Of a stretch of 34,419 nt of DNA, positions 1-34,419 are shown in pieces (positions within the stretch are counted from its first letter, which is position 1; every line of letters begins with the position of its first letter). The notes beneath the pieces are model-generated. The model searched no databases. It saw only the letters and a program-made list of their open reading frames with translations, and was not told where the DNA came from. Origin of the DNA: Candidatus Woesebacteria bacterium RIFCSPHIGHO2_02_FULL_42_20 (GTDB lineage: Bacteria > Patescibacteriota > Microgenomatia > UBA8517); the NCBI GenBank assembly GCA_001792535.1, contig MGGS01000004.1:1-34419 (forward strand). Reading direction: 5' to 3'. The translations under genes were made by a program, and so were the position numbers.

Positions 1-1
1 A

Positions 2-97
2 ACTCCGCAGCAAAGAATTGAAGACTGGATACTTGCAAACAGGACACAATCAACCCTGCCCGATGTCAACGAAACCCTGATACTGTACACTACTTGA
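2..97 (+). CDS. C-terminal fragment of an upstream CDS cut by the window start (…TPQQRIEDWILANRTQSTLPDVNETLILYTT*)
   Basis: Open frame 2 from the window start to TGA at 95-97; no family recognised. Confidence 0.4.
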   Translation, partial: TPQQRIEDWILANRTQSTLPDVNETLILYTT

Positions 98-124
98 CAC
101 AAATGATCGCTACTGTAATAATAT
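94..124 (+). promoter_or_regulatory. Putative sigma70-type promoter of the first TA module
   Basis: TTGACA 94-99, 16-nt spacer, TAATAA 116-121; next in-frame ATG at 134. The supplied ORF start (TTG at 94) is the -35 box itself. Confidence 0.55.
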
Positions 125-133
125 TTATTACAA

Positions 134-378
134 TGAGCGTAAATACACCTACACAGAACCGCCAGATTATAACAATCTCGCTTCCTTTTTTTATGCTTCA
201 AAAGCTTACCAGAATTTCCAAAAAGGAAAGGAAAACGAGAAGCCAAGTAATCAGAGATATGATCGAGAAATACGAAACTGACAGCATCTGGGAAGAAATT
301 TACAAATGGGGATCGGATACAGCGGCCGAGTTCAACATCAAAAGCGAAGAAGATATCCTCAAAATTTTAAATGACTGA
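134..378 (+). CDS. Ribbon-helix-helix type antitoxin
   Basis: MSVNTPTQNRQIITISLPFFMLQKLTRISKKERKTRSQVIRDMIEKY resembles RHH fold; overlaps downstream PIN toxin by 8 nt; start reassigned from 94 to ATG 134. Confidence 0.7.
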
Positions 379-784
379 CCGCCCGAAAGTAGTCCTTGAT
401 ACAAACATATATTTATCAACAATTTTATTCGGAGGAAATCCAAGAAAAATCATCAGCCTAGCAAAAAGCAAAAAAATAGAAGTTTTTATATCTCCGAAAA
501 TTCTGTTGGAAATATCAGATAAGCTCTACGGCAAGTTTAGGTGGAACGAGGAACAAATAAAACAGGTCATAAGGGCGATCGGAAAAATTTCTAGCGTTGT
601 AAGGCCAAAAGTGAAATTGTCTGTCGTCAAATCCGACCCAACAGATGACAAAATCATCGAGTGCGCAATGGAATCAGAAGCGAATTTCATTATTACAGGT
701 GATAAACATCTATTAGATATCAAAAAATACAAAAAGATTAAAATATTAACCCCGGAAAGGTTTTTGAATAAAGTGAAATTTTGA
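371..784 (+). CDS. PIN-domain toxin (putative toxin-antitoxin component)
   Basis: VVLDTNIYLSTILFGGNPRKI … DPTDDKIIECAMESEANFIITGDKHLLDI PIN acidic motifs. Confidence 0.85.
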   Translation: MTDRPKVVLDTNIYLSTILFGGNPRKIISLAKSKKIEVFISPKILLEISDKLYGKFRWNEEQIKQVIRAIGKISSVVRPKVKLSVVKSDPTDDKIIECAMESEANFIITGDKHLLDIKKYKKIKILTPERFLNKVKF

Positions 785-785
785 A

Positions 786-1658
786 TCAGACTTGGCAATT
801 AGGGCAAACATACGTACCGCGGCCGGAGAGGAAATACTTGGTAAATTTTACACCTATCTGTCGGCAGGCAGGTCGCGGACATAGCGTGCCTTCTTTTCCA
901 TAAGCCAATGTGTAATTTTGGTAACTCCCTTCTTGACCGTCGGGAGTCACAAAAGCTAACTCACTCGCACCTCCGTACTTTACCCCCTCTTTCAAAACTT
1001 GGTGTATTGCACCATATAACTTCTTTATTTCCTCGTTTCCTAATTTCTTACTTTCTTTTTTAGGGTTTATTCCTGCCAACCAGAGCGCGTCGTTAGCATA
1101 AATATTGCCTACCCCACCCATTTTGGACTGATCCATTAACACCACTTTGACAGCTCTTTTTGTTTTTGCCAAAACTCCCTGAAAATACTCATAAGTAAAA
1201 GGTTTACCCTGAGCGGAGCCGAAAGGCTCCGGGCCAAGCTTGCCTACAAAACCAGACGTTTCCACCTCGGCAGTTTTGATGACTTTTATCCAGCCAAACC
1301 GCCGCACGTCGTTATAGTACAAAAAGCCGCCATGATCTAGCTTAAAAATTACGTGAGTGTGCTTGCCTGGAACTCCACCCGTCACTTTTTGGGATATGGT
1401 TGAAACTTTAGGTAAATTCGGGCCTCGATAAATGAGTTGTCCAGTCAGCTTTATATGAATTACGATCGAGTATCCACTCGAAAGATCAATCGCTAGTACT
1501 TTTGCAAAACGGCGAATACTTTTGATTTTAGCGTTTAGAACTTTATCTTTCTCTAGTTCGTATTTCGGATTTCGGATTTCGATATTAATTATTTTATGTC
1601 CCACCAGATATTTCTGGAGCTGTAACTTAATACTTTCTACTTCTGGCAATTCCGGCAT
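786..1658 (-). CDS. mutM: Formamidopyrimidine-DNA glycosylase
   Basis: N-terminus MPELPEVESIKLQL (start moved to the MPELPE Met), QSKMGGVGNIYANDALW, C-terminal zinc finger region CPRPAC…CPNCQ. Confidence 0.93.
   Translation of the reverse strand: MPELPEVESIKLQLQKYLVGHKIINIEIRNPKYELEKDKVLNAKIKSIRRFAKVLAIDLSSGYSIVIHIKLTGQLIYRGPNLPKVSTISQKVTGGVPGKHTHVIFKLDHGGFLYYNDVRRFGWIKVIKTAEVETSGFVGKLGPEPFGSAQGKPFTYEYFQGVLAKTKRAVKVVLMDQSKMGGVGNIYANDALWLAGINPKKESKKLGNEEIKKLYGAIHQVLKEGVKYGGASELAFVTPDGQEGSYQNYTLAYGKEGTLCPRPACRQIGVKFTKYFLSGRGTYVCPNCQV
854..873 (-). repeat. Family A palindromic element in mutM
   Basis: CCTGCCTGCCGACAGATAGG (minus strand), 19/20 identical to 3731-3750. Confidence 0.7.
1198..1226 (-). 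repeat. Family B element in mutM
   Basis: Minus strand CCTTTCGGCTCCGCTCAGGGTAAACCTTT: 24-bp period with CCTTT duplicated. Confidence 0.6.
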
Positions 1659-1720
1659 ACATCCGATTATTGCAGATTTGGACACTGATTTCACTGGTTT
1701 AAAGACTAATTGCTAAAAGA

Positions 1721-1749
1721 TTGACAAATAGAAATAACTGATATAAACT
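1721..1749 (+). promoter_or_regulatory. Putative promoter
   Basis: TTGACA 1721-1726, 17-nt spacer, TAAACT 1744-1749; ATG at 1760. Confidence 0.5.
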
Positions 1750-1759
1750 ATAGGCTACT

Positions 1760-2095
1760 ATGAATAGAGATAGTTTGATCCTAAAACTTAGTATTATATT
1801 GACAACAGCAGGAATCTTTGCTCTTGGAAGAGCACATGATCTTTCTTTAGACCAACGAATAGAAGCTTTCGGTAACCTTGAGAGAGCTGCTAACGTACTA
1901 CATCTGACAGACATACCAGGTTTAACAGACAATATCGAGAGTCAAAGAGTTCGCTTACAGGACGAAGTAAATAGAAGCAGGCTAATAATGACTGGGGTTG
2001 AGGGTGCAGCGTACTTGATAGTCGCCGGATCAGCTTTGGAACCTCTAGGTCGCAGGATGATAAAACGTTTTAGAAAAGGTGCCGAGAGAGATTAG
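1760..2095 (+). CDS. Hypothetical protein with N-terminal hydrophobic segment
   Basis: ORF 111 aa with good upstream promoter; LKLSIILTTAGIFALG hydrophobic. Confidence 0.6.
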   Translation: MNRDSLILKLSIILTTAGIFALGRAHDLSLDQRIEAFGNLERAANVLHLTDIPGLTDNIESQRVRLQDEVNRSRLIMTGVEGAAYLIVAGSALEPLGRRMIKRFRKGAERD

Positions 2096-3192
2096 ATTTT
2101 AGTTGAGATAAAATCTTTTATCTCCTTTTCAAACCTCTCCTTTGAAAATTTTTGGGCTTGAGTAACACAGTCAGACGATTTGATTTCCAAAGTGTCAAAC
2201 TGTTTTATTGCGCGAGTAAGACTTTTAACTGATAATTCATTAAAAAATACACCTGTCTTTTTGTCGACCACCGTCTCCTTTACCCCCCCTGATTTATAGG
2301 CAATTACTGGAGTTCCTGATGCCATGACTTCGACCGGAGTAATGCCGAAATCTTCTGATTCTGAACAAGATATATATGCTTTTGCTTGTCCCATCGATTC
2401 CCGCTTTTTTTCTTCCGCTATTTCTCCCAAAAACTCCACAGTTGGCCCTGCAAAACTTTTTAGTTCTTTTTTATACCCTGCAAAACTTTTGCCAAAGACT
2501 TTTAGTGGCAAATTCAGTTTTGTGCAAGCAGCAACGGCCAAGTCAAAGCGTTTGTTTCTCGCCAAACGTCCCCCGGTAAGGTAATAGTTACCCTTCTTTG
2601 TTGTATGTTCTTTGTTGTATGTTCTGACATCAACCGGTGGGTAAATTACTTGCGAGTCGCGGCCATAAAACCTCTTAATACGATAGGCAACCTCTTTTGA
2701 GTTGGCAATATAATAGTCAACATTTTTTGAGGCCAAGAAATCCAGCTTTCTACCAAGGACTATGAACAATGAACCAATTACTTTCAGTATTCCCCTATTC
2801 CAGTTTCTCGCAGTCTTGTATCCGTAAATATAGCGCGGCGGGGTATGGCAGTAACAGATCAACTTGGCACGGCCTTTATTTACAAAATTTGGGAAATATG
2901 CACCTGTTGCCGAGGTAATCACGACGTCATATCCGTCAAAATTCATGAGCTTAAAAATCAAGGGCGAAATCATAGTAATCGGACCGATAAGTTTTTGTTT
3001 AAATGGCAAAAATTGCAACTTTGAAGGCCTTATGTCAGCATCGTTAAATTTGCCACGATTTGGACCGAGATACTCAGGCAGATAAACAGTAGTATAAATA
3101 GGCGCCTGGGGAAACATTTCATGAAGTGTCCCTAAGACTCCCTCTGCCCCGCCGTATTCTTTTAAATAATCATGTACTAAAGCTACTCTCAT
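2092..3192 (-). CDS. Glycosyltransferase family 4 (group 1)
   Basis: MRVALVHDYLKEYGGAEGVLGTLHEMFP … EDFGITPVEVMASGTPVIAYKSGGVKETV. Confidence 0.9.
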   Translation of the reverse strand: MRVALVHDYLKEYGGAEGVLGTLHEMFPQAPIYTTVYLPEYLGPNRGKFNDADIRPSKLQFLPFKQKLIGPITMISPLIFKLMNFDGYDVVITSATGAYFPNFVNKGRAKLICYCHTPPRYIYGYKTARNWNRGILKVIGSLFIVLGRKLDFLASKNVDYYIANSKEVAYRIKRFYGRDSQVIYPPVDVRTYNKEHTTKKGNYYLTGGRLARNKRFDLAVAACTKLNLPLKVFGKSFAGYKKELKSFAGPTVEFLGEIAEEKKRESMGQAKAYISCSESEDFGITPVEVMASGTPVIAYKSGGVKETVVDKKTGVFFNELSVKSLTRAIKQFDTLEIKSSDCVTQAQKFSKERFEKEIKDFISTKI

Positions 3193-4145
3193 ATCAGCTC
3201 CATCTGTTTTTCTTTTTTAAACCTTTCCCCCACTTCCTTGGCTCTTCGAGTCAATGTCATAAAGCCAAATTCAGCAAACGTTTCCAGCACATTCTGGCCA
3301 TCCAGTTGCCAGCGGGACATTTCGTCAGCACTAAATTCTATCGGAACGTTCCTAACAATTCTGGCAAGCTTCAAAGACAACTCACCACTTTTTCTTCCAT
3401 TGATAAGTTTTTTTCTCACGGATTCTTTGACATCATCCAGATATTTGTAAATGTTCTCGAATCTTTTGTATTTAGCAAGAAGTCTCTCAGCAGTCCTGGG
3501 GCCAATTCCGGGAACTCCAGGATAATTATCGGACTGGTCCCCCACCAAAGCTTTATAGTCAACAATCCTCTCCGGAGTGACACCCATTTTTTCAACCACT
3601 CCACTTCTGTCGTAAACTTTGCCTTCCGACAAACCCTTCGTAGGCAAATAAACACCGACTCTTTCATCGACAAGCTGTAAAATGTCACGGTCACCGGTAA
3701 CGATGACTACGTCAGTAATTAGTGATTTGCCCTGCCTGCCGACAGGTAGGTGATGACTAGTGATTTGTAAAGAGATTGTACCAATGATATCGTCGGCTTC
3801 AAAACCGGCCTTGGAATAAACCGGGATTTTCATCGCTTCAAAGACTGCCTGTGCTTTTTCAAACTGCGAGCTTAATTCTCGGTCCATTTCCGGCCGATGA
3901 GCTTGGTAGGCTTTAAACTCCTTGTGTCTGAATGTCGGCTCTTTGCGGTCAAAAGCAACGGCGATGTGGGTAGGTTTAAAGTCAGTAATAATTTTGAGAA
4001 GCATTGAAACAAGGCCGTAAACAGCGTTAATAGGCTCTCCGCCTCGCGTGGTCAAGGGAGGAAGAGCGTGATACGCCCGATGCATTATGGCATTGCCGTC
4101 AATAAGAACTAACTTTACTTGTCCTGAGCTTGCCGAAGGGTCCAT
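3189..4145 (-). CDS. 5'-3' exonuclease (PolA N-terminal domain type, no polymerase domain)
   Basis: VKLVLIDGNAIMHRAYHALPPL, GFEADDIIGTIS, VIVTGDRDILQLV, DQSDNYPGVPGIGPRTAERLL. Confidence 0.9.
   Translation of the reverse strand: MDPSASSGQVKLVLIDGNAIMHRAYHALPPLTTRGGEPINAVYGLVSMLLKIITDFKPTHIAVAFDRKEPTFRHKEFKAYQAHRPEMDRELSSQFEKAQAVFEAMKIPVYSKAGFEADDIIGTISLQITSHHLPVGRQGKSLITDVVIVTGDRDILQLVDERVGVYLPTKGLSEGKVYDRSGVVEKMGVTPERIVDYKALVGDQSDNYPGVPGIGPRTAERLLAKYKRFENIYKYLDDVKESVRKKLINGRKSGELSLKLARIVRNVPIEFSADEMSRWQLDGQNVLETFAEFGFMTLTRRAKEVGERFKKEKQMELI
3731..3750 (+). repeat. Family A palindromic element in exonuclease gene
   Basis: CCTGCCTGCCGACAGGTAGG; flanked by TAGTGATTTG direct repeats (3720-3729, 3758-3767). 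Confidence 0.7.
4118..4143 (-). repeat. Family B element immediately after the exonuclease start codon
   Basis: Minus strand GGACCCTTCGGCAAGCTCAGGACAAG. Confidence 0.65.
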
Positions 4146-4159
4146 GAAGATATTGTAGA

Positions 4160-6043
4160 CTATTTAAAAGATTCTCCGTTTTCTTTTTTGCCGACAATTT
4201 TTTCAAACTCTTCCCTGTCCAAAGTCTCCTTCTCCATTAGCCTTTCGACGACCTTGTCCATCAGTTTTTTATGCTTTTTAACCAAAACAGCCGCTTTCCT
4301 GTAGCCGAAATCAATCAGCTTTTTAACCTCGTTGTCCACTTTTTCTTGAGTACTCGGCGCCAGATTCGCTCCTTCATACCACTCCATGGCCCCCATGTCA
4401 CTAATCTCCGACTGCGGGCCAAAGTTAATAGGGCCAAGCTCGCTCATACCAAATTCAATTACCATGGCGCGGGCCAGACGGGTTGCCTGGACAATGTCGT
4501 TTGACGCACCCGATGTCATTTCATCGAATATCTCCTTTTCGGCAGCGCGGCCGCCAAGCATTGCGGCAATCTGATCCATCAATCGTGACTTAGTCTCATG
4601 AGTCCTGTCTGCCGCGGGCGGAATCAATGTATGCCCCAAGCTCATACCGCGTGCCACAATGGATATTCTGTGAACCGGATCCATTTTTGGCAAAAAGTGA
4701 GTAACGATCGCGTGGCCTGCTTCGTGGTAAGCAGTAATTTTGCGGTCTTCCTCGCTTTGAAGTCTCTTTTTGGCAGGCCCAAGCTTCACTTTAGTCGCAG
4801 CCTCTTCGATATCTTCCATATTCACTTCTTTTTTATTGTTGCGGGCGGCATAAATTGCAGCCTCATTAAGCATGTTCTCGAGGTCTGCCCCGGAGAAGCC
4901 CACTGTCCTGTCTGCCACCCGATCCCAGTTGACCGATTCCACAAACTTTTTATTTTTAGAGTGAATTTTAAGTATCGCAAGGCGTCCCTCTTTGTCCGGC
5001 ATATCAAGAGTAATTCTCCTGTCAAACCGGCCGGGCCGAAGAAGCGCCGGATCCAAGAGATCTCCTCTGTTTGTGGCAGCGACAACGATCACATTGTCGT
5101 TGGGTGTAAACCCGTCCATCTCGACCAATATCTGATTTAGGGTTTGCTCCCGCTCGTCGTGTCCACCGACAAAACCCCTCCCCCTTTGCCGCCCAATTGC
5201 GTCAATTTCGTCGATAAAAATTATCGCCGGTGCCTGGGCTTTGGCTTGAGCAAATAAATCTCGCACACGGGAGGCTCCCACTCCAACCAACATTTCCATA
5301 AATTCCGATCCCGCCATTGAAAAAAACGGCACCCCTGTCTCTCCCGCAACGGCTTTAGCCAAAAGCGTTTTGCCCACTCCGGAAGGACCGAACAACAACA
5401 CACCCTTGGGAGTACGAGCCCCAACGGCCCTGTACTTTGCGGGGTTTTTCAGAAAATCGACAATTTCCTCAAGCTCCTTTTTGGCCTCGTCGACGCCCGC
5501 AACGTCTGCAAAGGTTATGTCTTGCTTACCTTTGGCAAATAATCTCGCACGGGACTTGCCAAACGAAAAAATGTCCTGGACACCTCTGTTTTGGCTTCGC
5601 AAGATGAGCAAAAAGAGCCCGGCCATAAGGAGAATAGGGAGTACCAGCCCAATCACTTCGCCAAAAATCTTACCCAGTGACTGATCTGAAATCACGTAAT
5701 TGACTTGTGTAGGATCAATTCCTGACCTGTCGAGTAATTCAGAAAAACTGATGCTTGGCTCTTTGGTGGAATGCTTCGTCTCACCATCATTATATGTCAC
5801 AATGAGTTTTTGATCTTGGACTACGACTTCTTCAACCTTTTTACTCTTGATATCGGTCAGCAGTTGTGAAAGCTCGACCTGGCTTGAGTCAATCTGAAAC
5901 TGCAGGATCGAAATCAAAAAGGGTGCGAAAAACAAAAATAAGAGAAAAACGATTATTATTTTCCAGAGATTAATCTTAAGCTTAATCTCTACCCCCTTTT
6001 TCTTTTTCTTATTATCGATATTTGGTGAAATATTTGGAAACAT
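4160..6043 (-). CDS. ftsH: ATP-dependent zinc metalloprotease FtsH
   Basis: [17 protein letters not shown] Walker A, SRVRDLF…[16 protein letters not shown]…[17 protein letters not shown] zinc motif. Confidence 0.97.
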
Positions 6044-6075
6044 AACGGAATAAATTATAGCAGCTAACCAACTAA

Positions 6076-6453
6076 CTATCTAACTTTCGTTCCATTTGGC
6101 ACTTTTTCTTGTAAATCGAATAAGATTGGTTTAATTTCATCTTCGGGAACTGCTTGTCCGCCAGCTTGCGTAGCTTGCGGCGTGGCCATTAGCATCATAA
6201 CCTCGCTAGGCTCTTTTTCCGGTCCTATTTTCTTGGGTTCAAGATTGACGACAAACGGAAATTGTTTATTAATTAACTCTCCCGGCTTGTAAAACTTCAT
6301 TATCCCAGAAAACCCTTGTTTAATGCCAACTTCTTCTCCCAGATCGACTTTCAATCTAATAACCCAATGGCTCCACTCAGGAACTTCTGTCTCGACCACA
6401 GTGCCAATTCTAATGTCTAATTTTTGAAAGTCGTCAATTGAAATTTCATCCAT
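6076..6453 (-). CDS. tRNA-binding OB-fold protein (MetG C-terminal / CsaA-like)
   Basis: FQKLDIRIGTVVETE … PFVVNLEPKKIG … SEVMMLMA … VPNGTKVR. Confidence 0.85.
   Translation of the reverse strand: MDEISIDDFQKLDIRIGTVVETEVPEWSHWVIRLKVDLGEEVGIKQGFSGIMKFYKPGELINKQFPFVVNLEPKKIGPEKEPSEVMMLMATPQATQAGGQAVPEDEIKPILFDLQEKVPNGTKVR
6151..6181 (-). repeat. Family C repeat-like element in tRNA-binding protein gene
   Basis: Minus strand CCGCAAGCTACGCAAGCTGGCGGACAAGCA with GCAAGCT repeated and CGCC/GGCG ends. Confidence 0.45.
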
Positions 6454-6454
6454 A

Positions 6455-7450
6455 CTACTTAAGCCCCATCTTTTCTTTTACTTCCTCGAGTGTTAGTTGA
6501 GCAATTTTTCGTGCTTTCTCGGCTCCGTCTATTAATACTTTATCAACATGCTCTGGTTTTGCCTCGAGCACTCTTCTTTTTTCTTGAATTGGCACAAGTT
6601 CATTGTAAATACGCTCCGCTAAACTGTTTTTAATTGTGTCGTATCGGATTCTTCCACTTTTATAAGGTTTTTCGAATAGTTCTTCAAAATCATCAGGAAA
6701 ATATAATTTATAAAATACATAAAGACTCCTCACCCCACCTATTTCGGGAATACTCCCCCTTTGTGTTCCACTATCTGTAGGAACTTTGGCAAGTTTTCGT
6801 TTAATTTCCTCTAAAGAATCAGTTAAATTAATATAGCTTCCTTCAACAGACTTACTCATCTTACCCTCTCCAGTTAAGGACGGGACATAGTGGCCTTCGG
6901 TTTTCATTTGTTGCGGTTCAGGAAAATCAGTCCCGTACTTTTCATTCATCTTCTTTGCAATTTCGCGCGCGATTTCAAGGTGCGGAAGCTGATCATCCCC
7001 AACAGGTAACGCCTGGGTTTTATAAAGAAGAATATCTGAAGCCATAAGAACAGGATAATAAAGCAAAGCCAAAGTATTATTCTCAGGGTACTGTTTCACT
7101 TTCTCTTTATAGGTTGGGAGATGGCTTAAGCGGGCAATCGAAACCACTGTAGAAAAAAGGTATGCTAATTCAACGTGTTCTCTAACCAGTGATTGTACAA
7201 AGACCGAAGCCTTTTCTGGATTTAGTCCTGCAGCTAAATAATCCAAAACGACTTCGCGAACATTTCTTCGCAGGCTTTCGGGGTCATAGGGTGTAGTCAT
7301 AGCGTGGAGATCAGCTACCATAAAGAAAGGTTCATATTCCTTACTTTCTTGCAAACCAATCATTCCCTTCACCATTCCAAGATAATTTCCAAGGTGTAAT
7401 CTCCCAGTCGCTCTAATACCAGATAAAACCCGCTTTTTACTATTAGCCAT
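6455..7450 (-). CDS. trpS: Tryptophan--tRNA ligase
   Basis: SGIRATGRLHLGNYLG (HIGH-type), PVGDDQLPHLEIAREIA, GKMSKSVEGSYI (KMSKS). Confidence 0.95.
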   Translation of the reverse strand: MANSKKRVLSGIRATGRLHLGNYLGMVKGMIGLQESKEYEPFFMVADLHAMTTPYDPESLRRNVREVVLDYLAAGLNPEKASVFVQSLVREHVELAYLFSTVVSIARLSHLPTYKEKVKQYPENNTLALLYYPVLMASDILLYKTQALPVGDDQLPHLEIAREIAKKMNEKYGTDFPEPQQMKTEGHYVPSLTGEGKMSKSVEGSYINLTDSLEEIKRKLAKVPTDSGTQRGSIPEIGGVRSLYVFYKLYFPDDFEELFEKPYKSGRIRYDTIKNSLAERIYNELVPIQEKRRVLEAKPEHVDKVLIDGAEKARKIAQLTLEEVKEKMGLK

Positions 7451-7497
7451 ACGGCAATCTTAGCTTAAATGAAGAAAAAAGGGAAGTTAATTCTCAG

Positions 7498-7570
7498 TGC
7501 CAGCGAGAGGGATCGAACCTCTGACCTATCGCTTATGAAACGATCGCTACTACCACTGAGCTACGCTGGC
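7498..7570 (-). tRNA. tRNA, anticodon CAT (Met, or Ile2 if modified)
   Basis: Cloverleaf: acceptor GCCAGCG/CGCTGGC, anticodon arm ATCGT-TTCATAA-GCGAT, T arm AGAGG-TTCGATC-CCTCT; no encoded CCA. Confidence 0.93.
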
Positions 7571-7591
7571 CCACCCGCTATTTTACCCGAC

Positions 7592-7620
7592 TTGCCCTAC
7601 GGATTCAATTCAACTATAAT
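7592..7620 (+). promoter_or_regulatory. Putative promoter of the + strand tRNA
   Basis: TTGCCC 7592-7597, 17-nt spacer, TATAAT 7615-7620, 18 nt before the tRNA 5' end. Confidence 0.5.
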
Positions 7621-7638
7621 AGTATACGTTCTTTTACA

Positions 7639-7708
7639 TGCGGGGTAGTGTACGGCTGCACGGAAGGCTCATAATCTTCCAGGCTGGGTCCAACTCCCAG
7701 CCCCGCAA
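7639..7708 (+). tRNA. tRNA, anticodon CAT (Met-like) with atypical D- and T-loops
   Basis: Acceptor TGCGGGG/CCCCGCA, D arm GTGT-ACGGCT-GCAC, anticodon arm GAAGG-CTCATAA-TCTTC, T arm CTGGG-TCCAACT-CCCAG. Confidence 0.85.
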
Positions 7709-7712
7709 CACA

Positions 7713-8114
7713 TTAGAAAAACAAATCCAGCCACTCCCGCCAATTGGGTTCGGGAAGCTCGTCCTTCTCCTCTTCTCTCTTTGGTGGAGCGAGTTTGCGC
7801 AAGACTTCCTCGTCGGGCAAGACCACTACAATCTCCCCCTCCCTGGCTAACCCCAGCTTGTTTCTACTCTCGCGCTCTATATATTCCTGACTTTGGACCT
7901 CCTCTAACCTTTCGCGAAGTTCCTGGTTGACTTTTTCCAATTCGCTAACTTTACTTGAAGCCTCATCTATACGATCACCGGACCTATAAAAGTCCAGGGC
8001 GTTTCTGATTAAGGAAATTGAAAACACAACACCCACTGCAAAGGAAATAAACCTAACCACCCTTCTAGCCTTAGATTCTCGGGTATTTTCTTCCCTCAAA
8101 ATTACTCTTTTCAT
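7713..8114 (-). CDS. Septum formation initiator, FtsB/DivIC family
   Basis: Single TM followed by coiled coil and EYIERESRNKLGLAREGEIVVVLP. Confidence 0.85.
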   Translation of the reverse strand: MKRVILREENTRESKARRVVRFISFAVGVVFSISLIRNALDFYRSGDRIDEASSKVSELEKVNQELRERLEEVQSQEYIERESRNKLGLAREGEIVVVLPDEEVLRKLAPPKREEEKDELPEPNWREWLDLFF

Positions 8115-8145
8115 AGCTTTAAAAACCCGAAGATAACCTATAATG

Positions 8146-8173
8146 TTGACGTGTTAAAATTTTGTGATATCAT
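8146..8173 (+). promoter_or_regulatory. Putative promoter of recombinase gene
   Basis: TTGACG 8146-8151, 16-nt spacer, TATCAT 8168-8173. Confidence 0.35.
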
Positions 8174-8227
8174 TACCTTGCGGGTTGTAAATTAACTATA
8201 AACCCCATATAAAATAATTAAAAGCAT

Positions 8228-9094
8228 ATGACTGAAACCACAATAAGAAAGCTCATACCGGAATTTTTAGCTGACCTTGAAACTAAAAAGCGGTCTCCTT
8301 CAACCGTGATTGCCTACCGTGCAGATTTGCAGCAACTTGAAAAGTACTTGGAAACAAAAAACATCGCCTCGATTGCCCAAATTGCCTCCGGTGACCTCGC
8401 CACGTTCCGCGACTGGCTACTCGAAAAGAAATACACTCCAAAGTCAGCTTCCAGAAAATTAAACGCCTTAAAAACCTTTTTTAGGTGGGCTATCTCCGCT
8501 AATCACTTGACAAGCGACCCTTCCAAAGACGTCAGCCACCCCAAGATTGACCCTTCAAAACCAAAGTTTCTCTCCCCGCTTGAATACCGGGCGCTGCGGG
8601 ACATTGCGCGGGACGACCCGAGAATTTCTTCGATCATCGAAGTAATCCTGCAAACTGGTTTGCGAATTTCTGAAGTTGCCAATCTTAAAGTTGAACACGT
8701 ACAAGAAGAAGAAGTCCACATTGAAGCTTACGCCACTCAAGCGGAGCGAAAAGTGCCTTTGAACAAAGCAGCAAAACAAGCCTTGGACGCCTACATTAAA
8801 AACCATAGACCCGAAGCCGGTTCTCCACACGTATTTGTTAGCAAAAACGGCAAGCCACTGGCTACAAGAAATATCAGAGCGGCAATTGACAGGTTTTTCC
8901 AAAAAGCCGAAATCGCAGGCTATTCCGTCAACGACCTCCGGACAACATTCATAGTAGAAAATCTCAAAAGGGATGTTGACCTTGTACTTCTTTCTCAAGT
9001 CGCCGGCCACAAAAGATTGTCTACAACCGAGCGCTATTTGGAATTAGCCGGCGTCATAAGCCACGGCAAAAAACAAAAGCTCGAAGAACTTTAA
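8228..9094 (+). CDS. Tyrosine recombinase, Xer-like
   Basis: N-terminal SAM-like core-binding domain, ILQTGLRISEVANLK, NDLRTTFI, VAGHKRLSTTERYLEL. Confidence 0.9.
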   Translation: MTETTIRKLIPEFLADLETKKRSPSTVIAYRADLQQLEKYLETKNIASIAQIASGDLATFRDWLLEKKYTPKSASRKLNALKTFFRWAISANHLTSDPSKDVSHPKIDPSKPKFLSPLEYRALRDIARDDPRISSIIEVILQTGLRISEVANLKVEHVQEEEVHIEAYATQAERKVPLNKAAKQALDAYIKNHRPEAGSPHVFVSKNGKPLATRNIRAAIDRFFQKAEIAGYSVNDLRTTFIVENLKRDVDLVLLSQVAGHKRLSTTERYLELAGVISHGKKQKLEEL

Positions 9095-9095
9095 A

Positions 9096-9605
9096 CTATA
9101 CACTACCCCCAAAAGTTTTCTTCCGTTCAATTCTTCGCACAGCAGCTGCTATAGAAAACGGAGCTATGGCTACCTCATGTAGACTTTTATCCTGAGTTTT
9201 TCCGGGCACCCATTCACCTTCTACTAAAGTGGCTGCTCGACCGATAACTCCTTGAATATAAGCTGGCACATTTGCCATTCTCCAGCCCAAAGCTTCATCC
9301 GGTACGACCTGACCACTATCTTTCAATAATCCGATCACTTTATCAAAATGTTCTATTTCTTTCCTGTACCCAGGTTGTTTCTCGAACGGTATCTCGTCGC
9401 CTAATTTAAGTGCTGCATAAAATCCAGTCTCATGAGTTTGCAAAGACGCCCTTGTGTCATGAGTTCCAATTTGAAGGTCCGATACTGAGGCTGAGGTATC
9501 ATCAGGCGGTGGCAACGGACCTGGCCGGTTGGTTGGTTCCCACTGGGCACCCACACCTCTTAATTGGTTAAACATTTCTTCAAGGCCATCTACATGATCA
9601 GACAT
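9096..9605 (-). CDS. Hypothetical protein
   Basis: ORF from MSDHVDGLEEMFNQL; supplied start at 9632 lies inside the upstream tRNA so start moved to 9605. Confidence 0.55.
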   Translation of the reverse strand: MSDHVDGLEEMFNQLRGVGAQWEPTNRPGPLPPPDDTSASVSDLQIGTHDTRASLQTHETGFYAALKLGDEIPFEKQPGYRKEIEHFDKVIGLLKDSGQVVPDEALGWRMANVPAYIQGVIGRAATLVEGEWVPGKTQDKSLHEVAIAPFSIAAAVRRIERKKTFGGSV

Positions 9606-9608
9606 AAG

Positions 9609-9680
9609 TGCGCCCGCTTGGGATCGAACCAAGCACCTGTTGTTTATAAGACAACCGCTCTACCGATGAGCTACGGGCGC
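9609..9680 (-). tRNA. tRNA-Ile, anticodon TAT
   Basis: Acceptor GCGCCCG/CGGGCGC, D arm GCTC…GAGC, anticodon arm GTTGT-CTTATAA-ACAAC, T-loop TTCGATC. Confidence 0.93.
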
Positions 9681-9698
9681 CAACCAAACGTTATTATA

Positions 9699-12017
9699 TC
9701 AGAGCCTTGCCCTGCGGGCTATTTCGGCCTCGACCAAACGCATGTCCCGACCGTAGCGAAGTCTGCTCATCTCCTGAATGATTTTCTCCAGCTTTTTATT
9801 CCTGTTTTTGATTTTGTCCATAATATCGCTTGACAAGGCCATCGAAAACGGAGGCACAGGTTCATTCCCAACAATAGTCTTCATATAAACGTGGTACTTC
9901 TCGATATTGAGCAAATCGTCTTCGTTAAATACGGGCGTGAATTCATGAGACAAGTAATTCGCGTCAGTCACTCCGACTCTATAAGTGATTATCGACCCGA
10001 CGTTGCCGAAAATAGCATTTTTGACTTCTTCTTCGATCTGACCAATAAACTGATTGGCCACACAGAGATTGAGCCTATATTTTCTGGCTTCAGAAAGGAT
10101 CTGGGCAAAGTCGGGTGTGGCAAAATTTTGGAACTCGTCGACGTATAGATAAAAGTCGCGGCGCGCCTCTTCCGGAATGTCGCTCCTACTCATCGCCGCC
10201 ATCAAAATCCTCGGGACAAGAATTAAGCCCAAAAAACTGCTGTTCTCTTCCCCGAGCTCACCTTTGGAAAGGTTGATGAGCAATATTTTTCCCGTATCCA
10301 TGACCTCGCGGAAAGAAAACGAGGACTGGGATTGACCAATAATGTTTCTGATCATTTTATTGGTAACGAAGCGACCGAATTTGCTGGTAATGTAGTCGAG
10401 GACCTCTGACTTATGAAAGTCAGCCGTTTGAGCTATTTGATCCGTCCAGTATCTTCTGATGATAGGGTCCTGGACTTTAGGCAATAGCTCTTGGACGTAG
10501 CGAGGGTCAGTCAGGATGCGCATTACTTCGATAAACGTCGACCCTTCCTCATACATGACGGTAAGCATGGCGTTACGGACCGCATGTTCAAACCTGGGGC
10601 CCACAATACCGGTTTTATACGGGTCAAACAGTTTATACATCATGTTAATCACCGTCGTTGTCACAAAATGCTTCTGATCCTCTGTTTTGGCTTCCAGCAA
10701 ATTTAAGCCCATCGGCCGCTCAGAGTCACTGGGGCGAAAATAAATAACGTCTTCTGCGCGCTCCGGCGGCACCATGCCAAGCAGCTCCTCAACCGCGTCC
10801 CCGTGCGGATCAATAAAGCACAAGCCCTTGCCCATCTCAATATCCTGCAAAATGAGACTTTGCAGAAACTTTGACTTACCGGTACCGGTTTTCCCGATAA
10901 TATACATGTGCCTTTGACGGTCGGCGTCGGAAATATAAACCGGCCGTTTAATCCCTCTATAAGTTGAAAGTCCTAAATAAAGCCCTTCGTCGGGAATTTC
11001 GGCCGGAGCGGGAGCACTTTTGGCATTGAGCCAATAAATGTGCGGCGTGGTTATCTGCTTATTGGGAAAATGAAAGATGGTCGCCAGCTCCTCGGAATTC
11101 AAGACCGAAATTCTATTCCCAAACAAATGAAACATCGGGTGGTAGCGATATAAAAAGTCGTTGACAAATGCCCCCTTATTTTTAACTTTGCGGCTACCGA
11201 AGCCGTTTGTATCCGAGCTGAATTGCTCAAAAGTACTTTTGATATTCGTCAGGTGAAGCTCGGACTGTGTTTGTGTTTGGGCTACGACAACTATCCTAAC
11301 AATCGCCTCAAATCCCGGTTTACTTACTTTGTTTTCCACGGCCTCCAAGGTCTTTGCGCCGACCGAAAAACTGGCTTTATTGGGATCCGACTCACTTTTT
11401 TTAGTAGAGGAAATAAAGCCTCGGCCTGATTTTTGCCAACTGGAATCCGCAGGAGAAATAACAACCTGAATCGCGGCCGCTTCATCTTCTCCCATCTTTG
11501 CCAACGCCGAAGTCAAAGACGACAACGGGTCAACAGGCAAATCTCTAAAAACTTTAATCGGATAGAAGTTGTCCTTTTTCAGTTGCAAACTCGCATAACT
11601 GACGTGGCCTTCTTCTTTGAAGATATTATACTCTTCCACTTCAACAATCTCGGCATCCGGATATGCTCCGTGAATCTGTTTTTCGATCAAATCCCTGTAT
11701 TTATTTGGTGTCCAGACATAAAACCGGATGTCTTCGTTTTTGGCAACGACCTCGAAAGAAATTCCCGGTTGGAACGAAAACCTTTGTTTCCATCCACCTT
11801 TTTTAATCGAATAGAGAGACGCAAATAGCTGGTCCATGGCGTCAATTTTTATCTCATTGTTGCGGGGAACGCGGACTAATAGAAGCGCTGAGTCAATCGA
11901 CGTTTCCTCCCTCCCGCGCCATCTGAAAAACGTAAAGCCAATAAAGGCGAGGACAACAAGCCCAAAAAATACAAGCGTCGCTGCAACTAATATAATAAAA
12001 GCGGTTTCCAGATTCAT
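9699..12017 (-). CDS. VirD4/TraD-like (HerA superfamily) DNA-translocation ATPase with N-terminal TM
   Basis: IIGKTGTGKSKFLQSLILQDIEMGKGLCFIDPHGD Walker A; FYLYVDEFQNFATPDFAQILSEARKYRLNLCVANQF Walker B. Confidence 0.85.
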   Translation of the reverse strand: MNLETAFIILVAATLVFFGLVVLAFIGFTFFRWRGREETSIDSALLLVRVPRNNEIKIDAMDQLFASLYSIKKGGWKQRFSFQPGISFEVVAKNEDIRFYVWTPNKYRDLIEKQIHGAYPDAEIVEVEEYNIFKEEGHVSYASLQLKKDNFYPIKVFRDLPVDPLSSLTSALAKMGEDEAAAIQVVISPADSSWQKSGRGFISSTKKSESDPNKASFSVGAKTLEAVENKVSKPGFEAIVRIVVVAQTQTQSELHLTNIKSTFEQFSSDTNGFGSRKVKNKGAFVNDFLYRYHPMFHLFGNRISVLNSEELATIFHFPNKQITTPHIYWLNAKSAPAPAEIPDEGLYLGLSTYRGIKRPVYISDADRQRHMYIIGKTGTGKSKFLQSLILQDIEMGKGLCFIDPHGDAVEELLGMVPPERAEDVIYFRPSDSERPMGLNLLEAKTEDQKHFVTTTVINMMYKLFDPYKTGIVGPRFEHAVRNAMLTVMYEEGSTFIEVMRILTDPRYVQELLPKVQDPIIRRYWTDQIAQTADFHKSEVLDYITSKFGRFVTNKMIRNIIGQSQSSFSFREVMDTGKILLINLSKGELGEENSSFLGLILVPRILMAAMSRSDIPEEARRDFYLYVDEFQNFATPDFAQILSEARKYRLNLCVANQFIGQIEEEVKNAIFGNVGSIITYRVGVTDANYLSHEFTPVFNEDDLLNIEKYHVYMKTIVGNEPVPPFSMALSSDIMDKIKNRNKKLEKIIQEMSRLRYGRDMRLVEAEIARRARL

Positions 12018-12376
12018 TGTTTATTGCTTGTCCCTATTATAATTCTCTTTCCTAAGTAGATTGCCTTTTTAGCCATTCTTAACCAGAAATTTGCAAACCA
12101 GGTCAAAGGATTTTCAATCGGTCCCTTGGCTTCCTCCTCCAAGGTTTTCTCATCTTGCGGAATTGCAAATACGGGCGTGTCGTCGGCTGGCTGAGTGTAA
12201 GTTGTGTCATCTGAGGGTTGCTGTTGCTGTGGTTGGGGTTGCGCCCCTTGAGAAGGCTGCTCGGAAACCACCGGTTGTTCCACAGAAGCTTCGGCTTGAG
12301 ACTCTGCCGGTTTGATAACCTCCTGTTGCCCACTCTCTACTGGTTTGGTATCTTCCTTAACCTCTGGTGTCGCCAT
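12014..12376 (-). CDS. Hypothetical Pro/Gln/Glu-rich protein coupled to the ATPase
   Basis: Overlaps next gene by 4 nt (ATGA); low-complexity N-terminus then conserved-looking ENPLTWFANFWLRMAKKAIYLGKRI. Confidence 0.65.
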   Translation of the reverse strand: MATPEVKEDTKPVESGQQEVIKPAESQAEASVEQPVVSEQPSQGAQPQPQQQQPSDDTTYTQPADDTPVFAIPQDEKTLEEEAKGPIENPLTWFANFWLRMAKKAIYLGKRIIIGTSNKQ

Positions 12377-12385
12377 ACCAACATA

Positions 12386-12394
12386 ATTCTACCA
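12386..12394 (-). promoter_or_regulatory. Putative extended -10 element
   Basis: TGGTAGAAT on minus strand, 9 nt before ATG at 12376. Confidence 0.4.
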
Positions 12395-12402
12395 CCAAAA
12401 GC

Positions 12403-12948
12403 TCACTTTTTTACAGGAGTCCAAGGCTCATCTTTAACACCAACCTTAAAATTCGCTTCTCTTGCGGCCACAAAAAGATAATCACTAAGCCTGTTTAAGT
12501 ATTTCAGAACACCCGAAGATATCGGCATAAATCTGGACAACCTGACCACTTCCCTTTCAGTTCTCCTGGAAACACTTCTTGCTACGTGGAGGTTAGCAGC
12601 CACCAGGCTTCCCCCGGGAAGAACAAAATTGGCCAAAGGCGGCAAACTTCCCTCGATCCTATCTATTTCGCGTTCAAGTTTTTTAGTTTTAACAGAAGAA
12701 AACTTTAACTTGGAACCAGCTAATATTGAACCGATTCGAAGCAAATTTGACTGAATTTCTTTTACTTTTATTTTGGTTTCGGGATCCTCCAATAAAGCCG
12801 TTACCAACCCCAAATGGCTATTGAGCTCATCGACGCTGCCGATCGCGGTAATCCTTGCGGAATCCTTGGCTACTGGGCTATCTTGTTTGTTTTGGGGATC
12901 ATACAAACTCGTCTTACCCTTATCCCCCCGTCTTGTATAGATAACCAT
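12403..12948 (-). CDS. Cob(I)alamin adenosyltransferase, PduO type
   Basis: YTRRGDKGKTSLYD, GSVDELNSHLGL, FVLPGGSLVAANLHVARSVSRRTERE, YLNRLSDYLFVAAREAN. Confidence 0.92.
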   Translation of the reverse strand: MVIYTRRGDKGKTSLYDPQNKQDSPVAKDSARITAIGSVDELNSHLGLVTALLEDPETKIKVKEIQSNLLRIGSILAGSKLKFSSVKTKKLEREIDRIEGSLPPLANFVLPGGSLVAANLHVARSVSRRTEREVVRLSRFMPISSGVLKYLNRLSDYLFVAAREANFKVGVKDEPWTPVKK

Positions 12949-12961
12949 ATTCCAACTCTAC

Positions 12962-13336
12962 TTAGTAAACTACGACACCCGGGATTTTGGAGAAGTGTTT
13001 TTTGTTGATGGTCAGAACAGTTCCGCCCAAAGAAAATGCTGTGGCGGCAATTATGCAATCTGCAGCTTCGATATCTTTTGTCTGATCTCTATAAATTTCA
13101 GCGGCTCTTTTGGCAATATCCCAGCTAAGATCTACTTGTTGGAAATATTTTTTGAAATTATTAATTTTCTTTTCAACATTACTTCGTCTTGAACTTGAAC
13201 CCAAGAAGAGTTCAAACACAACTATCGTAGGCAAGAAAAGTTTAGAGTCAGAATCTACACTTTCAAAAAACTCGTCCCACTTTTTTCCTCCTCTAAGCTT
13301 GTCAATAAGTATCGAGGTGTCTATTATAATGTTCAT
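12962..13336 (-). CDS. PIN-domain toxin, VapC-like
   Basis: MNIIIDTSILIDKLRGG … IEAADCIIAATAFSLGGTVLTINKKHFSKIPGV. Confidence 0.88.
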   Translation of the reverse strand: MNIIIDTSILIDKLRGGKKWDEFFESVDSDSKLFLPTIVVFELFLGSSSRRSNVEKKINNFKKYFQQVDLSWDIAKRAAEIYRDQTKDIEAADCIIAATAFSLGGTVLTINKKHFSKIPGVVVY

Positions 13337-13602
13337 TAATACCTGCTTGCCCTAGCTAGCCAAGTTTTAGATTTCCTACCCCTTAACGGGCTTTTACTCA
13401 AGTCATAATCCTTTAAAATCCCATGAGCGGCATCCATTGCTATTTTAAGCCCTTTCCAATCTACTTTTGTTTTTCTCGGCACTATGGCAGCAACAAGCTT
13501 CCTGTCTTTTTCAACCAAAACTTGATCGCCCAAAGCGACTTTCTCCAAAAGCTCAAAAAAGTTATTTCTGGCGTGAGTTGCTGACACTCTAATTGTCTGC
13601 AT
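13336..13602 (-). CDS. Phd/YefM-type antitoxin
   Basis: MQTIRVSATHARNNFFELLEKVALGDQVLVEKDRKLVAAIVP; overlaps toxin start. Confidence 0.85.
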   Translation of the reverse strand: MQTIRVSATHARNNFFELLEKVALGDQVLVEKDRKLVAAIVPRKTKVDWKGLKIAMDAAHGILKDYDLSKSPLRGRKSKTWLARASRY

Positions 13603-13610
13603 ACACCTAA

Positions 13611-13637
13611 TTTATACGGATATGTACATCTTGTCAA
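13611..13637 (-). promoter_or_regulatory. Putative promoter of Phd/VapC module
   Basis: Minus-strand TTGACA (13637-13632), 15-nt spacer, TATAAA (13616-13611), 8 nt before ATG; ATGTACAT palindrome in the spacer. Confidence 0.5.
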
Positions 13638-13659
13638 TAGAAGCCCTGAGAAAATAGCC

Positions 13660-13747
13660 GATGGAACCGACACGAGGTCAGAACGACCCCGATGCGAAAT
13701 CGGGGGCTCTGCTAGGCAGAACTGTTCGCCTTCGGGCCAGTTCCATC
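13660..13747. other. Structured intergenic element (candidate ncRNA, strand unresolved)
   Basis: Perfect 8-bp closing stem GATGGAAC/GTTCCATC (13660-13667 with 13740-13747) enclosing several hairpins including CCCCGAT-GCGAA-ATCGGGG (13687-13705). Confidence 0.55.
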
Positions 13748-13779
13748 TTCGCGGTATTTAGGAAAAATAAACACCATAT

Positions 13780-16242
13780 TTAACACTCCGAATAACCACA
13801 ACCATAACATTTTTTGCAACCTTCCTCAAAAACCAGTGAACCCTCTCCACAGCTGGGACAAAAGTCCTTGTGTTTAAACAAAGCCGGCTGATTATTTTGT
13901 GGGTGACCATTGGAGCTACCTGATAAAGTTAACTGTAACAACGCTTCTGTCGCTTTTTGCTGTGCAATCTCATCTTTTTGCACTGCATAGCCGGATAGCC
14001 CAAAGTGCATACTAATCGCCTTGGCTACCGCATCAGGAAGAGAGCGAACACGATTATGTCCAAAACCTACGGAGTTACCCCCGCCAATTCCCCGGAGTTG
14101 GTCGACTAGCTCACGGGCCCGCTCCAAAGCTGGTAAATGATTTCCGAATCGCAGTGTAGTCGAAATCACTCTGCCCAATGCTTCCGCCATAGCCGCCACT
14201 TCGCTTCCCGCCTTACCAATGGCAATAAATACTTCCAAAGGGTTGCCGTCAGCGTCGTGATTAACAGTGATAAAAGCATTCCCTATCGGAGTCGCAAGTT
14301 TATACGTCGCGCCATCAACTCTGACGGGACGGGGTTTGATTACCGGCACATCCACCACCCCGTTGCCATTTGTCTTGGCAAGATCTGCTTTTTTATCATC
14401 CTTTACTCCGAGGTTCAAGACCTGGTCACCTCTGCAGCCGTCACGAAAAACAGTAATTCCCTGGCAATCAGTATTCCAGGCAAACATATAAGCCTTTTGT
14501 ATGTCTTCTACAGTGGCCTCGTGAGGAAGGTTTATTGTTTTGCTAACGGCGTTGTCCGTGTACTTTTGGAAAGCGGCCTGTGTCTTTACATGCCAATCGG
14601 GGTGAATTTCGTGAGCGGTACCAAAAACCCGTTTGACATCCTCCGGTACCCCCTCTACGTCACGCACGGTTCCGCGCTCGGCAACCTTTTTCATCAGCTC
14701 CTCGCTATAGAATCCACGTCCCTTGGCCACCTCTTCAAAAAGCGGATTGATAAAATTCAAAGTCCTGTTTTCACTTTTGACAATATGCTGATATGCAATC
14801 GCGAAAAGCGGCTCTATTCCACCCGACGCGTCGGCAAGTATTCCGATCGAACCGGTCGGCGCGATCGTCGTTACCGTAGAGTTTCTGATTTTCTTTCCCT
14901 TTGCATAAATGCTTTTGGCCCACAAAGGAAAAGCTCCCCGTTCCTCGGCAAGCTGCTGGGAAGCCTTGTGGCCCTCCTTATTTACAAACCCCATAACCTC
15001 CTCAGCCAAGCTAAGCGCTTCTTCGCTGTCGTAGGAAATTCCGAGTCTAATCAACATATCCGCCCAGCCGCCCACTCCAAGGCCAATTCTTCTGATACTG
15101 CTTACCGTTTCCCTGATTTGCGGAAGCGGAAAGGGATTCATTTCGATGACACCATCCAAGAGCCTGACTGATAGATGAACAGTTTTTCTAAGCTTCTCCC
15201 AATCCACCCCTGCTTGCCCTGAGCCAGTCGAACGGGTTACAAAATACTTCAAAAAAATACTTCCAAGATTGCAGGCATCAAACGGATAAAGTGGTTGCTC
15301 ACCACAAGGGTTAGTACTCTCAATTTCCCAGCCCTTGCCGCGAATCGGGTTTGCGCTGCCTTTATTAATTCTGTCAATAAAAATTAGACCCGGGTCCCCT
15401 GTGCGCCAAGCACCTTGTGCGATTTCATCCCAGACTTTCTTACTGGAAAGTTTACCGACAACTTTTTTAGTATGCGGAGCTATCAGTTCATATTCCTCAT
15501 CCTTTTCCAGAGCTCCCATAAAGCGGTCCGTAACAGCCACGGAAATATTAAAGTTTGTTATCCCTCCATCCTCTTTGCAATGAATGAACTCCATTATGTC
15601 GGGATGGTCAACCCGCAAAATTCCCATATTTGCCCCCCTTCGCATGCCACCCTGTTTTATCTGCTGTGTTGCCTCATTGTAAACTTTTAGAAAAGATACC
15701 GGGCCGGAAGCTACACCCATTGTAGACTTTACCGTTGAGCCTTTTGGTCTAAGTCTGCTAAACGAAAAACCCGTACCTCCACCGCTTTGATGCACCACCG
15801 CTTGATATTTGACCCCGTCAAAGATGCCTTCCAGCGAGTCTTCGACTGGCAGGACATAGCAAGCACTATATTGCAGCTTATTTCCTTTACCCGCATTCAT
15901 CAAGGTCGGGGAGTTGGGAAGAAACTCTCTGGTATTCATTAGCAGATAATATTTTTTCGCCAATTCAATAACTTGAGGGCGATTTTTGCCGAATTTAACT
16001 TCTGATCTGGCAATTTCCCAAGAAACTCTCCAACACATCTCCCGAACGGTCTCAATCGAATTCCCGCTATCGTCTTTGAGAAAATACCGTTCCCCAAGCA
16101 CCCGGACGGCCTGCTGGGACCACTCATTATCGGGTAGGTCGGCAGGAACCATAGGCCGCTTTCCGGCAAGCTTCTCCACCCGGCCTGTCATTTCGTCATA
16201 GGACAGCTTGTCCCAATCTATTTTTGCTTTGATTTTAGCCAT
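13780..16242 (-). CDS. nrdJ: Adenosylcobalamin-dependent (class II) ribonucleoside-diphosphate reductase
   Basis: HQSGGGTGFSFSRLRPKG, STNPCGEQPLYPFDACNLGSI, C-terminal zinc motif CPSCGEGSLVFEEGCKKCYGCGYSEC. Confidence 0.95.
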   Translation of the reverse strand: MAKIKAKIDWDKLSYDEMTGRVEKLAGKRPMVPADLPDNEWSQQAVRVLGERYFLKDDSGNSIETVREMCWRVSWEIARSEVKFGKNRPQVIELAKKYYLLMNTREFLPNSPTLMNAGKGNKLQYSACYVLPVEDSLEGIFDGVKYQAVVHQSGGGTGFSFSRLRPKGSTVKSTMGVASGPVSFLKVYNEATQQIKQGGMRRGANMGILRVDHPDIMEFIHCKEDGGITNFNISVAVTDRFMGALEKDEEYELIAPHTKKVVGKLSSKKVWDEIAQGAWRTGDPGLIFIDRINKGSANPIRGKGWEIESTNPCGEQPLYPFDACNLGSIFLKYFVTRSTGSGQAGVDWEKLRKTVHLSVRLLDGVIEMNPFPLPQIRETVSSIRRIGLGVGGWADMLIRLGISYDSEEALSLAEEVMGFVNKEGHKASQQLAEERGAFPLWAKSIYAKGKKIRNSTVTTIAPTGSIGILADASGGIEPLFAIAYQHIVKSENRTLNFINPLFEEVAKGRGFYSEELMKKVAERGTVRDVEGVPEDVKRVFGTAHEIHPDWHVKTQAAFQKYTDNAVSKTINLPHEATVEDIQKAYMFAWNTDCQGITVFRDGCRGDQVLNLGVKDDKKADLAKTNGNGVVDVPVIKPRPVRVDGATYKLATPIGNAFITVNHDADGNPLEVFIAIGKAGSEVAAMAEALGRVISTTLRFGNHLPALERARELVDQLRGIGGGNSVGFGHNRVRSLPDAVAKAISMHFGLSGYAVQKDEIAQQKATEALLQLTLSGSSNGHPQNNQPALFKHKDFCPSCGEGSLVFEEGCKKCYGCGYSEC
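15213..15236 (-). repeat. Family B element in nrdJ
   Basis: Minus strand CCCGTTCGACTGGCTCAGGGCAAG. Confidence 0.6.
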
Positions 16243-16673
16243 ATTACTTTTTCAAAATCACCCAAATCACTAAACTCAAGATATACGCTTGCAAAGCGCA
16301 GCCACGCAACTTTGTCAATTTTTTTGAGCCTTCTTAGAACAGCGCTGCCAATCAGCTTCGACTGCACTTCTTGACTCTCCCTTTTAAAAACTTCGCGCTC
16401 TACCTGTTCCGCCAAATCGTCAACCAACTTTAAACCGACCGGTCGCTTCTCTATCGAGCGCATCACCCCCCGTTTTATCTTTTCCCTGTCAAAAGGCTCC
16501 CTGGTTCCGTCTTTTTTGATCACCCAAACACTGTTTCCCCGAACCCGCTCTAATGTCGTAAACCTCTTGGTGCACTTCAAACATTCTCTTCTGCGCCTTA
16601 TCGCCTTGCCATCCTCTACCACCCTTGATTCAAGAACCTGCGTCTTTTTAGTGTCACAAAAAGGACATTTCAT
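16218..16673 (-). CDS. nrdR: Transcriptional repressor NrdR
   Basis: MKCPFCDTKKTQVLESRVVEDGKAIRRRRECLKCTKRFTTLERV; overlaps nrdJ start. Confidence 0.95.
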   Translation of the reverse strand: MKCPFCDTKKTQVLESRVVEDGKAIRRRRECLKCTKRFTTLERVRGNSVWVIKKDGTREPFDREKIKRGVMRSIEKRPVGLKLVDDLAEQVEREVFKRESQEVQSKLIGSAVLRRLKKIDKVAWLRFASVYLEFSDLGDFEKVIWLKSKQK

Positions 16674-16713
16674 GTATGAAAACCACTAATACTAAGGATG
16701 GTGGCAACACTGA

Positions 16714-16742
16714 TAATTAAACACTACATCTGTACCTGTCAA
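16714..16742 (-). promoter_or_regulatory. Putative promoter of nrdR-nrdJ
   Basis: Minus-strand TTGACA (16742-16737), 17-nt spacer, TAATTA (16719-16714). Confidence 0.55.
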
Positions 16743-16888
16743 CTGGTAAGAAATAGTACAAAGGGCGTCATTTAATGCCTAACCCAAGCTCGACAAAAAT
16801 TGAGTCTTTGTTTTTACCGCAAACGGCGGCCGGAAATTACAAAAACGAAGTCACGGAAACGATCATTAAATTTGTCTTATATTTAACC

Positions 16889-17542
16889 TTAGGGCTTGAA
16901 GTCGTCTACTTTGACCCCAATATCACTCAAAAGATTTCTCGTGTCCTCAAAAACTTTTTTAGGTAAATCCAGAATTTTTGTCAGGATTGGTCTTGCATCT
17001 TCAGGTGCAGTAGTTAAGTGCTTTTCTAAATCATATATGTGAAACGCGCTTGCTTTGTGAAGTTTGAGGAGCAATTCACTTGTTTCCCTACCTTCCAACC
17101 TGGCTACAGCCTCATTTGAAAACGCTTCCCCTAAATACTTCTCAGATTTTTGAAAAGTTAACACCGACTCTTCAAATTTTCCTTCTGAAAACAATTTACA
17201 ACCTACGGATAGCCTTTTATCTGCCATTTCCAGTATACTTTGAGCCTTCTTGACAGGATCAGTTATACCTTCAAGTTTTACTTTGTCTGCGGCAGCAACG
17301 GCATACCATAAAGGATTACCAGGCATAATATCCCCCGGGTCAGGCAATTGGTAGTCTATTAAGATGTCTTTTGAAGCTGTATTTTCTGTTTTTGTTTCTG
17401 GTGGCTCGAGCGAGGGTGGGTTAAATTGATATGAAGGAGAAGAAGCCTTAACGATTGAAACAAAAAGAATCCCAAAAGAGGCAACTAGACCCGCGAAAAC
17501 GCCGACTCCGCGTTTAAACATAGGGTCCTTTGATACTACCAC
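16889..17542 (-). CDS. DUF5667-like exported protein
   Basis: N-terminal TM; LIDYQLPDPGDIMPGNPLWYAVAAADKVKLEGITDPVKKAQSILEMADKRL. Confidence 0.65.
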   Translation of the reverse strand: MVVSKDPMFKRGVGVFAGLVASFGILFVSIVKASSPSYQFNPPSLEPPETKTENTASKDILIDYQLPDPGDIMPGNPLWYAVAAADKVKLEGITDPVKKAQSILEMADKRLSVGCKLFSEGKFEESVLTFQKSEKYLGEAFSNEAVARLEGRETSELLLKLHKASAFHIYDLEKHLTTAPEDARPILTKILDLPKKVFEDTRNLLSDIGVKVDDFKP

Positions 17543-17691
17543 AACGACCTATCGATTAGCAAATTTATGAAGTACTGACGAAGCGAGAGTTTGATAAGGA
17601 GTTTCTTTTCCTCTTTGATAAATCAACCCTATATGAAGCTTTCTGGGAAGACCAAGATTGTTGAAGGCCTCAAAAAAGATTCCAGCTTCTA

Positions 17692-17724
17692 GCCTACCTG
17701 AACAAAATGATCGGCCGTTGCCAG
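17692..17724 (-). pseudogene. Relic of a CPBP-protease 3' end (…WQRPIILFR*)
   Basis: 28/33 identity (all differences transitions) to 19301-19333, the 3' end of the intact CPBP gene. Confidence 0.45.
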
Positions 17725-17770
17725 AATTTCTGTATTTACTGAAATAAAATTTTATTTTAATCTTCTTTTT

Positions 17771-18121
17771 ATGAAACCTACTTTGGTTAAAAAGGGAGAG
17801 ACGTGGATAAAGAGGAAGAAAGATAAAGTTGTTTGGGAATATAACAAAGGACAATTCGATAAAGTTGATATTGCCAAAACGAAAGTAATCGGTAGATATC
17901 CAGAAGCAGGCTGGGCAGCAAATAAAGTATCTACCATGCTTTACTATCTTCTTTCAGGTTCAGCAATTTTAACTCTTGAGGCTGGAGAGAAATTTAGGAT
18001 GAAATCTGACAATGTCTTCATTTTGCCACCAAACACTTGGTACTCAATAGATGGTAAATTTGAAGCCCTTATGGTTTGCTCCCCCGTCTGGACATCTGAT
18101 CAATCAATAAAGAAAGACTAA
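17771..18121 (+). CDS. Cupin-like hypothetical protein
   Basis: MLYYLLSGSAILTLEAGEKFRMKSDNVFILPPNTWYSIDGKFEALMVCSP resembles cupin beta-barrel motif. Confidence 0.55.
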   Translation: MKPTLVKKGETWIKRKKDKVVWEYNKGQFDKVDIAKTKVIGRYPEAGWAANKVSTMLYYLLSGSAILTLEAGEKFRMKSDNVFILPPNTWYSIDGKFEALMVCSPVWTSDQSIKKD

Positions 18122-18642
18122 TTAAGGATTTTAAGAAATTTCAATGTTGAAATTGCTCTCTCTGTTAATCTCAAATCACCATTCTTAATTGCTTTATTAA
18201 TGCTTTCTGGTGTAAAGAAATTTCCTCCCGAAGTCTCCACTGGATCAAGTTTAAATGGTCCTTCAGACTCGGCCTTAAACACCTCGATCATTTCCGTTTC
18301 GTTTTTGTCCCTAAAAATATATCTACCAACAAATTTAGGTTTAATATTTACACCAAGTTCTTCTATAATTTCTTTTATTGAAGCTTCCCTTGGTGTTAAA
18401 CCGAAAGTTACATGGCCGGATGCCGAAGTAACGTACCAGCCTGGAGCACTGTCTTTAGTTAAACTTCTCCTTTGCAAAAAAATTTCTCCTTCATTATTTT
18501 CTATAATTACATGCACCGCCTGATGAATTTTTGTCGGATCGGAATGACACTCTCTCCTTGTAGCTCTTCCTATAACTTTGTCATTTTTGTCGACTAAAAC
18601 AAAGAGTTCTTCTTGATCATCCGTTGTTTTGATTTTTGTCAT
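18118..18642 (-). CDS. NUDIX hydrolase (IPP isomerase-like subgroup)
   Basis: DKNDKVIGRATRRECH … ASGHVTFGLTPREASIKEIIEELGV Nudix box. Confidence 0.88.
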   Translation of the reverse strand: MTKIKTTDDQEELFVLVDKNDKVIGRATRRECHSDPTKIHQAVHVIIENNEGEIFLQRRSLTKDSAPGWYVTSASGHVTFGLTPREASIKEIIEELGVNIKPKFVGRYIFRDKNETEMIEVFKAESEGPFKLDPVETSGGNFFTPESINKAIKNGDLRLTERAISTLKFLKILN

Positions 18643-18677
18643 TCTACCTAAACAATATCACAAACCAGAGTGGATCT

Positions 18678-19031
18678 TTATTCGAGATTTGTCTGAAATT
18701 TTTTAAGATCCAAAATAAATTTGCAGCCCTTTAAAAACTCAATTCCAACTAAACTATCCGTACTTTTAGTAAAAAATAATGTTATGTTTTTCACAATTTT
18801 TTTATACCTTATCTTGACTTTGTAAATTGAAAAAACCGTATCAGAACCATCGGCAAGCTCGTAAACTTGATAACCAACAGGTTTTTGCTTGAAGTTAGAA
18901 AGAAATGTCTCGGGCAAAGAAAGGCCCCCAGAAAAACCGGTATCAATTAGACAATCCGCACCCATCCAAGAATTGAGATAAACTTGAATTTTTATACGGG
19001 CTCCGTTTTGAGAATCCAGATAAGGATTCAT
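18678..19031 (-). CDS. Clan AA (retropepsin-like) aspartic protease-family protein
   Basis: ADCLIDTGFSGGLSLPETFL and SLVGIEFLKGCKFILDL. Confidence 0.7.
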   Translation of the reverse strand: MNPYLDSQNGARIKIQVYLNSWMGADCLIDTGFSGGLSLPETFLSNFKQKPVGYQVYELADGSDTVFSIYKVKIRYKKIVKNITLFFTKSTDSLVGIEFLKGCKFILDLKKFQTNLE

Positions 19032-19261
19032 TTCAAAATACCCGCAAATCTTCCCACCTGAGTTAAAAAAAACTGTTTTCGGGGAAAGTGTTTTTTTGCT
19101 TTATCAATCGCCTCAATTGGACTTTTACCAACGTAAAACTTACCGGAATTAACTTCAATAGTAACGTATTCACCCGCTTTATACTTTTTCTCAAGCTTGG
19201 GTTTAATTTTATAAAAAATGTCCTTACCTTTTTCTATAATTAACTTTTGCTGGTTTAACAT
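19028..19261 (-). CDS. DUF5678-like small protein
   Basis: YKAGEYVTIEVNSGKFYVGKSPIEAIDKAKKHFPRKQFFLTQVG; ATGA overlap with protease-like gene. Confidence 0.6.
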   Translation of the reverse strand: MLNQQKLIIEKGKDIFYKIKPKLEKKYKAGEYVTIEVNSGKFYVGKSPIEAIDKAKKHFPRKQFFLTQVGRFAGILK

Positions 19262-19302
19262 CTTAATAAGAGAATACTAAATTTTAGGCTGAGTTTCAAG
19301 GC

Positions 19303-19950
19303 TTATCTAAACAAAATAATCGGCCATTGCCAGAGGACGTGAAGAAAAATTGACGAGGTAACGTTTTTTGTCCTGGCAAAAACCCAAGCCGAGCCTATAC
19401 CAAACAAAGTAACCAAAAAAAGATAAACCAGCGAAGAAAAAAGATCAAACTTCCAAACAAAGACGGTAACCGGCACGTGGATCACCGCCCAAATAATGCT
19501 GGTTACAAGATTTGCCGCCCACTCACGACCCGTGGCAAACCAGACACGGTTAAACAAAAATCCCCGGAAAGAAACTTCTTCTGAAACCGCAGTAGCGAAA
19601 GTGATGACAAAAGAAATAAGAAGTGGCTTGCCGCCGATGAAGGAACCAAAATCAAACTTACTATACTTCAGATAGTTAATTATCATTGCCTCCAAAACAA
19701 ATAAAGTTCCGAGTGTTAACGCAAAGTAAATTGCCGGAAACAAATTCTTTAAAGTTATGCCGACAGAAGCAAGACCCGACCTTTCCCTCCAGAGCAAGAA
19801 AAATGTTGGCACAAGCCAGATAACAGGTTTTACAAAAAACTCTTCGACCTCTTCGGGAAGCTGAAAAAGCAGTCTGTAAAAACCCCAGACAACAAGAAGA
19901 AACGAAGCCAAAACGGCAGAATTTTTTATTGCTACTTCCTTACTGGGCAT
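19303..19950 (-). CDS. CPBP-family intramembrane metalloprotease
   Basis: VSEEVSFRGFLFNRVW, IIWAVIHVPV, multiple TM segments. Confidence 0.85.
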   Translation of the reverse strand: MPSKEVAIKNSAVLASFLLVVWGFYRLLFQLPEEVEEFFVKPVIWLVPTFFLLWRERSGLASVGITLKNLFPAIYFALTLGTLFVLEAMIINYLKYSKFDFGSFIGGKPLLISFVITFATAVSEEVSFRGFLFNRVWFATGREWAANLVTSIIWAVIHVPVTVFVWKFDLFSSLVYLFLVTLFGIGSAWVFARTKNVTSSIFLHVLWQWPIILFR

Positions 19951-19995
19951 TTTTAGAAATTACCTATTATTATAGTAATATCTTGCTCCTAATAT

Positions 19996-20490
19996 CTATA
20001 CCAATCCCACCTTACAACCCTCAAAAGCACTGTCGATCGCATTAACAATTTTGTCAAATCTATCCTCGGCTTCGGCTAAACCAATCGCATTGCGCTCACC
20101 CGGAAACCAGTGAAAGATTAAATTGCGACTTTGCTTCCAGGTATCCCAAAGTTGATCAGCCAACTCCTTTCCGTGACAAAAATTTACCAGCTTGTCATAT
20201 ACACCCTCCTTTTCCCTTATCCCCTCTTCCAGAGACGGATTTAAAGCCCTGCCTATTCTAAACCTTTTGCCAAAATATTCATCCTCGCCGATAAACCCCA
20301 AGTCATAGAACAACTTTTTAAGAAAGCCTTCATACGCTTTGGCCGCAGGAAATACCATGAATGCATAATCGTGATACTTGTCTTTCCACTCCGGCACGCG
20401 AGTCAAAAGCTTCATAGATTGGTTAAGCAACTCCTGCAGGTCTTCTTCCAAATAGCTCCACCAAGGTTTAGTTTTTATATCCATCTTCAT
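19996..20490 (-). CDS. Hypothetical protein; possible RnlA-C-terminal / HEPN-like helical domain
   Basis: FPAAKAYEGFLKKLFYDLGFI … QSRNLIFHWFPGERNAIGLAEAEDRFDKIVNAI; start moved from 20562 to avoid overlap with divergent PBP gene. Confidence 0.55.
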   Translation of the reverse strand: MKMDIKTKPWWSYLEEDLQELLNQSMKLLTRVPEWKDKYHDYAFMVFPAAKAYEGFLKKLFYDLGFIGEDEYFGKRFRIGRALNPSLEEGIREKEGVYDKLVNFCHGKELADQLWDTWKQSRNLIFHWFPGERNAIGLAEAEDRFDKIVNAIDSAFEGCKVGLV

Positions 20491-20501
20491 GCCTTTTAGA
20501 G

Positions 20502-20507
20502 TATAAT
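20502..20507 (+). promoter_or_regulatory. -10 box of PBP gene
   Basis: TATAAT with only 7 nt to ATG 20515. Confidence 0.5.
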
Positions 20508-20514
20508 CGACCTC

Positions 20515-22692
20515 ATGAAAAAGAAAAAGTACAAGCGTTTCAAGAAACTTAGCCGTAAACAAAAAATATTTCTGATTTTATTGGCTGGTTTTATTTTAAT
20601 CTGCATGTATCTGTTTTACGACATTCCTTCGCCATTTAATTTAAATTCCGATCAGATATCCGTTTCTACCAAACTAATGGACCGAAACGGCAAACTTTTT
20701 TACGAGATTTATACCGACGAGAGAAGAACGCCGATAGAACTAACCGACTTACCACCTTATGTAATCGAGGCCACACTTGCGATTGAAGACAAAGATTTTT
20801 ACAACCATCACGGCTTTTCTGTTTCTGGAATAACAAGAGCGTTTTATAATACACTATTCCGTGGAAAGCTCCAAGGGGGCTCTACCCTGACACAACAGTT
20901 TGTCAAAAACGCGCTTTTGACACAAGAGAGGACGATACGCAGAAAGGCCCAAGAATTTGTCCTGACGATTGCTGTCGAACTTGTTTACTCCAAAGATCAA
21001 ATACTAGAGATGTATTTAAATCAGATTCCTTATGGCTCGACTGCATACGGAATACAAGCCGCATCCGAGCTTTATTTCGGCAAAAATGCCGAGGACTTAA
21101 GCGTTGGGGAAGCAGCTCTTCTCGCCGGCCTACCCGCGGCGCCTACTCGTTTTTCTCCATTTGGTGCAAATCCTCAATCTGCCAAAGTAAGGCAAGAACT
21201 TGTCCTTGCACAAATGAGAGAGGAAGGATTTATTGACAAGACTGAAGAAACTTTTATTAATAACGAAAAACTAAACTATGCCGACATCGAAGCTCCCGCA
21301 GCCGCGCATTTCTCGCTTTGGGTAAAGGAATTGCTTGTCAATAAATACGGCGAAAAACTGGTCGAGAAAGGCGGGCTTCGGGTGACAACAACGCTTGATA
21401 TCGACCTACAGGAATTTGCCCAAGAAACCGCGCGGGGGGAAATTGACGACTTGGCCAACTTTAATGTCAAAAACGCAGCCGTCCTGGTCACTAAACCCGA
21501 AACGGGAGAAATACTGGCCATGGTCGGGTCAAAAGATTGGAACGCCGAGGACGAGGACGGAAGGGTAAACATCATTTTCGCCAAACGCCAACCGGGGTCA
21601 TCAATCAAACCGATTAACTATGCTCTGGCAATTAAAGACGGCAAAATCACACCGTCGACCGCGATAACAGACGTCCCTACTTGTTTTTCTGTCACAGGCC
21701 AAGCTCTATATTGTCCCGGAAATTATGACGGATCATTTCACGGACTAACACAAGTCCGCTTTGCCTTGGGTAACTCATACAATGTACCTGCAGTCAAAGT
21801 CTTGGCTTTAAACGGGATTGAAAACTTTATCGGCTTTGCCCGGGACATGGGTATCACAACTTTTGAAGACCCCGCCAAATACGGCCTATCCCTGACTCTT
21901 GGCGGCGGTGAGGTACGGCCATACGACATGGCTGTTGCATTCGCTGTTTTTGCAAACTCGGGCGTCAGGCAAAATCTCAACCCGATTCTAAAAGTCGAAG
22001 ACTGGAAAGGAAAAGTTTATGAGGAGTTCGACGTGAGTAAGGTGGAGGGTATAAGAGTCCTTTCACCTGACGTCACTTTTCTAATTTCTCACATTCTCCA
22101 CGATAACAACGCCAGAAGCGACGCTTTCGGCGCCGGGTCACTGCTTAATGTCCGCGGACACGGAGAGGTTTCGGTCAAAACAGGAACGACCAATGATAGG
22201 AGGGACAATTGGACAATTGGCTACACCAAAGACGCACTCGCGGTTGTCTGGGTAGGAAATAACGATAACACGCCAATGAAAGGCAGTGTCTCCGGAGTTT
22301 CGGGTGCTTCCCCAATCTGGAACGCGGTAATGAGCGAAGCGCTCGAAAAATATGAACCGGAAGAAAACCACCCCTGGCCAAAGGCGCCAGATACCATCAT
22401 CGGAAGAAGTGTCTGTTGGACGACAGGTTTGCTTTCCCCGGGCTCCGGGACCTGCCCCGAACGTTTTGAATACTTTCTACAAAACTATTTGCCCGATGCC
22501 GATTCCGGTATACGGCAAGACATTCCTGTTGACAAAACCACTCACACGGTCGCAAGGCCGGATACCCCGCCTGAAAACATCGAAATTCAAAACCACCCAG
22601 TCTACTATGACCCTTTAAAGACAATCTATTGCCTTGATTGCGCAATCCCGACCCAGTCAATTACCATCCGCTATCCACTTGGTGAAAATTAG
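20515..22692 (+). CDS. Penicillin-binding protein 1A family (transglycosylase/transpeptidase)
   Basis: IEDKDFYNHHG, GGSTLTQQFVKNALL, GSSIKPINYALAI (SxxK), GNSYNVPAVK, VKTGTTNDRRDNWTIGYT (KTG). Confidence 0.95.
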   Translation: MKKKKYKRFKKLSRKQKIFLILLAGFILICMYLFYDIPSPFNLNSDQISVSTKLMDRNGKLFYEIYTDERRTPIELTDLPPYVIEATLAIEDKDFYNHHGFSVSGITRAFYNTLFRGKLQGGSTLTQQFVKNALLTQERTIRRKAQEFVLTIAVELVYSKDQILEMYLNQIPYGSTAYGIQAASELYFGKNAEDLSVGEAALLAGLPAAPTRFSPFGANPQSAKVRQELVLAQMREEGFIDKTEETFINNEKLNYADIEAPAAAHFSLWVKELLVNKYGEKLVEKGGLRVTTTLDIDLQEFAQETARGEIDDLANFNVKNAAVLVTKPETGEILAMVGSKDWNAEDEDGRVNIIFAKRQPGSSIKPINYALAIKDGKITPSTAITDVPTCFSVTGQALYCPGNYDGSFHGLTQVRFALGNSYNVPAVKVLALNGIENFIGFARDMGITTFEDPAKYGLSLTLGGGEVRPYDMAVAFAVFANSGVRQNLNPILKVEDWKGKVYEEFDVSKVEGIRVLSPDVTFLISHILHDNNARSDAFGAGSLLNVRGHGEVSVKTGTTNDRRDNWTIGYTKDALAVVWVGNNDNTPMKGSVSGVSGASPIWNAVMSEALEKYEPEENHPWPKAPDTIIGRSVCWTTGLLSPGSGTCPERFEYFLQNYLPDADSGIRQDIPVDKTTHTVARPDTPPENIEIQNHPVYYDPLKTIYCLDCAIPTQSITIRYPLGEN

Positions 22693-23757
22693 GCTAATTA
22701 TTTTGGGCAGCGCCTCCTCGACTTCCTTGTCCACTATCCCACCGGATAAAATAACTAAAACAAAAGGCTTTTCAGCAAAAATTATTCCGGCATCATTGAT
22801 TACATGGACTTCACGGCCGTATTTGTGAGCAACCTCTACGCCTTTTTCGACACCCCGGGGCAAAAAGTCTTCATAAATTGTGTCAGTCAGATCCTCTAAA
22901 ATCTTGTCTCTCGAGACTTTTGAAACTAACTGGATATCCCAAAGTCTTTGAAAAAACAGCCCTATATCCTTTGCTGAAGTAGTATTTTTGACCAAAGAAG
23001 TATTGGCCATTCCTATCCCGTCTATAAATTCCTGAATGTTTTTATCCCCCAATATACCCCTCAATACATTGAAGGCAGTGTTGTCGGATTGTTTACCCAT
23101 CAGGAGCACCAACTCTTCATATGTAAATTCCTCCCCAACACTTCTTCCATAAAGGCTCCCCGACCCCGACACTTTATCCTCCTGCTTTAGAGTATAAATA
23201 GCTGCCAAATCGATAAGTTCCTCCTCACTTTGCTTGTACATGAGAGTCATAACCGGCAGCTTCATCAGTGAAGCCGCCTGCATCACCTCGTTTTGATTCA
23301 CACCAAAACTAAAGCCACTTCCCAAATCGACTAAATAAAAGGCATACACCCCGGAAAGGCTTTTGGTGACTTTGCTTACACCGGACACAATCTCGTCGGC
23401 TTTATCTTTAAGGGTTTGCCCGTCATCGTCTTTTTCGACAACAATCGTCTCACTAAATAGCCCGGTTATATTCGGCAAGCTTATTTGCGGAGGCTTTAAT
23501 TTTGGTAAGCCCGGAAGCTTCCAACTACGTGCAGACAAACCGCCAATTGCCGAAGCAACAACCGTAACAAGCAACACAACAAAAACGAAAACCCTCTCCT
23601 TTGCACCCCAGGGGCGAGTAGGTTCTCTCCGGTGCTTCCTATTTTCCGGTTTTAAATCTCTGAATTTTTTCTTTGCCGGGAGTCTTTCTTCTTCGTTTAC
23701 AGACTCCCCGTCTTCGTAGTCCCTATTCTTGTTTCTGTTTATAAAAGGAATCTTCAT
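22657..23757 (-). CDS. Class A beta-lactamase-like serine hydrolase, TM-anchored
   Basis: AASLMKLPVM (SxxK), KQSDNTAFN (SDN), HKYG near C-terminus; start set at MKIPFINRNKNRD. Confidence 0.82.
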   Translation of the reverse strand: MKIPFINRNKNRDYEDGESVNEEERLPAKKKFRDLKPENRKHRREPTRPWGAKERVFVFVVLLVTVVASAIGGLSARSWKLPGLPKLKPPQISLPNITGLFSETIVVEKDDDGQTLKDKADEIVSGVSKVTKSLSGVYAFYLVDLGSGFSFGVNQNEVMQAASLMKLPVMTLMYKQSEEELIDLAAIYTLKQEDKVSGSGSLYGRSVGEEFTYEELVLLMGKQSDNTAFNVLRGILGDKNIQEFIDGIGMANTSLVKNTTSAKDIGLFFQRLWDIQLVSKVSRDKILEDLTDTIYEDFLPRGVEKGVEVAHKYGREVHVINDAGIIFAEKPFVLVILSGGIVDKEVEEALPKIISLIFTKWIADGN

Positions 23758-23835
23758 TAATTTTATTTTACAATTTCTCATCCACCCCGACCAGAGGAAA
23801 CACCGGAAATAGCTCAAGAAACCCCCTTTCCAACT

Positions 23836-24303
23836 TTGGATACCGAAGCCGTAAACCTACTGAGAGCCGAGCAAGAAAAAATTGAGGGTGGTTGGGTAGT
23901 CGTAGACAGGGTTACTCTACCTGACGGAAGTTCATCCAGAGATATGGCAAGAATTTCTCCGGACGGTATCCTTACTGTCATTACCAAACAATTCACTGGC
24001 CTTGGAGGACAAGATGGCGACTACGGAACTTTAAGTAAAGTAAGCGTTTCCCCTGATGGCCAAGTTGCTCAATCAACACGCTATGTACAAGTTGAGGATC
24101 GCACTGATCCTAATCATCCTGGTTTTTATACCGAATCACTCCGGTACTTCGCAGGGGATGGAGGTAAAAAGGTTTACTTCAAGGGTGGAGAATTACCGGA
24201 ATTTATAAGGGCTGCGGCAGTTGGAACGGTGAGGCAAGAAGTTCAAAGAGTAGTAAGTAAAGTCCAAAATTGGCACAAAACCCAAACCCCGGTCGGTAAT
24301 TAA
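23836..24303 (+). CDS. Hypothetical protein (5' end uncertain)
   Basis: Frame open from 23761; only TTG at 23836 available as common start. Confidence 0.5.
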   Translation: MDTEAVNLLRAEQEKIEGGWVVVDRVTLPDGSSSRDMARISPDGILTVITKQFTGLGGQDGDYGTLSKVSVSPDGQVAQSTRYVQVEDRTDPNHPGFYTESLRYFAGDGGKKVYFKGGELPEFIRAAAVGTVRQEVQRVVSKVQNWHKTQTPVGN

Positions 24304-24519
24304 TAACTGAAATACATTATCAAATAGACGACCTAAATCCCCGTAACTTTTTAACACTCACGCTGCTAATCCAGAAACGGAAAAAGTTAATAAGACAGAG
24401 TTTTTGAACAACGTAGCAGTGAAACAATTAAATAGTAGCAAAATTATTCGTATTTTATTAGGCGAGAAGATCAATAATTTTGAAGAAGAATACCGTTATA
24501 TTTTATTACTCAGAAGTAA

Positions 24520-25509
24520 CTATTTCTTCCTTCTTTCCCATACTTCTTCATTGACCAGATTTTGGGGTTTTTTACCGGTCAGGGCGTCAAGAATTGCATT
24601 AACTGCCAAGTTGCCATATTCCTCCCTTGCCTCGTTTGTTGCACTGGCAATATGTGGTGTAAGAATTACATTTTCCATATTAATTAGCTCCGGATTGATA
24701 TTTGGCTCGTTGTCAAAAACATCCAATCCAGCCCCACCCACCTTCCCTTCTCTGATTGCCCTAACTAAATCGCCTTCATCGATAATTGGCCCCCTGGCGG
24801 TATTGACCACTATTACACCCTTTTTCATTTTGTCAAAGGCAATTTTATTTATCATATGCCTGGTTTCATCAGTCAGAGGTACATGGACAGAAATAAAGTC
24901 ACTCTCCTGGTATAGTCTATCCAGATCCGCGTATTCCACCTCAAGCTCTTTCTCCGCCGCTTCGTCGCGTGATCTTTTGTAATACAAAACCTTCATGTTC
25001 CACCCCAGAGCCCTTCTGGCAGTCAGCCCCCCAATACGGCCCATACCAAGAATGCCCAAGGTCTTCCCGACCATGTTTACGCCCAGGAAAGTCGACGGTT
25101 CCCAACCTTTATAGGCACCTCTTCTGGTAGACTCGTCCGCTTCAACAACTCTTTTGGCCAGTGCCAACATCAAAGTCCAGGCAAACTCAGAAACGGACTC
25201 GTTAATGACTTCCGAAGGCGTATTGGTCACCAACACTCCGCGCTCGGTCGCCTCCTCAACTTTTATGTTATCGAAACCAACGGCGTAATTTGAGACTATT
25301 TTTAGCTGCGGTCCAAGAGCATCAAGAACTTCGCCGTCAATCCTGTCCGTAAGCAAGCAAAGAAGAGCGTCAAACCCTCTCGCGCTTTCTAATAATTCCT
25401 CGCTTGTCAGCGGCCTGTCAAATTCAGAAACAACAACTTCATTCCCTGAGCCCTTTAGTTTGTCCAGAGCACTTCCCGGAATTTTTCTGGTTACAAAAAT
25501 CTTTGCCAT
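24520..25509 (-). CDS. D-isomer-specific 2-hydroxyacid dehydrogenase (glyoxylate/glycerate reductase-like)
   Basis: GKTLGILGMGRIGGLTARRALGW, VVNTARGPIIDEGDLVRAIREGKVGGAGLDVFDNEP, LTPHIASAT. Confidence 0.93.
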   Translation of the reverse strand: MAKIFVTRKIPGSALDKLKGSGNEVVVSEFDRPLTSEELLESARGFDALLCLLTDRIDGEVLDALGPQLKIVSNYAVGFDNIKVEEATERGVLVTNTPSEVINESVSEFAWTLMLALAKRVVEADESTRRGAYKGWEPSTFLGVNMVGKTLGILGMGRIGGLTARRALGWNMKVLYYKRSRDEAAEKELEVEYADLDRLYQESDFISVHVPLTDETRHMINKIAFDKMKKGVIVVNTARGPIIDEGDLVRAIREGKVGGAGLDVFDNEPNINPELINMENVILTPHIASATNEAREEYGNLAVNAILDALTGKKPQNLVNEEVWERRKK

Positions 25510-25562
25510 TTTTGCTTATATCCAGTTTAACATATAAAATACAGCCTTAATCAAGTATTTCT

Positions 25563-26657
25563 ATGGGTAAAGAAAGAGAAAGTCTCAGGCTGAAACAAAG
25601 ACGTGAAGCCGCAGAAGCAAAAGAACGGGCAAGACAAAGGCGAAAATTACTTGGTTGGGGTTTGGCAGGCGGAGTAACTCTTACATTAGGGAGTGTATTA
25701 GTCTATGTTGCAGGACAAGGACAAGCTAGACTTGACTTACCTCAAGGAAGCACTCCCGAAAAAGGTACGAGGGAGTACTTAGATTATCTTATTGAAAAAT
25801 ATAAAGACGACGGCTTTCCTCCTACAGACGAAGAATTATCGGGGTTAGCTCTTTCAACTGCAGTTAGCTTATGCAGCCAGGTATCTTGTAACCTTACCCC
25901 CCAGAGTCTTTCCGAAAAAACAATATTCTCTCGTGATACTTTAAAATTTTATGACGCCCTTAAAAAAACAGGGACACGTACCGTTGGGAATCCCCTAGGG
26001 TTTACCGATAACAAAGAAGGTGTTTCTTACATAAATTTAACTTCCGGCCAGAGAGTTTGGGAAGACCTGAGGCAAAACGACGTTCCTCCGATAAAAATGC
26101 TCATTCTAACCACATCTCACGAACAAATTCATTTAAATGCCCAGGCGGTCCCGTTCTTGGGGTATCGAAATATCACACTTGAGCACACTACACCTGAAGG
26201 ATGGCAAGTTATTTCGACAGGAACAACAGGATTCAGAGTAAACACAACTTTTCGAGATAGAGGTGAAGAAGTTACCCTCTCTTCCTTAGAAAATCTCGAT
26301 GAAGGTTATGTAGAATGGGCTAACAAAACACTCCTTGGTCAATCCGGTCTCCCTTATATAGAACAAGTAGTAATCAGGTCGGAAGGCGAGGCATTTCTTT
26401 ATCAGCAACAGACTTCTGCCCGTACTTTTGGCAGCGTCGCAGAAAGACTGGGCTTAACTCCTCAAAACACATGGGGTTTTTATAAAACATCTAATCTGGT
26501 AGGATTCACCAGCTTCCTTGGAGAACAAGCTGGGCTTCAGGGAAAAGAAGCTGAAGTCTACGGATTTCTACTAACTGGCGCTATTGACCAACTTAATCAA
26601 GACTTAGTATTTAAACTACTTGAAAATCCCGAGAGTCTGGAGCTTCGCCCATCTTAA
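25563..26657 (+). CDS. Membrane-anchored hypothetical protein with HExxH motif (candidate metallopeptidase)
   Basis: N-terminal KR-rich + TM; ILTTSHEQIHLNAQA contains HEQIH. Confidence 0.6.
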   Translation: MGKERESLRLKQRREAAEAKERARQRRKLLGWGLAGGVTLTLGSVLVYVAGQGQARLDLPQGSTPEKGTREYLDYLIEKYKDDGFPPTDEELSGLALSTAVSLCSQVSCNLTPQSLSEKTIFSRDTLKFYDALKKTGTRTVGNPLGFTDNKEGVSYINLTSGQRVWEDLRQNDVPPIKMLILTTSHEQIHLNAQAVPFLGYRNITLEHTTPEGWQVISTGTTGFRVNTTFRDRGEEVTLSSLENLDEGYVEWANKTLLGQSGLPYIEQVVIRSEGEAFLYQQQTSARTFGSVAERLGLTPQNTWGFYKTSNLVGFTSFLGEQAGLQGKEAEVYGFLLTGAIDQLNQDLVFKLLENPESLELRPS

Positions 26658-27649
26658 AACTCCTCCACTTTCACGCCGCTTGAAGTTGCCATCGCGAGCC
26701 ATTCATCCAACTGGTCTTGCCGAAGCAGACCCTTCTGGCCTCCGACATAACCGATAACGGACGCAGAATTGATCGTCCCCCAAACCATCGCCTCTCTCAA
26801 ATTTCTGCCTTGTATCAATGCCGCCAAAAAGCCGGACCCATAGGCGTCGCCCGCCCCCGTCCGTTCATATGCATCAACAGGCATCGTATTGGCTTTATAA
26901 AATTTCACTCCGTCGAACGCGTAAGAACCACTACCCCCGTCCGTTATTACCGGGATTTTCGGCCCAAGGCGAGAAACCGCCCTAAGTAATTCTTTCTCTT
27001 TGCCCATAGAATCACCAAAACCAGCAATTTTTTCGGCCTCTTGACGGTTAACATACAAAATATGTGTTTTCTTTAAAATAGGTTCGATTATTTCCCGCTT
27101 GGCGCGAAGTTGATAGCTTCCGGGGTTAAAAGCAACCTTGACCTCCGGATTTTTACCAAACCATTCAAGTATATGATTATAAAACGGCTGGAAAGATTCG
27201 CCCATCGAAGTCAAATAAACCCAAGGTACTTTTGGCAAACTTACCGGGAATTCATAGCTTCGTGGCGCGTGATAAACAAAAATTGTCCGCTCCCCACCGT
27301 AATTGATCACCATTGAGTAATTTGAGGTTGTGGAAGGCTGCGAAACCGTGTAGGTCATATCCACATTTTCACTTTTGAGCTTCTCGACGATTTGATTGCC
27401 AACCAAATCGTCACCGAGAGTCAACACCAATGCAGAATTTACGCCCAGCCGTTTTGTCCCAACAACATTATTCGCAGCATTGCCGCCCACAGAATAATCA
27501 ATATTTTTTACAGGAATTTTGTCACCGTACGAAAAACAAATAAGGCATTCCTTTGTGTCTATGCTGCACAAAGTCTCCGACTCACTCGGAGTTAAAAATA
27601 CATCCAGCGTTGCGTCCCCTATCGATAACAGTTCTATTTGCTCATTCAT
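26654..27649 (-). CDS. PfkB-family carbohydrate kinase
   Basis: SVGGNAANNVVGTKRLG, RTGAGDAYGSGFLAALIQG; start set at MNEQIELLSIGDATLD, overlapping aldolase stop. Confidence 0.9.
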   Translation of the reverse strand: MNEQIELLSIGDATLDVFLTPSESETLCSIDTKECLICFSYGDKIPVKNIDYSVGGNAANNVVGTKRLGVNSALVLTLGDDLVGNQIVEKLKSENVDMTYTVSQPSTTSNYSMVINYGGERTIFVYHAPRSYEFPVSLPKVPWVYLTSMGESFQPFYNHILEWFGKNPEVKVAFNPGSYQLRAKREIIEPILKKTHILYVNRQEAEKIAGFGDSMGKEKELLRAVSRLGPKIPVITDGGSGSYAFDGVKFYKANTMPVDAYERTGAGDAYGSGFLAALIQGRNLREAMVWGTINSASVIGYVGGQKGLLRQDQLDEWLAMATSSGVKVEEF

Positions 27650-28628
27650 TCTCCATCTCCTCGTTGTACCCACCTGTTCGGGCCAAACTATTCATTTTCG
27701 CTCTTTTTAACAATTCATCTTGTGCCTTTTTGGTGTTTTCGTCTTTACATTGCCAGACTTCCATTGCGGGTCCCTCCAGTGCCCTTTCAAATGAAAATGC
27801 AATTTGCCACGGGACCCCTCCAATTTCATTCATACGATTAACATGTTTGGTGGCTTCAATTGAACTGTCACCGCCAGAGAGAAAAACTATCCCCGGCACT
27901 TCGTTGGGAACAGTTGCTTTCAAGACTTCAAGAGTTTTTTGAGCTATTTCCTCATCAGATACTTTCTTTGGGCAATCTTTACCATGGTGGACAAAATTCG
28001 GCTTCAAAAGCATTCCATGAAGATTCACCCTGTGTTCCTTGAGTTCCCCAAATAGTGTTTTGAGAGTTTTTTTTGTAACTTCCTCGCTACGTACGATATC
28101 ATGTTTTCCGTCCATTAACACCTCTGGTTCGACAATTGGTACAAGTCCTATCTCCTGCGACAACGCGGTAAAACGGGCAAGACTTTCAACATTCAGTCCG
28201 ATACAAACATCGCTTGGCATATCCTTACCAATCGTTATCACTGCACGCCATTTTGTAAATTGAGCCCCTAAGCTCTTATACTCGGTCAGCCTCTCCCGAA
28301 GCCCATCTAGTCCCTCACTTATTTTTTCACCTGGAAAATTTTCTAAATCAATAGCTCCCTTATCAACCTTGACTCCACGAAGAATGCTTTTGGAAACAAG
28401 TATATTTCTTAAGATCTCGTTCTTTAGTGTTTCTTCATAAAGAATAACGCCACTTATATAGTTCTCTAAACCCTCTGTATCGAAAAGAACCTTTCTGAAC
28501 CTGGTATTAGTGGTCTCATCCGCGTCTATACCTACATCTTTAAATCTTTTGATAATCGTTTTGGGGCTGGCGTCGGCTGCCCAAATTCCCTTACCTGGAG
28601 CAACCAAAGCCTTTGCAATCTCCTCCAT
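27642..28628 (-). CDS. Fructose-bisphosphate aldolase, class I
   Basis: GKGIWAADASPKTIIKRF, TTNTRFRKVLF, EPEVLMDGKHDI, LLKPNFVHHG, GIVFLSGGDSSIEATKHVNRMN. Confidence 0.93.
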   Translation of the reverse strand: MEEIAKALVAPGKGIWAADASPKTIIKRFKDVGIDADETTNTRFRKVLFDTEGLENYISGVILYEETLKNEILRNILVSKSILRGVKVDKGAIDLENFPGEKISEGLDGLRERLTEYKSLGAQFTKWRAVITIGKDMPSDVCIGLNVESLARFTALSQEIGLVPIVEPEVLMDGKHDIVRSEEVTKKTLKTLFGELKEHRVNLHGMLLKPNFVHHGKDCPKKVSDEEIAQKTLEVLKATVPNEVPGIVFLSGGDSSIEATKHVNRMNEIGGVPWQIAFSFERALEGPAMEVWQCKDENTKKAQDELLKRAKMNSLARTGGYNEEMENE

Positions 28629-28693
28629 AAATCACTCCACTTTACCATTTACCCATCATGAGTGTAAACTCTTAATAAGAAATTATAAGCATT

Positions 28694-29044
28694 ATGTCTT
28701 TAAAGCCCTGGCTAATCGTCACTTTGATCGTTTTTTTAGGGTTTCTCACAATTCTGGCCTTGCAAAACGCCTGTCTAAAAAACCAAGTTGGGGCTCCAAC
28801 TCCTTCCACAACAACCTCTCCCTTACCAACAAAAGACTGTGTCGTGGGGGGATGCTCAGGTGAACTTTGTGTTGAAGAGGAATCCGAAGCGGTATCAATC
28901 TGCATTCTAAAGCCCGAGTACGAATGTTACAAAAATGCAACTTGCGCACGCCAGAAAAACGGCAGCTGCGGATGGACTCAAACTCCGGAGCTTACCAACT
29001 GTCTTGAGAACAGTTTAAATAAAAATTACAACCCCTACCTTTAA
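28694..29044 (+). CDS. TM-anchored cysteine-rich protein (eight-cysteine-cluster type)
   Basis: CVVGGCSGELCVEEESEAVSICILKPEYECYKNATCARQKNGSCGWTQTPELTNCL: eight cysteines after TM anchor. Confidence 0.65.
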   Translation: MSLKPWLIVTLIVFLGFLTILALQNACLKNQVGAPTPSTTTSPLPTKDCVVGGCSGELCVEEESEAVSICILKPEYECYKNATCARQKNGSCGWTQTPELTNCLENSLNKNYNPYL

Positions 29045-29084
29045 CCAATGAATCACCTCCATTCTACCTATGCTAATATTACTT

Positions 29085-29753
29085 ATGGAAAACAGCGATC
29101 CAGCAAACTACAGCCCTATCAAAGTCGATCCTGTGCCGGAACAACTCTCCCCGACCGAACAGAAGCTTATCGATAAACTGTTTCCAAAAGTAAAACCCGA
29201 AGTCAGACCTTTAATTTTACCCGGAACGCTGCTTGTCGTTATATCAATTCTCGCCATTGGGTTAGTTTTGATTGCAAATAAGCCACGAAAAGTCAGTCAG
29301 CAGCCAACCAGTGTCCCGATCCCCACAGCCGAACCAACACCCTCACCAATCTCAACCACGGACTGGCAAACTTATTCAAACTTTGGAATCGAAATCAAAA
29401 CTCCTCCCACTTGGTCTGATCCTGAAACCAGACTCGGTGCCACCTTTACCAGTTTGAAATTTAAGTCCACATTTGCAATAGACATTAAGGGTGAGCGTTT
29501 CGATGAAAACAGTTTTAACGATTATATCGAAAACTATTCTCAAGCGGTAAAAACCAGACCCGAAGACGTAATTATGGGAAACAAGCCAAGCAAAAAATTT
29601 GATGTAGTAACTGGCGTCGATACAGACAGAATCGAAATTTTTACCTACAGCGAAACTCCTCCTCTATTAGTAAAAATCTCTTACGACAACCTTTGGAACC
29701 CGGAAATAACTAATATCAATCAAATCCTCTCCACTTTCAGATTTACAAAATAA
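29085..29753 (+). CDS. PsbP-like domain membrane-anchored protein (paralog 1)
   Basis: TM + Pro-rich linker + WQTYSNFGIEIKTPPTWSDP … ITNINQILSTFRFTK. Confidence 0.65.
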   Translation: MENSDPANYSPIKVDPVPEQLSPTEQKLIDKLFPKVKPEVRPLILPGTLLVVISILAIGLVLIANKPRKVSQQPTSVPIPTAEPTPSPISTTDWQTYSNFGIEIKTPPTWSDPETRLGATFTSLKFKSTFAIDIKGERFDENSFNDYIENYSQAVKTRPEDVIMGNKPSKKFDVVTGVDTDRIEIFTYSETPPLLVKISYDNLWNPEITNINQILSTFRFTK

Positions 29754-29768
29754 TTAGCTTAGTACACG

Positions 29769-29777
29769 TGATATAAT
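29769..29777 (+). promoter_or_regulatory. Extended -10 promoter element
   Basis: TGATATAAT, 6 nt before ATG 29784. Confidence 0.5.
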
Positions 29778-29783
29778 GGGTTT

Positions 29784-30140
29784 ATGGGAATAACAACAAT
29801 CCCGGTAACGCTTACGGATCTAACTGAAAAGAAAAAAGTAAACGCTGATTTTCTGGTCGACACAGGCGCAAGTTATACCGTTGTACCGGCCAGATTTGCA
29901 AAAAAACTCGGGTTAAAAGTCGATAGAAAACAAAAATTCAGTCTGGCAGATGGAACTATCATGGAAAGAGGTCTAGGATTTGCTGTTGTCGAAATTGAAG
30001 GTAAAAAAGCACCGTCCACAGTTGTTATCGGAAAGGAAGGAGATTCTCCGCTTCTTGGTGCCCTGACACTAGAGAATTTAGGACTCATGGTTGACCCTTT
30101 CAGCCGAAAACTTCGCCCCATGAAGTTAATGCTGGCCTAG
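29784..30140 (+). CDS. Clan AA aspartic protease-family protein
   Basis: ADFLVDTGASYTVVPARFAKKLGL … PLLGALTLENLGLMVDPFSRKLRP. Confidence 0.8.
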   Translation: MGITTIPVTLTDLTEKKKVNADFLVDTGASYTVVPARFAKKLGLKVDRKQKFSLADGTIMERGLGFAVVEIEGKKAPSTVVIGKEGDSPLLGALTLENLGLMVDPFSRKLRPMKLMLA

Positions 30141-30214
30141 TCCAAAAACGATGTCCTGACTGTCCCGGATAGGTAGTGGGCAAAGATTGGTGTAAAAAAC
30201 AGCACAAAAGAGCC

Positions 30215-30251
30215 TTGACAGCAAACATATTGAGTGTTATGGTGTATACAC
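30215..30251 (+). promoter_or_regulatory. Promoter with overlapping palindromic operator of a TA module
   Basis: TTGACA 30215-30220, 17-nt spacer, TATGGT 30238-30243; perfect palindrome GTGTATACAC 30242-30251 just before ATG 30253. Confidence 0.55.
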
Positions 30252-30252
30252 T

Positions 30253-30525
30253 ATGATAAGTCAACTTACCAGAATTCAAGTTTATGTCGAACCGAAGAAT
30301 CTCGCGGTCGTAGATGAAATTGCAAAGGAAATCAAAATAAAAAGGTCTCAAATAATTAGAGATGTTGTTGCTAGTGTCGTAAACTCTTACGTAAAAACGG
30401 CCCAACTTTTAAAGATAGATAAAATAAATAATCTTAAAACATGGCTTGAACTCAAGGGAGCCGAGGAGAGTAAACTCAAGGATTTAGGTTTAAGAGTCGA
30501 TGAGATCTACAATGCAACTACCTAA
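30253..30525 (+). CDS. RHH-like antitoxin
   Basis: TRIQVYVEPKNLAVVDEIAKEIKIKRSQIIRDVVASVVNSYV. Confidence 0.7.
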   Translation: MISQLTRIQVYVEPKNLAVVDEIAKEIKIKRSQIIRDVVASVVNSYVKTAQLLKIDKINNLKTWLELKGAEESKLKDLGLRVDEIYNATT

Positions 30526-30943
30526 AAGAGTATTCATTGACACGAGTGCCTGGATTGACTTCACTCTCAAAGGCGAAAAGTATCATCGAGAAATTTCTGA
30601 ATATCTAATCTCAGAGGTCAAAAAAGGAAGTAAGTTTTTTACCAGTGACTACGTATTAGATGAGACGTTTACAAGATTGATTACTGGCCAGAGTTTTGCG
30701 TCTGCAAAAGTTCTCAAAAATAAAGTTAGGAAGTTAGAGAAAGAAAAACAACTTTTGGTACTCTGGACAGACGAAGTGTTTTTCAACAAGGCCTGGGAAT
30801 ATTTCGAAAAATTCTCAGAACACAAACTATCATTTACCGATGCCACAATTTATACGTTCGCGAAAGACTTAAAAATTAACGAGATTCTAACCCTGGACAG
30901 GGGGTTTGAGAAAGTGGGGTTAACTGTACAACCGAAGCTCTGA
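30512..30943 (+). CDS. PIN-domain toxin, VapC-like
   Basis: RVFIDTSAWIDFTLKGEKYH … KLSFTDATIYTFAKDLKINEILTLDRGFEKVGL. Confidence 0.88.
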   Translation: MQLPKRVFIDTSAWIDFTLKGEKYHREISEYLISEVKKGSKFFTSDYVLDETFTRLITGQSFASAKVLKNKVRKLEKEKQLLVLWTDEVFFNKAWEYFEKFSEHKLSFTDATIYTFAKDLKINEILTLDRGFEKVGLTVQPKL

Positions 30944-30961
30944 AATTTTAAAATAAATTTA

Positions 30962-31702
30962 GTGGATAAAAAACTAAAAGGCTTTGCCGCATTCAGTTCA
31001 CTACGGAGCAGCTCACATGCTCGTAGTTCACATGAACGTGGCTTTGCACATGTTCTGATTTTGATTGCGGTTGTTTTAGTTCTTGCAGTCGGAATCGCCG
31101 CGTCTTCGGGTGCGCTCAGACCCCTATACTCCCCCACCATAAATCCATCCCCTAGTTCTAACGATTACGACAAAAAAATAATTGAGGTTGTACTTAACAT
31201 AAAAACACAGCTCTCTGAATCTTCGTTAACCATCAACCAAAACGGAGAGGTCAAATATTGGGCTAGATACTTAAACAGGAAAATGCCAGATATAATTGAA
31301 ACAGGTACTTTTTCTGATGAACAAATGAAAAAACTGACTGAAAAAATTTTTGAAAATAATTTCTTCTCCATGCCCGAAAGGCCTTATAATCCTAAAACTG
31401 ACCCTATCGGCGGATCCTATTACTATCTGACCGTTAAATACTTTCCAGGTGACCCTTTAGAACCGATGTTCCCTTCCCAAAAGACCGTTTACTGCTACGA
31501 GTTTAATTGCGAAAAGGGCTTTCTGGAAATCAAAGATGTGATAGTTAGCTTTTGGGGAAAAGAAGTCCTGGAGGTCGAAGTTTGTAAGACAGATTCCGAT
31601 TGTCCTCAACCTGACTGCGCTGTGGGTCCGGATGAAAAACCAGTCGGTAACTGTCCCTATTACATCTGCCAGCAAGGACAATGTGTGCCAAAGTATTACT
31701 GA
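30962..31702 (+). CDS. Exported protein with pilin-like N-terminus and cysteine-rich C-terminus
   Basis: GTG start; RGFAHVLILIAVVLVLAVGIAASSG; C-terminus CKTDSDCPQPDCAVGPDEKPVGNCPYYICQQGQCVPKYY. Confidence 0.65.
   Translation: MDKKLKGFAAFSSLRSSSHARSSHERGFAHVLILIAVVLVLAVGIAASSGALRPLYSPTINPSPSSNDYDKKIIEVVLNIKTQLSESSLTINQNGEVKYWARYLNRKMPDIIETGTFSDEQMKKLTEKIFENNFFSMPERPYNPKTDPIGGSYYYLTVKYFPGDPLEPMFPSQKTVYCYEFNCEKGFLEIKDVIVSFWGKEVLEVEVCKTDSDCPQPDCAVGPDEKPVGNCPYYICQQGQCVPKYY
30980..31047 (+). repeat. 60-bp in-frame insertion flanked by 8-bp direct repeats
   Basis: GGCTTTGC at 30980-30987 and 31040-31047; interior contains CTACGGAGCA…TGCTCGTAG and GTTCACATGAAC inverted repeats. Confidence 0.6.
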
Positions 31703-31724
31703 TCAAAGTTGTATACTAATCATA

Positions 31725-32678
31725 ATGAAAGAGGCAAGTCAACCTCCAAGCAATCAAACACCGACTGAGCAAGTCCCTAAACCGACTCCCCCACCTGCTT
31801 CGTCCCCAATCAAACCCCGGATTGTTTTAAGCGTCGTTCTGATGGTATTTTTACTCAGTTTAGTTACGTTTACCTTTGTGCGTGCTCTACGATTTAACAG
31901 TCAGGTTAAAAATCAAATTCCCTCACCTCAAACGACAAAGATCTCAACACCGACCCCAGATCCCACTGAAAACCAGGTACCGAATGGTAACCTGGAAAAC
32001 TGGAAAACATACCAAAACCAAATTGTGAATTTTCAATTCAATTACCCGGATAACTGGATAATAAATAGCAACCCTGACCAACTTTACGTGAGCGTATACA
32101 AAAGCAAACCTTATATTAATCAATTTCGAATCCAAGCTCGCGATAAAAGCACTTGGTCTACTAATTACACTCTGGATCAAATAGCTTCCGAATTAAAACA
32201 CTGGGAAATATTTTCCACTGCTTTTTGGGGAGATGCTGATCCCAAGGAAGAAAGTCAAGAAACGATAAATATTGGAAATGTTAAGGCAATCAAGTTTATT
32301 TATAAACTCAACGATCCCGGCTTGACATTCAATCATATAATGTGGATTGTTACAACTTATGGGAATTATGTTTTAACTATCAGTGCCGCAGGAGAAGACA
32401 TAGATACCTTAAAGCAAATCCTCTCCACTTTCAGGTTTTTGGACAAAAGTAATCCATGGGATAAATCAGTTTGTGGAAATAAAATATGTGAGCCGTGTGA
32501 AAATGAGTGCTGCAACTATCCGTGCAGCACCGATAATAATGGTCAAGAATATTGCCCACCCCCAGTTTGTTTGGGACGCTGTCCTCAAGATTGCCGGCCT
32601 GGGCAAGAAATAGAATGCGAAGAAGGATATATCGAAGTCTGCGAAGGTGGCTTGTGTGATTGTCTAAAGGCAAATTAA
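31725..32678 (+). CDS. PsbP-like domain protein with cysteine-rich C-terminus (paralog 2)
   Basis: TM + linker + NLENWKTYQNQIVNFQFNYPDNW … KQILSTFRFLDKSN + CGNKICEPCENECCNYPC…; TATACT 7 nt before ATG. Confidence 0.65.
   Translation: MKEASQPPSNQTPTEQVPKPTPPPASSPIKPRIVLSVVLMVFLLSLVTFTFVRALRFNSQVKNQIPSPQTTKISTPTPDPTENQVPNGNLENWKTYQNQIVNFQFNYPDNWIINSNPDQLYVSVYKSKPYINQFRIQARDKSTWSTNYTLDQIASELKHWEIFSTAFWGDADPKEESQETINIGNVKAIKFIYKLNDPGLTFNHIMWIVTTYGNYVLTISAAGEDIDTLKQILSTFRFLDKSNPWDKSVCGNKICEPCENECCNYPCSTDNNGQEYCPPPVCLGRCPQDCRPGQEIECEEGYIEVCEGGLCDCLKAN
31968..32011 (+). repeat. 44-bp palindrome-containing repeat, copy 1
   Basis: 42/44 identical to 33947-33990; CCAGGTACC-gaat-GGT(A)ACCTGG hairpin. 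Confidence 0.75.
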
Positions 32679-32719
32679 GCCCATGACTAAAAACTCAAAA
32701 GGGGTTCTAAACTCAATTC

Positions 32720-33700
32720 ATGAATAATTTTATCAAGCCTACTAAAACTAAGGTTTTTATAACCATCGTTTTGTTTCTTATTGGGTTTGTCTACTCCTTC
32801 GTTCTTTCACACATCTCATTTACAGGCGACACAACCAGATATTTACTCATCGCTGATCTGCTCCTGGGACCAATCTATTTCCTGAGTAACTATCTAAAAA
32901 ACCTTATTATTCTTATTCCAATATGGCTTTTGTACGTTTACCTGTTTACTTGTTCAATTGTCTATCTTGGCCACGTTCCCCGACCCCGGCTTCGCTTTTT
33001 GCCTTTTATCCTGATTACCTTCATCTCTCTCTTGTTCGCATTTCTGAATAGTGATTTTAAAATCCCGCCTTCTTCTTCAGCCCGGCAATGGCAAACTTTC
33101 ACCGACCACGGAATTGAAATAAGAATTCCCCCTCATTGGTCTAAGCCAAAAATTACCAAAGCAACCGCACTTTCAACCACTATGGAGTTCAACGTCGGTT
33201 TGACTATTGAAACCAAACTCCAATATTTAGATGATAATAGTTTCAATATTTTAATAGACGAATACTCAAAATCTATAAATAAATCACCTGATGAGATAAA
33301 TCTAGGGCAGGTTACGGGCAAAAGATTTTTCATCCAAACCAGTGTAGACACCGATAAAATTATCATCTTTGCTAAAGGAAGAAACATCTGGGTAGTAATT
33401 TCTTATCCCAACCTCTGGAATCCGGAAATAAATACCATTGATCAAATCCTCTCCAGTTTCAGGTTTTTAGATACGTCAGACGAAAATGAAGCCAGAAGGA
33501 AAAGTTGCGAATCTGCACAAGGGTATTGGCTGGAAGAATACAACGAATGTGCATCGCCCGGAGGAAACTATTTCAAAGCTGGTTATGATGAAGAGTGTCT
33601 GAAGCTGGGAGGAAAATTTCAGGACTGTGTATCACCATGCAGACATGATCCCAACCCAAAATATTGCCCAGAGGTCTGTGTGCAAGTCTGTAAATTTTAA
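32720..33700 (+). CDS. PsbP-like domain membrane protein with cysteine-rich C-terminus (paralog 3)
   Basis: Multiple TM then RQWQTFTDHGIEIRIPPHWSKP … TIDQILSSFRFLDTSD + cysteine-rich tail. Confidence 0.65.
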   Translation: MNNFIKPTKTKVFITIVLFLIGFVYSFVLSHISFTGDTTRYLLIADLLLGPIYFLSNYLKNLIILIPIWLLYVYLFTCSIVYLGHVPRPRLRFLPFILITFISLLFAFLNSDFKIPPSSSARQWQTFTDHGIEIRIPPHWSKPKITKATALSTTMEFNVGLTIETKLQYLDDNSFNILIDEYSKSINKSPDEINLGQVTGKRFFIQTSVDTDKIIIFAKGRNIWVVISYPNLWNPEINTIDQILSSFRFLDTSDENEARRKSCESAQGYWLEEYNECASPGGNYFKAGYDEECLKLGGKFQDCVSPCRHDPNPKYCPEVCVQVCKF

Positions 33701-33703
33701 AAC

Positions 33704-34419
33704 ATGACCAAAAACTCAAAAGGCTCTATTTCTTTTTTAAAAGAAATTCAGAATGTTTGTTCTTCGAGCATTATCCATAAATTGTGGTTGGGATCTGTAA
33801 TATTCAGAGTTGCGATATTTATTTTTGGTGTTACACTGCTACTTTTTTTTCTGATTTCAATTACGATACTTAAGGGTTTCCAATCTGCCCTTCTCACGCC
33901 CCCACAAACATTTACAGCGATCCAAACTCCCACAATCAATCCTACAGAAAACCAGGTACCAGATGGTAACCTGGAAAACTGGAAAACATATACAGACTTA
34001 AAATGGAAATACCAAGTCAGTTACCCTGCAAGTTGGGAGGAACCAAGAGAAACTCATCCAGTCTCCGATTACACTGTGGGGTTCATTAGTTCTGACAGAG
34101 ACAGTAACACCTTTAAAGCCGAGACTCCTGGCGCACCCACCTACGTTCTATATATTACTGTCTACCGGAAAACAAAATCTACGCTGGAAGAAGAATCCAA
34201 ATTGAGGGGGGCAGAAGTTCCCCAATGCGCTTTGGGTGACCCGTGCCCACCCTTCCCACCAAAAGAGATAATCAAAAAATCAAACAGCCGATTCAAGGAA
34301 TACTATTCTGTCTTAACCTCGAGCAACTTAAAACATACCATCATCCCTCTACCATCCGACGACCGGTATTATGTAGATATTTGGACTTGGTACACATGGC
34401 CCGAGAACGATTCGGGTCT
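33704..34419 (+). CDS. PsbP-like domain membrane-anchored protein (paralog 4), truncated by window end
   Basis: MTKNSKGSISFLKEIQ…, TM, NPTENQVPDGNLENWKTYTDLKWKYQVSYPASWEEP…; open to window end. Confidence 0.6.
   Translation, partial: MTKNSKGSISFLKEIQNVCSSSIIHKLWLGSVIFRVAIFIFGVTLLLFFLISITILKGFQSALLTPPQTFTAIQTPTINPTENQVPDGNLENWKTYTDLKWKYQVSYPASWEEPRETHPVSDYTVGFISSDRDSNTFKAETPGAPTYVLYITVYRKTKSTLEEESKLRGAEVPQCALGDPCPPFPPKEIIKKSNSRFKEYYSVLTSSNLKHTIIPLPSDDRYYVDIWTWYTWPENDSG
33947..33990 (+). repeat. 44-bp palindrome-containing repeat, copy 2
   Basis: 42/44 identical to 31968-32011. Confidence 0.75.

Follow-up and report, generated by a model that had tools for sequence, protein, structure and literature searches.

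An in-frame palindromic repeat at the second cysteine position of the MutM finger in Microgenomates bacteria

Can a short dispersed repeat become part of the metal-binding site of an enzyme? The question is raised by the mutM (fpg) gene of an ultra-small Woesebacteria-type bacterium, in which an earlier note on the same DNA had recognised a 20-nucleotide palindrome, Family A, within the sequence encoding the zinc finger. We have analysed the window (the whole stretch of 34,419 nucleotides, from contig 4 of a 1.08 Mb genome that is 98% complete) together with relatives, those that carry names being Woesebacteria and Levybacteria of the Microgenomates group, known from metagenome-assembled genomes.

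The MutM protein and its finger

The protein encoded by mutM exceeds the cut-offs of two NCBIfam equivalog profiles, TIGR00577 fpg (218.7 bits vs 203.3) and PRK01103 (222.8 vs 212), and contains the Pfam domains H2TH and Fapy_DNA_glyco; its start is probably the MPELPE at 1658. Homologues are present in 44 of the 50 genomes of the family to which the host belongs (f1) and in 12 of the 14 genomes of a second family (f15). Invariant columns of the alignment include P2, E3, K53, N185 and R280 (among them the N-terminal Pro-Glu, a conserved Lys and the finger Arg), as well as the first, third and fourth Cys of the finger, and both the reading frame and the catalytic residues of the window MutM are intact despite the repeat. 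In Fpg enzymes the finger Arg, the one absolutely conserved Arg that the finger provides, contacts DNA phosphates (PMC9266487). The positions of these features are given in Table 1.

Table 1. Features of mutM and copies of the repeats, by position in the window
Feature	Position	Strand	Remarks
mutM (fpg), 8-oxoguanine / formamidopyrimidine DNA glycosylase	786..1694	minus	NCBIfam and Pfam profiles, homologues
Fourth finger Cys (residue 288)	795..797	minus	native, invariant
Third finger Cys (residue 285)	804..806	minus	native, invariant
Finger Arg (residue 280, GRGT)	819..821	minus	kept; invariant column
Family A copy in mutM, CCTGCCTGCCGACAGATAGG	853..872	minus	in frame as PACRQIG (phase 0); pattern search and translation
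Second finger Cys (TGC of the element, residue 265 counted from MPELPE)	864..866	minus	native Cys2 column; alignment
First finger Cys (TGT, residue 260)	879..881	minus	native, invariant
Second, different repeat, CCTTTCGGCTCCGCTCAGGG	1208..1227	minus	inserts FGSAQGKP in the GPEP loop of MutM
Other Family A copy, CCTGCCTGCCGACAGGTAGG	3731..3750	plus	inside a 5'-3' exonuclease gene (3189-4145, minus); LPVGRQ, phase 2

The consensus of the Family A repeat is a perfect, uninterrupted palindrome of 20 nt, CCTGCCTGCCGGCAGGCAGG. The mutM copy agrees with it at 17 of 20 positions, three having diverged, and differs by a single base from the other copy in the window (19/20, just as the earlier note had counted). 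That note had placed the element at 848-886; an element is indeed present there, although it is narrower than this interval. Six sites occur in the source genome at <=2 mismatches. A chance match of the palindrome can be ruled out, as dinucleotide shuffles of the window gave no match to the element in 100 trials and the reversed pattern, used as a control, has no match anywhere in the source genome.

Translation of mutM reproduces exactly the finger that had been read from the sequence beforehand, ...YGKEGTLCPRPACRQIGVKFTKYFLSGRGTYVCPNCQV (C-P-R-P-A-C-R-Q-I-G-V-K), in which the first pair of Cys residues has the spacing C-x4-C and the second pair C-x2-C. In fold, finger position and conserved Arg this finger resembles both the Cys4 beta-ribbon fingers of Fpg/MutM enzymes and the zincless fingers of NEIL1 and plant FPG; it differs from the known Fpg fingers, where both pairs are C-x2-C, in its first pair and in drawing the second Cys from a repeat. 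The TGC concerned is the third codon of the element and aligns to the native Cys2 column, which bears out the proposal that the element itself supplies the second Cys and thereby the CxxxxC spacing. The idea of an insertion into the finger holds in so far as the palindrome is present in frame, but nothing was simply added in front of the native Cys2 segment, which has been replaced: compared with homologues reading C-x2-C-H-K the finger is longer by about 4 codons net, the seven codons of the element standing in place of the native Cys2 and of the one or two residues that follow. A net gain of only about four codons points to replacement rather than simple addition.

An AlphaFold model of the window MutM, based on a 41-row alignment, has a mean pLDDT of 94.6 (about 96 in the finger) and superimposes on the Fpg structure 1r2y with a Z score of 33.4 over 266 residues (rmsd 2.3), solved Fpg structures giving about 30-33. 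A short helix is predicted at residues 263-267 (PACRQ) that is absent from the model of an insert-free sister, G002. Both the sequence and the model would allow the finger to bind zinc.

Relatives with and without the repeat

The C-x4-C spacing was sought in relatives without the repeat and is absent from all 41 aligned homologues of this kind, which have either plain C-x2-C or, in some members of f15, no second Cys. Within the aligned set, every f1 homologue without the repeat is C-x2-C and keeps Cys2. An ancestral C-x4-C spacing is thus ruled out, and the attribution of the spacing to the repeat stands.

To identify carriers, we searched 373 genomes of the class for the element followed, after a gap of 24-48 bases, by the GRGT hairpin, without regard to frame. 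Four genomes were found (with no control matches), each from a different genus: the window genome (G000) and G037 in f1, and G123 and G141 in f15. In all four, PACRQ[A/I]G stands immediately after C-x-x and in an identical codon register. The MutM of G037 is 58% identical to that of the window; its gene has the 20-mer in perfect form and in this register, resulting in CQNPACRQAGAKIEK. Beyond the class, no carrier was found with a looser pattern in 379 genomes of the phylum, which is weak evidence because the remaining three carriers were missing from this evenly drawn sample.

For two of the carriers, a sister from the same genus is free of the element. G038, from the genus of G037, reads CQTCGTKIEK, whilst G158, from the genus of G123, reads CLREDGGIIHK and has neither element nor Cys2. 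The GGII of G158 is retained in G123, which is most simply explained by entry of the element into a finger already without Cys2; judging from these sequences, the finger of G123 seems to have acquired a Cys not present in that of its sister. The second Cys is absent from five f15 mutM loci (L062, L064, L066, L067 and L068), in which CxR is followed by xDGG or GDG (CxR[EDGN]DGG fingers). Fingers of this type suggest a three-Cys or zincless finger in those Microgenomates, and the Cys of the element may therefore not matter there.

The repeat in other genes

Family A is found in 18 of the 50 f1 genomes, with no control matches and with up to ~12 sites per genome, and at the loci that we retrieved most sites lie within long frames. 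G037 and G038 contain about 12 sites each, whereas there are relatives that have none. Insertion is evident from orthologue pairs of G037 and G038 with filled and empty sites, with net gains of 12 to 21 nt and a clean 21-nt difference in several; examples are EF-G-like, TypA-like, MiaA-like and RNase J-like genes, named from their translations alone. In a putative recF (named by motif) the element, read as LPAGRD, occupies an identical site in two genera (G037, L182, and G023, L197), and the site is empty, by a clean 21 nt, in G038 (L183), of the same genus as G037. A regular target duplication was not seen at the insertion sites. Variable lengths and the want of such a duplication would fit an imprecise process better than a classic transposase. 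The one flank resembling a duplication lies in the window, where identical 10-bp direct repeats, TAGTGATTTG, stand on either side of the exonuclease copy (3720-3729 and 3758-3767). In G038 (contig C6, L126, 12213-12301) a gene of 421 codons holds a pair of Family A elements separated by 69 bases, neither of which is present in its G037 orthologue.

The reading frame in which the element is used distinguishes mutM from the other genes. Our survey covered 78 distinct sites, 38 of them internal to frames of at least 180 aa; moving the G141 mutM copy off an antisense frame and dropping the overlapping duplicate at L126 left four sites in mutM and 33 elsewhere. All four mutM sites are in phase 0, the Cys-bearing frame (PACRQAG), as against one of the other 33, of which 30 are in phase 2 (LPAGRQ, free of Cys) and two, both in recF, in phase 1. 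An exact test gives p about 7e-5 for this difference (one cell held 33 instead of 32, with negligible effect), in a sample that is not random, some sites having been gathered by a search in which TGY had to stand nine bases before the element. Across the 373 genomes, TGY precedes the element by nine bases in about 36 places, a few of which had no locus; the four mutM copies are the only ones in a metal-binding finger at the loci that were read. To that extent, C-x2-PAC inserts in further zinc fingers are ruled out.

Of the known repeats, those that come closest are the palindromic elements of Rickettsia and Wolbachia, which have inserted in frame into conserved protein genes of bacteria with small genomes and leave these frames unbroken; in the biotin ligase gene, two types of element are reported to have inserted in the same region (PMC3767692, PMC2229807). 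Family A is likewise palindromic and in frame in conserved genes of small genomes, with empty orthologues, although we claim no relation by descent. Rickettsia elements (RPE) measure 100-150 bp (PMC3767692), whereas the repeat here has 20 nt and a net gain of up to 21 nt, and owing to this difference in length we do not class it as an RPE. REP sequences, described in PMC3733652 as short (20-40 bp) dispersed palindromes of bacteria, are similar in size; they are extragenic by name and most are tagged at one end with GTAG or CGTC, whereas Family A is mostly genic and its consensus has neither tag. In the literature searched we found no description of the element sequence or of PACRQAG, nor of such repeats in CPR bacteria. 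No RPE is known to supply a metal ligand.

Origin and role of the insert

Probably, in our judgement, the coding palindrome has been incorporated into the MutM finger, where it supplies Cys2, this being the reading that the evidence supports best. A short dispersed palindrome, mobile or copied by some route, would insert in frame into genes of these small genomes and be read there as coding sequence, the insertion being imprecise and yielding net gains of 12 to 21 nt. In mutM it would have inserted beside Cys1 of the zinc knuckle, where its PACRQ-x-G reading took over the native Cys2 segment. Selection would purge most insertions and, in the MutM finger, retain those whose frame supplies a Cys; this Cys would bind zinc, and the repeat would thereby belong to a metal site that still functions. 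We infer that the repeat is 'selfish' (that is, self-spreading), as the earlier note had it, and its 'rewriting of a metal-binding site' is to be taken in the same way. More tentative, and falling somewhat short of an even chance, is the wider proposal that the repeat has repeatedly and independently given a putative zinc-ligand Cys to the same MutM finger in Microgenomates, and in G123 has restored a four-Cys site. If true, a repeat would have been domesticated convergently, at the resolution of a single residue.

In-frame palindromes of Rickettsia and Wolbachia are usually regarded as tolerated passengers. Here, a repeat takes over the position of a conserved metal ligand, with one particular frame being used and several lineages affected separately, which offers a modest case, open to testing, in which repeat DNA would have joined the metal site of an enzyme. 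That the same change has come about several times makes the finding more interesting than the earlier note first stated. It also points to a coding-palindrome system in the core genes of Microgenomates that we have not found described in the literature searched.

How surprising is the recurrence? Extrapolation from the TGY count gives very roughly ~530 element sites in the 373 class genomes. The number of hits expected at one codon is then 0.002 if all codons are open, 0.17 if 1% of the genome is tolerant and 1.7 if 0.1% is tolerant, a rough estimate for a mutM site picked after the fact, so that four hits at the same codon need surprise only where insertion is tolerated at more than a very few sites. 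Recurrence at one codon speaks for a strong filter, target preference, or both. Under target preference, a short similarity (e.g. TGC or GGCAGG) would make the Cys codon of mutM and the recF loop hot spots whatever the selection on the protein, an effect that could act together with the selective retention proposed above. It would account for one mutM codon being hit in four genera and one recF site in two, and the native Cys2 segment is precisely what was replaced in the carriers. However, the native mutM sites (TGY-CAY/AAR-AAR) match the element in the TGY codon only, G158 has no Cys codon at the site, and no clear motif is apparent by eye in the bases beside other copies; we think target preference rather improbable, if deserving of weight.

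Alternatively, the element might be a neutral hitch-hiker that inserts anywhere, the finger loop being a rare tolerant spot, zinc dispensable and the Cys incidental, in a protein on its way towards a NEIL1-like zincless finger. The conserved Arg and the existence of zincless versions in the superfamily (PMC9266487) make loss of zinc a rival to be reckoned with, and it would sit well with the f15 proteins that have no Cys2 at all and with the same-site insertion in recF, which affects an ordinary loop with no metal site. Against this, all four mutM copies use the Cys-bearing frame that is rare elsewhere, the three remaining Cys residues and the finger Arg are invariant, and not one f1 non-carrier has given up Cys2. 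We therefore consider the hitch-hiker unlikely and continue to favour a repeat that was recruited into the finger.

Both readings, like target preference, differ from one in which the insert arose once, or in which an allele was passed around, either through horizontal transfer or through gene conversion at the 3' end of mutM. The shared register and near-identical element of all four carriers would be expected in that case, and short conversion tracts between lineages are hard to see. To examine this, we built a maximum-likelihood tree of 45 MutM proteins from which the insert columns and those of the second repeat had been removed. The tree requires four changes for the four carriers, forced by well-supported branches, and rejects a single carrier clade (p-AU 1.8e-50); it cannot separate gain from loss, but a single gain would require many losses. 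On the gene tree, then, a single origin of the insert is ruled out. In addition, the same-genus sisters G038 and G158 are without the element, and the codons flanking it match each carrier's own clade (e.g. AAATTTACCAAGTAT in G000 and AAAATTGAGAAATTC in G037), which argues against transfer of the finger. One insertion or a transferred allele is accordingly very improbable. Last, although the assemblies are drafts, those of the named relatives from metagenomes, and repeats can cause misjoins, an assembly or binning artefact can practically be dismissed: the 20-nt repeat is shorter than a read, the insertion is contig-internal and in frame in four separate assemblies, and the window copy is unique in sequence, lying three positions off the consensus.

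Two further observations concern mutM and its surroundings. Inserts like the second repeat of the window MutM, CCTTTCGGCTCCGCTCAGGG, are found in the mutM genes of G015, G002 and G018 (tandem), with related ones in G030, G031 and G033, and the sequence occurs in nine places in the source genome at <=1 mismatch. Beside mutM, within 94-784, lie genes for a ribbon-helix-helix protein (94-378) and a PIN-domain protein (371-784), likely a type II toxin-antitoxin pair.

Follow-up and report, generated by a model that had tools for sequence, protein, structure and literature searches.

A mosaic array of envelope-protein genes in a Candidatus Woesebacteria genome, with a PsbP-like domain as a candidate exchangeable cassette

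Introduction

Here, we describe a genome of Candidatus Woesebacteria (CPR) that carries 12 or more related genes for envelope proteins in an array. The genes are mosaics with breakpoints at a short DNA word that is conserved, synonymous positions included, at the 3' end of a PsbP-like domain. We think it probable, with some reservation, that this domain behaves as a cassette, that recombination with its anchor at the 3' word exchanges it, and that the envelope proteins are diversified in this way. CPR bacteria have tiny genomes, live on other cells and are probably host-dependent, and how they vary the proteins shown to their partners is a largely open question. Domain swapping at a phylum-wide word would be a previously undescribed way of diversifying cell-surface proteins. 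A word conserved across a phylum inside one domain, together with precise swap breakpoints, can also be put to the test: it points out variable envelope proteins in many uncultivated genomes and predicts recombination sites, and recoding it silently in a transformable CPR species could tell whether it acts as DNA or through the protein. Literature searches turned up no account of PsbP-domain arrays or of cassette exchange in CPR; the one hypervariable CPR surface gene that they retrieved is a different, tripeptide-repeat case (PMC6851277).

The array and its genomic setting

The window, that is the whole stretch of 34,419 nucleotides analysed, carries the left part of the array (Table 1), and its contig (C4) stops inside it. 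Looking past the window end, as the initial annotation had proposed, enlarges the cluster by at least eight related genes on contig C6 (12.6 kb, minus strand), which probably continues the array after C4, an order suggested by synteny with a sister species. The genome is 98% complete; all genomes compared are metagenome assemblies (MAGs), with one genome per species.

At least four consecutive paralogues with a transmembrane (TM) anchor, a Pro/Thr (P/T) linker and a PsbP-like domain ending in QILSTF had been described in the window. The gene plan, with TM-like segments, holds for the four genes named (29070, 31725, 32720 and 33704), with the core recognised by Pfam, below threshold, in 31725 and 33704 and by a family profile in 29070 and 32720; no QILSTF is visible in 33704, where the contig end precedes the core end. 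The first of these genes starts at 29070, the previously given 29085 being an internal ATG, and the four are not consecutive, as an aspartyl-protease-like gene, an RHH/PIN pair and 30962 sit between 29070 and 31725. Cys-rich tails had rightly been noted on some paralogues (14 Cys in the last 90 residues of 31725, 8 for 32720), as had the Cys-rich exported neighbours 28694 and 30962.

Table 1. Features of the array within the window
Feature	Position	Strand	Remarks
Cys-rich exported protein, left array edge	28694..29044	+	orthologue in sister species G001, 58% aa
Envelope protein 29070	29070..29753	+	TM segment (aa 44-73) after a cytoplasmic N-terminus; P/T linker; the PsbP-like core stops at the conserved word and has no tail
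PsbP-like domain cassette of 29070	29364..29747	+	W codon to motif end; family profile
Conserved DNA word CAAATCCTCTCCACTTTCAGATTT, copy 1	29721..29744	+	exact 20-mer
Retroviral-type aspartyl protease domain protein, inside array	29784..30140	+	PF13975, E 6.9e-12
VapBC-like RHH/PIN toxin-antitoxin pair, inside array	30253..30943	+	two genes, given in the next rows
RHH antitoxin-like gene	30253-30525	+	first of the VapBC-like pair
PIN toxin-like gene	30500-30943	+	PF01850, E 1.5e-14
Exported protein, HERGF-type hydrophobic N-terminus, Cys-rich tail	30962..31702	+	no recognisable PsbP core
Envelope protein 31725	31725..32678	+	TM aa 26-57, P/T linker, PsbP-fold core, 14-Cys tail (CGNKICEPCENECC...)
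PsbP-fold domain cassette of 31725	32001..32441	+	structure model, pLDDT 89.5
Conserved DNA word CAAATCCTCTCCACTTTCAGGTTT, copy 2	32415..32438	+	exact
Envelope protein 32720	32720..33700	+	three TM-like segments, PsbP-like core, Cys-rich tail
PsbP-like domain cassette of 32720	33089..33469	+	family profile
Conserved DNA word, copy 3	33443..33466	+	one mismatch; left edge of block common to contig C6
Cys-rich tail CLKLGGKFQDCVSPCRHDP... of 32720	33470..33697	+	contig C6 has a second copy, on another core; distant relative in G032
Array gene 33704, truncated by contig end	33704..34417	+	MTKNSKG start, TM, P/T linker, PsbP-like start

Fold of the core domain

The core of 31725 is confidently modelled with a PsbP/Mog1 fold (pTM 0.84), and the model spans the full alpha-beta domain of the PsbP/Mog1p-like superfamily. 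In a PDB comparison it aligns with CyanoP (2xb3) over 143 residues (Z 13.0, rmsd 3.5), and 2xb3 is also matched by sequence profile (E 0.0021). Proteins of the genome reach only 17-20 bits against PF18933 (PsbP_2), below its gathering cut-off of 27 bits, while 18 of 48 relatives match at E<=0.01 (best 5.8e-9). The predicted fold is common to the family, which runs counter to the unrelated folds named beforehand as a refutation of the cluster. The array proteins thus resemble the Mog1p/PsbP-like superfamily (CyanoP 2xb3, PF18933 PsbP_2, LpqN, Apa, DcrB) in whole-domain fold and by weak profile match, but differ in falling below the Pfam cut-off, in their membrane anchors, P/T linkers and Cys tails, in their multicopy arrays and in a C-terminal helix that is fixed at the nucleotide level.

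A word constrained at the nucleotide level

The last helix of the domain, QILSTF, is encoded by the word (GAC)CAAATCCTCTCCACTTT. As initially reported, its 20-mer is exact at 29721 and 32415 and has one mismatch at 33443; the recent duplication read from this is contradicted by the cores that share the 20-mer, mostly 20-43% identical in amino acids, and by the phylum-wide occurrence of the word. In a search of 84,980 genomes the 23-nt pattern CAAATCCTCTCCACYTTYARRTT was found in 98 stretches, where about 0.1 would be expected by chance; nearly all carriers are CPR, and 96 of the 97 copies read lie in frame in the last helix, at the end of a PsbP domain. The 11-mer core has eight copies in the genome of the window, all in array genes.

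Codon choice at the word is strongly skewed. The Q-I-L-S codons CAA/ATC/CTC/TCC are used in 98/89/92/82% of array domains (set A, which was picked by the word itself, so that its percentages are upper bounds), compared with 72/20/11/10% elsewhere in the same domains, and a skew persists (ATC 46%, CTC 42%, TCC 55%) in domains whose genome or gene has no near-exact word. Control conserved columns (WKTY, GF, YP) stay at background, with KL values of about 0-0.2 bits against 1.4-2.1 bits for I-L-S, and ILS in other proteins of these loci is written as ATCCTCTCC in 1 of 108 cases; together these rule out codon preference of the genomes as the cause. Since synonymous positions at the word are kept far beyond codon usage and other conserved codons are not, the constraint lies on the DNA or RNA itself. 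The profile of nucleotides is sharp, and in single genes the core ATCCTCTCCAC persists even where the preceding codon is no longer Q. The skew is weaker in other classes of the phylum. Near-exact words per domain reach 26% in genomes with at least seven domains, versus 9.5% otherwise (p 0.001; p 0.015 when the genome of the window is left out).

Other readings found no support: a phage origin is not borne out, as viral contigs hold no copies of the pattern; no consistent partner was found for RNA pairing with ribosome-binding sites; and as a second, N-terminal DNA-level element the MTKNSKG codons fail, being near-identical within the genome and not across genomes.

Mosaic genes and sharing between species

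Alignments between array genes break at the word, as in mosaic genes of the vls/pilS type, whose breakpoints lie at short conserved DNA. The Cys-rich tail of 32720 (from window position 33443) and C6:10359-11597 are 91.5% identical in DNA over 259 nt from the word, with no similarity between their cores; tails of 90-94% identity sit after unrelated cores. A pair in L060 shares 90.8% over 141 nt, and L059:10271 matches one site on its left side (97.7%) and another on its right (92.9%). Alignment ends fall within 10 nt of the motif in 14.4% of cases versus 3.5% expected; near the domain start (within 25 nt) the figures are 17.9% and 3.9%. Seeding of alignments by the conserved word inflates this statistic in part. 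Most array copies look intact, and the word also occurs in a few fragments (L059:10271, L060 rc 9475, L071:6840).

The domain alone is also shared between species. Such cores are 75-93% identical, with similarity bounded by the first domain codon and the word and with unrelated flanks; in L243 and L271, two genomes from different data sets, 92-93% identity extends exactly from TGG to the motif end. All six non-orthologous cross-genome core matches lose similarity right of the word, and four of them share neither flank. In the sister species G001 the N-terminus of 29070 is conserved (54.6% aa, residues 8-112) and core and tail are replaced. The cluster is likewise far from invariant and single-copy in relatives, which would have spoken against it: copy number differs between the sister species, with two genes versus about ten between the same flanks.

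A proposed mechanism and its alternatives

Each array gene codes for a membrane anchor at the N-terminus with a P/T linker, for at least one PsbP-fold domain and, in some cases, for a Cys-rich tail. In our model, the cassette would be the segment of about 380-460 nt from the W of the W-x-T-Y start to the word. Cassettes and tails would move between paralogues, and occasionally between species, with the 3' junction at the word and the left junction at the domain start, a site of far weaker DNA conservation. We infer homologous recombination as the process, as well as its enzyme and the direction of exchange; most likely, Rec/DprA-type recombination would use the word as a short shared anchor, its substrate being sister DNA or DNA that has been taken up. 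Com/DprA uptake genes are reported to be conserved across CPR phyla, and transformation has been demonstrated in Saccharibacteria (PMC10633639). Anchors would stay constant while the set of envelope-exposed proteins that they carry changes; these proteins are presumably displayed at the surface and selected for variability in contact with other cells, with host contact or toxin immunity as the putative function. Of the diversifying surface system originally suggested, the common PsbP-fold scaffold and the exchangeable tails are supported, but it is the core, which is swapped as a unit, that holds most of the diversity, more than the tails, and host contact is a conjecture. For one recent tail pair, dN is 0.09 and dS 0.16, with no obvious positive selection there. 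Counting against the cassette reading, a word of about 20-24 nt offers RecA little length for efficient exchange, and a two-site cassette mechanism is hypothetical, as nothing like the DNA-level word marks the left junction.

Within-genome homogenisation alone would not keep synonymous codons phylum-wide, so an extra constraint is needed, either site selection or an RNA role. The mRNA of the word might itself matter, through binding of a regulator or sRNA or through ribosome pausing, with breakpoints coinciding merely as a domain boundary. We consider this rather unlikely: the constraint does act at the nucleotide level, the word always keeps to the coding strand and the reading frame, it is predicted to be less paired in RNA than its flanks (0.44 vs 0.53) and pausing would be natural at a domain boundary, but the position of the word varies, from among the last codons of a gene to more than 300 codons ahead of the stop, exact nucleotide identity is kept rather than just any rare codons, complementary 8-mers, although about twice as frequent as in the reversed control, are scattered with no consistent partner nearby, and the loss of tail or core similarity at the word would be left unexplained. 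Equally doubtful is a dedicated CPR recombination system, differing from integrons, vls and DGRs, that would recognise the coding-embedded word (GAC)CAAATCCTCTCCAC at the 3' end of the PsbP-fold domain and use it to load and exchange cassettes from a phylum-shared gene pool.

A somewhat better, if still minor, chance goes to an array of immunity proteins against contact-delivered toxins, with the same cassette exchange and with toxins rather than host surfaces as the selected target. Several type VI immunity proteins (Tsi3, TplEi/Tli4) share the fold (Z 9.7-11.7 for the core against Tsi3 and TplEi), and the envelope location and very divergent cores would fit; the fold is generic, however, with CyanoP, Apa, LpqN, DcrB and Mog1p scoring equally well, no effector genes were identified near the array, and we know of no Cys-rich tails in immunity proteins. 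Rapid evolution, which this reading would share, has been described for orphan immunity genes in gut bacteria (PMC12247911). Tandem duplication and divergence under protein selection, with the 20-mer as a conserved peptide plus codon bias or recent duplication, would account for the tandem paralogues and the strongly conserved QILSTF peptide, but is very improbable in view of the control columns, which confine synonymous conservation to the word codons, the occurrence of the word across CPR classes, and abrupt breakpoints between such dissimilar cores. Just as hard to sustain is an assembly artefact in which short repeats made metagenome assemblers join unrelated gene halves. The genomes are all MAGs, repeats lie at the breakpoints and the window contig ends inside the array; against this, the tails and cores that are shared differ in sequence (75-93% identity), no long repeats lie at the left junctions, the two genomes with the L243/L271 cassette belong to different data sets, and assemblers usually work with k-mers longer than these repeats of about 24 nt.

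Comparison with known systems

Set beside known systems, an exchangeable PsbP cassette has partial parallels. Diversity-generating retroelements (DGRs) are frequent in CPR and likewise target surface proteins for diversification, but array variation is whole-domain with length changes, and a PF00078 reverse transcriptase search of the 98% complete genome gave no match. Integrons, too, string together small exchangeable gene cassettes, some with toxin-antitoxin genes, at a conserved junction; in the CPR array the junction is inside coding sequence, unstructured and without an attC-like hairpin (the motif region being less paired than its flanks), and the profile TIGR02249 of the IntI integrase, an enzyme with an integron-specific insertion, had no match above cut-off, Xer-like matches covering only positions 2-178 and 237-313. 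DNA uptake sequences are short conserved words in naturally competent bacteria, but a genome-wide uptake word is excluded by the confinement of the 11-mer to one gene family. A further likeness is with antigenic variation in Borrelia, where vlsE/vls cassettes have short direct repeats, and Neisseria, where pilE/pilS has a conserved cys2 region: in these surface proteins, too, a variable segment bounded by short conserved DNA is shuffled between tandem copies. Those systems use one expression site and silent copies, whereas the CPR array, compared here with one genome per species, has many apparently complete genes, a junction word kept across the phylum and probable exchange between species.

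The array and its products

Contig C4, which makes up the window, belongs to a 1.08 Mb genome (98% complete) of a CPR (Patescibacteria) bacterium and ends at 34419 within gene 33704. The 20-mer has a third exact copy on a second contig of this genome, C6, and at least eight further genes of the same make lie on the minus strand there, so that the array probably continues beyond the window end, where the initial annotation had proposed to look. In the sister species of the same genus (G001, Ca. Woesebacteria), just two such genes lie between the same neighbours, with the aldolase side matching C4 and the AbrB/Fic-like side matching C6. Because of these matching flanks, C6 probably follows C4 in a single array of about ten genes, an adjacency deduced from synteny, and the array has probably expanded or contracted since the two species split. 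The toxin-antitoxin-like pairs in or beside the array (see table) are reminiscent of large integrons and possibly stabilise it. Every genome used is metagenome-assembled, and each species is represented by a single one.

Coordinates of the array genes and of associated or related features (window positions unless a contig or DNA stretch is named)
Feature	Location	Remarks
Array genes	28694, 29070, 30962, 31725, 32720, 33704	Start coordinates; in addition an aspartyl-protease-like gene and the RHH/PIN pair
RHH/PIN toxin-antitoxin-like pair	30253-30943	Within the array
AbrB-like and Fic/Doc-like pair	L004 (C6) 3409-4036	Fic/Doc-like call from translation only
IS-type transposase	L004 (C6) 2300-3370	Far end of array contig; integrase-core-like by eye
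Integron-integrase-like/Xer-type recombinase	L366/L368 (C18:12990-13802)	
Integron-integrase-like/Xer-type recombinase	L365/L369 (C13:99022-99852)	
PsbP-like paralogue, no word	L368 (C18:19022-20293)	
PsbP-like paralogue, no word	L370 (C7:40692-41852)	
Word-bearing open frame	L059:10271	Short or frame-broken
Word-bearing open frame	L060 (reverse strand) 9475	Short or frame-broken
Word-bearing open frame	L071:6840	Short or frame-broken
Relative of Cys-rich tail (54% aa)	L017 (G032:C5:74105-74296)	65-aa open frame, no core in frame

Of 115 genomes of the class, 86 carry the PsbP-like domain according to a core profile built from 48 relatives, as do 112 of 239 sampled phylum-wide; Pfam PsbP_2 matches in the own genome all fall below the cut-off. 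The structure model of the 31725 core (pLDDT 89.5) matches CyanoP (2xb3) with a Z score of 13.0; further proteins of the PsbP/Mog1 fold that it matches include Apa and LpqN from the mycobacterial envelope and immunity proteins of type VI systems, among which Tsi3 and TplEi share the fold of the array core. The repeated DNA encodes the last helix of the domain and the following strand. Given their architecture (a transmembrane anchor, a Pro/Thr linker, an exported domain and disulfide-type tails), the array products fit envelope proteins facing other cells; a role in adhesion or host contact would be compatible with this, as would one in immunity to toxins delivered by contact.

A word conserved at the nucleotide level

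The word CAAATCCTCTCCACTTTCA is present with 0-2 changes in nine of the own genome's array genes, whose cores are mostly 20-43% identical. With at most one mismatch it was found in 24 of 115 relatives' genomes (reversed control: 0), and a 23-nt pattern retrieved 98 stretches among 84,980 genomes, against ~0.1 expected for a pattern of that length in the 257 Gb scanned. Almost all of them come from Microgenomates and Parcubacteria lineages of the CPR; exceptions are a chance match in Paenibacillus and a contig of 6.5 kb from a Deltaproteobacteria bin (L231), which carries a genuine domain and word and is probably mis-binned CPR. The word stands in frame at the domain end in 96 of the 97 occurrences read. 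Recent duplication, as initially suggested from the shared 20-mer, is not borne out by such divergent cores and so wide a distribution, and the repeated word is no duplication scar.

In the array domains, the motif codons are Ile ATC (89%), Leu CTC (92%) and Ser TCC (82%), as against 20%, 11% and 10% in the remainder of the same domains; this set (A) and the genome-wide scan are motif-selected, and in less biased sets (B and C) the effects are smaller but clear. Where the genome or gene has no near-exact word, the domains still use these codons at 46%, 42% and 55%, and a weaker skew extends to other classes of the phylum (Leu CTY 68 versus 26%, Ser TCC 42 versus 10%). No comparable excess is seen at other conserved domain columns (W-K-T-Y, G-F, Y-P), and other proteins encoded at these loci use ATCCTCTCC for ILS in 1 of 108 cases. 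Conservation has sharp limits at about -3 and +23 and is absent past ~+28, and ATCCTCTCCAC is kept in scattered genes where the preceding Gln codon became a Leu, Gly, Lys or Ser codon. Judged by these patterns, the constraint at the word acts on nucleotides. As the cores have lost DNA similarity, we infer that common descent or old transfer alone would not explain the identical synonymous sites.

Similarity breaks and a proposed cassette exchange

Gene 32720 and the C6 gene 10359 share 91.5% DNA identity over 259 nt past the word, with unrelated first parts, and a G001 pair shows the same pattern (90.8% over 141 nt). At one site in G042 (L059:10271), the left side matches one neighbour (97.7%) and the right side another (92.9%). 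Two species (L243 and L271) have domain DNA that is 92-93% identical; the limits of the shared stretch are precisely the TGG of W-Q-T-Y and the end of the motif, and the DNA on either side is unrelated. Comparison of 330 distinct domains gave seven cross-genome core matches. One pair are plain orthologues, conserved on both sides of the core; in each of the remaining six, similarity is lost right of the word, and neither flank is shared in four of these. High-identity alignments end no more than 25 nt from the domain start 4.6 times as often as expected, and no more than 10 nt from the motif 4.1 times as often, the latter figure being somewhat inflated by the word seeding alignments. In 29070, the N-terminal 105 residues are conserved with the sister species, and core and tail differ. 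The single recent tail pair gave a dN of 0.09 and a dS of 0.16, which argues that the tails, put forward earlier as diversifying, are exchanged rather than visibly positively selected. The word-bearing short or broken frames may be either degraded genes or silent cassettes.

The main rival account of the constraint, in which the word is kept for an RNA or translational role, leaves these breakpoints unexplained. The observations are most economically read as an exchange of domain cassettes by recombination, in which the word would serve as the 3' anchor, either through specific recognition or simply as shared sequence, and the left junction would be fixed by the domain start, where just ordinary protein-level similarity and no DNA-level word is found. 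Near-exact words are commoner per domain in many-domain genomes (26% versus 9.5%), as would follow from homogenisation of the word within arrays. Uptake of foreign cassettes by natural transformation is plausible, since ComEC, DprA and ComFC are reported to be conserved in CPR bacteria and transformation has been demonstrated in Saccharibacteria (PMC10633639). Searches returned no reverse transcriptase in the own genome, no integron integrase above the cut-off and no hairpin at the word. The two closely similar recombinases listed in the table, which lie at unrelated loci and are without the IntI-specific region, are candidates for a trans-acting recombinase.

The two word-less paralogues, which belong to the same genome but lie outside the array, end in ...RVISSFKF and ...EIIDSFQY. 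A second unusual codon conservation is seen at GIGYYAYKNGQI (Gly = GGG, Ile = ATA) in the N-termini of a few Woesebacteria paralogues (L058, L061, L062 and L074).

Follow-up and report, generated by a model that had tools for sequence, protein, structure and literature searches.

A family of probably mobile DNA hairpins of about 25 bp and the 60-bp in-frame insert of a protein leader in Candidatus Woesebacteria

The locus and its question

How a protein leader may come to contain 60 bp of additional DNA, enclosed by two identical 8-bp sequences and compatible with the reading frame, is the question raised by one gene of the window, i.e. the whole stretch of 34 419 nucleotides analysed here (contig C4 of a 1.08-Mb Candidatus Woesebacteria genome in 18 contigs). 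The octamer GGCTTTGC is found at 30980-30987 and again at 31040-31047, with a spacing of exactly 60 bp, as pointed out in a previous sequence-only reading of this DNA, and the enclosed segment does contain the inverted repeats mentioned there, namely CTACGGAGCA/TGCTCGTAG (31001-31010/31018-31026, with one bulged G) and a second one, GTTCACATGAAC, at 31026-31037. The open reading frame (ORF) crosses the insert, being translated as KLKGFA-AFSSLRSSSHARSSHERGFA-HVLIL, which confirms that the addition is in frame (table 1). However, the 8-bp duplication alone is unremarkable because the window contains 84 exact 8-mers with a second occurrence at a distance of 20-80 bp (approx. 39 after shuffling), two of them spaced by exactly 60 bp. 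The significance of the insert rests on the family of hairpins to which it belongs, and not on the 8-bp repeat. Folding of the 121-nt insert region is somewhat more favourable than that of shuffled sequence (z = −2.7), and an Rfam search of the window returned nothing at the insert site.

The insert had been placed in a pilin-like leader. It does lie in a leader, but a Pfam search of the host protein yielded 0 matches, N_methyl included, and the protein (RGFAHVLILIAVV) lacks Glu5, which together with an N_methyl match would identify a type IV prepilin. It is pilin-like in the leader only and is not a canonical pilin. No orthologue was recognisable in its genus and family (50 family genomes), so that the empty site, which the sequence-only reading proposed to seek in related genomes, is available for other prepilins (see below) but not for this gene.

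The surroundings of the insert consist of a local cluster of paralogues (29670-34026), probably exported, with starts MTKNSKG and endings ILSTFRF. Directly upstream, a small ORF and, after it, an ORF with a PIN domain (30253-30943) resemble a toxin-antitoxin pair. The insert had also been described as a third unrelated repeat family behaving in the same way, and this holds insofar as other in-frame repeat peptides exist in the window. A different palindromic repeat, CCTGCCTGCCGACAGGTAGGTG, is found in frame at 3731-3752 within a 5'-3' exonuclease gene (ORF 3189-4145, reverse strand; peptide HHLPVGRQGKS) and also at 851-872 (ORF 786-1694, reverse strand), in the zinc-finger end of formamidopyrimidine-DNA glycosylase (CPRPACRQIG). 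The repeat-like peptides PFGSAQGKPF and MDPSASSGQ, encoded in the same two ORFs (786-1694 and 3189-4145), probably derive from yet another dispersed in-frame repeat family.

Table 1. Features of the host gene and proposed parts of its insert (window coordinates).
Feature	Position	Strand	Description
Host ORF	30962-31702	+	GTG start, 246 aa, protein beginning VDKKLKGFAAFSSLRSSSHARSSHERGFAHVLILIAVVLVLAVG
Host leader			...KGFA(insert)HVLILIAVVLVL, then cysteine-rich domain; probably exported, without Pfam match
Outer target-site duplication, left copy CTTTG	30982-30986	+	Family target-duplication rule; apparent repeat GGCTTTGC
Outer hairpin, left arm CCGCATTCA	30987-30995	+	Two changes with respect to family arm CCACGTTCA
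Inner target-site duplication, left copy TTCA	30997-31000	+	In outer loop GTTCACA; predicted by family rule
Inner diverged hairpin CTACGGAGCA-GCTCACA-TGCTCGTAG	31001-31026	+	26 bp with a single bulged G; ACGAGCA...TGCTCGT-type stem variant
Inner target-site duplication, right copy TTCA	31027-31030	+	30 bp from left copy; predicted by family rule
Outer hairpin, right arm TGAACGTGG	31033-31041	+	Exact family arm
Outer target-site duplication, right copy CTTTG	31042-31046	+	60 bp from left copy

A family of small hairpins in Microgenomatia

The suggestion to look for the interior of the insert elsewhere proved well founded, as it is present on another contig of the same genome (C6), in G048, a genome from the family to which this organism belongs, and at more than 100 other loci. 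The hairpin family has the 25-bp consensus CC ACGTTCA-GTTTACA-TGAACGT GG, with a 9-bp stem and a conserved loop. A covariance model built from four copies matches 74 of 374 sampled Microgenomatia genomes, a single genome having as many as 14 copies and that of the window 5 matches; only three matching genomes of a phylum-wide sample of 380 are outside this class, and one of these matches (L131) exhibits a clean target duplication, CAGCG. A degenerate pattern with two free stem positions per side detected 74 sites in 40 of the 374 genomes as opposed to 1 site for the reversed pattern used as the control, and the free positions were complementary in approximately 70 of the 74 (variants TT/AA, AT/AT, AG/CT and CT/AG). 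The stem base pairs vary in a compensating fashion and the loop is conserved; pair counts came from a set chosen for pairing, and the degenerate-pattern search is the fairer test of covariation. A census of hairpins with stems of at least 8 bp in all of the fetched DNA, which is enriched for copies, found the loop GTTTACA in 56 of 149.

As for individual copies, a 22-bp stretch of the insert recurs on C6 in the leader VVSGFARSSLHERGFVLILIL, where GGCTTTG is repeated 30 bp apart, and in G048, where the leader reads NKNSKGLATFSLHERGFVHLFLL, the DNA forms the perfect hairpin GCCACGTTCA-GTTTACA-TGAACGTGGC. These two copies sit in related exported proteins (common NKNSKG start and ILSTFxF ending), and therefore one insertion may be common to both by descent. 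The same hairpin is found outside leaders in G050 and in G054, in the latter directly upstream of the 23S rRNA gene. Near-exact occurrences of the 20-bp right half of the insert are found in other contigs and genomes; an exact 19-mer scan of 85 462 genomes returned only a Candidatus Woesebacteria record (MGGJ01000006.1), whose leader sequence matches that of G048, and a chance-like Holosporales match. Viral contigs gave 2 matches. The matches at L007, L013 and L014, with unrelated reading frames, were discarded as chance. On contig C15 of the window's genome (L049), the copies at 805 and 2648 have flanks that are identical over more than 40 bp and were therefore copied within a longer repeat rather than inserted twice.

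Outside leaders, copies occur in both orientations, in intergenic and in coding DNA, and by Rfam they fall within or next to 23S rRNA, 16S rRNA, group I introns, group II D1D4, cobalamin and FMN riboswitches, RNase P RNA and tRNAs. One loop of the group I introns of several genomes holds the hairpin, in the opposite orientation in G352. Four copies are found in a single 23S rRNA gene of G148 (L067, 680-3746), two of them within its group I intron.

Target-site duplications

Direct repeats of at least 5 bp flank 39 of 111 copies, compared with 7.9 (maximum, 14) expected when the right flanks are permuted, and in 37 of the 39 their spacing, referred to a loop of 7 nt, corresponds to 29 or 30 bp. 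Position-wise tests led to the rejection of duplications of 6-8 bp in favour of 4-5 bp, with the duplication located immediately outside the 25-bp element. With this definition, an exact 4- or 5-bp direct repeat abuts the hairpin in 43 of 128 copies (expected from permuted flanks, 2.7), namely 35 copies with a 4-bp repeat (expected, 2.4) and 8 with a 5-bp repeat (expected, 0.3), the maxima in 1000 permutations being 8 and 2, respectively. The targets include TTGA, CTTG, TCAA, CCTG, CGGG, TTTA and CTTCG, with complementary end bases in nearly all of them. In 28/43 and 24/43 cases, the base outside the duplication is identical to that at the opposite end of the element, and the apparent repeat is therefore longer than the true duplication. 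The 85 copies of the 128 without an exact abutting repeat are either old, or have moved or been fixed differently inside RNA loops. The element, whose 25 bp are all inverted repeat plus loop, combines terminal inverted repeats with target-site duplication as a MITE does. Insertion would take place at short Y-N-N(-N)-R sites, the ends of which are often complementary and the flanks of which match the ends of the element, with duplication of 4 or 5 bp.

Structure of the 60-bp insert

The outer part of the insert reads CC GCATTCA - GTTCACA - TGAACGT GG, with CTTTG on each side, and, with the nested insert set aside, CCGCATTCA-GTTCACA-TGAACGTGG is matched by covariance model R1 (E 1.3e-6). It has the stem and the GTTTACA-like loop of the family (NYACRNNCA / TGN'N'YGTRN), the inner part being a diverged variant. 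The abutting repeats are CTTTG for the outer and TTCA for the inner element. The CTTTG target appears as the 8-bp GGCTTTGC because the CC..GG ends of the element match the bases adjacent to the target (3 bp). Thus, the perfect 8-bp target duplication claimed in the sequence-only reading is retained as a target duplication, the true length of which, by the family rule, would be 5 bp, complemented by 3 bp of end matching.

The DNA is inserted, as had also been claimed, but most likely as two nested 30-bp insertions rather than one of 60 bp. The GTTCACA loop of the outer element, also present in two own-genome copies on C15, contains TTCA, two copies of which are found 30 bp apart, and two 30-bp additions therefore make up the 60 bp. 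The outer element would have entered CTTTG, and a second, diverged element would then have entered its loop at TTCA. It is doubtful, on the other hand, that a single 30-bp hairpin insertion was enlarged by two extra 15-bp tandem duplications with no nested insertion, the units being AGTTCACTACGGAGC, AGCTCACATGCTCGT and AGTTCACATGAACGT (SSLRS/SSHAR/SSHER). The sum is correct (60 − 30 = 2 × 15) and units 2 and 3, aligned in register, share 80% identity, but units 1 and 3 agree at only 8 of 15 positions and the second half of unit 1 is complementary to unit 2. Furthermore, the TTCA repeats flank the inner hairpin, its loop (GCTCACA) resembles that of the family, and its stem variant, ACGAGCA/TGCTCGT, is known from other copies and present as a free copy in G342; nesting is also observed at L054 (duplication CTTCG) and probably at L149. 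The inner hairpin is diverged and could originate from a decayed tandem duplication, although this would account for the hairpin less well than two nested insertions do.

Prepilin leaders as a landing site

At least six copies of the hairpin occupy, in frame, the G-F-T/A site of type IV prepilin leaders recognised by Pfam, i.e. EGLATFSLHERGFTLLEILL and EGFTTFSLHERGFTLIELLL in G065, KGFTTFSFHERGFTFIEV in G357, KGFATFSFHERGFTLIEL in G177, HGFTTFSLHERGFTLIELL in G366 and, in reverse orientation, KGSTTFMKTERGFTLLEILL in G113. All six proteins match N_methyl, five of them above the cut-off (L024, second protein; L033; L037; L099; L101). Related prepilins of G113 and G065 have the hairpin at one and the same site, with opposite orientations. 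Leaders free of the insert are present in the G222 orthologue of the G113 prepilin (77% identity; MKKLLPNERERGFTLLEI) and in relatives of the G357 prepilin, e.g. those of G312 and G308 (MRGFTLIEL; MRKLKTDRGFTFIEI). In the G214 orthologue of the G113 prepilin, the corresponding position is occupied by a different repeat (EGLALSERSESNGFTLLEI). This leader (L167) contains the unrelated repeat GGGCTTGCC-CTGAGCGAGCGAAGCGAGTCGAAT-GGGTTTACC, translated as LSERSESNG, at the Gly-Phe target, which suggests that the hot spot is common to several families of elements.

Prepilin peptidase cuts at the Gly-Phe site. The target codons for Gly-Phe-(Thr/Ala) are GGY TTY RCN, and the duplication (of GGYTTT) rebuilds G-F-(T/A) after the new residues, typically TFSLHERG. 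Insertions stay in frame as 25 + 5 = 30 bp, and leader processing would survive since the motif is rebuilt. The family also accounts for unusual additional peptides, such as TFSLHERG, that occur in leaders of Microgenomatia exported proteins and may mislead both the annotation of genes and the prediction of signal peptides. In a broader reading, to which we lean with only modest confidence, self-nesting mobile hairpins of approximately 25 bp, among the smallest transposable units known, are spread throughout the class, and their target rule (4-5 bp with palindromic ends that agree with those of the element) makes type IV prepilin leaders a natural landing site, because duplication regenerates the Gly-Phe cleavage motif and keeps the frame.

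Mobility of the hairpin

That the insert belongs to a family of mobile DNA hairpins of about 25 bp, which duplicate their target and have repeatedly used prepilin leaders in frame, is considered highly probable, movement being deduced from comparison across genomes represented by single assemblies per species, and not between strains. Duplications of 4-5 bp are typical of staggered cutting by DDE-type enzymes. We infer that the hairpin would be moved by an enzyme acting in trans; an RNA-mediated route, as debated for the GC clusters of yeast (PMC4478555), may be considered by analogy. With more than 100 copies, clean target duplications, variant stems, a footprint fixed at 29-30 bp and a hot spot within one protein motif, both the choice of target and the mobilising enzyme are directly testable.

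A Y1 transposase (IS200/IS605, RAYT-type) acting on the hairpin as a REP-like sequence is an improbable mover. Y1_Tnp (PF01797) is found in 66 of 74 element-bearing genomes as compared with 180 of 300 others (odds ratio 5.5, uncorrected for kinship), but it has no match in the genome of the window or in G181, which has 14 copies; moreover, neither a GTAG-type nor a CGTC tag is present in the consensus, and IS200/IS605 transposition makes no larger target duplications (PMC2817692). More improbable still is a conserved element with a function as RNA or DNA (e.g. a translational control hairpin near start codons or a protein-binding site) that was spread by recombination. The conserved loop, the compensating stem changes and the location of several copies near the starts of exported-protein genes would be in keeping with it, but the contexts are unrelated (rRNA, introns, riboswitches, intergenic and coding DNA), both orientations occur, and the direct repeats differ from site to site with a fixed spacing. 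Finally, chance or an assembly artefact at a single site, for which only the frequency of 8-bp repeats at such distances in the window would speak, has a negligible probability in view of the near-exact recurrence of the 20-bp right half in other contigs and independent genomes and of the family statistics (74/374 genomes; 74 sites versus 1; 43/128 versus 2.7).

Comparison with known systems

The literature searched contained no account of such an element from Patescibacteria. Mobile palindromes of very small size have been suspected in cyanobacteria and in the mitochondria of fungi and sponges. Among the closest known systems, the small dispersed repeats (SDR) of cyanobacteria, from the work of Elhai et al. 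in 2008 (Genome Res 18:1484; cited in PMC3116915), are reportedly 21-27 bp long, thought to be mobile and found in structured RNA genes, e.g. rnpB. The Microgenomatia hairpin is likewise very small, dispersed, thought to be mobile and found in structured RNA genes, but its hosts belong to another phylum; the target duplication rule, the prepilin hot spot and nesting are described here for the Microgenomatia family.

REP/REPIN sequences with their RAYT transposases are also small dispersed bacterial palindromes, of 20-40 bp, but REPs are extragenic, usually present in high copy number and mostly GTAG/CGTC-tagged (PMC2817692, PMC3116915), whereas the hairpin family is low-copy, intragenic as well, untagged and associated with 4-5-bp duplications. 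Rickettsia palindromic elements share with it the palindromic character and the in-frame insertion into protein-coding genes of unrelated function (PMC10969869); however, they are approximately 150 bp long, unlike the hairpin of approximately 25 bp, which also resides in rRNA, introns and riboswitches. The GC clusters of yeast mitochondria (PMC4478555) and other mitochondrial hairpin elements (RHE; PMC2800124) are, like the hairpin, short mobile palindromes with short flanking direct repeats and merging of units. In contrast with GC42 of yeast mitochondria, which has 42 nt and AG or ACT flanks (PMC4478555), the hairpin has 25 bp and variable 4-5-bp duplications, and is bacterial and often in frame in one protein motif.
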